Positions 1 through 33,896 of a stretch of 33,896 nucleotides of DNA are shown here, one piece after another (positions within the stretch are counted from its first letter, which is position 1; every line of letters begins with the position of its first letter). Both the position numbers and the translations under genes were made by a program. Source of the stretch: a virus; the IMG/VR virus record IMGVR_UViG_3300002483_000037, positions 1 to 33,896 of that record. One strand, written 5' to 3'. The notes beneath the pieces are model-generated. The model did not search any database. It saw only the letters and a list, made by a program, of their open reading frames with translations, and was not told the origin of the DNA.

Positions 1-2
1 AC

Positions 3-227
3 ACTCAGCTTCAGACGGTGGTGGGTTATGTCGTTAAGCAGGGGCCTCTTTGCTACAAGGACGCGGATAAGTTTCCGGACGGCCCGTGGTGCACCGAAAA
101 ACAGTGGGTAATTTTTGCTCGCTACGCGGGTTCTCGGTTCCGTATTGACGGTGGGGAGTGCAGGATTTTGAACGACGACGAAATCCTAGCGACTATTGAC
201 GATCCAGAAGACATTCTTAGCTTGTAA
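3..227 (+). CDS. GroES-like co-chaperonin, 5' end cut by the window
   Basis: The reading frame is open from the left edge, so the gene starts outside the window; a GTG at 18 is only an internal codon. The visible 74 residues match the second half of a Cpn10/GroES fold: a beta-strand segment WVIFARYAGSRF, then a DGGECRILNDDEILATI segment that aligns with the FAKYAGTEIEYDGEEYLIL...DILAVL end of GroES. Insertion of GPWC before the strand is typical of the phage versions as I remember them. Known role of the family: capping GroEL-type rings so that large virion proteins, above all the capsid protein, can fold. Its place directly before the scaffold and capsid genes fits that role. It is followed after 11 bases by a strong AGGAGG site for the scaffold gene. 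The mobile-loop region lies upstream and cannot be judged. Confidence 0.85.
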   Translation, partial: TQLQTVVGYVVKQGPLCYKDADKFPDGPWCTEKQWVIFARYAGSRFRIDGGECRILNDDEILATIDDPEDILSL

Positions 228-238
228 AGGAGGAAATT

Positions 239-886
239 ATGGCAGAGCCTGCTGAAGAAGGTCAGTTTGAGTTAGATGTAGGGGACGCAGAAGCTACTGA
301 AATAGAGCTTGAGCAACCTGAAGAAGCCGAAGAACCGGAAAAAAATGTTCCACGTGGAACATCTAAGCCGGAAGTTGAAGTAGAGCAGGAAACCGCGCCT
401 GAATCAGAGGATGAGATGGCGCAATATAGTGAATCTGTTCAAAAACGCATCAATCGTCTTACGAAAAAGATGCGTGATGCCGAGCGGCGCGAAGAAGAAG
501 CGATTAATTACGCACGAAATGTGCAGGCTGAATCGCAAAAAATTCGTCACCGGATGGAAAATTTAGACCAAGGCTTTATGAATGAATATGGCCAACGTCT
601 TTCTATTCAGCAACAACAGGCCGAAGCTAATCTTAGGCGAGCAGTAGAACTTGGGGATGCTGAAGGCCAAATAGCCGCTCAAAAAGAGCTAACCAACTTG
701 ACTATTGCCGCAGATGGGTACGCCAAAGCGCAACAAAACGCTCAAGCCCGTCAAATGCGACCTAGTGTTGGACCCCCACCGACAAATGTTCCTGTCCAAC
801 AAGCGCCTCCACAACAGCAACGTCCTGACCCAAGGCGGAGCAGTGGGCTGAGAAAAACTCATGGTTTGGTCAAGATGAAGCTATGA
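239..886 (+). CDS. Scaffolding protein, N-terminal part (frameshifted gene)
   Basis: Starts at ATG 239 behind a strong AGGAGG. Residues 1-60 are highly acidic (Glu-rich, disordered), followed by a long charged helical/coiled-coil stretch (about 60-165) and a Pro/Gln-rich linker. This is the usual make-up of phage capsid scaffolding proteins, and the capsid gene lies 1.5 kb downstream. The frame ends at 886 with a low-complexity basic tail (RRSSGLRKTHGLVKMKL) that looks like out-of-frame translation. From 832 the -1 frame instead reads KAEQWAEKNSWFGQDEAMTF and joins smoothly onto the next entry. The intact protein would therefore span 239-1176, about 312 aa. Scaffold role is inferred from composition and position. 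Codons for NVPRGTS in the acidic linker contain a perfect parS-like palindrome (347-362). Confidence 0.75.
   Translation: MAEPAEEGQFELDVGDAEATEIELEQPEEAEEPEKNVPRGTSKPEVEVEQETAPESEDEMAQYSESVQKRINRLTKKMRDAERREEEAINYARNVQAESQKIRHRMENLDQGFMNEYGQRLSIQQQQAEANLRRAVELGDAEGQIAAQKELTNLTIAADGYAKAQQNAQARQMRPSVGPPPTNVPVQQAPPQQQRPDPRRSSGLRKTHGLVKMKL
347..362. promoter_or_regulatory. Perfect parS-like palindrome (candidate ParB-binding site)
   Basis: TGTTCCACGTGGAACA is a perfect 16-bp inverted repeat. It equals the parS form known from Pseudomonas and other Proteobacteria and differs from the general parS consensus TGTTTCACGTGAAACA at one position per arm. It lies within the acidic, low-constraint part of the scaffolding gene. 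No parB gene is visible in the window. Confidence 0.6.
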
Positions 887-1176
887 CGTTTGCGGCTTTT
901 GGTATTCACAAAAAATTAATTGAAGATGAGGGGTTTGACCCGCAATCTAATGACTACTACAATGAGTTGGACTCCAGAATTAAGCGGGAATTTCCGCATA
1001 AGTTTGGAGAGGAGCAATCCACAGGCCGCAAACCCGCTCAGAGTGTTGCCGGTGTCTCTCGCTCCACCAAAACTGGGCGCAGTGGTAAAAGGGTCAAACT
1101 CTCCCAGACCCAAGTAGCAATCGCTAAAAAATTGGGAGTGCCGCTTGAAGAATACGCGAAATACGTAAAGGAGTAA
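883..1176 (+). CDS. Scaffolding protein, C-terminal part (frameshifted gene)
   Basis: This 97-aa frame begins with an ATG that overlaps the stop of the upstream fragment but has no ribosome-binding site in front of it. The same frame is open upstream back to about 832, where it encodes sequence that fits the missing part of the scaffold. It is therefore best read as the C-terminal third of one scaffolding protein. The segment MTFAAFGIHKKLIEDEGFDP, a basic Ser/Arg/Lys linker, and the terminal helix AIAKKLGVPLEEYAKYVKE are what I recall at the ends of scaffold proteins in marine phages; such basic C-terminal helices usually contact the coat protein. A second, independent small protein is possible but less likely. 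Confidence 0.7.
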   Translation: MTFAAFGIHKKLIEDEGFDPQSNDYYNELDSRIKREFPHKFGEEQSTGRKPAQSVAGVSRSTKTGRSGKRVKLSQTQVAIAKKLGVPLEEYAKYVKE

Positions 1177-1180
1177 GAAG

Positions 1181-1663
1181 ATGTCCACAGAGAAGAAAGG
1201 CTTTGAGGGCATTAACCGCTCCTCACGTGAAACAGCGTCAAGGGAGAAGCAGGGACGGCGTAAGCCTTGGACTCCCCCGTCTATGTTAGATGCACCACCT
1301 GCGCCAGAGGGTTACAAACATCGTTGGATACGCGCTGAAGTACGGGGTTTTGATGACACCAAAAATATTTCGGCAAAAATGCGAGAAGGCTATGAGCTTG
1401 TTCGCCAAGATGAGTATCCAGATTTTGAATCCCCGGTAATTGAATCAGGTAAATATGAAGGTGTGTTTGGCGTTGGCGGATTGATGCTCGCTCGTATACC
1501 GGTGGAGACAGTGGAGGAACGCGCAGAGTACTTTACTCAACGCAACGCGGACCAAATGGAGGCTGTTGAAAGCGATATGATGCGAGAAAACGCTCATCCA
1601 ACAATGGCGATCAGCAAGCCTGAACGTCAAAGTCGTGTAACTTTTGGCGGCCCCAAGAAATAG
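1181..1663 (+). CDS. Conserved marine-phage head-module protein, function unknown
   Basis: A 160-aa protein starting at ATG 1181 behind AAGGAG, which itself overlaps the end of the scaffold gene. The N-terminal 40 residues are basic and polar (many Lys, Arg, Ser) and probably disordered. A conserved-looking core follows: PPAPEGYKHRWIR, a charged region FDDTKNISAKMREGYELV, and GVGGLMLARIPVETVEERAEYF. I recall this pattern between scaffold and capsid genes in uncultured marine phages, but no biochemical role. Its place between scaffold and capsid makes a head-assembly or minor capsid role plausible. The DNA holds a 12-base parS-like half (1223-1234). Confidence 0.7.
   Translation: MSTEKKGFEGINRSSRETASREKQGRRKPWTPPSMLDAPPAPEGYKHRWIRAEVRGFDDTKNISAKMREGYELVRQDEYPDFESPVIESGKYEGVFGVGGLMLARIPVETVEERAEYFTQRNADQMEAVESDMMRENAHPTMAISKPERQSRVTFGGPKK
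1223..1234. promoter_or_regulatory. Partial parS-like match, 12 of 16 bases
   Basis: TCACGTGAAACA matches the last 12 bases of the consensus TGTTTCACGTGAAACA; the four upstream bases do not match. It lies inside a coding region (SRET codons). On its own it may be chance. It is listed because two better copies lie in the same 3 kb. Confidence 0.25.
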
Positions 1664-1689
1664 GGCCGCACAGAATGGAGAACTAAACT

Positions 1690-2340
1690 ATGGCAAATTC
1701 AGATACTGCCTTTGGTCTTCGTCCTGTAGGTCTCGTAGGAAGCGGTGCTAACAGCACAGGTGTTACTCAGTATGAAATTGCTAGTAACAACACTAATGCT
1801 ATCTTTAATGGAAGTATTTGTGTTCCCACTGCCGCAGGCGTTATAGACCAAGCTGGAGCTACAAGTGGCGGCACTACGCAAGCCCTTGGCGTTCTGGTAG
1901 GGGTTGAATATCAAGATGCCACACAAAAGAAACCTGTGTTTCTTAATTACTGGCCCGGATCAGGAAGCGTATCTGTCGATACTAACTTTCCTGTAAAGGC
2001 TCTTGTGGCTGATAACCCTGATCAATTGTTCGTCGTAGCGGCGGATGCCACCCTCACTGACCGAGCTACTGCATTAACAGCTGTTTTTGCTAACGCTAGC
2101 CTGGGAACGTCTGCTCGTACCGGTTCTACCGATACAGGCAAGTCAAATTCTCAGCTTTCCGTAAGCAGTATTGCTGTTACTGCAACGCTACCATTGCGTA
2201 TTGTAGGTCTGGTTGACGATGATGCTAACAATGATTATTCGTCTGCGGGTGCCCATCTGCTTGTTCGATTGAACGCTCATTTTAACGCTGGCACTCGTGG
2301 TTTTGCTTCGCAAACCACTGCCGACTCAACCGGCATTTAA
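1690..2340 (+). CDS. Capsid-associated / decoration-like virion protein
   Basis: A 216-aa, Gly/Ala/Thr/Ser-rich protein of beta character with few charged residues, starting at ATG 1690 behind GGAG. The start MANSDTAFGLRPVG and the end NDYSSAGAHLLVRLNAHFNAG are features I recall from head proteins encoded just before the major capsid gene in marine phages. Composition and position suggest a capsid decoration or head-stabilising protein, made together with the coat protein from the same transcript. No enzyme motif is visible. The exact role is inferred. Confidence 0.6.
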   Translation: MANSDTAFGLRPVGLVGSGANSTGVTQYEIASNNTNAIFNGSICVPTAAGVIDQAGATSGGTTQALGVLVGVEYQDATQKKPVFLNYWPGSGSVSVDTNFPVKALVADNPDQLFVVAADATLTDRATALTAVFANASLGTSARTGSTDTGKSNSQLSVSSIAVTATLPLRIVGLVDDDANNDYSSAGAHLLVRLNAHFNAGTRGFASQTTADSTGI

Positions 2341-2353
2341 GGGGGATTAAGTA

Positions 2354-3259
2354 ATGGCTATTTCTCGCGCCCAGTTGGCGAAGGAACTTGAGCCCGGGCT
2401 TAACGCTCTTTTCGGACTTGAGTATGATCGCTATGAGCAGGAACACGCTGAAATCTTTGAAGAAGAGACTTCAGATCGTGCTTTTGAAGAAGAAGTGATG
2501 CTGTCTGGCTTCGGTACTGCACCGGTTAAGTCAGAGGGTGGTGCTATCTCGTTTGATGACGCGCAGGAAACATTTACTGCACGTTATACGCACGAGACAA
2601 TTGCACTGGCGTTTTCAATTACCGAAGAGGCAATTGAAGACAACCTGTATGACCGCCTTGCTTCTCGTTACACCCGTGCTTTGGCACGATCCATGTCAAC
2701 CACTAAGCAAATTAAGGCTGCGTCTATTTTGAACAACGCCTTTAGCACCGGCTCTCCTGTTGGAGATGGTGCGGCTCTTTGCTCTGCGGCTCACCCTTCT
2801 CTTTCAGGGAACCAACGAAACCTGTTGTCAACTGCAGCTGACCTCAACGAGACTTCTCTTGAGCAGATGTTGATTGACATTGCTGGTTTCACGGATGAGC
2901 GTGGATTGAAGATTGCGGTACGTGGTATGAAGCTGATTATCCCGAAGGAACTGCAATTTATTGCAGAGCGAGTATTGAACTCTAACCTTCGTCCGGGTAC
3001 GGCTGACAACGACACTAACGCTATGAAATCCATGGGTATGATCCCTGACGGTGCTGTAGTTAACCATTTCTTGACCGATACGGATGCGTTTTTCATTAAG
3101 ACTGACGCACCTAACGGCTTCAAGATGTTTAATAGAAGCCCCATCAAGACTGCCATGGAAGGCGACTTTGACACTGGCAACATGCGCTTCAAAGCGCGTG
3201 AGCGTTACAGTTTCGGAGTCTCTGATTGGCGTTGTGTCTTTGGCACCCCGGGTGCCTAA
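2354..3259 (+). CDS. Major capsid protein (HK97-like fold, Mu gpT-like type)
   Basis: A 301-aa protein beginning at ATG 2354 after a G-rich ribosome-binding site. Its N-terminal part is acidic and helical (YEQEHAEIFEEETSDRAFEEE), followed by the block ETIALAFSITEEAIEDN (residues 81-97) and a helix rich in Thr/Lys/Arg. The middle part holds the AHPSLSG region and VRGMKLIIPKELQFIAERVL, which resembles Mu gpT-like coat proteins of the HK97 fold. The C terminus (MRFKARERYSFGVSDWRCVFGTPGA) is of the type seen in these coat proteins. It lies downstream of scaffold and decoration genes and immediately before a strong terminator. No prohead protease is visible, and with a separate scaffold none may be needed. 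Confidence 0.88.
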   Translation: MAISRAQLAKELEPGLNALFGLEYDRYEQEHAEIFEEETSDRAFEEEVMLSGFGTAPVKSEGGAISFDDAQETFTARYTHETIALAFSITEEAIEDNLYDRLASRYTRALARSMSTTKQIKAASILNNAFSTGSPVGDGAALCSAAHPSLSGNQRNLLSTAADLNETSLEQMLIDIAGFTDERGLKIAVRGMKLIIPKELQFIAERVLNSNLRPGTADNDTNAMKSMGMIPDGAVVNHFLTDTDAFFIKTDAPNGFKMFNRSPIKTAMEGDFDTGNMRFKARERYSFGVSDWRCVFGTPGA

Positions 3260-3265
3260 AAACAG

Positions 3266-3289
3266 AGCCGCCTTCGGGCGGCTTTTTTT
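3266..3289 (+). terminator. Intrinsic terminator after the major capsid gene
   Basis: A 7-bp stem AGCCGCC/GGCGGCT closes a TTCG tetraloop and runs into seven T residues. This is a textbook rho-independent terminator beginning 6 bases after the capsid stop codon. It ends the head transcript or reduces expression of downstream genes relative to capsid. Confidence 0.95.
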
Positions 3290-3304
3290 GTTCCACGTAG
3301 AACA
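3289..3304. promoter_or_regulatory. Second parS-like palindrome, 15/16 match
   Basis: TGTTCCACGTAGAACA differs from the perfect site at 347-362 by one base (G to A). It abuts the T-tract of the capsid terminator, in the gap before the next gene, so no protein sequence explains it. It could be a ParB site or a phage operator. Confidence 0.5.
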
Positions 3305-3308
3305 TTTA

Positions 3309-3320
3309 TGTTAGTATAAA
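3309..3320 (+). promoter_or_regulatory. Possible promoter -10 region after the terminator
   Basis: TATAAA (3315-3320) lies in a short AT-rich stretch in the 115-base gap between the capsid terminator and the next gene. No good TTGACA-like box is present at the right distance; that place is taken by the parS-like palindrome. A promoter is expected here because a strong terminator precedes, but the sequence support is weak. Confidence 0.3.
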
Positions 3321-3374
3321 TTTTTCCTGACAGTCTCATCCCGAGGCTGACACTAGCCACGACAGGAGAACCAC

Positions 3375-3857
3375 ATGGCTAATACTACGTTTAACGGTCC
3401 CGTCCGTTCTGAAAACGGTTTTTCAGATATTACTAAAAACTCTACTACTGGCGCTGTAACCAGCACCATGACGCTTTCTACCTACGAAACCACCATTACG
3501 GTGGCTGACGGTGCCACTACGGGCAAAGAGTCTGCAATCGGCATTCCGGATAATTTTATTCCTATGGGTGTCACAATTGCTGTTACCACAGCCGCCGCAA
3601 ACTCCGTCACCCTTAACGACATTGGCACGGACGCAGACACTGACGGGTTCGTCGATGGTATCTCTGCCGCTCTCAACTCTACAGGCTTCAAGGGATTTTT
3701 CCCCTGTAACGGCGTTCTCGGTATGTCTGGTGGAACAACCACTGCGGCTACGGGCACAGCGGATGAGGTTGAGCTTGTCGTTTCGGGTGATCCTGGCGGA
3801 GATACCGTCATTGTCTTGAAGTTTTTTGGCATATCCAGCACTTCTGACGCATCCTAA
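3375..3857 (+). CDS. Putative virion structural protein
   Basis: A 160-aa protein starting at ATG 3375 behind AGGAG. It begins MANTTFNGPVRSENGF, a start I recall from small structural proteins of marine phages. It is rich in Thr, Gly, Ala and Val with alternating beta pattern, has no enzyme motif, and one isolated Cys. The Thr-rich segment after residue 20 and the hydrophobic IPDNFIPMGVTIAV suggest an all-beta fold such as a head decoration or fibre-like protein. It begins a new transcription segment after the capsid terminator. The function is inferred from composition and place. Confidence 0.6.
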   Translation: MANTTFNGPVRSENGFSDITKNSTTGAVTSTMTLSTYETTITVADGATTGKESAIGIPDNFIPMGVTIAVTTAAANSVTLNDIGTDADTDGFVDGISAALNSTGFKGFFPCNGVLGMSGGTTTAATGTADEVELVVSGDPGGDTVIVLKFFGISSTSDAS

Positions 3858-3869
3858 CGGGGGATTACC

Positions 3870-4142
3870 ATGGCTAATTCAGACGTAAGATCAAAACGTC
3901 TGACCGGGACGGGCTCTGCAGCTGTAGGGCCTGCTCGTATCCGTCAGATTCAAGTTTTTTCAGCTTCTGGTACTCCGAGGCTAACTATCACTGATGGTAG
4001 TGGTGGCAGCACAGTATTAGATTTGGATTTTTCTGCGAGTGAGACACATTCAGTCAACATTCCTGATGAGGGCATCAAGGTGTCTGACATTTTCGTCAGT
4101 GTTTTAACTAACATTACGGCAATCACGGTGTTTTTTAGCTGA
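3870..4142 (+). CDS. Small conserved virion-like protein
   Basis: A 90-aa protein starting at ATG 3870 behind a GGGGG motif. It starts MANSDVRSKRLTGTG and continues as a compact all-beta protein (RIRQIQVFSASGTPRLTITDG, DEGIKVSDIFVSVLTNITAITVFFS). Size and beta pattern resemble small head or decoration proteins that follow the capsid gene in marine phages. Its stop overlaps the next start (TGATG), so the two are probably translationally coupled. No specific function can be assigned. Confidence 0.55.
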   Translation: MANSDVRSKRLTGTGSAAVGPARIRQIQVFSASGTPRLTITDGSGGSTVLDLDFSASETHSVNIPDEGIKVSDIFVSVLTNITAITVFFS

Positions 4143-4426
4143 TGGCAACTACCAAAGACGTAAAAAGGCTTCCTTCTGGTCGTTTAAGTTACCGAGGAGA
4201 AACTTTTTCAGGCTATAACAAGCCGAAAAAAACGCCCGGAAAGTCTAAGAAAAGTGCGGTTTTGGCTAAAAAAGGTAAGGAAATAAAGCTTGTTCGTTTT
4301 GGCGACCCAAATATGTCGATTAAAAAATCACAGCCGGGCCGCAGAAGTAATTTTAGAGCGCGTCACAATTGTGATACAGCAAAGGATAAATTTTCGGCGC
4401 GGTATTGGTCTTGTAAGGCTTGGTAG
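4142..4426 (+). CDS. Conserved basic phage protein with Cys-containing C-terminal motif
   Basis: A 94-aa, strongly basic protein that overlaps the preceding stop (TGATG). The N-terminal half is Lys-rich and probably disordered. The C-terminal 27 residues form a distinct block, RSNFRARHNC followed by DKFSARYWSCKAW, with two Cys and two Trp. I recall this block from many marine phages of different morphotypes. The His/Cys pattern could bind a metal, but two Cys and one His are too few to claim it. It opens a group of Lys-rich small proteins (4142-5480). Function unknown. Confidence 0.65.
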   Translation: MATTKDVKRLPSGRLSYRGETFSGYNKPKKTPGKSKKSAVLAKKGKEIKLVRFGDPNMSIKKSQPGRRSNFRARHNCDTAKDKFSARYWSCKAW

Positions 4427-4428
4427 TC

Positions 4429-4629
4429 ATGGACGTTAGAGAGGTTTTGTCTGGACAAGGCTTGACTGCGCGTTTGGAAAAACATGAAGCGGAGTGTGCT
4501 TTACGGTATGAAAGGATTGAGGAGCGCCTAGACAACCAACAAAAGTCTTTAGATCGTTTAGATATGAAGATTTGGGGGATAGCTCTTTTAATCATAACTA
4601 CACCCGTGATTAACAGGTTTGTGGGGTAA
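4429..4629 (+). CDS. Coiled-coil protein with C-terminal membrane segment, holin-like
   Basis: The start is taken at ATG 4429, two bases after the preceding stop, rather than a TTG at 4420; this gives 66 aa. Residues 10-48 form a charged coiled coil (ARLEKHEAECALRYERIEERL, LDRL), followed by one membrane span IWGIALLIITTPVINRFV near the C terminus. This layout matches XhlA-type haemolysin/holin accessory proteins and other small phage membrane proteins. It is the best lysis candidate in the window, although no endolysin accompanies it. A structural or membrane-anchoring role is an alternative. Confidence 0.6.
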   Translation: MDVREVLSGQGLTARLEKHEAECALRYERIEERLDNQQKSLDRLDMKIWGIALLIITTPVINRFVG

Positions 4630-4631
4630 TT

Positions 4632-4853
4632 ATGGCTTCTAAAGATAGGATGAGAGGGCTGACCTACCTACGAAACGGCGGCTCTGCTTCAAAAAAAAGT
4701 AAGGGCAGCAAAATTTGTCCAGAAGGTAAAGCGTGGGCAAAACGAACTTTTGATACCTACCCCTCTGCATATGCCAATTTGGCAGCCAGCAAATACTGTA
4801 AAGATCCCAACTATGCCAAAAAAGCTAAGGGCGGCAAAAGGAAAGGTCGCTAA
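4632..4853 (+). CDS. Small basic Cys-containing protein
   Basis: A 73-aa Lys-rich protein starting at ATG 4632. The core ICPEGKAWAKRTFDTYPSAY and ASKYCKDPNY carries two Cys, aromatic residues and a helix-like stretch, flanked by basic tails (KKSKGSK at the front, KKAKGGKRKGR at the end). I recall this core in marine phage and giant-virus small proteins, without a known function. Its stop overlaps the start of the next gene (TAATG). Basic tails suggest nucleic-acid contact or packing in the virion, but this is inference. Confidence 0.6.
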   Translation: MASKDRMRGLTYLRNGGSASKKSKGSKICPEGKAWAKRTFDTYPSAYANLAASKYCKDPNYAKKAKGGKRKGR

Positions 4854-5188
4854 TGGGCAAGTTACAAGATTGGCTGGATCAAGATTGGGTCCGCATTGAC
4901 AGCAGTGGCAACATTGTTGGCGAGTGTGGCACATCTAAAAATAAAAAACGTCCAGATCGTTGCCTTCCTCGTTCTAAAGCTAATAGCCTGAGTAAATCGG
5001 AACGTGCCGCCACGGCGCGTAAAAAGAAAAAAGAAGGCGCACAAGGTAAAACCGTAGTAGCCAATACCAAGACAGCGAAAGTTACTAAAGCGTCAAGGGG
5101 CGGCGAAATAGGTGACAAAAATCGTAAGAATCATAGGGGCTGCGGAGCAGTTCTATCGGAACGTCGTAAAAAAACTCGTTACACATAG
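4853..5188 (+). CDS. DUF5872-like small basic protein
   Basis: A 111-aa protein coupled to the previous gene by TAATG. Residues 1-45 carry the pattern LQDWLDQDWVRID, then ECGTSK and RCLPRSKA, which resembles DUF5872 as I remember it (a Trp-containing start followed by a CG...CRP-like pair). The rest is Lys/Arg-rich and probably disordered (RKKKKEGAQGK). The family is found in phages and large eukaryotic viruses and has no established role. The ribosome-binding site of the next gene overlaps its stop. Confidence 0.6.
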   Translation: MGKLQDWLDQDWVRIDSSGNIVGECGTSKNKKRPDRCLPRSKANSLSKSERAATARKKKKEGAQGKTVVANTKTAKVTKASRGGEIGDKNRKNHRGCGAVLSERRKKTRYT

Positions 5189-5198
5189 GAGAAGTAAA

Positions 5199-5480
5199 AT
5201 GCCAGGAAGTAGAGTTAATTTAGGAAATGGAGGACACAAATCCTCCAAAAGGTCCAAAGGCAACGCCATGAAGAAGTCTAAAGGCGGTGCGGCAATGAAG
5301 CCACCCGGTATGAAAAACGGTGGCGGTCTTGAAATGACCGAAGTTGGTGGCAAAAAAGTTCCAAAATTTGCGGCTGACGGCAAAGGCGCTAAAGATTTAA
5401 TGAAAAAAACTAAAGGCGGTGCTGTCAAAAAAGCCAAGGGTGGCGCACTAATGAAGAAAAAGAAGCCTACGGGCGGATGA
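5199..5480 (+). CDS. Lys/Gly-rich repeat protein
   Basis: The start is ATG 5199, seven bases after AGGAG; an in-frame GTG further upstream at 5112 would overlap the previous gene and has no such site. The 93-aa product is made of degenerate KKxKGGA(M/V) repeats (at about residues 25-32, 69-76 and 77-83) and a short acidic island GGLEMTEVGGKKVPKF. It is extremely basic with no hydrophobic core, so it is likely unstructured. Such proteins could neutralise packaged DNA or coat the inner capsid. I recall similar Lys/Gly-rich products in marine phage structural regions. The function is inference only. Confidence 0.6.
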   Translation: MPGSRVNLGNGGHKSSKRSKGNAMKKSKGGAAMKPPGMKNGGGLEMTEVGGKKVPKFAADGKGAKDLMKKTKGGAVKKAKGGALMKKKKPTGG

Positions 5481-5483
5481 TTA

Positions 5484-6161
5484 GTGTCCCATTTAATAAG
5501 CAACATCCCGTATTTTAAATGCTGGGTGCGTAAAGAATTTACATGTGACCACCAACGATATCATGGTGAGTTTTTACATGCGCTTGCTATAGCGGTAAAT
5601 ACAATTCCAGACCGATCCTTGAGTTTTCAAGTGGTTTTTACTGGAATTACAGACACTTCCGATGACGTTGAGTCTAACGTCCACGGAGGAGCAATGTGGG
5701 CACGTATGCCAATACAAGCATTGGTAGCTGATGTGCCTTTAGATGATTGGCCTGACAGGATGGAAGACCATCTTTGTCAGCCGTGGGACTGCGAGTCTAT
5801 TGATCACAGTGTGATTGTTATAAACCGTGTTAGCTCAAGCCCGTGGATAGCTAAAGTTAACCACGAGTTTTATGAAGCGCGGTATGTCATGACTATAGAT
5901 TATACCGGCAACAGTATCGCAGACTCTCCAGATCAGCATAAACAAAGTCATTTGTTATATCTGACAGAGGGTCCGTGGGCAGGTAATATGGTGGCATTAC
6001 CAAATAACCGGGTAAGAGCTACTTCACCTGCGTTATGGAACACAGGAGACGGTGCGCCTGACTTTACGCCCAGCCAATATACACACACGGCGGAGGGGCA
6101 CAGTAGTTATACAGACCCGAACATAACGTTTGATAATCTGTATTCGGAAGGGGTGAAGTGA
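5484..6161 (+). CDS. Conserved phage protein between head and neck genes
   Basis: A 225-aa protein. The only start near the 5' end is GTG 5484, because a stop in frame lies two codons upstream (5478). The central region is well formed: HALAIAVNTIPDRSLSFQVV, NVHGGAMWARMPIQALVADVP, and SVIVINRVSSSPWIAKV, with many Trp and His. The C-terminal part (WNTGDGAPDFTPSQYTHTAEG) is polar. I recall the family from uncultured marine phages without a function. Position before the adaptor genes suggests a virion or assembly protein. An enzymatic role cannot be excluded, but I see no recognisable active-site motif. Confidence 0.6.
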   Translation: MSHLISNIPYFKCWVRKEFTCDHQRYHGEFLHALAIAVNTIPDRSLSFQVVFTGITDTSDDVESNVHGGAMWARMPIQALVADVPLDDWPDRMEDHLCQPWDCESIDHSVIVINRVSSSPWIAKVNHEFYEARYVMTIDYTGNSIADSPDQHKQSHLLYLTEGPWAGNMVALPNNRVRATSPALWNTGDGAPDFTPSQYTHTAEGHSSYTDPNITFDNLYSEGVK

Positions 6162-6162
6162 C

Positions 6163-6831
6163 ATGACTACTTCTAGTTCAACAGATTTTGAGCTTGATGT
6201 AAGTGATTACATTGAAGAGGCTTATGAACGCTGCGGGCTAGAGGTCCGCACCGGTTATGACCTCAAAACTGCAAAAAGATCGTTGAACTTGATGTTGGCG
6301 GATTGGGCAAACCGGGGTTTGAATCAATGGACCATTGACCAAACAACGGTTTCGCTTACCGAAGGTACTGCTGAATATACGCTTGGAGCATCTACAATTG
6401 ATGTTTTGGACGCAGTCATACGAAGGAGTGGCACCGATTTTGCGCTGGAAAGGATTAGTAGGGGTGATTACATCAATATACCCACTAAAACGACCAAAGC
6501 GCGTCCCTCTCAGTTTTTTATAGACCGGCAGATAAACCCTGTCTTGAAGCTGTGGCCTGTGCCTGAGAACAGTACGGATACAGTCATTATTGATAAGCTT
6601 GTACGTATGGATGACGCAGACACCTTTACAAACACCCTGGACCTGCCTTTTCGGTTTTACCCGTGTTTGGCTGCAGGTTTAGCGTATTACTTAGCTATGA
6701 AACGGGCCCCAGAAAGGGTTCAACTTCTAAAAGCGGTGTACGAAGAGGAGTTTGACCGGGCAGCTTCTGAGGATAGGGATAGGTCTTCTTTCAACATTCA
6801 GCCCTCAATGGCTTACTCAAGGGTGCTGTGA
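6163..6831 (+). CDS. Head-to-tail adaptor (neck) protein
   Basis: A 222-aa protein starting at ATG 6163. The helical start DYIEEAYERCGLEVRTGYDLKTAKRSLN(L)MLADWANRG is typical of podovirus adaptor proteins (P22 gp4/T7 gp11-like group), and SSFNIQPSMAYSRVL is a plausible extended C-terminal tail. Such proteins form a 12-mer ring beneath the portal and join it to the tail. The later part, FRFYPCLAAGLAYYLAMKRAPERVQLLKAVYEEEFDRA, supplies the second helical bundle common in the family. A second adaptor-like protein follows (7187), so the two may form successive neck rings. Its stop overlaps the next start (TGATG). Confidence 0.7.
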   Translation: MTTSSSTDFELDVSDYIEEAYERCGLEVRTGYDLKTAKRSLNLMLADWANRGLNQWTIDQTTVSLTEGTAEYTLGASTIDVLDAVIRRSGTDFALERISRGDYINIPTKTTKARPSQFFIDRQINPVLKLWPVPENSTDTVIIDKLVRMDDADTFTNTLDLPFRFYPCLAAGLAYYLAMKRAPERVQLLKAVYEEEFDRAASEDRDRSSFNIQPSMAYSRVL

Positions 6832-7190
6832 TGGCTAGGTTTGCTAATGGGAAGTTCGCTTACGGGATATCAGATCGTTCTGGCTTTCGCTACAAACTTA
6901 ACGAGATGAAACGTGAATGGACCGGCATGTTGGTTGGTCCGGATGAATATGAGCCCAAGCAGCCACAATTAGAGCCCCGCAGGAAAGCTGTCGATCCTCA
7001 AGCTTTGTTAAACCCAAGACCGCAGCCGGAAAACCCAACGAGTGCTTTTTTAGTTAAAACAACAAATAGCATTAGTTATTTAGGAAACGGTAACTGGGCC
7101 ACAGCTGGAGTAGCGCAGCTGCCCTCTGAATTAACAAATACGGATGCCCTGGAGGGTTCTGTAGGGTCCGTTACGGTGACAACCTCATGA
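6831..7190 (+). CDS. Conserved small phage protein with GSVGSVTV end
   Basis: Start chosen at ATG 6831, which overlaps the previous stop (TGATG); a GTG one codon upstream is less likely. The 119-aa product has a conserved N-terminal domain ARFANGKFAYGISDRSGFRY and MKREWTGMLVGPDEYEPKQP, a Pro-rich linker, and ends in EGSVGSVTVTTS. The N-terminal domain is widespread next to neck genes in marine phages as I recall, function unknown. The end motif recurs in the proteins at 15377 and 19145. It overlaps the next start by 4 bases. Confidence 0.65.
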   Translation: MARFANGKFAYGISDRSGFRYKLNEMKREWTGMLVGPDEYEPKQPQLEPRRKAVDPQALLNPRPQPENPTSAFLVKTTNSISYLGNGNWATAGVAQLPSELTNTDALEGSVGSVTVTTS

Positions 7191-7834
7191 GCTTTACTTA
7201 CGGTGAATTAAAACAGGCTATAAAAGACTATACGGAAAACGACGAAACGACGTTTACCAACAATCTTCCTGTGTTTATTCGTAATGCTGAAGAGCGCATT
7301 CTTAAAAATGTACAGCTTTCAGAGTTCCGTAAAAATGTGACCGGAACTTCTACCGCGTCTAATCAATTTTTGGACTGCCCTTCTGATTTTTTAGCTCCCT
7401 TTTCGCTTTCTTTTGAAGTCTCTTCGTCCAAAATCTTTGTTGAGTACAAAGACGTTAACTTCTTGCAGACGTTCAACCCCAACAGTAGCACCACGGGGAC
7501 GCCGAAATACTATGCGATGTTTGATAGCAGTAATTTTATTTTAGCGCCTACTCCAGATGCCGCTTTGACGGCAGAGCTGCATTATTACTATCGGCCTGCC
7601 AGCTTGACCAGCTTGAGCGACACAAGTCAGTCATGGCTTAGTGAAAACGCCCCTCTGGCGCTGTTATACGGCAGTTTGCTAGAGGCGTACACCTTTATGA
7701 AAGGGGAGCAGGATGTTTTGGGTTTGTATGCCTCTCAACTGCAAAATGCCCTAATTGGAATGAAGCAGTTTGGAGAATCTAAAGAAGTTACGGATCAATA
7801 TATGACCGGCATGGTCATAAGGCCTAAACAATGA
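7187..7834 (+). CDS. Phage adaptor / head-tail connector (SU10 adaptor-like)
   Basis: A 215-aa protein whose ATG overlaps the previous stop (ATGA). The start FTYGELKQAIKDYTENDETTFTNNL..FIRNAEERIL is the helical beginning of the SU10 adaptor-like family. A beta region follows (CPSDFLAPFSLSFE, KYYAMFDSSNFILAPTP), then LHYYYRPASLT and a C-terminal helix SENAPLALLYGSLLEAYTFMKGEQDVL. This order of helix, beta domain and helix is the family pattern. Known role: a ring between portal and tail tube of short-tailed phages. The next gene overlaps by 4 bases, so the neck genes are translated as a coupled set. Confidence 0.75.
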   Translation: MSFTYGELKQAIKDYTENDETTFTNNLPVFIRNAEERILKNVQLSEFRKNVTGTSTASNQFLDCPSDFLAPFSLSFEVSSSKIFVEYKDVNFLQTFNPNSSTTGTPKYYAMFDSSNFILAPTPDAALTAELHYYYRPASLTSLSDTSQSWLSENAPLALLYGSLLEAYTFMKGEQDVLGLYASQLQNALIGMKQFGESKEVTDQYMTGMVIRPKQ

Positions 7835-8121
7835 ACTTTGAAGGAGTTACACTATCACCGGGCATAGTCGAAGTTCAGACTACCCAACATCGTGGCTTCA
7901 CTCCTGAAGAGGTTGCTGAACGGTGCTTAGACAAGCTTCTCAGCGTTTCTGATACGGCACCTCCCGCTATCAGGGATCAAGCGATAGCTTATAAGGAGCA
8001 TATGAGAGCGGTTCTTGTCTTTTATATGAAAGAAGCCGTTCAAAGTGACAGAACTACTGTTAACAACGCCTTGCTTGATGCAGGGCACAAAGACTTGGCT
8101 GAACTTATCAGGAGATTATGA
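7831..8121 (+). CDS. Conserved small phage protein of the neck cluster
   Basis: A 96-aa, mainly helical protein that overlaps the adaptor stop (ATGA). The motif TTQHRGFTPEEVAERCLDKL, then SDTAPPAIRDQA and a closing helix LAELIRRL, is common beside adaptor genes in marine phages as I recall. No enzyme motif or membrane segment is present. It may be a minor virion or assembly factor. The function is unknown; the call of a real gene rests on recognisable conservation and strict packing between neighbours. Confidence 0.65.
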   Translation: MNFEGVTLSPGIVEVQTTQHRGFTPEEVAERCLDKLLSVSDTAPPAIRDQAIAYKEHMRAVLVFYMKEAVQSDRTTVNNALLDAGHKDLAELIRRL

Positions 8122-8122
8122 C

Positions 8123-8569
8123 ATGGCCTTTTCAGGAAACTTCATGTGTACGTCTTTTAAGCAGGAATTGCTCCAGGCGAAACACGATTTTACAAATAGC
8201 TCTGGCGACACATATAAGCTGGCGATGTACACCAACTCCGCTAGTTTTAATGCGGCGACCACGGCGTATACGACCAGTAACGAGATCAGCGGCACAGGCT
8301 ACTCAGCAGGCGGGGGAACACTGACTAACGTGACCCCGACTACCTCGGGAACCACGGCCTTGACCGACTTTGCCGATCTCACGTTCTCCAGCAGCACCCT
8401 GACGGCGCGTGGGGCACTAATTTATAACACCACGGCAGGTAGTGGCAGCGGAACCACAAATACCGTTCTTGTATTGGATTTTGGCGCTGACAAGTCATCA
8501 AGCTCTGGTGACTTCACCATCGTGTTCCCAACTGCTGACGCATCTAACGCTATTATTCGGATTGCATAA
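8123..8569 (+). CDS. Virion structural protein at the neck/fibre boundary
   Basis: The start is ATG 8123, eight bases after AGGAG, giving 148 aa (MAFSGNFMCTSFKQELLQ...). Frame upstream is open but would overlap the previous gene. The sequence is all-beta: DTYKLAMYTNSASFNAATTAY, GYSAGGGTLTNVTP, then FADLTFSSSTLTARGALIYN and VLVLDFGADKSSSSGDFTI, ending NAIIRIA. I recall this family as widely conserved in marine phages immediately before tail fibre genes. It probably sits at the tail base or fibre attachment point; the precise place in the virion is inferred. Confidence 0.65.
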   Translation: MAFSGNFMCTSFKQELLQAKHDFTNSSGDTYKLAMYTNSASFNAATTAYTTSNEISGTGYSAGGGTLTNVTPTTSGTTALTDFADLTFSSSTLTARGALIYNTTAGSGSGTTNTVLVLDFGADKSSSSGDFTIVFPTADASNAIIRIA

Positions 8570-8571
8570 TC

Positions 8572-10674
8572 ATGGCCTTGGTCGTTGCTGATCGCGTAAA
8601 AGAAACCACCACATCGACAGGTACAGGCGCGATTACGCTCGGGGGTGCAGAACCCAACTTCCGCACCTTTTCGTCTGTCCTGTCGGATGCGGACACCACT
8701 TACTACGCCATCATTGATGACAACAACCTTGCTTTTGAGGTTGGTCTAGGCACCTATGCAAGTAGCGGTAACACGATAACCCGCACCACGGTTCTTGCTA
8801 GTTCTAACAGCAACAATGCCGTGAACTTTAGCGCGGGAACCAAAGATGTGTTCCTGACCTATCCTGCGGATAAGTCTGTAAACAGGGATGCCTCGGGTAA
8901 TGTGTCTGTTAGCGGCGGTGTAACTGCAACATCCTTTACGGGAAACATTACAGGTAATGTGACGGGTAATGTGACGGGCGCTGTGACAGCCACTCAGGTA
9001 GACCTGACAGGGCAGGGTGACCTGCGGCTACAGGATGCCTCTGGCGGTCAGTACGTTGCATTACAGGCTCCAGCTACCGTGGGGTCTAGCTTTACGTTTA
9101 CCCTGCCTTCTGCCGATGGTAGTGCCGATCAGTTACTCAAGACTGACGGCTCGGGCAACCTTAGCTTTGCAACGATCAATCCAGCCCCTAGTTTCACGGC
9201 TACAGCAGATGGCGCTATAGCTAATGGCGACACGTTAATTGTCACTTCTGCAGGAAAACTTAAACCGGCGGGAATAGATATTGTAAATGTAAACCCTCCT
9301 GTCCGTAATGCCACCAAATTAACTGTGGATAGTGGCTATGCGTATCCGGGCGGTAATGCCAGTTACGCTTTTGACACTACAACAAATCAAACCGCTGTGT
9401 TCTTTTCAGAGTTCCAAAGCGGCTCTCGGAAGTCTGGCATATTTATGGTGTCAATCGATGACGGTATTGGCGCGGCGGCAACGCTGTCCAAAGGGTCATT
9501 TAATCAGCTTGTTGGTAGCAACTCATATATAGACCAGTATGAAATGCTGTACGACCCGGACATCAGCAAGCTAGTTATATTTTATAAGCATCAAAGCTCC
9601 ACCAGACTTTACGCCGTGGTTGGTACGGTAAGTGGAACAAGTGTTACGTTTGCCACGGCTGTTGAAGCGTCTACAGACTCAATAGACTATTGCCGTGCCG
9701 CGTATGACACAACTAACAATAAATACATTGTTGTTTACAAAAGAGGAAGCAACTTATACGGCAGAGTCGTAAGTATAAGCGGAACGACACCTTCATTTGA
9801 GTCTGAAGTGACAATTTATGACCTTGAGCAGGGCGTTGATTCTCAGAACATTACCATTGCTTTTAGTCCTGATGACGACAAATTCATAGTCGCATTTCAG
9901 AACGATGCTGTTAGCACAAATTCTGTAAGGTGCAGATCGTTAGCTATAAGTGGAAGCTCAATAACTGTAGGCACAGACACTCAGATATTGTCGGGTAATG
10001 TTCAGATTACCAAAGGCAACAACCTGAAAATGGTGTATGACACAGAGCATGACGTGTTTTGTATGACATACACTCGGTCAACAAATAGTTATTACGTTGA
10101 CTTTAGAACTTTAAGCATAAACGGATCGGGAGTAACTGTGGGGAGTGAGTATACTGTTGTTAGCGTTGGGCAAAGTGGCTCCCCCGTAAATTTGACATTT
10201 AACGCAACGGACGGCAAATGTTACATAGGCTACAAAAACTCAAGCAATGCTAATTACATAATATCATTTGATGCAGGAAGTAACACCGCAGGGACGGCGT
10301 TAAAAGTATCTGCCGACACTGCGGCTTATCAAAGTTATGTGGAAATTGTGTATGACTCCCATCGTCAAAAAATGGTGATGACAGGAGATAATGGTTACAA
10401 CAATGACCTTGAGTCTTACATGGTTTCTGGGACAGACGGGCAAACAAACCTAACTGCTGAAAACTATGTAGGCATTGCGGATGCGGCTTACTCTGATGGA
10501 GATACAGCCACCTGCCAGACTGTCGGCGCGGTTGACGATGCTCAATCATCTCTTACCCCCGGACAGCTTTACTACGTTCAAAACAACGGCTCTCTTTCAA
10601 CGTCTGCGGGAAGTCCCTCTGTTGTCGGGGGCGTTGCGATTGCTTCTACCAAGCTGTTAATAACAAGGAGCTAA
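8572..10674 (+). CDS. Tail fibre 1, with propeller-like distal domain
   Basis: A 700-aa protein. Residues 1-105 form an N-terminal fibre module (MALVVADRVKETTTSTGTG, SSVLSDADTTYYAI) shared at about 70% identity with the protein at 10954, likely the virion attachment. A (GN)VTG repeat (about 124-140) and an LPSADGSADQLLKTDGSGNLSF module follow. Residues 240-640 hold successive units of about 50 residues, each pairing a segment such as YDTTNNKYIVVYKRGSNLYG with a V.S.SG... strand; this suggests a beta-propeller. The end (LTPGQLYYVQNNGSLSTSAG, GGVAIASTKLLI) is a fibre C-terminal domain of known type. It probably contributes to receptor binding. Confidence 0.8.
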   Translation: MALVVADRVKETTTSTGTGAITLGGAEPNFRTFSSVLSDADTTYYAIIDDNNLAFEVGLGTYASSGNTITRTTVLASSNSNNAVNFSAGTKDVFLTYPADKSVNRDASGNVSVSGGVTATSFTGNITGNVTGNVTGAVTATQVDLTGQGDLRLQDASGGQYVALQAPATVGSSFTFTLPSADGSADQLLKTDGSGNLSFATINPAPSFTATADGAIANGDTLIVTSAGKLKPAGIDIVNVNPPVRNATKLTVDSGYAYPGGNASYAFDTTTNQTAVFFSEFQSGSRKSGIFMVSIDDGIGAAATLSKGSFNQLVGSNSYIDQYEMLYDPDISKLVIFYKHQSSTRLYAVVGTVSGTSVTFATAVEASTDSIDYCRAAYDTTNNKYIVVYKRGSNLYGRVVSISGTTPSFESEVTIYDLEQGVDSQNITIAFSPDDDKFIVAFQNDAVSTNSVRCRSLAISGSSITVGTDTQILSGNVQITKGNNLKMVYDTEHDVFCMTYTRSTNSYYVDFRTLSINGSGVTVGSEYTVVSVGQSGSPVNLTFNATDGKCYIGYKNSSNANYIISFDAGSNTAGTALKVSADTAAYQSYVEIVYDSHRQKMVMTGDNGYNNDLESYMVSGTDGQTNLTAENYVGIADAAYSDGDTATCQTVGAVDDAQSSLTPGQLYYVQNNGSLSTSAGSPSVVGGVAIASTKLLITRS

Positions 10675-10675
10675 G

Positions 10676-10942
10676 GTGAAAACGATTACTGAGAACTCAA
10701 CCAAGCTGTCCAAGTATCTTTTTGAAGACAGCAAGACGATAACTGTTGAGTCCGACAAGATTATTGTCGGAGACCCCTCTAGCCCTGATTCGACTATATG
10801 CGACCTAAACTCCAGCAATGCCACGCTGACTGAAAATGTCACGGATGCGCCTAGCAACTGGATAGGGGAACGCTACACCTATGACCCTGCCGCAGACCCT
10901 AAATGGGTAGCAAATCCCGATTGGGAAGACCCTGAAGCCTAA
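10676..10942 (+). CDS. Conserved small protein between fibre genes
   Basis: An 88-aa acidic protein with a GTG start at 10676, preceded by GGAG within the end of fibre 1. The sequence KTITENSTKLSKYLFEDSKT, CDLNSSNATLTENVTDAP, NWIGERYTYDP and a Trp-rich end is one I recall from small proteins among fibre genes of marine phages. It may act in fibre assembly or as a small virion part; no function is established that I know of. Confidence 0.65.
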   Translation: MKTITENSTKLSKYLFEDSKTITVESDKIIVGDPSSPDSTICDLNSSNATLTENVTDAPSNWIGERYTYDPAADPKWVANPDWEDPEA

Positions 10943-10953
10943 AGGTACACGTT

Positions 10954-12138
10954 ATGGCCTTAATTATTAAGGACAGAGTAAAAGAGACAACAACGACCAC
11001 TGGCACGGGCAACGTGGCCTTGGGCGGCGCGGTCAGCAACTTTGTCACGTTTTCTTCTGTTCTGTCAGACAGTGATACAACTTACTACGCGATTGTAGAC
11101 AGCAACAACTCTGACTTTGAGGTGGGGCTGGGAACATACGTCAGCAGCGGTAATACAATTGCCAGAACTACGGTGCTTGCAAGCTCCAACAGCGGCTCTG
11201 CTGTTAGCTTGTCAGCAGGAAGCAAGGTTATATTTTGCGCGTTTCCAGCCGACAAAGCGGTGGTTGAAGACGCCAACGGTGTGGTGTCGATTGAGAACCT
11301 GCAGTTCGACACTAACGCGATCAAGTCCACAAACACCAACGGAAACATACAGCTATTTCCAGCAGGGACGGGCTTTACAGAGCTATACGGCAATACCAAT
11401 GCCGGTGCGATCCGGTTTAATTGCGAGTCAAACAGCCACGGTGTAACCCTAAAGGGGCCACCTCACAGCGCCTCTGCTACTTACAGCCTGGAGCTTCCTA
11501 ACGGTGACGGGTCAGACGGCCAGCTTCTCAAAACAGACGGCAGCGGCAAGCTGGCGTTCACAAGCTCGCTTCCCGGCATTACTGCAACAGCCTCAGAGAT
11601 CAACATCCTTGATGGTGTTACTGCAACAGCCTCAGAGATCAACATTTTGGATGGGGTTACTGCAACAGCCTCAGAGATCAACATTTTGGATGGTGTTACT
11701 GCAACAGCCTCAGAGATCAACTATCTCGACATTACTACCTTGGGTCTGACGCAGGCAAGCAAGGCTGTGACAGCAGATGCAAACGGTGTGGTTAGCTTTG
11801 ATAACGGCACAATTGAAGAGGTTACGACCGTCACATCTAGCTCTAATGCCGCCACCATTAACCTGCGTGACGGCAATTTATTTGAGCATGATCTGACAGA
11901 AAACGTCACCTACACCTTTAGCAACCCAGCCGCCGCAGGCAGGGCGTCATCATTTGTGCTGAAGGTGATTCAAGACAGCAGTGCCAGAACGATTACATGG
12001 CCCGGAAGTGTTGATTGGCCTGCGGCTACAGCGCCCACCCTGACTGCAACAAACAATGGCGTGGATGTATTTGTGTTCTTCACTATTGATGGCGGCACAA
12101 CCTATTACGGGTTTGTTGCTGGGCAAGCAATGGGATGA
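10954..12138 (+). CDS. Tail fibre 2, with TASEINxLDG repeats
   Basis: A 394-aa protein from ATG 10954. The first 105 residues repeat the N-terminal module of fibre 1 (MALIIKDRVKETTTTTGTG), which suggests that both attach to the same virion site. An LPNGDGSDGQLLKTDGSGKLAF module follows, then four copies of a 13-aa unit TATASEINILDGV (about residues 209-260), and a C-terminal region ENVTYTFSNPAAAGRASSF ... TWPGSVDWPAATAPTLTA that is common in phage fibres. The TASEINxLDG unit is a familiar shaft repeat. The protein overlaps the next start (ATGA). Confidence 0.8.
   Translation: MALIIKDRVKETTTTTGTGNVALGGAVSNFVTFSSVLSDSDTTYYAIVDSNNSDFEVGLGTYVSSGNTIARTTVLASSNSGSAVSLSAGSKVIFCAFPADKAVVEDANGVVSIENLQFDTNAIKSTNTNGNIQLFPAGTGFTELYGNTNAGAIRFNCESNSHGVTLKGPPHSASATYSLELPNGDGSDGQLLKTDGSGKLAFTSSLPGITATASEINILDGVTATASEINILDGVTATASEINILDGVTATASEINYLDITTLGLTQASKAVTADANGVVSFDNGTIEEVTTVTSSSNAATINLRDGNLFEHDLTENVTYTFSNPAAAGRASSFVLKVIQDSSARTITWPGSVDWPAATAPTLTATNNGVDVFVFFTIDGGTTYYGFVAGQAMG
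11581..11733 (+). repeat. 39-bp tandem repeat, 4 copies, in fibre 2
   Basis: Copies begin at 11581, 11620, 11659 and 11698, exactly 39 bases apart. They differ by only a few bases in the first three copies; the fourth is cut short by divergence. The unit encodes TATASEIN(I)LDGV. Near identity at the DNA level points to recent copy-number change by recombination or slippage. Confidence 0.95.
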
Positions 12139-14150
12139 GTGTAGGTACTAAGCTATTACAAGCCGCCGCCGGTAACGCTGGTGAAGCTGTTTATGTTGAA
12201 GATGTGTTTTCCACGTTTCTGTATGAAGGCACAAACACAAGCACAGCGCATCAAATTCAAAACGGTATTGACCTTTCTGGAGAAGGTGGTCTTGTTTGGA
12301 TAAAAAAACGTGATAGCAATATCGCAGTTACTAATCACCATCTTGTTGATACTGAGCGAGGCGATTACTACTTAGCTTCAAACAGCACAAACGCTCAGGC
12401 ATCGGGTAGTGATATAAACACGTTTAATTCAGATGGCTGGACTTTTGATGCATCAACGGGTCTTGGTACGGACTATTTAGGTTCAGACTACGTTTCTTGG
12501 ACATTCCGCAAGCAAGAAAAGTTTTTTGACATTGTTACTTATACAGGCGATGGGACAGACAATAGGGCTATAGCTCATAACCTTGGCTCTGTTCCGGGCA
12601 TGATCTTGTTAAAAATAACGTCTGACACTGACAACTGGATTGTTTACCATCGCTCCCTTGGGTACACAAAGCTGTTGCGTTTAAACATGCAGAACTCAGT
12701 GTGGACGCAAGACAGGTGGGGTGACCAAAATCCAACATCAACACACTTCTATGTTGATAACAATCAAGAGTGTAATCAAAGTGGCGAAACCTACGTTGCC
12801 TACATATTCGGCCATAACGAAGCAGAGTATGGCGAAAATTCTGACGAAGCCATTATTTACTGTGACTCGTTTACAACAACATCTACATGGGGAAACTTCA
12901 AAGAAGAGATTGGATTTGAGCCTCAGTGGATAATGGTGAAAAGAACAGATAGCTCCGATAATTGGATCATGCTGGACATGATGCGCGGAGTTGCTGGGCC
13001 GGGCGATCAGGCTCTTGTTGACACGGGGATGTTTGGCAATGCCTCTAACGATCAAGAGCTACTAGCAAACACTAATAACGCCGAAAGCACACAAGGTAGG
13101 GGCGGGTTTTACAGCAAAGGGTACTTAGGAAATCTTGGTGGATTTGGCAACGCAACATACATCTATGTAGCCATCCGCAGACCGCAGAAGCCAGCATCAG
13201 AATTTGCGGCTACTGACTTGTTTACTTTGCAAGCTAAATCACCCGGAGAGGGGGCCGATACATTTATTTCTACAGGCTTCAATGTAGATACTTTTATGTA
13301 CAGAAGCAGAGCATCCAGCGCAACGGTGCTTGGAGATAGGCTAAGAGGTCGGGCAGGTGGCCCCGATCTTTTAACAAACGCGGCTGATACTGAAGGCACT
13401 AATACTGGAGCGTTTTTTTTAGATAATTCCAATGGCGTAATTGTAGATTATTCGGGCGGTCATTTTAATGTTGCACCCGCCGCAACTGACAAAAACTACA
13501 TTCGTTATTTTTTAAGGCGAGCCAAAGGGTTTTATGATGTTGTGTGTTATGTGGGAACTGGGTCGGGCACAACCTTTAATCATAATTTAGGGGTTACCCC
13601 AGAGTTAATGTGGATAAAAGCCAGATCAGGGGCGGCAGACCAGTGGGTTATTTGGGATAAAAATGCAGATTTGTCAACAACAACGCCTTTGTTTTCTGAC
13701 TTTACCCAAGCCAGAAGGTACAACAAGCTTTCTGTAAACTCTACAGCGCCTACAGCTTCTGTATTTTCTGTAGGGCCAGCGGGTTACAGCACCAACACGA
13801 GCGGCGTTAGCTATATAGTCTATCTTTTTGCTTCTGTAGCTGGGATTTCAAAAATTGGAACTTACAGCGGGACAGGAAGCAATGTAAATGTTGATTGCGG
13901 ATTTAGTGCGGGAGCTAGGTTTGTTTTAATTTGGAGAACAGATAGCTCTGGCCCCGGATGGTACGTTTATGATTCTGCAAGAGGGATTGTTGCGGGCAAT
14001 GATCCTTATTCCTTACTAGGCTCCAATGCCGCAGAGGTGACCAACACAGACTACATAGACCCACTCAACGCTGGTTTTACAGTTACCTCATCAGCACCAG
14101 CGGCGCTTAACACTTCCGGCGGTACATACACCTTTTTGGCAATAGCATAG
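12135..14150 (+). CDS. Large virion protein, DUF7483-like, probable receptor-binding
   Basis: A 671-aa protein overlapping the stop of fibre 2 (ATGA). It carries at least three degenerate repeats of about 150-170 residues, each with F(F/Y)D(I/V)V.Y.G.G...(HNLG)..P..(I/M).(I/K), as in KFFDIVTYTGDGTDNRAIAHN, and a closing YVAYIF, YIVYLFAS or TYTFLAIA. This pattern corresponds to DUF7483 as I remember it, found in marine phage tail regions. The beta-rich repeats, together with the place between fibres and the assembly chaperone, suggest a receptor-binding or fibre-tip protein. No catalytic residues are obvious. Confidence 0.7.
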   Translation: MSVGTKLLQAAAGNAGEAVYVEDVFSTFLYEGTNTSTAHQIQNGIDLSGEGGLVWIKKRDSNIAVTNHHLVDTERGDYYLASNSTNAQASGSDINTFNSDGWTFDASTGLGTDYLGSDYVSWTFRKQEKFFDIVTYTGDGTDNRAIAHNLGSVPGMILLKITSDTDNWIVYHRSLGYTKLLRLNMQNSVWTQDRWGDQNPTSTHFYVDNNQECNQSGETYVAYIFGHNEAEYGENSDEAIIYCDSFTTTSTWGNFKEEIGFEPQWIMVKRTDSSDNWIMLDMMRGVAGPGDQALVDTGMFGNASNDQELLANTNNAESTQGRGGFYSKGYLGNLGGFGNATYIYVAIRRPQKPASEFAATDLFTLQAKSPGEGADTFISTGFNVDTFMYRSRASSATVLGDRLRGRAGGPDLLTNAADTEGTNTGAFFLDNSNGVIVDYSGGHFNVAPAATDKNYIRYFLRRAKGFYDVVCYVGTGSGTTFNHNLGVTPELMWIKARSGAADQWVIWDKNADLSTTTPLFSDFTQARRYNKLSVNSTAPTASVFSVGPAGYSTNTSGVSYIVYLFASVAGISKIGTYSGTGSNVNVDCGFSAGARFVLIWRTDSSGPGWYVYDSARGIVAGNDPYSLLGSNAAEVTNTDYIDPLNAGFTVTSSAPAALNTSGGTYTFLAIA

Positions 14151-14161
14151 GATTATCAACT

Positions 14162-14659
14162 ATGTCGGAATACAGAGTACGAGCAACGGGTGAGGTTAAA
14201 TCTCAAAGCCAAATCCGCTTAGACAACAAGAATATGTCTTTACCTAGAGTATGGACCGCAAACGTGTGTGACGCGCTTGGCGTTGATCCTGTACTTGCGG
14301 CCCCTGCACCAGAGCCTAGCGCCGCTTACAAGTCAGTAGTACGCAACGGTGCCGTACAGGACGCTGACGGAAATTGGGTAGAGGCGTGGGTAGAGCGCGA
14401 AATGTTTACTGAGTACACCGACGAAAACGGTGATGTTCAGACTGTAGCGGCACAAAAAACAGCTTACGATGCGGAAAACACTGCTGTTCGGGCGGCGGCT
14501 GAAAGAGCCAAACGGACTGCTTTGTTGATGGAGACAGATCACTACGCTCTGGCAGATGTCACCATGTCTGATGCTATGAAGACGTACAGGCAAGCGTTGC
14601 GTGATGTGCCACAGCAGACAGATTTTCCCAGCACAATCAACTGGCCTACAAAGCCGTGA
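14162..14659 (+). CDS. Tail fibre assembly chaperone
   Basis: A 165-aa protein from ATG 14162. The C-terminal 55 residues match the phage tail assembly chaperone family (Phage_tail_APC): R.(A)LLMETDHYALADVTMSDAMK, TYRQALRDVPQQTDFPSTI and NWPTKP. The N-terminal part (SEYRVRATGEVKSQSQIRLDN) is the variable domain seen in such proteins. Known role: helping fold and trimerise fibre proteins; it is usually encoded directly after its fibre, as here after the 671-aa protein. It is probably cytoplasmic and not in the finished virion. Confidence 0.75.
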   Translation: MSEYRVRATGEVKSQSQIRLDNKNMSLPRVWTANVCDALGVDPVLAAPAPEPSAAYKSVVRNGAVQDADGNWVEAWVEREMFTEYTDENGDVQTVAAQKTAYDAENTAVRAAAERAKRTALLMETDHYALADVTMSDAMKTYRQALRDVPQQTDFPSTINWPTKP

Positions 14660-14662
14660 TAT

Positions 14663-14863
14663 GTGGAAGTCATCGTCCTGTATTTGGTGCTGGACACCTA
14701 CACCTACACATGGGCGATAGGCAGCAGAACAAGGCTAGAACATTACCGGATATGCCGCTACAAGGAGTTAAATAGCGAATCGGATCAAACGTACACTTGG
14801 TACTTGCCGTACTTGAGATCGTACTGTGATCCTTATGTGATTTACGAGGTTCCCAATGATTGA
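14663..14863 (+). CDS. Small Tyr-rich protein, probably real
   Basis: A 66-aa frame from GTG 14663, ending in an overlap with the next gene. It has nine Tyr and the segments VLYLVLDTYTYTW, CRYKEL and LPYLRSYCDPYVIYEVPND. The packing, four bases after the previous stop and overlapping the next start by 8 bases, favours a real gene; no other frame fills the gap. No ribosome-binding site is obvious and no function is known to me. Four Cys-free stretches and an even hydrophobic pattern suggest a small beta protein. Confidence 0.5.
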   Translation: MEVIVLYLVLDTYTYTWAIGSRTRLEHYRICRYKELNSESDQTYTWYLPYLRSYCDPYVIYEVPND

Positions 14864-15332
14864 CCCTGTGACAGCGGTGGCGGCGGCTACCAAAGCCTAC
14901 GCTGGCGTAAAGGCATTTATTGAGGCCGGTAAGAGCATTGAAGACACGTTCCAGGTGGTAGCTCGTTGGCAGGGCCACGCCAGTGACGTTCTCTACGCAA
15001 GCCAAAGACAGAAAAAACGTACTAACCCCCTGAAACAACTTGTATTTTCTTCTTCAGTCGAGGCAGAAGCGGCTGAATTGTTTGCCCACAGAAAGCGAAT
15101 TGATAATCAACGCAAGGAGCTTATTCAACTTCTGCGCTATGCATACGGAAATGAAGGCGTTGAAGAGTACAGAAACTGCATGAAAGAAGTGCAAGAGCAA
15201 CGTAAACGAGAGGTGTATGCGCAACAGGAGGCCAAGGACGCAATAATCAAGTCGTTTTGGATTGTGGTTTTGGTGGGGATAGCGGGCGGCATCATAGCCT
15301 TTATTTTTGAAGCGGTGTCAAGTAAGGGGTAG
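14856..15332 (+). CDS. Conserved phage protein with C-terminal membrane span
   Basis: A 158-aa protein from ATG 14856. The start MIDPVTAVAAATKAYAGVKAF, a charged helical middle (VEAEAAELFAHRKRIDNQRK, QEQRKREVYAQQEAKDAIIK) and one C-terminal membrane span FWIVVLVGIAGGIIAFIFEAV match a family common in marine myo- and podoviruses as I recall. No function is established. Coiled coil plus membrane tail would fit a spanin-like, holin accessory or membrane-bound assembly role, but there is no direct sign of lysis function. Confidence 0.7.
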   Translation: MIDPVTAVAAATKAYAGVKAFIEAGKSIEDTFQVVARWQGHASDVLYASQRQKKRTNPLKQLVFSSSVEAEAAELFAHRKRIDNQRKELIQLLRYAYGNEGVEEYRNCMKEVQEQRKREVYAQQEAKDAIIKSFWIVVLVGIAGGIIAFIFEAVSSKG

Positions 15333-15376
15333 TATACTGTGATAGCGCACACTCAGAGCGGGCCTAACTAACGCCT

Positions 15377-16156
15377 ATGTTTGGTTTAACCGGATTTTCA
15401 GCCACACCGTTCAGCACCCCCTCCGCGTTTGGTCCGGTGGGTGTTACAGGTGTTGCGGCTACCGGTGGCGTTGGCAGCGTATCTATTAACGGGGACGCCG
15501 ATGCGGTTGTCACCGGCCTTCAGGCTACCGCTTCTGGCGGCGTTTTAGTATTTAACGAGTCCATATCGGTTACCGGCCTTGCCGCTACAAGCGGGTTTGG
15601 CAGTACGACGGTATCTCTGCCCACTGGGGTTTCTGTAACAGGCGTTTCGGCCTCTATGCCGATGACTTCCTTGGAGGCCGGAGGTTCCCTGCTAGGGGGC
15701 TTGGCGTTCTCTGAAGAGCCGTTTGCCACCCTTTCTGATGACAGCCTCCAGATCAGCTTCCAGCTTGGCGTTGGGGCATCTGTCACGGGCCTTGCCGCTA
15801 CATCTGCGGTGGGCTCTGTCACTGTCGTTGGTCCTGCCAATGTATCTGTAACGGGTATAGCGGGCACGGGTGGCGTCGGCTCTGTCACGGTAGACGCTGC
15901 CGGGCAAGTAGATGTTACAGGAATAGGGGCCACAGGCGGCGTCGGCGCTGTCACTGTCACGCAGGGAACGGGCGTAGATGTGGCTGTTACGGGGTCTTTT
16001 GCCATAGGACGTGTAGGCGTAGCCACGGCCACCGGGGAAATACAAATTCAACTAACCGGGCTTTCTGCAACAGGACAAGTTGGACAAGTTGCTCCTTTTG
16101 CTTGGAACCCCATAGTTCCAGATCAGACTGCGAATTGGGTAGAAATAGCGGCATAG
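15377..16156 (+). CDS. VTG-repeat structural protein
   Basis: A 259-aa protein from ATG 15377, after a gap of 44 bases. After MFGLTGFSATPFSTPSAFG it consists of about nine imperfect units of the form V.VTG(L/I/V).AT(G/S).VGSVTV, interrupted in the middle by a different segment (LLGGLAFSEEPFATLSDDSL). Each unit is probably a beta hairpin or solenoid turn. The protein is almost free of charged residues. It is likely a virion surface or fibre-associated protein. The VGSVTV core recurs singly at the C termini of the proteins at 6831 and 19145, hinting that they interact or share a fold. Confidence 0.65.
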   Translation: MFGLTGFSATPFSTPSAFGPVGVTGVAATGGVGSVSINGDADAVVTGLQATASGGVLVFNESISVTGLAATSGFGSTTVSLPTGVSVTGVSASMPMTSLEAGGSLLGGLAFSEEPFATLSDDSLQISFQLGVGASVTGLAATSAVGSVTVVGPANVSVTGIAGTGGVGSVTVDAAGQVDVTGIGATGGVGAVTVTQGTGVDVAVTGSFAIGRVGVATATGEIQIQLTGLSATGQVGQVAPFAWNPIVPDQTANWVEIAA

Positions 16157-16166
16157 CGAGGACATC

Positions 16167-17261
16167 ATGCCTAGTACATATACGACAAACCTTGGTATTG
16201 AAAAGATTGCTACTGGCGAGCAGTCAGGTACGTGGGGCACAACCACGAACACAAATTTTGATCTGATTGACAGCGCCATAGACGGCATTATTTCGGTCAC
16301 CTTGTCTTCTGCGGGTAGTTCAGGCAGCCCCACCGACCTGCCTATAACAGACGGGTCTACCTCTAACGGGCGCAACAAATTCATTGAATTCATAGATGGT
16401 GGTGACCTGGGAGGCACTGCATATGTGCAGCTGACGCCCAACAATGCCGAAAAAATCGTTCATATTCGCAATTCTTTAAGTGGTAGTCGATCAATCATTA
16501 TTTTTCAAGGCACTTACAACGCTTCCAATGACTTTGAAATAGCCAATGGAAAAGACGTTGTATTGAAGTTTAACGGTGGCGGCACGGGCGCTACCGTTAC
16601 GCAGGTATTTGTTGATCTTGTAGCTACAAATGTCACCGGTAATTTGACGGGGAACGTCACAGGAAACGTCACAGGAAACGTCACAGGCGCAATTACGGGC
16701 AATGTCACAGGTAATTTGACAGGGAACGTCACGGGTAATGTTACTGGAAACGTCACAGGGAACGTCACGGGTAATGTTACTTCTACAGGATCGTCTTCGT
16801 TTTCGACAATTGACATAGATGGTGGCGCTATTGACGGCACTCCCATAGGCGCTAATAGCGCGTCTTCTGGGGCTTTTACTACATTAAGCACCACAGGTAC
16901 TGCCACATTGCCCACGGTGGATATTGCGGCAGGCGAGATTGACGGCACCAATATAGGGGCTTCTACCCCCGGAACCGGTGCCTTTTCCTCTCTTTCTGCA
17001 AGTGGTACAGCCACTTTAGCTACTGTAGATATAAATGCGGGGGCTATAGACGGTACAAATATAGGAGCTTCTACCCCCGGGACAGGGGTGTTTTCCGCGT
17101 TAACAACCACCGGAGACAGCCTTACTATACAAACCACGCAAACTCCCTCCAGTGCCACGGCTACTGGAACAACGGGAGAAATTGCTTGGGATAGTGAATA
17201 TATATATGTCTGTATCTCTACAAATACTTGGAAACGTGTAGCAATATCCACTTGGAGCTAA
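16167..17261 (+). CDS. Tail fibre 3, with NVTG and IDGTxIGASTPGTG repeats
   Basis: A 364-aa protein from ATG 16167 behind GAGG. The start MPSTYTTNLGIEKIATGEQS GTWG...NTNFDLIDSAIDG is an N-terminal fibre module known from marine phages and different from that of fibres 1 and 2. Residues 155-206 are 13 tetrapeptides, mostly NVTG; three longer units follow (IDGTPIGANSASSGAF, IDGTNIGASTPGTGAFSSL and a third). The end GEIAWDSEYIYVCISTNTWKR is a familiar fibre C terminus. It likely forms a thin trimeric shaft with a small tip; receptor contact is inferred. Confidence 0.78.
   Translation: MPSTYTTNLGIEKIATGEQSGTWGTTTNTNFDLIDSAIDGIISVTLSSAGSSGSPTDLPITDGSTSNGRNKFIEFIDGGDLGGTAYVQLTPNNAEKIVHIRNSLSGSRSIIIFQGTYNASNDFEIANGKDVVLKFNGGGTGATVTQVFVDLVATNVTGNLTGNVTGNVTGNVTGAITGNVTGNLTGNVTGNVTGNVTGNVTGNVTSTGSSSFSTIDIDGGAIDGTPIGANSASSGAFTTLSTTGTATLPTVDIAAGEIDGTNIGASTPGTGAFSSLSASGTATLATVDINAGAIDGTNIGASTPGTGVFSALTTTGDSLTIQTTQTPSSATATGTTGEIAWDSEYIYVCISTNTWKRVAISTWS
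16629..16784 (+). repeat. 12-bp tandem repeat, 13 units, in fibre 3
   Basis: Thirteen 12-base units encoding NVTG, with variants NLTG (twice), AITG and a final NVTS. Third-base differences between units show that the array is not newly amplified as a whole, but blocks of identical units (AACGTCACAGG-like) suggest partial duplication. A short version with two to three units occurs in fibre 1 near 8941-8990. Confidence 0.95.
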
Positions 17262-17264
17262 AGA

Positions 17265-19148
17265 ATGCCGTTAACCAAGCTCCAATTCAGACCGGGTATT
17301 AACCGCGAAACAACTTCATATACCAATGAAGGCGGCTGGTTTGATGGCGATAAAATACGTTTTCGGTTTGGTGTGCCTGAAAAAATAGGCGGCTGGGAAC
17401 GTGCCACGGAAAACACTTTCTTAGGCACTTGTCGTGCGCTTAAACCTTTTGTCGCGCTCGACGGCTCACGGTTCATGGGCCTTGGAACACACCTCAAGTA
17501 CTATATTGAGGAGGGCGGCACTTATAACGACATTACGCCTATACGCTCTACAACGGGCGCTGGAGACGTTACGTTTAGTGCCACAAATGAGTCCGCGACG
17601 CTTACTGTGTCAGACACGGCCCACGGGGCTGTGGCAGGGGACTATGTCACCTTTTCAGGCGCGGCATCTTTGGGTGGCAACATCACGGCAGCGGTTCTTA
17701 ATCAAGAATATCGCATAGATACGATTGTCAATGACAATAGCTTTACCATCATAGCCAAGGACACTTCTGACGCAACAGTCACAGCCAATTCCAGCGACAG
17801 CGGTAACGGTGGTAGCTCCACCGTAGGTGCGTATCAAATCAACACCGGTCTGGACACTTCGGTTAGTGGCACCGGTTGGGGCGTGGGCACCTGGGGCCGA
17901 GAAGGTTGGGGTGATGCAGCTGCTGCTACGGGTACAACCTCTATTCTGCGTATCTGGACACATGACAATTTTGGTGAAGATTTGATCATAAATGTCCGAG
18001 ATGCGGGCATTTTTTACTGGGACAAGACCTTGGGCCTGTCTTCACGGGCCGTGGCAATTTCAGACCGCACCAATGCGGACTCAACCACGCCTACGATAGC
18101 CAAGCAGGTTATCGTGTCTGACCGCGACCGGCACATCATTGCGTTTGGTTGCGATGCAGAAAATGCCATTGGCACTCAAGACCCTTTGTTGATCCGGTTC
18201 AGTGACCAAGAAGACCCGACCACATGGCAGTCTTTACCCTCTAATACAGCAGGTGACCTGCGTATCGGCTCGGGTTCTGAGATCGTAGCAGCGGTAGAAA
18301 CACGTCAGCAAATTCTTGTTTATACTGATGTTTCTCTACACGCCATGCAGTTTTTGGGGCCGCCTTTCACATTTGGTATCAGTTTGGTATCAGAAAACAC
18401 CACCATCATGTCGCCTTTGGCTGCCATTGCACACGATGACGTGGTGTATTGGATGGGTTTTGAAGAGTTTTACGTGTTTAGTGGCCAAGTACAGCGTATT
18501 CCCTGTACGGTAAGGTCATACGTGTTTGATGACTTTAACCGTGAACAAAAGGAAAAGGTCTTTGCGGCGTCGAACTCGGCGTACAGCGAAGTCTGGTGGT
18601 TCTACCCATCGTCAACCGCTAATGAAGTTGATCGCTACGTTGTATTTAATTATCAAGAAAATGCTTGGTATTACGGTACTTTGGTGCGTACAGCTTGGGT
18701 TGACCGTGGGATCAATGATTACCCGGTTGCGACGTTTACCGATGGCCGACAGTATTTTCAAGAGCTTGGTTTGGACGATAATACTTCTAGCCCTGCTGTG
18801 GCCATCAATGCCCACATAGAATCTAGCCAGATTGACCTTGCAGACGGCGAGCAGTTTGCCTTTATACGTCGGATTATCCCCGACATAACCTTTGAAAACT
18901 CCACTGCCGCTTCGCCAAACGTGGTGTTTACCACCAAAGTGCGTGATTTTCCGGGCGGTAACTACGATGCAGAGGATGCGGCCACTGTCACACGATCTGC
19001 AACTACCCCTGTAGAACAGTTTACAAATCAGGTACATTTACGTCTGAGGGGGCGTAGCTTCGCGCTACGTGTGGCCTCCTCTGATACAGAAACGCAATGG
19101 CGGTTGGGTTCTGCCCGACTAGACGTGCGCCCGGATGGCCGACGATGA
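17265..19148 (+). CDS. Tail hub / nozzle protein (P22 gp10-like stabilisation type)
   Basis: A 627-aa protein from ATG 17265. It starts PLTKLQFRPGINRETTSYTN EGGWFDGDKIRFRFG and includes WTHDNFGEDLIINVRDAGIF, SDRDRHIIAFG, RFSDQEDPTTWQSLPSNTAG, and VYWMGFEEFYVFSGQVQRIP. These propeller-like beta units are what I associate with tail hub or packaged-DNA stabilisation proteins of P22-type short tails (gp10 group). Known role of that group: closing the head after packaging and linking the neck to the tail tip. The insertion after about residue 95 (TGAGDVTFSATNESATLTVSD) looks like an added Ig-like or beta domain. Assignment is by remembered pattern and place. Confidence 0.65.
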   Translation: MPLTKLQFRPGINRETTSYTNEGGWFDGDKIRFRFGVPEKIGGWERATENTFLGTCRALKPFVALDGSRFMGLGTHLKYYIEEGGTYNDITPIRSTTGAGDVTFSATNESATLTVSDTAHGAVAGDYVTFSGAASLGGNITAAVLNQEYRIDTIVNDNSFTIIAKDTSDATVTANSSDSGNGGSSTVGAYQINTGLDTSVSGTGWGVGTWGREGWGDAAAATGTTSILRIWTHDNFGEDLIINVRDAGIFYWDKTLGLSSRAVAISDRTNADSTTPTIAKQVIVSDRDRHIIAFGCDAENAIGTQDPLLIRFSDQEDPTTWQSLPSNTAGDLRIGSGSEIVAAVETRQQILVYTDVSLHAMQFLGPPFTFGISLVSENTTIMSPLAAIAHDDVVYWMGFEEFYVFSGQVQRIPCTVRSYVFDDFNREQKEKVFAASNSAYSEVWWFYPSSTANEVDRYVVFNYQENAWYYGTLVRTAWVDRGINDYPVATFTDGRQYFQELGLDDNTSSPAVAINAHIESSQIDLADGEQFAFIRRIIPDITFENSTAASPNVVFTTKVRDFPGGNYDAEDAATVTRSATTPVEQFTNQVHLRLRGRSFALRVASSDTETQWRLGSARLDVRPDGRR

Positions 19149-19444
19149 GCGGTCGCCGCTTAGTATTACCTCAGTTCCCACGAGCCCCGGAGCAATATAA
19201 CGCTTCGTATATGTCCGAGGTTGTGCGCTCATTTTCTGTATTTCTTGAGCTATTTAACAACCCTGGAGATGCACGGCACACGGAACTTACTTTGACAAAT
19301 TTACCGCAGAACGACTACAACCTAGAAGTTGGTGCGCTTTTTCAGCAAGATGGCAACCTTAAAATTGTCATAGCCAACAAACCCCACCCCGCAGGGTTAG
19401 CAGGTACGGGTGCAGTAGGTTCTGTGACTGTATCAACGCCATAA
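19145..19444 (+). CDS. Small conserved tail-module protein with GAVGSVTV end
   Basis: The start is ATG 19145, overlapping the previous stop (ATGA), and gives 99 aa. The sequence runs LVLPQFPRAPEQYNASYMSE, VVRSFSVFLELFNNPGDARH, TNLPQNDYNLEVGALFQQDG, and ends AGLAGTGAVGSVTVSTP. I recall this small protein beside the hub gene in many marine phages. The first half is helical (a trimeric coiled-coil is possible), the second half beta. The terminal motif is shared with the proteins at 6831 and 15377. Probably a small tail-tip or hub-associated protein; inferred. Confidence 0.65.
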   Translation: MSGRRLVLPQFPRAPEQYNASYMSEVVRSFSVFLELFNNPGDARHTELTLTNLPQNDYNLEVGALFQQDGNLKIVIANKPHPAGLAGTGAVGSVTVSTP

Positions 19445-19448
19445 GTGC

Positions 19449-19463
19449 TTTGATACAATCAAA
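19449..19463. promoter_or_regulatory. Inverted repeat in the gap before the ejection-protein genes
   Basis: TTTGAT ACA ATCAAA is a perfect 6-bp inverted repeat with a 3-base spacer, located in a 39-base gap between 19444 and 19484. The sequence TACAAT inside it could serve as a -10 box, but no convincing -35 box is seen. It might be an operator or a weak promoter; the support is slight. Confidence 0.25.
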
Positions 19464-19483
19464 AGAGATTATGGGATAGTTCT

Positions 19484-21271
19484 ATGACAGCTGCCGCATC
19501 ACGAAGTCCAGAACCATATGAAGTGCCCGAAGGTGGGCTTGGATCTTTTCTAACTGCAACGGTTGGAGATTGGTCGGACGAAGCTCTTAACGCTGACAAT
19601 TATTACGACGTAGTAAAACCTACCGCAGACCAGCTGGCACAGTTTGGCCGTGAAGAAGATGATCGCATAGCGCACGTTGCCACGGGCGAAACAATTATCC
19701 CCATGGCGGTCTTTGAAGAAGACCCCGCACTAAAAGAAGCTGTTTTTAACCGCATGATAGATATGGGCATTGACCCAGAACGCTACATTGTGGGTAACGA
19801 GCTAAACAGCATTAACCCTGTCACAGGCCAGCCTGAGTTCTTCCTGAAGAAGATATTTAAGGGCATCAAAAAAGCCGTCAAGGGTGTGGTGAAAGTATTT
19901 AAGGCCGTTGCTCCGATTGTCCTGTCTATTGGCTTATCGATGACGCCTCTTGGTCCGATTGTTGGGACGGCCTTAGGTAGCGGCCTTGGAACCCTGATCC
20001 AAGGTGGTGATCTTAAAGACGCTCTAAAAGCCGCCGCAATTGGCGGTATAACAGCAGGCGTCACATCAGGTATTAGTAACGTTGTTAAAGCGCAGATACC
20101 GGGCGGCTCTGCTGGCGGAACGTTTATGGAAGGTGTCCGTGGCGCGTTGCCGGGTCCAGACGTGAGTATAGGACGCATATTTGGTGCGCCAGCTGATGCG
20201 GCTGTAACGCCAGCTGATGCGGCTGTAACGCCAGCTGGCGCGGCTGTAACGCCCGCTGACGCTGTTGCGGATGCCTTTGGCCCCCCAGTAGGCCCCGTTC
20301 CAGATGGACTTACATATGTCGCCGGTCCCTCCCCGTATGCAACCGGTGAGCAAATTGGGCTGGTATCTACTGCAGACGATGTGACAGCCATTGAACAGGT
20401 ACTTGGAACACCGATAGAAGAAGTGGCCAAGAGTGGCGGACCGTTAGAAGAAGTGGCCAAGCGTGGCGGACAGTTAGAAGAAGTTGTAGTCAAAGCGCAA
20501 CGAATACCTCAATCAGACATAATTGCTGGTTTGGGCGGAGATCCTACGGGAGCAATAGCAAGTTCTTTGGATACGCTCGCAGCAGAAAGCCTTGCAGCTT
20601 CGGACCCTTCTTTAAAAGGTAAAGCAACGCAAGCATTTGATAGGACTAAAGATTTTGCTTTTAGAGCCGGAGAAACTCCGGGGCAAGTTGAACTTGCCAA
20701 AGCTTTAGAAGCGCAACAGGCTTATCAAAACGTAGTTGCTGATTTTAAATCTCGGTACACTCCGGAAGTTTTTAACAGTCCTGCAATTCAAGTAAGGATT
20801 GATGAGGTCGCTAGAGCAGCAGCTGAAAAGGCGGCTGCAGATGTAGGACCGGGCTTTTTTGCTAAATACGGCCCTTCTGCATTGGGCATCACGGGCCTAG
20901 CTGCCGCCGCAGGCGCATTTGACGTGCCCGAACTGGAGCCCTTGGATGATATGTATGGCGGGATAACGGGCATGGACCTGTTGGCTCAAAACCCCCTCAA
21001 GTACCGAACTTATTCGCAACGCGGGGCAGGCTATAACCCGCCTCCTGTAGGCGCAGCTGGTGGCGGCAGCATGGACACTCGTTCTTTCCCCAGACGAGAC
21101 GGCGCTATCAGTGGCCCGGGCACCGAAACTTCCGACGATATCCCAGCAATGCTTTCAGATGGCGAGTTTGTGATGACCGCTAGAGCCGTCCGTGGTGCTG
21201 GGAATGGTAGTCGTGAGGCAGGGATGCGGAAGATGTACAACATGATGAGTCAGTTTGAGAGGGCCGTCTAA
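19484..21271 (+). CDS. Internal virion / ejection protein 1
   Basis: A 595-aa protein from ATG 19484. Residues 50-120 hold a conserved segment (DDRIAHVATGETIIPMAVFE, MGIDPERYIVGNELNSINP), followed by a basic amphipathic stretch (FLKKIFKGIKKAVKGVVKVF) and a Gly/Ala-rich hydrophobic region LSIGLSMTPLGPIVGTALGSG that could enter membranes. The C-terminal end (SDDIPAMLSDGEFVMTARAV, GSREAGMRKMYNMM) is a strongly conserved motif in marine podovirus-like genomes as I remember. Such proteins are carried in the capsid and injected with the DNA. The middle has two short tandem repeats. The exact role is inferred from motif, size and place. Confidence 0.65.
   Translation: MTAAASRSPEPYEVPEGGLGSFLTATVGDWSDEALNADNYYDVVKPTADQLAQFGREEDDRIAHVATGETIIPMAVFEEDPALKEAVFNRMIDMGIDPERYIVGNELNSINPVTGQPEFFLKKIFKGIKKAVKGVVKVFKAVAPIVLSIGLSMTPLGPIVGTALGSGLGTLIQGGDLKDALKAAAIGGITAGVTSGISNVVKAQIPGGSAGGTFMEGVRGALPGPDVSIGRIFGAPADAAVTPADAAVTPAGAAVTPADAVADAFGPPVGPVPDGLTYVAGPSPYATGEQIGLVSTADDVTAIEQVLGTPIEEVAKSGGPLEEVAKRGGQLEEVVVKAQRIPQSDIIAGLGGDPTGAIASSLDTLAAESLAASDPSLKGKATQAFDRTKDFAFRAGETPGQVELAKALEAQQAYQNVVADFKSRYTPEVFNSPAIQVRIDEVARAAAEKAAADVGPGFFAKYGPSALGITGLAAAAGAFDVPELEPLDDMYGGITGMDLLAQNPLKYRTYSQRGAGYNPPPVGAAGGGSMDTRSFPRRDGAISGPGTETSDDIPAMLSDGEFVMTARAVRGAGNGSREAGMRKMYNMMSQFERAV
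20188..20271 (+). repeat. 21-bp tandem repeat, 4 copies
   Basis: Units start at 20188, 20209, 20230 and 20251, each encoding about PADAAVT. The first two are identical over the unit and the others differ by a few bases. They lie in the Ala/Pro-rich linker of the first ejection protein and probably vary in number among relatives. Confidence 0.9.
20423..20487 (+). repeat. 30-bp direct repeat, two full units and a partial one
   Basis: The unit encodes (L/I)EEVAK(S/R)GG(P/Q); two near-identical copies are followed by a diverged third (LEEVVVKAQ). It lies in the middle of the first ejection protein and is a second low-complexity expansion site in that gene. Confidence 0.8.
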
Positions 21272-21272
21272 C

Positions 21273-22328
21273 GTGGCAGTTGACACAACAATTCAGCGCA
21301 TTCAGGAAAACCCTGAAATTGAAGCGTATCGTATTGGATTATTGTCCGACGTTACCGACTTTATTAGAGAAAACCTGACCGGCGCACCCGTCTCACCTAT
21401 TCTCCCACCCGCCTTTCAAGTAGCGGGACTTACGCCGCTTCAGCAGCGGGCGGCGTCTCTAGCTTCACAAGGCGTAGGCGCTTACCAGCCATACATGACT
21501 TCTGCTTTAGACGCCATGCGGCGTGGTGAGACAGCCACAGAAACATATGGCCTTGGTGGCGTGGACGAGGGTCTTGCCGCAGGCAGAGCGGGCCTTGGTG
21601 CTTTGATGGGCACAGGAGCGGCATTTGACCCTGCTTCAACCTCCACCTTCATGAACCCTTACGAAGATGCGGTTGTTGAACAGGCCATGCGGGACATTGA
21701 CCGTGGCAGTCAGGCTACACGTCAACAACTTGGTGCCCGTGCCGCCGCCGCTGGCGCATTTGGCGGCTCTCGGCAGGCTGTAGCAGAGGGTGAACTAAAC
21801 CGTGCATTGGCGGAGCAGAAAGCACGAACCGCGAGTCAGCTACGCGCTTCTGGTTTCCAGCAGGCTCAAGGACAGGCTCAACAAGCGTTTGAAGCCGCAC
21901 AGCGCCGCCGTCAGCAACAAGCACAGTTGGCCGGTGCTTTGGGCCAAGGACTTGGATCGCTAGGCGGACAGGGCGCACAGGTGGGGACACAATTAAGTCA
22001 GCTAGGTCTACAACAGGCCGGGCTGGGTCAGCTACAGCAACAGCTGAATTTGGGCGATGTTAAGACCTTGGAGGCTCTTGGTGCGCGGGATCAGGCCCTG
22101 CAACAGCAGGTCTTGGAAGCTCAACGGCAAAGCAATTTGCAGTTACAGCAGTTCCCATACCAACAGTTTGCGTTCCTTAGTGATGTCTACAAAGGCACAC
22201 CGTCCTCGCAACAGGTAACTCAGACAACACAAACACAAGACCCGTCTGCCTTCCAGCAGATAGCTGGTTTGGGTATTGCTGGACTTAGCGCCGCTGCAGG
22301 CGCTAAAAACTTAGGACTTGGATTCTAA
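21273..22328 (+). CDS. Internal virion / ejection protein 2, Gln/Ala-rich
   Basis: The start is GTG 21273, just after the previous stop and about 10 bases behind GAGAGGG; a TTG at 21255 lies within the previous gene. The 351-aa product holds the segments ILPPAFQVAGLTPLQQRAAS, FMNPYEDAVVEQAMRDIDRG, and a long Gln/Ala-rich helical region (RASGFQQAQGQAQQAFEAAQ). The end is Gly/Ala-rich. I recall ILPPAFQVAGLTPLQQRA in proteins beside large ejection proteins of marine podoviruses. Long helices with Gln repeats suit a protein that assembles into an internal core or trans-envelope tube. Confidence 0.65.
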   Translation: MAVDTTIQRIQENPEIEAYRIGLLSDVTDFIRENLTGAPVSPILPPAFQVAGLTPLQQRAASLASQGVGAYQPYMTSALDAMRRGETATETYGLGGVDEGLAAGRAGLGALMGTGAAFDPASTSTFMNPYEDAVVEQAMRDIDRGSQATRQQLGARAAAAGAFGGSRQAVAEGELNRALAEQKARTASQLRASGFQQAQGQAQQAFEAAQRRRQQQAQLAGALGQGLGSLGGQGAQVGTQLSQLGLQQAGLGQLQQQLNLGDVKTLEALGARDQALQQQVLEAQRQSNLQLQQFPYQQFAFLSDVYKGTPSSQQVTQTTQTQDPSAFQQIAGLGIAGLSAAAGAKNLGLGF

Positions 22329-22329
22329 T

Positions 22330-24858
22330 ATGACTGTACTTAATAGACCGTTGTTTCGGCAAGCGGGCGGCCCTATAGATGGCCCTGCGCAGGCTATGCC
22401 GGAAGAAGACGATATAAACCGCCAGATACGGGCAAACCTTGAAAATGAGCCAAGCTCCATCGCAAAAATGGGTGGTGGAAACATTGATGAGGCGGTTCGT
22501 CTCGGAAGAAGTTTATATGACACTGAAATGGCTTTGCGTAGATTGAAAGAGCTAGAACGCGCACCACAAAGAAACCGCAGAGAAATCCAAGAGGTTTCTC
22601 GTGAAATCCAAGCTCTTCAGCAAAGGATTGAAAATTCTGGTTTAAGGCAAAGCGACATTAGATCTTTAGAAATAGCTTTAATGCCTATGCGTAATAAGTT
22701 TGGCGACCCACTTAAATTTCTTCCAAGTAAGAGTTTTGAAATAGAAAACCGTGCCATGGGCGGTGAAATGATGGCCTCTGAGCAGATGATGGCCCCGCCG
22801 CCTCCACAGACCATGGCTCCCGGGCCAGCGCCCATGCCCCCCGGTGCTGACGTGGTACAGCAGACCGAACAGATGGCTGCCATGCAAGGCGAAAAGATAG
22901 GCCAAGATTACGCCCAGCGGATGATGCAGGGCATTGATCAGGCGCAGTCCACAGAGGAGTTAATCAACGCTTTCAGAGGCAATGAGATGCCCCTGGAGGC
23001 ACGGCGCGACGAGCTTGCAAGTTATGTCGGGGAAGGGGACGCAGATCAAACCCCTGAGTCGGTGCTGGCCATGGTTCAGCCGGTCATCATGATGACCGAA
23101 GAAGGGGCCATGAACAGCGGTATCGGTAACCTGATGCAGCAGCTGACGGGCGACATCGACATGATGACAGAAGCTGGGCAACCGACTGACATGGGTCAGG
23201 GGGTAGGCAGTTTGATGATGGCAGGGGCACCGGAGGTCCCCGCTCCTCAAAATTTTAGAAAAGGCGGTGCTGTAGTACAGCGGTTTAATCAGGGTGAGGA
23301 AGTCAGCGCCGCCCAAGCATTTTCAACAGAAGCTAAAGATGCTTACGAAGGTCTAGCACCTTTGTTTTCAGAGCTTATTGACCAGCAGGAACGCGATGAG
23401 CTTGATGCAGAGCGAGAAGCCTTTGACAGAGCGCAATTCTTTTTGTCTGCGGCTAGGGGCGGCCTTAGTTTAGCGCAAGGCAATCCTAACGTAAGTGGTT
23501 CGTTTGCCTCTCAGCTTGCCTCTGCAGCCATGCCCGTTGCTGAAGATATGGCGGCAATCGGTGCGCAAGCTCGCGCTCGTAAAGAAGCGCGTCGTAAGGA
23601 AGACCGGGCTTTAGACTTGGCAAGATTACAAGCGGGCATATCCTTTACTGAAACGGAAAGAGCCACCAGGGCCGCCGCTCAACAAAAAGCTTTAGATCGC
23701 CAAATGGAGCTAAATAAATTCTTGTTGGGGCGTGATACCAAGCTTTACATTGATCCTAATGACCTTAATGCACAGCCTCAAGCCGTTTTAGATATTCCAA
23801 CTAAAATTGATGAGGCGCTAAAATTGGGGTTAGTGCCCTATCAGCCTATGTCTGACCGGGAGCAAAGAGAGGCGCTTGCCCGAAGGCTACTAACAGGTGG
23901 TGAAAATTCTAAATATGCCACCAATGACTTGAAGGGTGTTGAAATATATGAATTAGAGCGGTTCTTGACCGATGAATATCAAACGAAAGTTACCTTTGAC
24001 GAGACTACTGGCGACAAAATGAATGTATCCCCAACGTTACCCCCGGAAATTTTGAAAGCAATAAAAGTCCGAAGGGAAAATAACTTATCTGTACCGAACT
24101 TTACTCTACGTCAGTTAGGAGAAGACGCTCAACCAGATCCCCCACCCGGAAGCGCCGAAGTACTTGAACCAGCGCCTGTTGTACCTTCAGCAGCGGTGCC
24201 CGCTGACAGCAGGAAGGCTAAATTACAAAGAGTCGCAGAAATAGCCGAAGTGGACCCGATAGTAGCGGAATTGGCTGACATAACCCGGGGCGGCGCAGAC
24301 TTTAACAGAGGTCTGGGAGTCCCCGGAGCTTTACGGCGTTTTAGAGAAAAAATAATTAACTTGTTTAGTGTGAGTCAAGTTGGACCCATGAGTCCTGAAG
24401 TTCAAGAGTTTCAGTCTCAAATAAAGGGCACCACGGCAGATACAATTCAAGCAATGGTTGCTGATTTAGACGAAAAATCTGCCCGAGATCAAAGAGCAAT
24501 TATTGCTTCCGTGCTTCCCGTTCAAATTGATTTAGATGAAAGCAGTTCAACGTATGGAAAAGTTTTAGATTTAAGAAACATATCTCCTAGCGAATTTAAA
24601 GCGGATACTAAATCTTTGGTGACACAGTTAAAGACAAAAATAGCAAAAGTAGAAAGAGATATAGCTAATCCAAGCCTGCCGCGAGATGTAAAAAACCTAA
24701 GAAGAACGCAGCGAAGTTCGCTTGAAAGATCCTTGCAAACATGGGAAGGCATACTTCTTTTATCGGAGTTAGGAATGATGGCGGATGACAGATCTATACC
24801 CACGGATCGATCTGCGGCAGCTTTAGATGCTGCTGTACAAGCGGCAGGTGGGCGTTAA
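22330..24858 (+). CDS. Internal virion / ejection protein 3
   Basis: The start is ATG 22330, one base after the previous stop; an upstream TTG at 22318 would overlap the previous gene. The 842-aa protein is mostly helical: a charged coiled coil (residues 60-110), a Met/Pro-rich stretch (MMAPPPPQTMAPGPAPMPPG), then PESVLAMVQPVIMMTEEGAM and DMGQGVGSLM, a motif FRKGGAVVQRFNQGEEVSA, and a long charged region. The SGFRKGGA-like and SVLAMVQPVIM blocks are familiar from large virion proteins of marine phages. No enzyme active site was recognised. It sits between ejection proteins 2 and 4, which it likely joins in the internal core. Confidence 0.6.
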   Translation: MTVLNRPLFRQAGGPIDGPAQAMPEEDDINRQIRANLENEPSSIAKMGGGNIDEAVRLGRSLYDTEMALRRLKELERAPQRNRREIQEVSREIQALQQRIENSGLRQSDIRSLEIALMPMRNKFGDPLKFLPSKSFEIENRAMGGEMMASEQMMAPPPPQTMAPGPAPMPPGADVVQQTEQMAAMQGEKIGQDYAQRMMQGIDQAQSTEELINAFRGNEMPLEARRDELASYVGEGDADQTPESVLAMVQPVIMMTEEGAMNSGIGNLMQQLTGDIDMMTEAGQPTDMGQGVGSLMMAGAPEVPAPQNFRKGGAVVQRFNQGEEVSAAQAFSTEAKDAYEGLAPLFSELIDQQERDELDAEREAFDRAQFFLSAARGGLSLAQGNPNVSGSFASQLASAAMPVAEDMAAIGAQARARKEARRKEDRALDLARLQAGISFTETERATRAAAQQKALDRQMELNKFLLGRDTKLYIDPNDLNAQPQAVLDIPTKIDEALKLGLVPYQPMSDREQREALARRLLTGGENSKYATNDLKGVEIYELERFLTDEYQTKVTFDETTGDKMNVSPTLPPEILKAIKVRRENNLSVPNFTLRQLGEDAQPDPPPGSAEVLEPAPVVPSAAVPADSRKAKLQRVAEIAEVDPIVAELADITRGGADFNRGLGVPGALRRFREKIINLFSVSQVGPMSPEVQEFQSQIKGTTADTIQAMVADLDEKSARDQRAIIASVLPVQIDLDESSSTYGKVLDLRNISPSEFKADTKSLVTQLKTKIAKVERDIANPSLPRDVKNLRRTQRSSLERSLQTWEGILLLSELGMMADDRSIPTDRSAAALDAAVQAAGGR

Positions 24859-24860
24859 AT

Positions 24861-27800
24861 ATGGTTCAACCTATATCTGAAATGCGTCAATCCGGACTTT
24901 TGCCTCCGGAAGAGCCTCCTGTAAGCGACATGACAACCAGTGCCTATGATTTGGCACAGGAACAGATTGGTAGAGCTTTTTCTGAAGAATTACCGCCAGA
25001 AAAATTTGGCGTTGAAAATCTGTATAACAATTTAAGACAGGGTATTGCTGTAGACGGTAGTCCTCTCACAATCATTGTAGATGGCGTTGAAATTGAAACT
25101 GGTCCTTTTAGCGAAAACGATGCTTTAGACGCAATCGCCCAACGTTTATTAGTTCGTGACGGATATGACGTCGAAACGGCAAAGCAGAAAGTCAAATCAC
25201 GCGAGCGTCTACCGGAAGACATAATTCTTGATCTTACTCCCACGAAAGACAGAAGCGCCGTAGGAGCCTTTTTTGAGGGCTTGGCTAGGGAAGGTGCGGC
25301 CAGCTTTGCGGGGATTGAAGCTGCTGCCATCGCAACGCCACCAGTTTATGCAGGCTCACAGCCTACGCGAGCGGTGCCTCTTGTAGGCCCTGTCTTGCCA
25401 GAAGCCATTGGTTTAACCACTGCTGTAAGTACTTACTTGTTGGCAAGTGGTGCTACTCAAGAGGTTGTAGATTTTTTGATTCCAGAGGCTCCGTATCTTC
25501 CACCAGATGTTCCTTTTCGTAAAGCCGGGGAAGCGGCAGGTGCGGGAATAGGTGCCCTGCGACGGTCCAAGGACATTCTTTTGGCACTGCCACAACAAAT
25601 AGAACTTGGGTCCGCCCGGATTCTTAACAACATATCCGAAAGCAAAATATTAGGAACTCTTCAAAAAGTTTACGGGCGAGCGGCGCGTACTCTAGAACAA
25701 GGCATCCCGGCTCTTCGCAGAGAGGCTTTAGAGCGCCCCGAATTAATTACACGCACAGAGGCCGTTACCATACCCGGCGTAACTTTAGCTGGAGGCTTTG
25801 CTGCGCAGGTGGACCCTGGAGACACTAGCACTGCCATATTGTCAGAAATGGCTGGTAGCGTAATTAATATTCCAAGAATACTTACGGGTTCTTTGGATTT
25901 GTTAAATAAAACAAAAGATCAATTAATTTTAGGATTAGGGCCAATATTACCGGCAAACTTTGGCGGCGATAAGGTAATTCAAATTCAAGAACAACGAGCC
26001 GGTGAGTGGTTGGTTGGTTTTTTAGATGAAATAGGCAAAATTAGTGGTGAAATCCAACCCGATCTTTTGGTGGATTACAGCAAACAAAACCCGTTTTTTG
26101 GTCCGGACGGGCAAGCTTTTGACTTTGAAAACTTTGTAGCAGGCTATCGCACTCCAGAGGGTGCTTTTGATTCTGAAAACTTTTTTGAGGCGTTAGGGCA
26201 ACAAGGCTTAGTAGACAGTGCTGGACAAGCTATTAGTGTTGATGAAGTCCTGCGCAACTCTGGTGCAGCGGGTGAATTTGATGCACGGTCTGTTTTAGAG
26301 TATCTGCGAAACAATCAAATCATAGGCGTCGATGGCCAACCCATTGAAGGGCTGGAATTGATGGTTTCTGATTTAGTGCCCGAAGCGGCACGACCAGCAA
26401 TGAGAGCTTTAGAAAACTCTTTTATTGTAGCAAGTGGACGTTTGGGCAGTGAAGTTGCAGACGCCAATCGTAGGTCGTTACAGGGCCTTTCTGCCGCAAT
26501 ACAAATCTTAGAAGCCACGGGAAATCCTGACGCTTTGCGGACAGCTGCCGTGCTACGCAACAACACGTATCAAGTTCTTCTACAAGGTCGCGTTGAAGCA
26601 CGTATTAACAAAGCTATTGAAACCGCGCAGAAAGCCACGGGTGACGCAGGGTTTGATGCGCGAGCGTTTGTCGGTCAAGAAATAAAAAGAATTACTGAAG
26701 AAGCGTTATTAGATGCTCGTGCTTTAGAAAAAGCAATGTATGGCAATGTTGATTTTGATACGCCGGTAGACATTGATAACTTTTTCCAAAGATATTTAGA
26801 GATTGAAGGCAACGATCTTTTGCCAGAGGAAATTGTCGAGCTTGATTTAATCACCCGACAGGTGTTTGAACGCTTTACGCAAAATCCAAAGGCCGCACAA
26901 TTAGAAGAAATAGGGGCTATGGCAGCGAATCTTGGAAATCAAAGAAGAACTGCTTTGCTAGAAGTTTCTAAAGCTGATAAAGCAATTGAAAACATTTTAA
27001 ATAAAAGCCCGGAGTTAGAAACACAGTTTATAGAATTAAGAGAAACGTTAGAATCTCCAATGTCGGGTTTAGCGCCAACATCTCCGGAAAGAGGACAAAT
27101 AGAACTTGTTGCTGAAGGTTTCAGTGAGCTTAGTGAACTTGAGCAACTGCAGCGTATGCGAGGCGTTGCTAACACTAAAGGAAGCGACTTTAGTCAACTG
27201 AAGCCTTTAATTGATAGAAGAATAGATTCTTTAACTCAAAGACAAACCGCAGAAAGTTTAAGCGAAGAAATATTAAACTTGGATATTACGTATTCTGGAG
27301 AGTTTGCGGGACCGGTATCGCAACCTGCGCGATTACAGGATTTACAGCGGCTGCGTTCTCGCTTGTTAGACGCTGCTCGTAACCAAGATCAGGGGACAAA
27401 CTTTAGAAGAATTTATGGTGAGTTGGCTGAAGCGATACGTGAAGACATAGCCGTGTTGGCAGATGGCGTAGAGGCTCGCGAGTTGGCTGGAGAAACGCTT
27501 TCAAAAAATGAAGAAACTTTGTTAGAAGCGCACCGCTTCTCAAGATCTTTTAACGACGTTTTTCGGCGTACTTTTGCATCAGATGTTTTGGATGTAACCG
27601 CCAGCGGAGCCCCAAGAATACCGGTTGAAGAATTGGCTGACCGCCTATATACGGGTTCTCCAGGCCGCGTCAATCGCTTGTTTGATGAATTAAAGAAAGC
27701 GACAAGTTTTGTAGGTGATAAAGGAGCAGAGGAAGCCGCTAAACGCGCAACCAGCATAGACGAGGCATATGGAATTCTGCTGCGGAGTCTGGCTAACCGT

Positions 27801-29201
27801 ATCTTAAAACCACGGATGGTGGTTAAGCCAAATGGCCAACGTGTTCAAGAAATGGTGGTAGATCAAACTGCTTTAAGAAACTTTACCAACCCCGAAACTC
27901 AGTTTGGTAGTCTTTTGCAAAGACCCGAGTTTGCTGCTCTGAGTCAAGATTTAGCAGATGCAGGTTCCGCCTCTAATCTGTTGTTGTCTTATCGCCAAGG
28001 TAGACGAGGCCCCCTTACTAATTCACAAGAAAGTGTGCGTCATTCTTTACTGGCAGACATTTTAAACGTGGATAGCCCTGTGCGGTTGGTGGACAGGGCT
28101 TTGTCTGATCCAGATAACCCTGCTAGGGCTTTTAAAAATTTGGTAGGCCAACTAGATCGCCTGGGGGCTAGGGCGGTACTTACCCCAAGACAACGGGCCA
28201 CTTTGCAAAAACTAAATATAGAACCTGACGCTAAAGGTATTCCTCCCGCGCAAGTAATTGACCAAGCCAAGCAAGGCTTTCGGTCTAGCGTGTTTTACTG
28301 GGCTTTCAGTAACGGCCAAACGGCGGATGGTTTTATTAGCCCGGCAAAGGTTCGACAAGCTCTTTTTGAACCGGTAGGTAAAGACCAGCCTACCGTAGCC
28401 AAAATGATGGTTGATGACGGCATCATTACAGAAGACGAGATTGGACGTTTAGACAACTTGCTCACTAGAATGGCTAACGTCGAACAGCGATATCAGCGCG
28501 GTGCTTCACTTGAAGAGCTGATGGACGATGACTCTGCCCTAACCAACTTCACTTTACGTGTTATTGGTGCGCGAATGGCTAGTCAATTCGTACCCGGACA
28601 GGGAGGACAGATTCAAGTTCCTGCCGCTGGTGCCGCTTTGATGCAACAAATGTTTGGCAGAATGCCTATGTTAGGCGTTCGCAACGTAATTACAGAAGCA
28701 ATCAAGCCCGGTAACGAAGAGTTTTTTGCCTCTTTACTTAGGCGCGGTCTAAATAAACCTGAAAATGCCGCTAAAAACAAAGAAACGATGCAAGCCATTG
28801 ATGTTTTTTTGGTTCGCACTCTGGGCATGAGTCCTGTGACGGGTGCTATCGTGGCGCAAGAGTTGCGTCCGTTTGATCGTCCAGCGGAGCGTGAGTTTAT
28901 TTCACCAATTCAAGATCAAACACCGCAAGTGCGGGAGGCTGAAGAAAATAAAGAGGCGCGACAGGCACAACAAAAAGCCAATCTTGAAAGGTTTGTAGAG
29001 GCTCGCAGACGTGAAGCCCAACAGCAAGCCCAACAGCAAGCACAGCCGCCCCAGCCAGCCCCTGTGGCCGCACCGCCGCAGGCGTCCATAGCACCACAGA
29101 CTAACCCTCAATCGCTACAGCGAGCGGTACAGGTGCTAGGAATGGACGATGAAATTGGTGGGTTAGCTTCAGAGATGCTAATGAGCCAGCGCCCGGCCTA
29201 A
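24861..29201 (+). CDS. Giant internal virion / ejection protein 4 (1446 aa)
   Basis: This is the longest gene in the window. It is largely helical, with a short region of hydrophobic Ala/Gly residues at about 140-200 (FFEGLAREGAASFAGIEAAA and PLVGPVLPEAIGLTTAVSTY) that may insert in membranes, and long charged helices to about residue 1350. The last 100 residues are Gln/Pro/Ala-rich (REAQQQAQQQAQPPQPAPVA). Length and place as the last virion gene correspond to the giant internal proteins of podoviruses (compare T7 gp16 in position). I found no lysozyme or transglycosylase signature by eye; a hidden domain is possible. Its 3' end overlaps the convergent helicase gene by 4 bases. Confidence 0.65.
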   Translation: MVQPISEMRQSGLLPPEEPPVSDMTTSAYDLAQEQIGRAFSEELPPEKFGVENLYNNLRQGIAVDGSPLTIIVDGVEIETGPFSENDALDAIAQRLLVRDGYDVETAKQKVKSRERLPEDIILDLTPTKDRSAVGAFFEGLAREGAASFAGIEAAAIATPPVYAGSQPTRAVPLVGPVLPEAIGLTTAVSTYLLASGATQEVVDFLIPEAPYLPPDVPFRKAGEAAGAGIGALRRSKDILLALPQQIELGSARILNNISESKILGTLQKVYGRAARTLEQGIPALRREALERPELITRTEAVTIPGVTLAGGFAAQVDPGDTSTAILSEMAGSVINIPRILTGSLDLLNKTKDQLILGLGPILPANFGGDKVIQIQEQRAGEWLVGFLDEIGKISGEIQPDLLVDYSKQNPFFGPDGQAFDFENFVAGYRTPEGAFDSENFFEALGQQGLVDSAGQAISVDEVLRNSGAAGEFDARSVLEYLRNNQIIGVDGQPIEGLELMVSDLVPEAARPAMRALENSFIVASGRLGSEVADANRRSLQGLSAAIQILEATGNPDALRTAAVLRNNTYQVLLQGRVEARINKAIETAQKATGDAGFDARAFVGQEIKRITEEALLDARALEKAMYGNVDFDTPVDIDNFFQRYLEIEGNDLLPEEIVELDLITRQVFERFTQNPKAAQLEEIGAMAANLGNQRRTALLEVSKADKAIENILNKSPELETQFIELRETLESPMSGLAPTSPERGQIELVAEGFSELSELEQLQRMRGVANTKGSDFSQLKPLIDRRIDSLTQRQTAESLSEEILNLDITYSGEFAGPVSQPARLQDLQRLRSRLLDAARNQDQGTNFRRIYGELAEAIREDIAVLADGVEARELAGETLSKNEETLLEAHRFSRSFNDVFRRTFASDVLDVTASGAPRIPVEELADRLYTGSPGRVNRLFDELKKATSFVGDKGAEEAAKRATSIDEAYGILLRSLANRILKPRMVVKPNGQRVQEMVVDQTALRNFTNPETQFGSLLQRPEFAALSQDLADAGSASNLLLSYRQGRRGPLTNSQESVRHSLLADILNVDSPVRLVDRALSDPDNPARAFKNLVGQLDRLGARAVLTPRQRATLQKLNIEPDAKGIPPAQVIDQAKQGFRSSVFYWAFSNGQTADGFISPAKVRQALFEPVGKDQPTVAKMMVDDGIITEDEIGRLDNLLTRMANVEQRYQRGASLEELMDDDSALTNFTLRVIGARMASQFVPGQGGQIQVPAAGAALMQQMFGRMPMLGVRNVITEAIKPGNEEFFASLLRRGLNKPENAAKNKETMQAIDVFLVRTLGMSPVTGAIVAQELRPFDRPAEREFISPIQDQTPQVREAEENKEARQAQQKANLERFVEARRREAQQQAQQQAQPPQPAPVAAPPQASIAPQTNPQSLQRAVQVLGMDDEIGGLASEMLMSQRPA

Positions 29202-30649
29202 AGCAGCCAATCTTTGGCGCTTTCCCCCAGCACATCACCAGCAATGTTGATCTTGTCCCGCAGCGCAGACAGAATCTTTTCGTCAATGGTCCCCGGGCTA
29301 ACCAAGTCCACATAGGTCACGGTGTCTTTTTGACCGATACGGTGCGCACGGTCCTCCGATTGCAGACGAATCTCCAAGTCGTAGCTGTTGCTGAAGTAAA
29401 TGACGGTGTTGGCCTCAGTCAACGTGATGCCATACCCGCCTGTACGGGGCTGACCGACAAAGAAACGTAGCTCCGACTCCGGGTCTTGGAAGCGTTCAAT
29501 GATGTCCTGCCGGTCCTCTTGGGGCGTCTCTCCGAAATAACTAGCCACGGCCCCCGGGCCATATTGCTTGGCCAAAGCCTGTTCAATGGCGTGAATGTCA
29601 TGCGTCCATGTGGCCCAGATGATTGCCTTGCCTTGCACCTCTTCAACAACGTCAAGAAGCTCTGGTAACCTATTGTTTTTTATAGGTTGTATCGGCCCAT
29701 CGTCAGGTTGTAAATGCCCGCAGCAAATCTGTTGTAGGCGCATAATCTGCGTAAGCACAGAGGCGGTAGTTGCCAATTTGCCCTGCTCCAGCTGTGCCAA
29801 TGCAAGCTCTTGCATCTGGTGGTACAGCACCACTTGCTCTTTGCTTAGGGACACCTCACGCCGAAGATAGACTTTTTCGGGCAGATCAAGGCAGTCCTCT
29901 TTCAAAACCCGGCTGCTGAAGCGGTCCAGCCGCTCGCCAAGCTCATCCAGCCTGCGGTATCCGACGATCTGATTGAAGCTGTGCGCACCCATGTTACGGC
30001 GTTGCACTACGGCATAACGACCCTGGAACCCGTAGAAAGAGTTAAATCCCAAAGCGTCCGTGTCCAAAAACGCACACTGACTGAAAAGGTCCATGGGGCT
30101 TTTGGTAATTGGAGAGCCGGTCAGGATGCGGCGATACTTTGACGCCTGACCTACTTTGATCAAATTCTTGGTGCGCTGGGCACTCTTGTTTTTGATGGTG
30201 GTGCTTTCGTCCAGTATGGTGATGCACTGTGGATTCAGGCTTATAAACCGCTGCGCGGCTGACGCCCCTTTGTTGGTGCTAAACGCCTCAGTATTCATTA
30301 CCAATATGTGCAGGTGCCCCGGCTCACGCTTATCAGGGTCAGCAAGTGCTTGAATTTCTTCACGAAACTTTTTTGTAAAGTTGGGTTGCCACTTGACCAT
30401 TTTGGTCTTGATGCGCTCTGGTAGGTGCGCCGGGATTTCTTTCTTGACCCAGTTGTCAAACACCCCCTTGGGCGCAATGACTAAAGCTGTGTTAATCTCC
30501 CGGGCCTCGTAAAGCGCACCCATGGTATCTATCGCAACCTTTGATTTCCCCGTCCCCATCTCCATAAACAAACCAAAGTATGGGCGTTGCCATGATTGAT
30601 CAAAGACTTGCTGCTGGTGTTCATACGGATCTGTAGCGAAAGTGTACAT
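29198..30649 (-). CDS. SNF2-family DNA helicase/translocase
   Basis: A 483-aa protein when begun at the ATG complementary to 30647-30649, which has GGGGAG upstream; a longer start at 30727 would cover the divergent promoter region. Motifs: Walker A EMGTGKS (30-36), motif Ia APKGVFDNW (59-67), DES in place of DEAH (147-149), LTGSP (176-180), and motif VI QSEDRAHRIGQ (430-440). The order is that of SNF2/superfamily 2 ATPases with both RecA-like lobes and little else. Such phage enzymes probably act in replication or recombination as DNA translocases. It is the only gene on this strand and ends tail-to-tail with the giant virion gene without a terminator between. Confidence 0.92.
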   Translation of the reverse strand: MYTFATDPYEHQQQVFDQSWQRPYFGLFMEMGTGKSKVAIDTMGALYEAREINTALVIAPKGVFDNWVKKEIPAHLPERIKTKMVKWQPNFTKKFREEIQALADPDKREPGHLHILVMNTEAFSTNKGASAAQRFISLNPQCITILDESTTIKNKSAQRTKNLIKVGQASKYRRILTGSPITKSPMDLFSQCAFLDTDALGFNSFYGFQGRYAVVQRRNMGAHSFNQIVGYRRLDELGERLDRFSSRVLKEDCLDLPEKVYLRREVSLSKEQVVLYHQMQELALAQLEQGKLATTASVLTQIMRLQQICCGHLQPDDGPIQPIKNNRLPELLDVVEEVQGKAIIWATWTHDIHAIEQALAKQYGPGAVASYFGETPQEDRQDIIERFQDPESELRFFVGQPRTGGYGITLTEANTVIYFSNSYDLEIRLQSEDRAHRIGQKDTVTYVDLVSPGTIDEKILSALRDKINIAGDVLGESAKDWLL

Positions 30650-30664
30650 ATGCTCCCCTGCTGG

Positions 30665-30694
30665 TTGACATGCGACTTTATGCGATGGTAGCCT
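30665..30694 (+). promoter_or_regulatory. Putative early promoter with direct repeat operator
   Basis: The 87-base gap between the divergent helicase and the replication genes holds a perfect TTGACA (30665-30670). A weak TAGCCT (689-694 of 30 kb) lies 18 bases further. Between and overlapping them, ATGCGA occurs twice (30670-30675 and 30680-30685), 10 bases apart, one helical turn, as in an operator. A small GCCCT/AGGGC hairpin follows at 30704-30719. The -35 box is good and the -10 box is poor, so an activator may be needed. Confidence 0.4.
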
Positions 30695-30736
30695 GATTGT
30701 CCAGCCCTCAAAAAAGGGCCGAATCAAGGAGAGAAG

Positions 30737-31312
30737 ATGGAAGATGTATTTGCAGAGATGGAGGCAGACTCAGCCGCAGCCTCCGGAGTTGAAAAACTTG
30801 GTGATGACAAGCTTAGTAGTGTCTCACAGTTAGCTGAAAAATTGCGACTTCAAACAGAACTGGTCGAGAGTCTTGAGCAGAGCTTGAAGGACGCAAAGCA
30901 AACCCTGTACAAACTCCGTGATGACACTTTGCCCACCGCGTTACAGGAGTTGGGCCTGACCGGCTTGACTTTGTCAGACGGGTCAAAGGTCAACCTAAAA
31001 CCCACCTATGGCGGCCATATTACGGTAGCTAACCGCGAAGAGGCTCACCAGTGGCTTAGGGATCACAAGTACGATGACATCATAAAAAATACGGTGTCAT
31101 GTCAGTTTGGCCGGGGTGAGGATCAAGAAGCTGCCATGTTTTACGAGGAACTCAACCGGCAAGGTATGGTGGCGAGCCAAAAAACCGAAGTCCATGCACA
31201 AACGCTGAAGGCGTGGGTACGGGAGAGAGTAGAAAATGGGGACAATTTCCCCATGGAATTATTCGGCGCGTTTGTCGGCCAGCAAGCCGAGATCAAAAGG
31301 AGCAAGAAATGA
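30737..31312 (+). CDS. Conserved coiled-coil protein at the start of the replication operon
   Basis: A 191-aa protein from ATG 30737 behind AAGGAG. The first 30 residues are acidic; residues 28-70 form a coiled coil (VSQLAEKLRLQTELVESLEQ, SLKDAKQTLYKLRD). The C-terminal domain (SDGSKVNLKPTYGGHI, EEAHQWLRDHKYDDIIKNTV) is compact and mixed alpha/beta, with TLKAWVRERVENGDNFP near the end. I recall such a protein upstream of the SSB-like gene in several phages but no established function. Its stop overlaps the next start (ATGA), so it is coupled to the SSB-like protein and may work with it. Confidence 0.7.
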   Translation: MEDVFAEMEADSAAASGVEKLGDDKLSSVSQLAEKLRLQTELVESLEQSLKDAKQTLYKLRDDTLPTALQELGLTGLTLSDGSKVNLKPTYGGHITVANREEAHQWLRDHKYDDIIKNTVSCQFGRGEDQEAAMFYEELNRQGMVASQKTEVHAQTLKAWVRERVENGDNFPMELFGAFVGQQAEIKRSKK

Positions 31313-32094
31313 GTGGAAAAGCAGTCAAAAAGCAGGAAACCGCAGAGATCGTGGCGCTTGACGCCGACTTATTTGAGCAGGACGCGGGCCAAGGCTTGGG
31401 TGAATTGGGCGCGGAAGACGTATCGATACCTTTTATTAAGATCGTACAGTCTACGTCCAAGGCTATTATCAAGGCCGGTGCGAAACCTGGGGATATCTAC
31501 AACAATGCGACGAATCAATTTTTTGATGGGGCAACAGGTGTTCGTGTCATACCGTGTTCTTATAATCGGCGCTTTCTTGAGTGGAGCCCTCGGGATGATG
31601 ATGCAAACTATCCTTTGAACATCTTCATGCCCACCGACAACTTGCCCGAAACGCAGCGTAATGACGATAACAAAGACATGATTGTCGGTAGCTCTAACTA
31701 TCTGGAAGACACCCGCAACCACTACGTGCTGGTGGTGGACGAGGACGGCATGGCCCAGCCCGGGCTAATGTCGCTCACTTCCTCTCAGTTGAAAAAGAGC
31801 AAGAAGTGGAACGCCATGATTTCGTCCAGATACATGACGGGCAAAAACGGCAAGTTTCTTGCACCCTCTTACAGCCACATTTACCGCGCCAAAATCGTTG
31901 AAGAAGGCAACGCCAAGGGCGATTGGTATGGCTGGGAGTTTTCTGTAGAAAACGTGATCGAAGACGTTGGTCTGTACCAACAAGCCAAAGCCTTTGCGGA
32001 GGCGGTTGCTAGTGACGAAGTCACTGTGAAGCACAGCCGCGACGATGCGGGGACGATGGATGGCGATGTCATGGGAGATGACACACCGTTCTAA
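31309..32094 (+). CDS. Putative single-stranded DNA-binding protein
   Basis: The start is ATG 31309, eight bases behind AGGAG and overlapping the preceding stop; the longer in-frame start at 31213 lies inside the upstream gene. The 261-aa protein has a basic start (SGKAVKKQ), a core with YNRRFLEWSPRDDDANYPLN and LTSSQLKKSKKWNAMISSRY, and an acidic tail that ends GDDTPF. That tail strongly resembles the SSB C-terminal tip (DDDIPF), which recruits replication partners. Together with position just before primase and helicase, this supports an ssDNA-binding role, although I cannot trace an OB fold with certainty. Confidence 0.65.
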   Translation: MSGKAVKKQETAEIVALDADLFEQDAGQGLGELGAEDVSIPFIKIVQSTSKAIIKAGAKPGDIYNNATNQFFDGATGVRVIPCSYNRRFLEWSPRDDDANYPLNIFMPTDNLPETQRNDDNKDMIVGSSNYLEDTRNHYVLVVDEDGMAQPGLMSLTSSQLKKSKKWNAMISSRYMTGKNGKFLAPSYSHIYRAKIVEEGNAKGDWYGWEFSVENVIEDVGLYQQAKAFAEAVASDEVTVKHSRDDAGTMDGDVMGDDTPF

Positions 32095-32102
32095 GATTAA
32101 CA

Positions 32103-32125
32103 GGGGCCGCAAGGCCCCTTTCTTT
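32103..32125 (+). terminator. Terminator-like hairpin between SSB-like and primase genes
   Basis: A GGGGCC/GGCCCC 6-bp stem closes a GCAA tetraloop and is followed by TTTCTTT. The stem is strong and the T-tract imperfect, so it may terminate only partly. This would give more SSB-like protein than primase and helicase, which fits the need for a stoichiometric binding protein. Confidence 0.8.
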
Positions 32126-32136
32126 GGCGAATAACA

Positions 32137-33675
32137 ATGTCTGATGCAGAGCGTTTTGCGGCCATATTTGATGGCCTACAGCAAGCTTACGGCACCTTTG
32201 AAATAGATAGAACTAGCTCCAATGGGAAGTCCCAAGGTAAAGCGCGTGTGATACGCGAGCCACGGACCACGGAGCATTTTCAGCAGCATTTGGCTGGGCA
32301 AGGTGCCGGGATCGGGATTATTCCGATTAACGAAGAAGATAAGTGCATCTGGGGGTGTATAGACATAGATGAATACCCACTAGATCACGTCAAACTTATT
32401 GAGCGCATTCGCCACGCCAAGATTCCTCTGGTAGTCTGTCGTAGCAAATCTGGCGGCGCTCACTGCTTTATATTTTGCACGGATTGGATTCCGGCAAAGA
32501 CCATGCAATCCACACTCCAACACCTTGCCAGCGGGCTTGGGTATGGCGGGTGTGAGATTTTTCCTAAGCAAATCAAACTCTTTCTTGACCGTGGGGATAT
32601 CGGCAATTTCTTAAATATGCCGTATTTCGACGCAGAAGATGGTCTGAGATACGCTTTTAATGACGATGGCAGCGCCGCAACTCTACAGGAGTTCTTTGGC
32701 TTACATGCCGCGCACGTCCAAACACCAGAGCAAATCCAATCCCTCACGCAAGCGGTTGTCGAGGGAACCCCTATTGTGGACGGCCCGCCCTGTTTGCAAA
32801 CCCTATGCGCCCAAAAAATCAGCGAAGGGGGACGCAACAACGGACTCTTCTCAATAGGTGTGTATCTCCGCAAAGCTTACGCGGACACATGGCAAGACGA
32901 AATCTTGCACCACAACATGGCGTATATAGACCCGCCGTTACCTCTCAACGAGGTCAACATCGTGGTCAAACAGTTAGAAAAGAAGGACTACGCCTACCGC
33001 TGCAACGAGCCACCGATCCAACCGTATTGTAACCGTGAGCTATGCCAGACTCGTAAATTTGGTATTGGAGCGGCTGTGAGCGACATGGCTGTAGCCAACC
33101 TCCGTAAATACAACAGTATCCCTCCGGTATGGTTCTTGGATGTAAACGGAGTGCCCCTGGAGCTTGACACAGAGGCGCTACAAAGCCAGACCGTGTTCCA
33201 AAAAGCCTGCATTGAGCAGCTTAACTTCATGCCCCAGACGATGCCCCGGCGTGGCTGGGAAGGCCGCATCAACCAGCTGATGAAAGAGATGGCTGAAACT
33301 GACGGTGCGATCATGGAGGTCAGCGAGGACGCCAGCATCAACGGGCAGTTTTATGAGTATCTGGATGAGTTCTGCACTTCTACACAGAAAGCCGAAGACA
33401 AAGAAGAAATTTTGCTCCGCCGCCCGTGGGTGGACGAAGACAACGAGGCCGTTCATTTTCGGCTCAAGGACTTTGAAGGTTTCCTGCGCAAGAACCGCTT
33501 CAGCGAGTTCAAGACTCACAAAGTGGCCCAGCGCCTACGGGACATTAACGGCGAAGCTGTACAAATAAGCATTAAAGGCAAAGCTGTCCGCGTGTGGCGC
33601 GTCCCAATACCAGACACGCCTGTAGGAGGGCCTGAATCTAAGGAATTTGGCACACGGAACACGGACCCCTTCTAA
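32137..33675 (+). CDS. Archaeo-eukaryotic-type primase (AEP, TOTE-like)
   Basis: A 512-aa protein from ATG 32137. AEP motifs: I, WGCIDID (catalytic Asp 76 and 78); II, RSKSGGAH (His 109); III region, CEIFPKQIKLFLDRG followed by GNFLNMPY. These correspond to the primase-polymerase core of the TOTE-type AEPs. A PriCT-like region follows (EGGRNNGLFSIGVYLRK), bounded by five Cys (219, 224, 289, 298, 303) that may bind zinc. The C-terminal 200 residues hold a charged domain ending in GTRNTDPF. It would prime replication (or extend primers) beside the SSB-like protein. No helicase domain is fused; the next gene supplies one in trans. Confidence 0.85.
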   Translation: MSDAERFAAIFDGLQQAYGTFEIDRTSSNGKSQGKARVIREPRTTEHFQQHLAGQGAGIGIIPINEEDKCIWGCIDIDEYPLDHVKLIERIRHAKIPLVVCRSKSGGAHCFIFCTDWIPAKTMQSTLQHLASGLGYGGCEIFPKQIKLFLDRGDIGNFLNMPYFDAEDGLRYAFNDDGSAATLQEFFGLHAAHVQTPEQIQSLTQAVVEGTPIVDGPPCLQTLCAQKISEGGRNNGLFSIGVYLRKAYADTWQDEILHHNMAYIDPPLPLNEVNIVVKQLEKKDYAYRCNEPPIQPYCNRELCQTRKFGIGAAVSDMAVANLRKYNSIPPVWFLDVNGVPLELDTEALQSQTVFQKACIEQLNFMPQTMPRRGWEGRINQLMKEMAETDGAIMEVSEDASINGQFYEYLDEFCTSTQKAEDKEEILLRRPWVDEDNEAVHFRLKDFEGFLRKNRFSEFKTHKVAQRLRDINGEAVQISIKGKAVRVWRVPIPDTPVGGPESKEFGTRNTDPF

Positions 33676-33896
33676 TGTTTCGTATCTTTGGGCCGCCGGG
33701 AACGGGCAAGACCACAACTTTGTTAGGCATGGTGGAAAAGTCATTAGCTAACGGCGTTTCCCCATCAAGAATCGGGTTTTTTGCTTTTACTAAAAAAGCA
33801 GCAAACGAGGCCAAAGAACGCGCTGCGGCACGTTTTGACTTGGACCCGGACAAAGATTTGCCTTATTTCAGAACCATACACTCGTTGGCGTACCGG
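33675..33896 (+). CDS. UvrD/PcrA-like superfamily 1 helicase, 3' end outside the window
   Basis: The ATG overlaps the primase stop (TAATG). The visible 74 residues hold the Walker A motif GPPGTGKTTTLL at residues 6-17, motif Ia (FFAFTKKAANEAKERA) and a later element (FRTIHSLAYR) in the order seen in UvrD/PcrA/RecB-type helicases. In that family the enzyme moves 3'-5' along ssDNA with ATP. Placement after primase suggests a replicative or repair partner in the same transcript. The rest of the gene lies beyond the right edge. Confidence 0.9.
   Translation, partial: MFRIFGPPGTGKTTTLLGMVEKSLANGVSPSRIGFFAFTKKAANEAKERAAARFDLDPDKDLPYFRTIHSLAYR

Follow-up and report, generated by a model that had tools for sequence, protein, structure and literature searches.

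A 16-bp palindrome that occurs once in exact form and once with one mismatch in the DNA analysed here probably represents a selected 'orphan' parS, that is, a loading site for the chromosomal ParB protein of the host, carried by a phage in which no Par proteins were detected; on the comparative sequence evidence set out below, we give this reading a probability of roughly three in four. The window (the whole stretch of DNA that was analysed) comprises 33.9 kb out of a 34.7-kb IMG/VR virus record, itself possibly incomplete, and has a GC content of 48.9%. The capsid proteins of Pelagibacter phage HTVC023P and phage DSL-LC04 share 73% identity with that of the window, which places this marine phage among the HTVC023P-like podophages.

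parS-type sites in the window

As listed in Table 1, the chromosomal-type parS pattern TGTT(Y)CACGTG(R)AACA is present in the window in exact form within a scaffold-like gene and with one mismatch in the gap that follows the major capsid gene, where relatives have the exact form. The first-pass annotation had described the gap copy as one base off a perfect copy and as lying in a non-coding gap behind the capsid terminator, and both points were confirmed: 15 of the 16 bases match, with the hairpin on the 5' side and the RF03012 RNA on the 3' side. The two sites are 2,943 bp apart, and the claim that two copies within 3 kb exceed chance was borne out by 100 dinucleotide-preserving shuffles of the window, which contained no sites at one mismatch or fewer (mean 0.00). 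Two additional matches, at 8169 and 31137, have three mismatches each, which is chance level, and they were rejected as parS sites. For the promoter that had been thought possible next to the gap copy, a simple sigma-70 scan gave no match, although a TATAAT-like element was seen by eye in relatives just 5' of the leader RNA.

Table 1. Features of the window that bear on the two palindromes.
Feature	Position	Strand	Remarks
Scaffold-like ORF, phrog_28737 (function unassigned)	239-886	+	Contains the exact parS
Exact parS palindrome TGTTCCACGTGGAACA	346-361		In-frame VPRGT within the variable acidic linker of the scaffold-like protein
Major capsid protein, Phage_capsid_4 / Mu-like gpT	2354-3259	+	
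Terminator-like hairpin	3264-3285	+	Directly before the gap palindrome
Near-parS palindrome TGTTCCACGTAGAACA	3289-3304	+	15/16 versus TGTTYCACGTGRAACA; gap 3' of the major capsid gene
Mu-gpT-DE leader RNA (RF03012)	3325-3377	+	Rfam, 67.1 bits; downstream of the palindrome, ends at the next start codon
Gene 3' of the gap, phrog_36974	3375-3857	+	Same-place gene in phage DSL-LC04 annotated as cement protein

The product of the ORF at 239-886 is called scaffold-like from its place upstream of the capsid gene. In the window, this gene (239-1176) consists of two overlapping ORFs of 215 and 97 aa, whereas relatives have a single ORF of about 305 aa; the break, near 835-886, is either a frameshift or an error of sequencing.

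The Mu-gpT-DE RNA shares the capsid gap with the palindrome and lies just downstream of it, but it is found with or without the palindrome and is a neighbouring, distinct element; the palindrome at 3289-3304 is not part of the RNA at 3325-3377. By eye, TGGCTA at the start codon is a possible pairing partner of TAGCCA in the leader RNA of the window, and pairing of this type between the leader and the start region is seen when the window is folded. Relatives in which the gene starts with ATGGGT (e.g., L030 and L043) have CCCA in the leader instead, an exchange that resembles covariation between the leader and the start of the gene. In one relative (L067), the capsid gap contains an extra gene from 9237, the N terminus of which resembles FAD-dependent enzymes (halogenase-like by eye), and the leader RNA is found 3' of this gene, at 11025.

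Retention of the palindrome and turnover of its position

The capsid gap was compared in 80 relatives found by means of the capsid protein, the alignment that the first-pass annotation had proposed as a check, and the exact palindrome was found at the same place in eight of them (L001-L004, L006, L007, L013 and L015; nine locus copies). Because the majority of the closest relatives of the window have the exact 16-mer in this gap, the copy in the window is a one-base decay of the palindrome. In other relatives, the arrangement differs: L010 and L012 have the palindrome elsewhere in the gap, at the place expected for the inner hairpin of the leader, and L039 and L067 have near copies 5' of the terminator. 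In six relatives (L005, L008, L009, L011, L014 and L016), the terminator and leader RNA are kept and the palindrome is absent from the gap. Retention of the terminator and start site without the palindrome had been named in advance as evidence against the parS reading, and it does occur locally in these six; however, L005, L009 and L011 retain the scaffold copy, and the full record of L017 has two copies elsewhere, so that palindrome-free gaps count against an operator specific to the gap and not against parS. The presence of a putative parS is thus retained among relatives while its position turns over.

Selection at the DNA level is indicated by the copies within genes. That at 346 encodes VPRGT and has been inserted, in frame, into a hypervariable acidic linker, which is shorter in relatives that lack the copy. 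In 10 sequences (the window and nine relatives), not one of the 16 bases varies, whereas the flanking third positions have a mean identity of 62-71%. In a second clade, recovered using the capsid of L125, parS lies inside a different small gene and its third positions are again invariant; the encoded residues are VPRGT, VPRET or VSRET, with the P/S and G/E changes confined to positions that are degenerate in the search pattern. The first base of the site is altered in L280, and many IMG/VR records from this clade have no site. Coding copies in other genes are likewise read as V[PS]R[GE]T; that the frame is shared is partly expected, because one of the two other frames meets a stop codon when the variant has A at position 12. 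Conservation of the DNA by selection was therefore seen in two clades, with third positions invariant and flanks variable, and this pattern is what a DNA-binding protein would impose, not what a peptide would.

The palindrome is also far commoner in the family than chance would give and in excess over every control that was applied. The sequences of relatives (926 kb) contain 34 perfect palindromes of 16 bp; parS accounts for 21 of these, and the remaining 1,958 permuted half-sites, taken together, for none. All seven family records longer than 40 kb hold one to three exact parS sites (13 in total), and the same seven gave zero when a backwards-read control was searched. Across all of IMG/VR, exact parS was found in at least 120 stretches, compared with 10 and 23 for two control palindromes. 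Protein matches to the window were present at 11 of 120 parS loci among the matches listed, and most of these were clear family members.

Within the family, the exact sites fall into 29 flank classes, or about 27 once scaffold copies that had been split by clustering are merged, and both known parS variants are present. In the seven long records, most sites are intergenic even though a greedy ORF estimate puts the coding share of the DNA at about 93%; two ORF calls behind this tally were corrected by eye. The site called coding in L221 sits just 5' of a likely start codon, and that before terL in L217 overlaps just a short antisense ORF; the site at 10943 in L220 is likewise just upstream of terL. 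Multiple close sites are found in the window (the pair 2.9 kb apart), in L218 and L220 (pairs 147 and 156 bp apart, respectively) and in L165, which has five. Among the IMG/VR viral contigs, L112 has five exact sites within 0.8 kb.

In ten named records, most of them isolates, the exact site is absent from nine, including HTVC023P, DSL-LC04, CRP-901 and Caulobacter phage RW, and HTVC027P has a site with one mismatch; the trait is therefore common and not universal. The one named phage with an exact site is Alcaligenes phage vB_Af_QDWS535, in which it lies at 2435-2450 of L343 (47934-47949 of OK172329.1), inside an annotated ORF of 54 aa and in a region between leftward genes and a rightward gene at 48895.

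Host ParB as the candidate binder

The sequence TGTTCCACGTGGAACA is that of parS2 and parS3 of Pseudomonas aeruginosa, which are documented chromosomal parS sites, and a parS with one mismatch is bound slightly less by P. aeruginosa ParB (PMC4368675). Exact matches, mostly to TGTTTCACGTGAAACA, were found in 19 of 26 sampled alphaproteobacterial genomes, and these matches often come as two sites separated by about 2 kb. The prevailing form in this alphaproteobacterial sample is the T/A variant; the C/G variant is the Pseudomonas type (PMC4368675). From the identity of the 16-mers to documented parS and the exact matches in Alphaproteobacteria, we infer that host ParB is the binder of the phage sites, which we consider quite likely. 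Such loading would be compatible with lytic growth, since an engineered lambda-parS in the presence of CFP-ParB still replicates and lyses (PMC13190303).

A phage-encoded binder was looked for in 25 family records. Neither ParA (PF13614, AAA_31) nor HTH_ParB (PF17762) was found in them, and ParB_N (PF02195) gave no convincing match, so that a complete ParABS system of the phage-plasmid kind, with its own ParA and ParB, was not found; because many family records are fragments, the absence of Par proteins is no proof for any single record. The one weak ParB_N-like match, below the cut-off at 22.4 bits, is at 2510-2704 of G021 in an open frame of 972 aa, and G021 has no parS. Tyrosine integrase (PF00589) was not found in the same 25 records, which gives no indication of an integrating temperate phage, and a prophage or plasmid lifestyle was set aside along with a phage-encoded ParB or ParA. 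A scan for prophage copies, by which the host might have been recognised, gave just four MAG contigs of very mixed taxa, probably binned-in phage. Among the parS-positive viral contigs listed, 50 were 16 kb or longer; 47 of these gave no match to ParB_N and 46 none to tyrosine integrase, which suggests that orphan parS extends beyond the present family.

The sites can be set beside several known systems. P1 and some mycobacteriophages are phage-plasmids or extrachromosomal prophages with their own ParABS. Centromere-like sites are present on the phage genome in both cases, but those phages supply their own ParA and ParB together with the centromere, whereas here none was found, nor a tyrosine integrase. 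Chromosomal parS of ParABS systems, such as parS2 and parS3 of P. aeruginosa, is the same 16-bp palindrome, including the two common variants, and likewise occurs in a few copies near each other, some of them in genes; the sites described here differ in being on a phage, in not lying beside parAB or oriC, in the turnover of their position, and in that ParA and a convincing ParB were not found. According to the account of Meijer et al. 2005 given in PMC9437464, host Spo0J (ParB) assists in the trapping of Bacillus phage phi29 DNA in spores, and as far as that account goes, it is a precedent for a virulent phage using a host chromosome-segregation protein, although in a sporulation setting. Sites for host regulators are also known on phages, namely CtrA boxes with 'lytic deferment', LexA and Spo0A (PMC9437464). 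There, too, the protein that binds sites on the phage belongs to the host and is linked to the host cell cycle, but those sites are promoter operators, whereas the parS sites are not limited to one promoter and some are within genes. The selected parS-type site described here, most likely one for host ParB, would be a new form of this known use of host DNA-binding proteins by phages.

Alternative readings and possible functions

The palindromes might instead be operators of a phage repressor with a parS-like target, controlling the promoter of the post-capsid gene, an alternative that the first-pass annotation had itself raised. The gap copy does lie between terminator and leader RNA and adjoins the TATAAT-like element, and the site pairs in L218 and L220 flank likely promoter regions. 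However, since the same gap architecture is found in relatives that lack the palindrome there, a gap-specific operator was rejected as the main reading, and with sites at about 27 unrelated places, several of them within genes, with both parS variants in the family, and with HTH_ParB absent and ParB_N reduced to one weak match in the 25 records, operator function in general is improbable. It is very improbable that the palindrome works as RNA, as a hairpin of the terminator or the leader RNA: the palindrome of L010 and L012, where RF03012 was not called, is predicted to fold as the inner hairpin whose place it occupies, but in the window it lies between the terminator and the RNA; pairing would suffice for a hairpin, with no need of the exact sequence, and no structure-keeping alternatives occur at the same spot; and the coding copies, like those elsewhere, are outside the Mu-gpT-DE RNA. 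Hardly credible at all is a VPRGT peptide motif with a coincidental gap copy, to which the single frame of the coding copies would lend itself, because synonymous positions are invariant, the motif occurs in unrelated proteins and in variable linkers, and exact copies are also intergenic. The parS reading of the first-pass annotation is thus supported comparatively, by conservation in the gap and in genes, by the excess over controls and by identity to documented parS.

A different kind of alternative keeps host ParB as the ligand and makes it a copy-number timer or decoy, with ParB silencing late genes early in infection and dilution by replication releasing them and disturbing host segregation. 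Spreading of P. aeruginosa ParB is known to silence promoters nearby (PMC4368675), and there are sites near late genes (the capsid gap, the scaffold gene, and just upstream of terL in L217 and L220); other sites are in regions away from late genes (L218, L220 at 3643/3799, and L221), and a high copy number would be favoured if titration were the sole function, but one to three sites is the usual number per genome. This alternative is unlikely, although less so than the three above. As to the benefit of an orphan parS, we tentatively favour the carriage or positioning of the phage genome; some other benefit is possible, and a titration or silencing switch is rather unlikely.

If the orphan parS reading is correct, host ParB-CTP clamps would load after injection at the one to three parS sites of the phage and slide onto neighbouring DNA, and the phage genome would thereby be handled like the centromere region of the host, with ParA positioning or segregating it and SMC possibly compacting it. 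When an infection is slow or stalled, such handling would help the phage to persist and to be shared out. Any silencing of late genes near the sites would lessen with the dilution of ParB by replicating phage genomes.

Within the open-access literature searched, orphan parS in virulent phages was not found to be reported, and the open-access papers quoting the 16-mers that were examined concern chromosomal parS. We would put forward, at less than even odds, the broader proposal that many virulent phages keep orphan host-type parS as portable centromeres, by which the partition machinery of the host positions, shelters or shares their genome with no phage Par protein. If this is true, phages that lack partition genes make routine use, via a 16-bp site, of a machine that nearly all bacteria have, which would be a compact cis-acting route to persist in or organise the infected cell and a test case for ParB clamps and SMC on foreign DNA. 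The parS variant (T/A versus C/G) would then be a host-linked signature, and simple site-removal experiments would be possible in isolated phages, for which QDWS535 is a suited isolate.
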